Assembly: GCA_007122185.1 (NCBI GenBank)
Contig: SKUI01000187.1
Coordinates: forward strand, 1 to 6,130
DNA length: 6,130 nucleotides
Source of the DNA: Rhodothermia bacterium
Lineage (GTDB): Bacteria; Bacteroidota; Rhodothermia; Balneolales; Natronogracilivirgulaceae
Direction: 5' to 3'
Both the position numbers and the translations under genes were made by a program. Positions 1 through 6,130 of the stretch are shown in pieces. Below the pieces are notes generated by a model. It was not told where the DNA came from, searched no databases, and was given only the letters and a program-made list of their open reading frames with translations. Every line of letters begins with the position of its first letter. Position 1 is the stretch's first letter.

Positions 1-2389
<2,389 letters not shown>

Positions 2390-2561
2390 AGTATTACCCG
2401 ATTGTAGTTAGTAACTTCCAAATTGGTATTGCCATGAGGATAAGTCCATATAGAATAATAATATCCATGGCCTACCCGGCCCTTCGGGACAAGCGCTGCC
2501 GCCGCTCACAATAGTTTACTGAGGTCCGGCCGGATGCTGTCCTGCAGGAAATACCTTTAAA

Positions 2562-2576
2562 ATATCCACAGGATAT
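2562..2576. repeat. 15-base inverted repeat ATATCC-ACA-GGATAT
   Basis: A perfect 6-base inverted repeat with a 3-base centre lies near the middle of the intergenic region. The heptamer ATACCTT flanks it as a direct repeat at 2551-2557 and 2575-2581. It could be a protein-binding site or a small hairpin. No T-tract follows directly, so it does not look like an intrinsic terminator. Its function is unknown, and a repeat this short can arise by chance. Confidence 0.35.
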
Positions 2577-2648
2577 ACCTTGGCTTTTTGCTCTGTAAAT
2601 GTACCACCAATTCATGAAAAATTCTAAAAAAATACACATGGGTATTCC

Positions 2649-2663
2649 CGGGCACGGTGCCTG
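2649..2663. repeat. GC-rich inverted repeat around GGCAC-G-GTGCC
   Basis: GGCAC and GTGCC face each other around a single G. One G-T pair and one C-G pair extend the stem outward. The repeat sits in a GC-rich patch (2641-2716) that also has facing TGCAG and CTGCA pieces. As RNA it could fold into a short hairpin. No T-tract follows on either strand, so a terminator is not supported. Confidence 0.3.
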
Positions 2664-2750
2664 CAGCATCGCAGCAACCCGGAACGCCCCTGCACGCGGG
2701 TGTCGGACGTCATCCATACCGAAACACTTCATAATTCATTCAAATAGATA

Positions 2751-2770
2751 GCGTACTATTACCGTAACGC
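2751..2770. repeat. Imperfect inverted repeat GCGTAC...GTaACGC
   Basis: GCGTAC at 2751-2756 faces GTAACGC at 2764-2770, pairing over six positions with one bulged A. It lies immediately upstream of the 18-base palindrome that precedes the transporter start, so the two together may form a regulatory region. This is positional inference only. Confidence 0.3.
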
Positions 2771-2788
2771 TAAAAACACGTATTTTTA
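2771..2788. promoter_or_regulatory. Near-perfect 18-base palindrome and possible -7 box upstream of the transporter gene
   Basis: The sequence TAAAAACACGTATTTTTA is a palindrome in which eight of nine base pairs match. It ends 14 bases before the transporter ATG. Its right half, TATTTTTA (2781-2788), fits seven of eight positions of the Bacteroidota -7 promoter consensus TAnnTTTG. No clear matching -33 TTG was found, and a TSS here would leave a very short leader. A repressor or activator site overlapping a promoter is a reasonable reading, but neither role is proven and the AT-rich arms raise the odds of chance. Confidence 0.35.
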
Positions 2789-2802
2789 ACAAGTTAAGCA
2801 AT

Positions 2803-4434
2803 ATGAAATCGGGCTCATCCGGTCTGACAACCGTTCAGATCACAGGACTGTTTCTGGGCATCTTCGGACTGATTCTGCCGTTCCTGCTTCCGCTTGGCAC
2901 GCTCTCCTTTGCGGGCCACATCGGACTCGGGATCTTTATATTGGCAGCGATCTTCTGGATGTTCGAACCCATACCCATCTACGCCACATCCATGCTGGTC
3001 ATCCTTCTGCAGATCGTGCTGCTGAGTGCCCAGGGTCCCATGTACATGGATGCCGAGCTGCCATCCGGCAAACCCGTGGAGCTGCAGGAAAACACGTGGC
3101 AGATCCCGACAAATGCCCTGAAGGACGATAATACCGTACTCGTGGTAACAGAGCCGGGGAAAACGGAACCGGTCCGGGTGGATGTGGTCGAGCGCAATGG
3201 AAGGCATGTTATTGTGCGCAGCGAGGAACTGACGGCCGATCAGGCGATCGTGACCGACACCGGACATCGCCTGGTCAACTACCAGCCCAACAGTTACACC
3301 GACTATCTGGGCACCCTGGCCAATCCGATCATCATTCTTTTCCTGGGTGGATTCATGCTGGCGGAGGCGTCGGTCAAATACAATCTGGACAAGAACCTGA
3401 CCCGGTACATGCTTTCGCCATTCGGTTCCAGGCCTCGCTTCATCATCCTCGGGCTGATGCTTGTCACAGCGGCTCTCTCTGCGTTCATGAGCAACACCGC
3501 CACGGCCGCCATGATGGTTACCGTGATCCTGCCGATTATTGCCCAGCTGGAACCCGGGGACCGGTTCAAGTTCGGGCTGGCCCTCTCCATTCCCATTGCC
3601 GCCAACATCGGCGGCATCACCACGCCTATCGGCACGCCGCCCAACGCCATCGTGATTGCGGCACTCACCGAGTACGGAATATCCATCTCCTTCACAGACT
3701 GGATTATCGTAGCCGCGCCGCTGGTCGCCATCATGCTCCTTTTTGCCTGGTGGCTGCTTCTTGCCCTATTCCCGCCAAGTGTAGAACGGTTCAAACTGGA
3801 TATCAAGGGCAAGCTGAACACCAAACCCAAGGCAATCGGACTGTATGTGATTTTTGCTGCCACGGTCCTGCTCTGGATCACCGAAAACCAGCATGGCATA
3901 CCCAGCAGCATGGTCGCCTTCCTCCCGGTGGCGGCGCTGGTAACCGGACGCATCCTCAACAAAAATGATATCCGGAACCTGCCGTGGGATGTGCTGTGGC
4001 TCATGGCTGGCGGTATTTCCCTGGGCATTGGAATGGACAAGACCGGCCTGGCCGTATGGATGATCTCCGGACTTGACTGGGGAGCCATGGGGTACATCGC
4101 CCTCATCCTGGTCTTTGCGCTGGTGGCCGTGGGCATGTCCAATTTCCTGTCCAATACCGTAACGGCCACCCTGATGATGCCGCTTGTGATCAGCCTGCAT
4201 ACTTCCGGCGTGATGGGCGACGACTTCAACCTTCTTGTCACCGGTATCGTGATTGCCGTCGCCTGCAGTCTTGCCATGGCACTTCCGATATCCACCCCGC
4301 CCAACGCCATTGCCATGTCCACCGGCATCATACGCACCAAGGACATGGCCCGGGTCGGTGTTATCATCGGCACGGTCGGAGTCATGCTTGTTCTTGCGTA
4401 CGCCGTCTTTTACTGGCCATTAGTCACAAATTAA
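2803..4434 (+). CDS. DASS/SLC13-family sodium:carboxylate symporter with a soluble insert
   Basis: This is an inner-membrane secondary transporter of 543 residues, probably importing di- or tricarboxylates with sodium. Both family signature repeats are intact: Ser230-Asn231-Thr232 in SNTATAAMM with TPIGTPPN (274-281), and Ser450-Asn451-Thr452 in SNTVTATLMM with STPPN (497-501). These form the two hairpin tips that bind sodium and substrate in VcINDY-like proteins. Membrane segments fall at about 11-32, 38-58 and 60-77, then from 172 on (NPIIILFLGGF) to the C-terminus, roughly eleven in all. Between segments three and four lies a hydrophilic stretch of about 90 residues (77-166), where typical DASS proteins have a short loop. 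Residues 98-158 look like the membrane-proximal domain of HlyD/RND adaptors. No Shine-Dalgarno precedes the ATG. The receiver gene follows after 30 bases with no terminator, so co-transcription is likely. Substrate is not determinable from sequence; sulfate is less likely but possible. Confidence 0.9.
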   Translation: MKSGSSGLTTVQITGLFLGIFGLILPFLLPLGTLSFAGHIGLGIFILAAIFWMFEPIPIYATSMLVILLQIVLLSAQGPMYMDAELPSGKPVELQENTWQIPTNALKDDNTVLVVTEPGKTEPVRVDVVERNGRHVIVRSEELTADQAIVTDTGHRLVNYQPNSYTDYLGTLANPIIILFLGGFMLAEASVKYNLDKNLTRYMLSPFGSRPRFIILGLMLVTAALSAFMSNTATAAMMVTVILPIIAQLEPGDRFKFGLALSIPIAANIGGITTPIGTPPNAIVIAALTEYGISISFTDWIIVAAPLVAIMLLFAWWLLLALFPPSVERFKLDIKGKLNTKPKAIGLYVIFAATVLLWITENQHGIPSSMVAFLPVAALVTGRILNKNDIRNLPWDVLWLMAGGISLGIGMDKTGLAVWMISGLDWGAMGYIALILVFALVAVGMSNFLSNTVTATLMMPLVISLHTSGVMGDDFNLLVTGIVIAVACSLAMALPISTPPNAIAMSTGIIRTKDMARVGVIIGTVGVMLVLAYAVFYWPLVTN

Positions 4435-4464
4435 CCTCAACAGCGATACCATTACCACTGACCT

Positions 4465-4968
4465 ATGGAAAGATCCGATATCTATATCCTCTGCATTGAA
4501 GATGAACAGGAAGTGCTGGATGCGGTCGTCCGGGACCTTGAAAAACTGGAAGAGCAGTTTCCGGTTGAAACGGCGAATACCGCCGAGGAGGCGCGCGACG
4601 TGATCGGAAAGCTTCTGGATGACGGCAAGAAGATCGGCCTGATTCTCTGCGACCATATCCTTCCGGGGGATAATGGTGTGGAACTGCTCATCGAATTGCA
4701 CAACGACGAGCGGACCCATGCTTCCCGCAAAGTGCTGCTTACCGGACAGGCCGGGCTGGACGATACGGTCAGGGCTCTGAACGAAGCCCGTTTGCACCAC
4801 TACATCCCAAAGCCATGGACCAGGCAAGAGCTGCTGGAAGCAGCTGTCAATTTGCTGACCGATTTCGTAATTGAGGAAGAGGAGGATATTCTGCCTTACA
4901 TGAGCACGCTTGATGCAGAGAAGCTTTCGGAGTCCATCAGGACCCGCAGAAGCATCAGTGACGAGTAG
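4465..4968 (+). CDS. Stand-alone CheY-like response regulator receiver protein
   Basis: This is a 167-residue cytosolic two-component receiver. The acidic pair is Glu12-Asp13 (CIEDE), the phosphoacceptor is Asp63 in CDHILPGDNG, the switch Thr is Thr93 in LLTGQ, and the conserved Lys is Lys116 in PKPW. The receiver fold takes up about residues 5-130. The remaining 35-40 residues are acidic (IEEEED) then Ser/Arg-rich, and contain no DNA-binding or enzymatic output domain. It may therefore act by protein contact, as a phosphate shuttle or as an allosteric partner of the adjacent kinase. The KPW ending is common in receivers paired with multidomain kinases (family knowledge from memory). The gene begins 30 bases after the transporter stop with no visible Shine-Dalgarno, and the kinase start lies 78 bases downstream. 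A functional link to the transporter is inferred from position. Confidence 0.9.
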   Translation: MERSDIYILCIEDEQEVLDAVVRDLEKLEEQFPVETANTAEEARDVIGKLLDDGKKIGLILCDHILPGDNGVELLIELHNDERTHASRKVLLTGQAGLDDTVRALNEARLHHYIPKPWTRQELLEAAVNLLTDFVIEEEEDILPYMSTLDAEKLSESIRTRRSISDE

Positions 4969-4980
4969 CTTCAGTGAAGC
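4968..4980. repeat. Perfect inverted repeat GCTTCA-G-TGAAGC at the receiver stop codon
   Basis: A 6-base inverted repeat with a single central base starts on the last base of the receiver stop codon. In RNA it would make a 5-base stem with a 3-base loop. The following bases are not T-rich, so it is not a standard intrinsic terminator. It could mark an RNA processing or stability point between the receiver and kinase genes, or be chance. Confidence 0.35.
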
Positions 4981-5034
4981 ATGACAACGGACCGGCCTCC
5001 CTCAGCTGCAGAATGAAGATCCATCCGATTTTTT

Positions 5035-5038
5035 AGGA
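5035..5038 (+). promoter_or_regulatory. Shine-Dalgarno AGGA for the histidine kinase gene
   Basis: AGGA lies eight bases before the ATG at 5047 and is the only clear Shine-Dalgarno among the four genes here. It supports 5047 as the kinase start. The same frame is closed upstream by TGA at 5014-5016, with no other ATG in between. The stronger site may matter because the 78-base gap prevents translational coupling with the receiver gene. Confidence 0.6.
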
Positions 5039-5046
5039 TAACGACC

Positions 5047-6130
5047 ATGATATTAAACTTTGCCAAAAACTGGCTCCAGGACCCCAGCCGCATCACCAGG
5101 CAGATTGCCAAGTATCTCCAGGCATCCGGTGCTTTTGACGTGGAAGTGCTGGATTTTGAAAAGGATGACCGGTTTTTCAGCGAAGGGGACTTCAATGAAT
5201 CGGTCTTCATCCTTCTGGAGGGAACGGTGCAGCTGTCGAAGAAGACACAGACCGGGCGCAATATCACCGTTGACTGGCTGCGTCCGGGTGCACTCGTGGG
5301 GCTCATTTCCTTTGTGACCGGAGAACCGGTGCTTACAACGGCTGTTGCCGCTAGTCCCTGCAAGGCCATCAAGATGAAGGAAAAGGACTTCCTGGAACTG
5401 CAGCGCAGCCGGGGCGAGGTGGCCCTGCTGGCCCAACAGCTGATAATCGGCAACCTGATCGATCGCTACCATCATGTGGTCTCGGTCCACGTGGAACTGG
5501 AAAGCATCAACGACACCCTTGAGCGGGAGCGGAACCACTTGCGTGAAGCGCTCAAGCAGCTGGAGGAAACCCAGCACCGACTGATCAGCCAGGAAAAAAT
5601 GGCCACGCTCGGACAGCTGGTTGCCGGTATCGCCCATGAGATCAACAATCCGGCTGCAGCCATGCTTCGCGCTTCTGAAAACCTGCTGGAATATCTCCCC
5701 GATATCATCCAAAAGGCCGATCCGGACCAGGAATATCACTACGATAAATTTTTCCGGCTTGGCCTGCGCCGCGTATTGCGGGATTCCGACCAGCAGCGGC
5801 AGAAACTGAAGGAGTGGGAAAAGGCCTATCCCGACCTTCCGCGGAGCCTGCTCAGGAAAGTGACCTCCATGAGCGATGAGGCGCTTGCGTTTGTGAAGGA
5901 ACAGATCGGCGACAAGCCCGGCGCACCACGGCGCACAGAACTCGAAAGCATGATCCTTTTTTACGAGAGCGGATATTTCCTGAAAAACCTGCAATCCAGC
6001 ACCAAGCGCATCGGCGAAATCGTATCCAGCCTGAAGAGTTACAGCCGGCAGGACAAGGGCAAATACGAAAAAGCGGATCTCCGGGACGGACTCAATGACA
6101 CGCTGCTGCTGCTGTCCAACCGGCTCAAGA
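5047..6130 (+). CDS. Sensor histidine kinase with cNMP-binding-like domain, 3' end cut by window edge
   Basis: The frame is open from 5047 to the window end, giving 361 visible residues. Residues about 25-130 form a CRP/cNMP-binding-like beta-roll (FILLEGTVQL, DWLRPGALVGLISF). Residues about 145-185 are charged and heptad-like, a likely coiled-coil linker. The H-box is MATLGQLVAGIAHEINNP with phosphoacceptor His197. The second dimerisation helix is at about 317-335 (STKRIGEIVSSLKSYSR), followed by the run-in to the ATPase domain (LRDGLNDTLLLLSNRLK). The HATPase N, G1 and G2 boxes lie beyond the window. There is no signal peptide or membrane segment, so the kinase should be cytosolic. It probably autophosphorylates and passes phosphate to the receiver encoded just upstream. 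Two oddities: the phosphate-binding cassette of the cNMP domain lacks its usual Glu and Arg, and about 115 residues separate the H-box region from the second helix, far more than the usual short turn. Confidence 0.92.
   Translation, partial: MILNFAKNWLQDPSRITRQIAKYLQASGAFDVEVLDFEKDDRFFSEGDFNESVFILLEGTVQLSKKTQTGRNITVDWLRPGALVGLISFVTGEPVLTTAVAASPCKAIKMKEKDFLELQRSRGEVALLAQQLIIGNLIDRYHHVVSVHVELESINDTLERERNHLREALKQLEETQHRLISQEKMATLGQLVAGIAHEINNPAAAMLRASENLLEYLPDIIQKADPDQEYHYDKFFRLGLRRVLRDSDQQRQKLKEWEKAYPDLPRSLLRKVTSMSDEALAFVKEQIGDKPGAPRRTELESMILFYESGYFLKNLQSSTKRIGEIVSSLKSYSRQDKGKYEKADLRDGLNDTLLLLSNRLK

What the first reader, a model, noticed from the sequence alone, without database searches (positions are those of the whole stretch)
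3034..3300. Periplasmic-adaptor-like domain inserted in a DASS transporter
Residues 77-166 of the transporter are a hydrophilic block where DASS proteins normally have a short loop between the third and fourth membrane segments. Within it, residues 98-158 run as WQIPTNAL, DDNTVLVV, PVRVDVVERNGRHVIV, ELTADQAIVTDTG, RLV. This pattern matches what I recall of the membrane-proximal beta domain of HlyD/AcrA/MacA-type adaptors (IPxxAL...D..VxVV...RPVxVxxR.G..V.V.sGL.aGd.VVt). VcINDY topology would put the insert in the periplasm. An efflux-adaptor module grafted into an importer suggests it docks with a periplasmic or outer-membrane partner, or senses something there. The flanking transporter motifs are intact and in frame, so this is not an obvious assembly join.
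Basis: partly seen in the sequence, partly recalled or inferred. Interest (0 to 1): 0.72.

Follow-up and report, generated by a model that had tools for sequence, protein, structure and literature searches.

The report
Efflux-adaptor domain inside a dicarboxylate importer
A bacterial transporter of the dicarboxylate-importer (DASS) family carries, in the loop between its third and fourth membrane helices, a small domain that looks like the pump-touching part of multidrug-efflux adaptors, and its gene is followed by a conserved pair of signalling genes.

The parts
2803..4434 (+). DASS/SLC13 transporter, 543 aa, with the insert
   Evidence: TIGR00785, PF00939; AF2 model pLDDT 88.7 matches VcINDY 6okz_B, TM-score 0.85 by target length
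2977..3024 (+). TM3 (residues 59-74)
   Evidence: helix in the model; periplasmic exit follows from DASS topology
3037..3294 (+). inserted MP-like domain, residues 79-164
3064..3087 (+). split N-terminal strand of the domain (residues 88-89 and 92-95), taken as equivalent to the adaptor's own N-terminal strand
   Evidence: DSSP of the insert model; structural alignments begin at N-terminal residues of the adaptor chains
3079..3276 (+). stretch matched by NCBIfam RND_mfp positions 247-314 of 322 (residues 93-158)
3295..3378 (+). TM4 region (residues 165-192)
   Evidence: helices 165-173 and 175-192 in the model
4465..4968 (+). response regulator, 167 aa, receiver domain the only family over cut-off
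   Evidence: PF00072; next to the transporter in all 38 loci with room
5047..6129 (+). histidine kinase with N-terminal cNMP-binding domain, cut by the window end
   Evidence: PF00027, PF00512; the full relative in L011 also has HATPase_c; its peak hydropathy is 1.59, just under the 1.6 used for membrane segments and inside the cNMP domain
2..2389 (-). pyruvate phosphate dikinase, divergent neighbour, cut by the window start
   Evidence: PF01326, PF00391, PF02896

Best explanation
The gene encodes a DASS carrier, most likely a sodium-coupled C4-dicarboxylate importer, whose TM3-TM4 periplasmic loop has been replaced by what appears to be a complete membrane-proximal (MP) domain of the efflux-adaptor type. 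TM3 stands where the adaptor's own membrane anchor would be, the split N-terminal strand follows, a short turn replaces the arm (barrel, lipoyl, hairpin), and the chain then runs through the C-terminal MP strands into TM4. Shown by computation here: family of the transporter, predicted fold and signature of the insert, its conservation, and the linked regulator/kinase pair. Inferred: it sits on the scaffold domain near the dimer interface, on the periplasmic face, and acts in cis, steadying the scaffold and biasing the elevator cycle or substrate access, as adaptor MP domains act on the pumps they touch. The neighbouring kinase and regulator would control the carbon flux of the locus with or without the insert.
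Confidence: 0.5

Rival explanations
1. The insert is a docking platform for a separate periplasmic adaptor, so that the transporter belongs to a tripartite export system.
For: MP domains contact pumps (PMC4446572, passages); all 8 genomes examined hold adaptors over the family cut-off (12-20 matches each, fragments included); L017 has an adaptor gene about 4 kb downstream.
Against: No adaptor match at E 1e-8 in the other 44 of 45 loci (many are short contigs); genomes G005 and G006, whose nearest homologue lacks the insert, hold as many adaptors. That the locus serves import is inferred from its neighbours.
Confidence: 0.08
2. The insert is the periplasmic sensor of the linked kinase and regulator: transporter, kinase and regulator form a split transceptor and the MP domain is its input.
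For: Transporter, regulator and kinase are in one order and strand in 38 of 38 loci with at least 1,700 bases downstream and no regulator or kinase match lies beside 5 of 5 other DASS genes. Fused transporter-kinase transceptors exist (CbrA; search listing and abstract openings only).
Against: The same trio accompanies the 5 insert-less loci L039-L043, so the linkage does not need the insert; the one full kinase examined looks soluble and has its own cNMP-binding input.
Confidence: 0.15
3. The insert is a passive extracytoplasmic decoration or a salt/alkali adaptation.
For: Acidic (14 D/E, 8 K/R); many carriers' names and sample codes suggest soda lakes (the link of codes to lakes is recalled); it evolves faster than the membrane part; insert-less relatives include Gracilimonas and Balneola, marine by recall.
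Against: Purifying selection and near-fixed length and residues; L043, from the same CSSed sample series as many carriers, lacks it.
Confidence: 0.2
4. The likeness to adaptor MP domains is convergence on a common small beta barrel.
Against: Sequence profiles in both directions select adaptors, at the corresponding C-terminal stretch, and controls fail.
Confidence: 0.07

Closest known systems
VcINDY and other DASS/SLC13 carriers
   Same: membrane part: fold, SNT signature motifs
   Different: the solved VcINDY chain has 444-445 residues and nothing aligned to the insert region in the sequence match
LaINDY (DASS; Lactobacillus exchanger by recall)
   Different: its solved chain 6wtw_A has 489 residues, about 45 more than VcINDY, which leaves no room for 86 more if the rest is alike; the passages seen do not call it an MP domain
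Membrane-proximal domain of RND/MacA periplasmic adaptors (AcrA, MexA, CusB, ZneB, BesA, MacA)
   Same: predicted fold, sequence signature, split N-terminal strand plus C-terminal part
   Different: no barrel, lipoyl or hairpin; held by two membrane helices of a secondary carrier. A 2015 review writes that MP domains appear exclusively in adaptors of RND and ABC transporters with prominent periplasmic domains (PMC4446572, passages)
Transporter-kinase transceptors such as CbrA (SLC5-STAC-kinase)
   Same: a solute carrier genetically tied to a histidine kinase
   Different: here separate genes, another carrier family, a cNMP-binding kinase and a receiver-only regulator (CbrA known from search listing and abstract openings)

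Membership tests
DASS/SLC13 anion symporters | DASS profile over its curated cut-off | tested here: met
   TIGR00785 260.2 bits, cut-off 198.6
DASS/SLC13 anion symporters | two SNT motifs of the substrate/sodium site | tested here: met
   S230-N231-T232 invariant; T452 invariant, S450 and N451 in at least 90% of 48 rows; that these are the site motifs is recalled
DASS/SLC13 anion symporters | VcINDY-type fold | tested here: met
   6okz_B E 1.2e-19, TM-score 0.85 by target length, on the predicted model
DASS/SLC13 anion symporters | Na+-coupled dicarboxylate transport | not testable with these tools
   inferred from family and neighbours
RND/HlyD-type periplasmic adaptors | RND_mfp profile over its curated cut-off | tested here: not met
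   17.7 bits (whole protein) and 22.8 bits (insert) against 94.9
RND/HlyD-type periplasmic adaptors | barrel, lipoyl and alpha-hairpin domains | tested here: not met
   the insert is 86 residues and is predicted as one beta domain
Adaptor membrane-proximal domain | MP fold | tested here: met
Adaptor membrane-proximal domain | N-terminal strand packs with the C-terminal part | tested here: inconclusive
   alignment ranges such as chain 38..368 with 74 residues aligned imply it, but residue pairs were not printed
SLC5-STAC-kinase transceptors | carrier fused to kinase through STAC | tested here: not met
   separate genes, another carrier family

The most novel reading that the evidence does not exclude
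Adaptor membrane-proximal domains are portable transporter regulators: a secondary importer captured one in cis, stripped of the arm, so that the domain reports the elevator state of the DASS dimer on the periplasmic side, while the linked cNMP-binding kinase and receiver-only regulator read carbon supply on the inside, together a split transceptor for C4-dicarboxylates.
Probability: 0.12. Interest if true: 0.8.

Novelty: new variant of a known kind. Interest (0 to 1): 0.57.

Why it matters
A 2015 review finds membrane-proximal domains only in adaptors of RND and ABC pumps (PMC4446572, passages). What looks like a complete one inside a secondary importer, without the arm and without a linked partner gene, would separate what the domain does to a transporter from what the adaptor does as a conduit. 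Relatives with and without the domain (543 against 466 aa, 57-59% identical) share the same operon layout, so its effect on an elevator transporter is directly testable. The tight transporter-regulator-kinase linkage is a second lead on how DASS uptake is controlled.

Tried and rejected
Pfam on the insert and on 39 inserts: nothing coherent. PDB by sequence: the single insert hit four de novo designed TIM barrels (E 3.1e-5 to 0.015, three repeats of 6-11 bits each in the alignments shown) and one hypothetical protein (E 0.32), all judged chance; the profile gave an adaptor (4l8j) at E 0.86, behind a hypothetical protein at 0.77, too weak alone. Foldseek on the insert gave no E below 0.001: TriABC was first at 0.039, FliI chains followed at 0.041-0.087 with probability up to 0.97, adaptors further down at 0.91-0.98; the VIA-align second look separated them. 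A dedicated adaptor partner was sought and rejected. Soda-lake specificity was left open: sample codes suggest it (by recall; soda-lake papers seen in a listing only), but L043 is a counter-example and sampling is biased. Charge counts of loops were uninformative for topology, so the periplasmic side rests on DASS homology. A first tree (104 rows) had a misaligned outgroup row (OUT_L055) and long rows. The second used 64 of those 104 rows; 40 were dropped by hand: OUT_L055, P0061 and L013 as long or odd, the rest to thin out relatives. P0061 carries the insert and fell beside the mostly insert-less set (support 80). The outgroup branch is still very long, so gain versus loss rests on weak rooting; no AU test was run. 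For one search, 20 of 30 adaptor loci were used: 5 were not read out, 5 were dropped (one wrong-strand ORF, the others with long C-terminal tails). dN/dS used 36 of 45 pairs for the insert; dS is near saturation. Regexes left 15 of 187 and 16 of 163 sequences unscored. Nothing on this insert was seen in the listings of searches (no paper) and 63; that is no proof of absence.

Full report
Observation. The ORF at 2803-4434 (+) is intact, 543 aa, and is a DASS carrier: TIGR00785 at 260.2 bits over a 198.6 cut-off, best solved relatives VcINDY, AF2 model with mean pLDDT 88.7 that superposes on VcINDY with TM-score 0.85 by target length. Between TM3 (residues 59-74) and TM4 (from 165) lies a hydrophilic block. 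Among 172 scored of 187 related sequences the distance between the TM3 and TM4 motifs is 40-44 or 110-121 residues, with nothing between.

Independent checks. A profile of the 39 inserts, searched through 61 genomes at E 0.01, hit 11: two DASS genes and nine other ORFs. Through 395 genomes of the phylum at E 0.001 it hit 15: seven DASS genes (one also in the first set) and eight others. All 17 others exceed the RND_mfp cut-off (114.8 to 266.2 bits against 94.9), with the hit near the C-terminus. hhalign of the insert against 20 adaptors found with the NCBIfam model, not with the insert, gave 72% (full length, score 36.6) and 88% (C-terminal 115 residues, score 36.9). Against the full-length set the reversed insert gave 0.26%, score 13.9, and the best of 60 shuffles 2.1%, score 20.1.

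Distribution and history. Of 163 proteins retrieved by searches seeded with this family, 102 have the long spacing, 45 the short one and 16 were not scored; these shares reflect the seeding. Of 45 genome loci, 40 carry it and 5 do not (L039-L043). Profile hits at E 1e-6 occur in 33 of 244 genomes of the class of G001, a Balneolaceae genome (28 of the 33 in open frames of 538 aa or more, 5 in shorter ones, one with an in-frame stop; not all checked to be DASS) and in 2 of 247 of the order of G002, Alkalitalea. In a 64-row tree without insert columns the 14 insert-less rows lie in one supported set of 18 rows (99/98) together with 4 insert-bearing ones, and the other 42 ingroup rows all bear the insert; the insert label needs 3 changes. 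With insert-less outgroups the simplest reading is one gain and later losses, but the outgroup branch is long. Sequences labelled Bacteroidales sit among Balneolota, which suggests transfer.

Constraint. Over 138 distinct insert-bearing sequences the span 79-170 is 87-93 residues in 136 and 99 in two; W99 is kept in 126, P102, A105 and H155 in 132 each. Median dN/dS is 0.09 in the insert (36 of 45 pairs usable) and 0.05 elsewhere (45 of 45); median dS is 1.5 and 1.1, so these are rough.

Surroundings. Downstream come a response regulator in which Pfam finds only a receiver domain over cut-off, and a kinase with cNMP-binding, HisKA and HATPase domains. The full kinase of L011 has a hydropathy peak of 1.59, just under 1.6 and inside the cNMP domain, so it looks soluble. 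Order and strand hold in 38 of 38 loci with at least 1,700 bases downstream, 33 with and 5 without the insert (many loci are close relatives), and in 4 of 4 further regions, one of them the same genome as L017. No match to either lies beside 5 of 5 other DASS genes. Pyruvate phosphate dikinase lies upstream, divergent, in 15 of 45 loci, and GTP-type PEP carboxykinase downstream in 12 of 45, the window's closer relatives. This is a gluconeogenic setting that fits C4-dicarboxylate uptake; the substrate itself is inferred.

Mechanism. DASS homology places the TM3-TM4 loop in the periplasm; loop charges in the window do not help. TM1-4 belong to the scaffold domain, and LaINDY has a different, smaller insertion at the same place near the dimer interface (PMC7553777, passages). 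The adaptor review reports that activation of MacB by MacA was narrowed down to the MP domain, and speculates that MP domains sense the transporter's state; it also notes that they go with pumps having large periplasmic domains, which a DASS carrier lacks (PMC4446572). The most economical proposal is a cap acting in cis on the DASS dimer. Docking to an adaptor is unlikely: the arm is missing and only L017 of 45 loci has an adaptor gene near. A role as input of the kinase is possible but not required, since the trio persists without the insert.

Verdict. That the insert is an adaptor-type MP domain I hold at about 0.9; the cis role at about 0.35-0.5. The protein is not an adaptor (profile cut-off and domains not met) and is an ordinary DASS in its membrane part; it is a DASS variant with a borrowed domain.

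Noticed in passing
window 2803-6129; L001-L045: DASS, receiver-only regulator and cNMP-binding histidine kinase form a conserved trio, with or without the insert; not seen beside five other DASS genes of five of the same genomes.
   Followed up: yes
window 2-2389 and L011:12047-13885: Pyruvate phosphate dikinase and PEP carboxykinase flank the trio in the window's closer relatives, suggesting a C4-dicarboxylate to PEP locus.
   Followed up: partly
P0014, P0077, P0102, P0136: Some public protein records of insert-bearing transporters (462-480 aa) begin inside or just before the insert and so lack the first membrane helices; probably start-site annotation errors.
   Followed up: partly
G511:C238:46278-46481 (L135): A partial insert match in a 147-aa open frame with an in-frame stop; perhaps a decaying copy.
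   Followed up: no
L015, L024, L026-L030, L033, L034, L045: Transporters from records labelled Bacteroidales, Bacteroidetes or Sphingobacteriia nest among Balneolota ones in the trees, suggesting transfer between lineages.
   Followed up: partly
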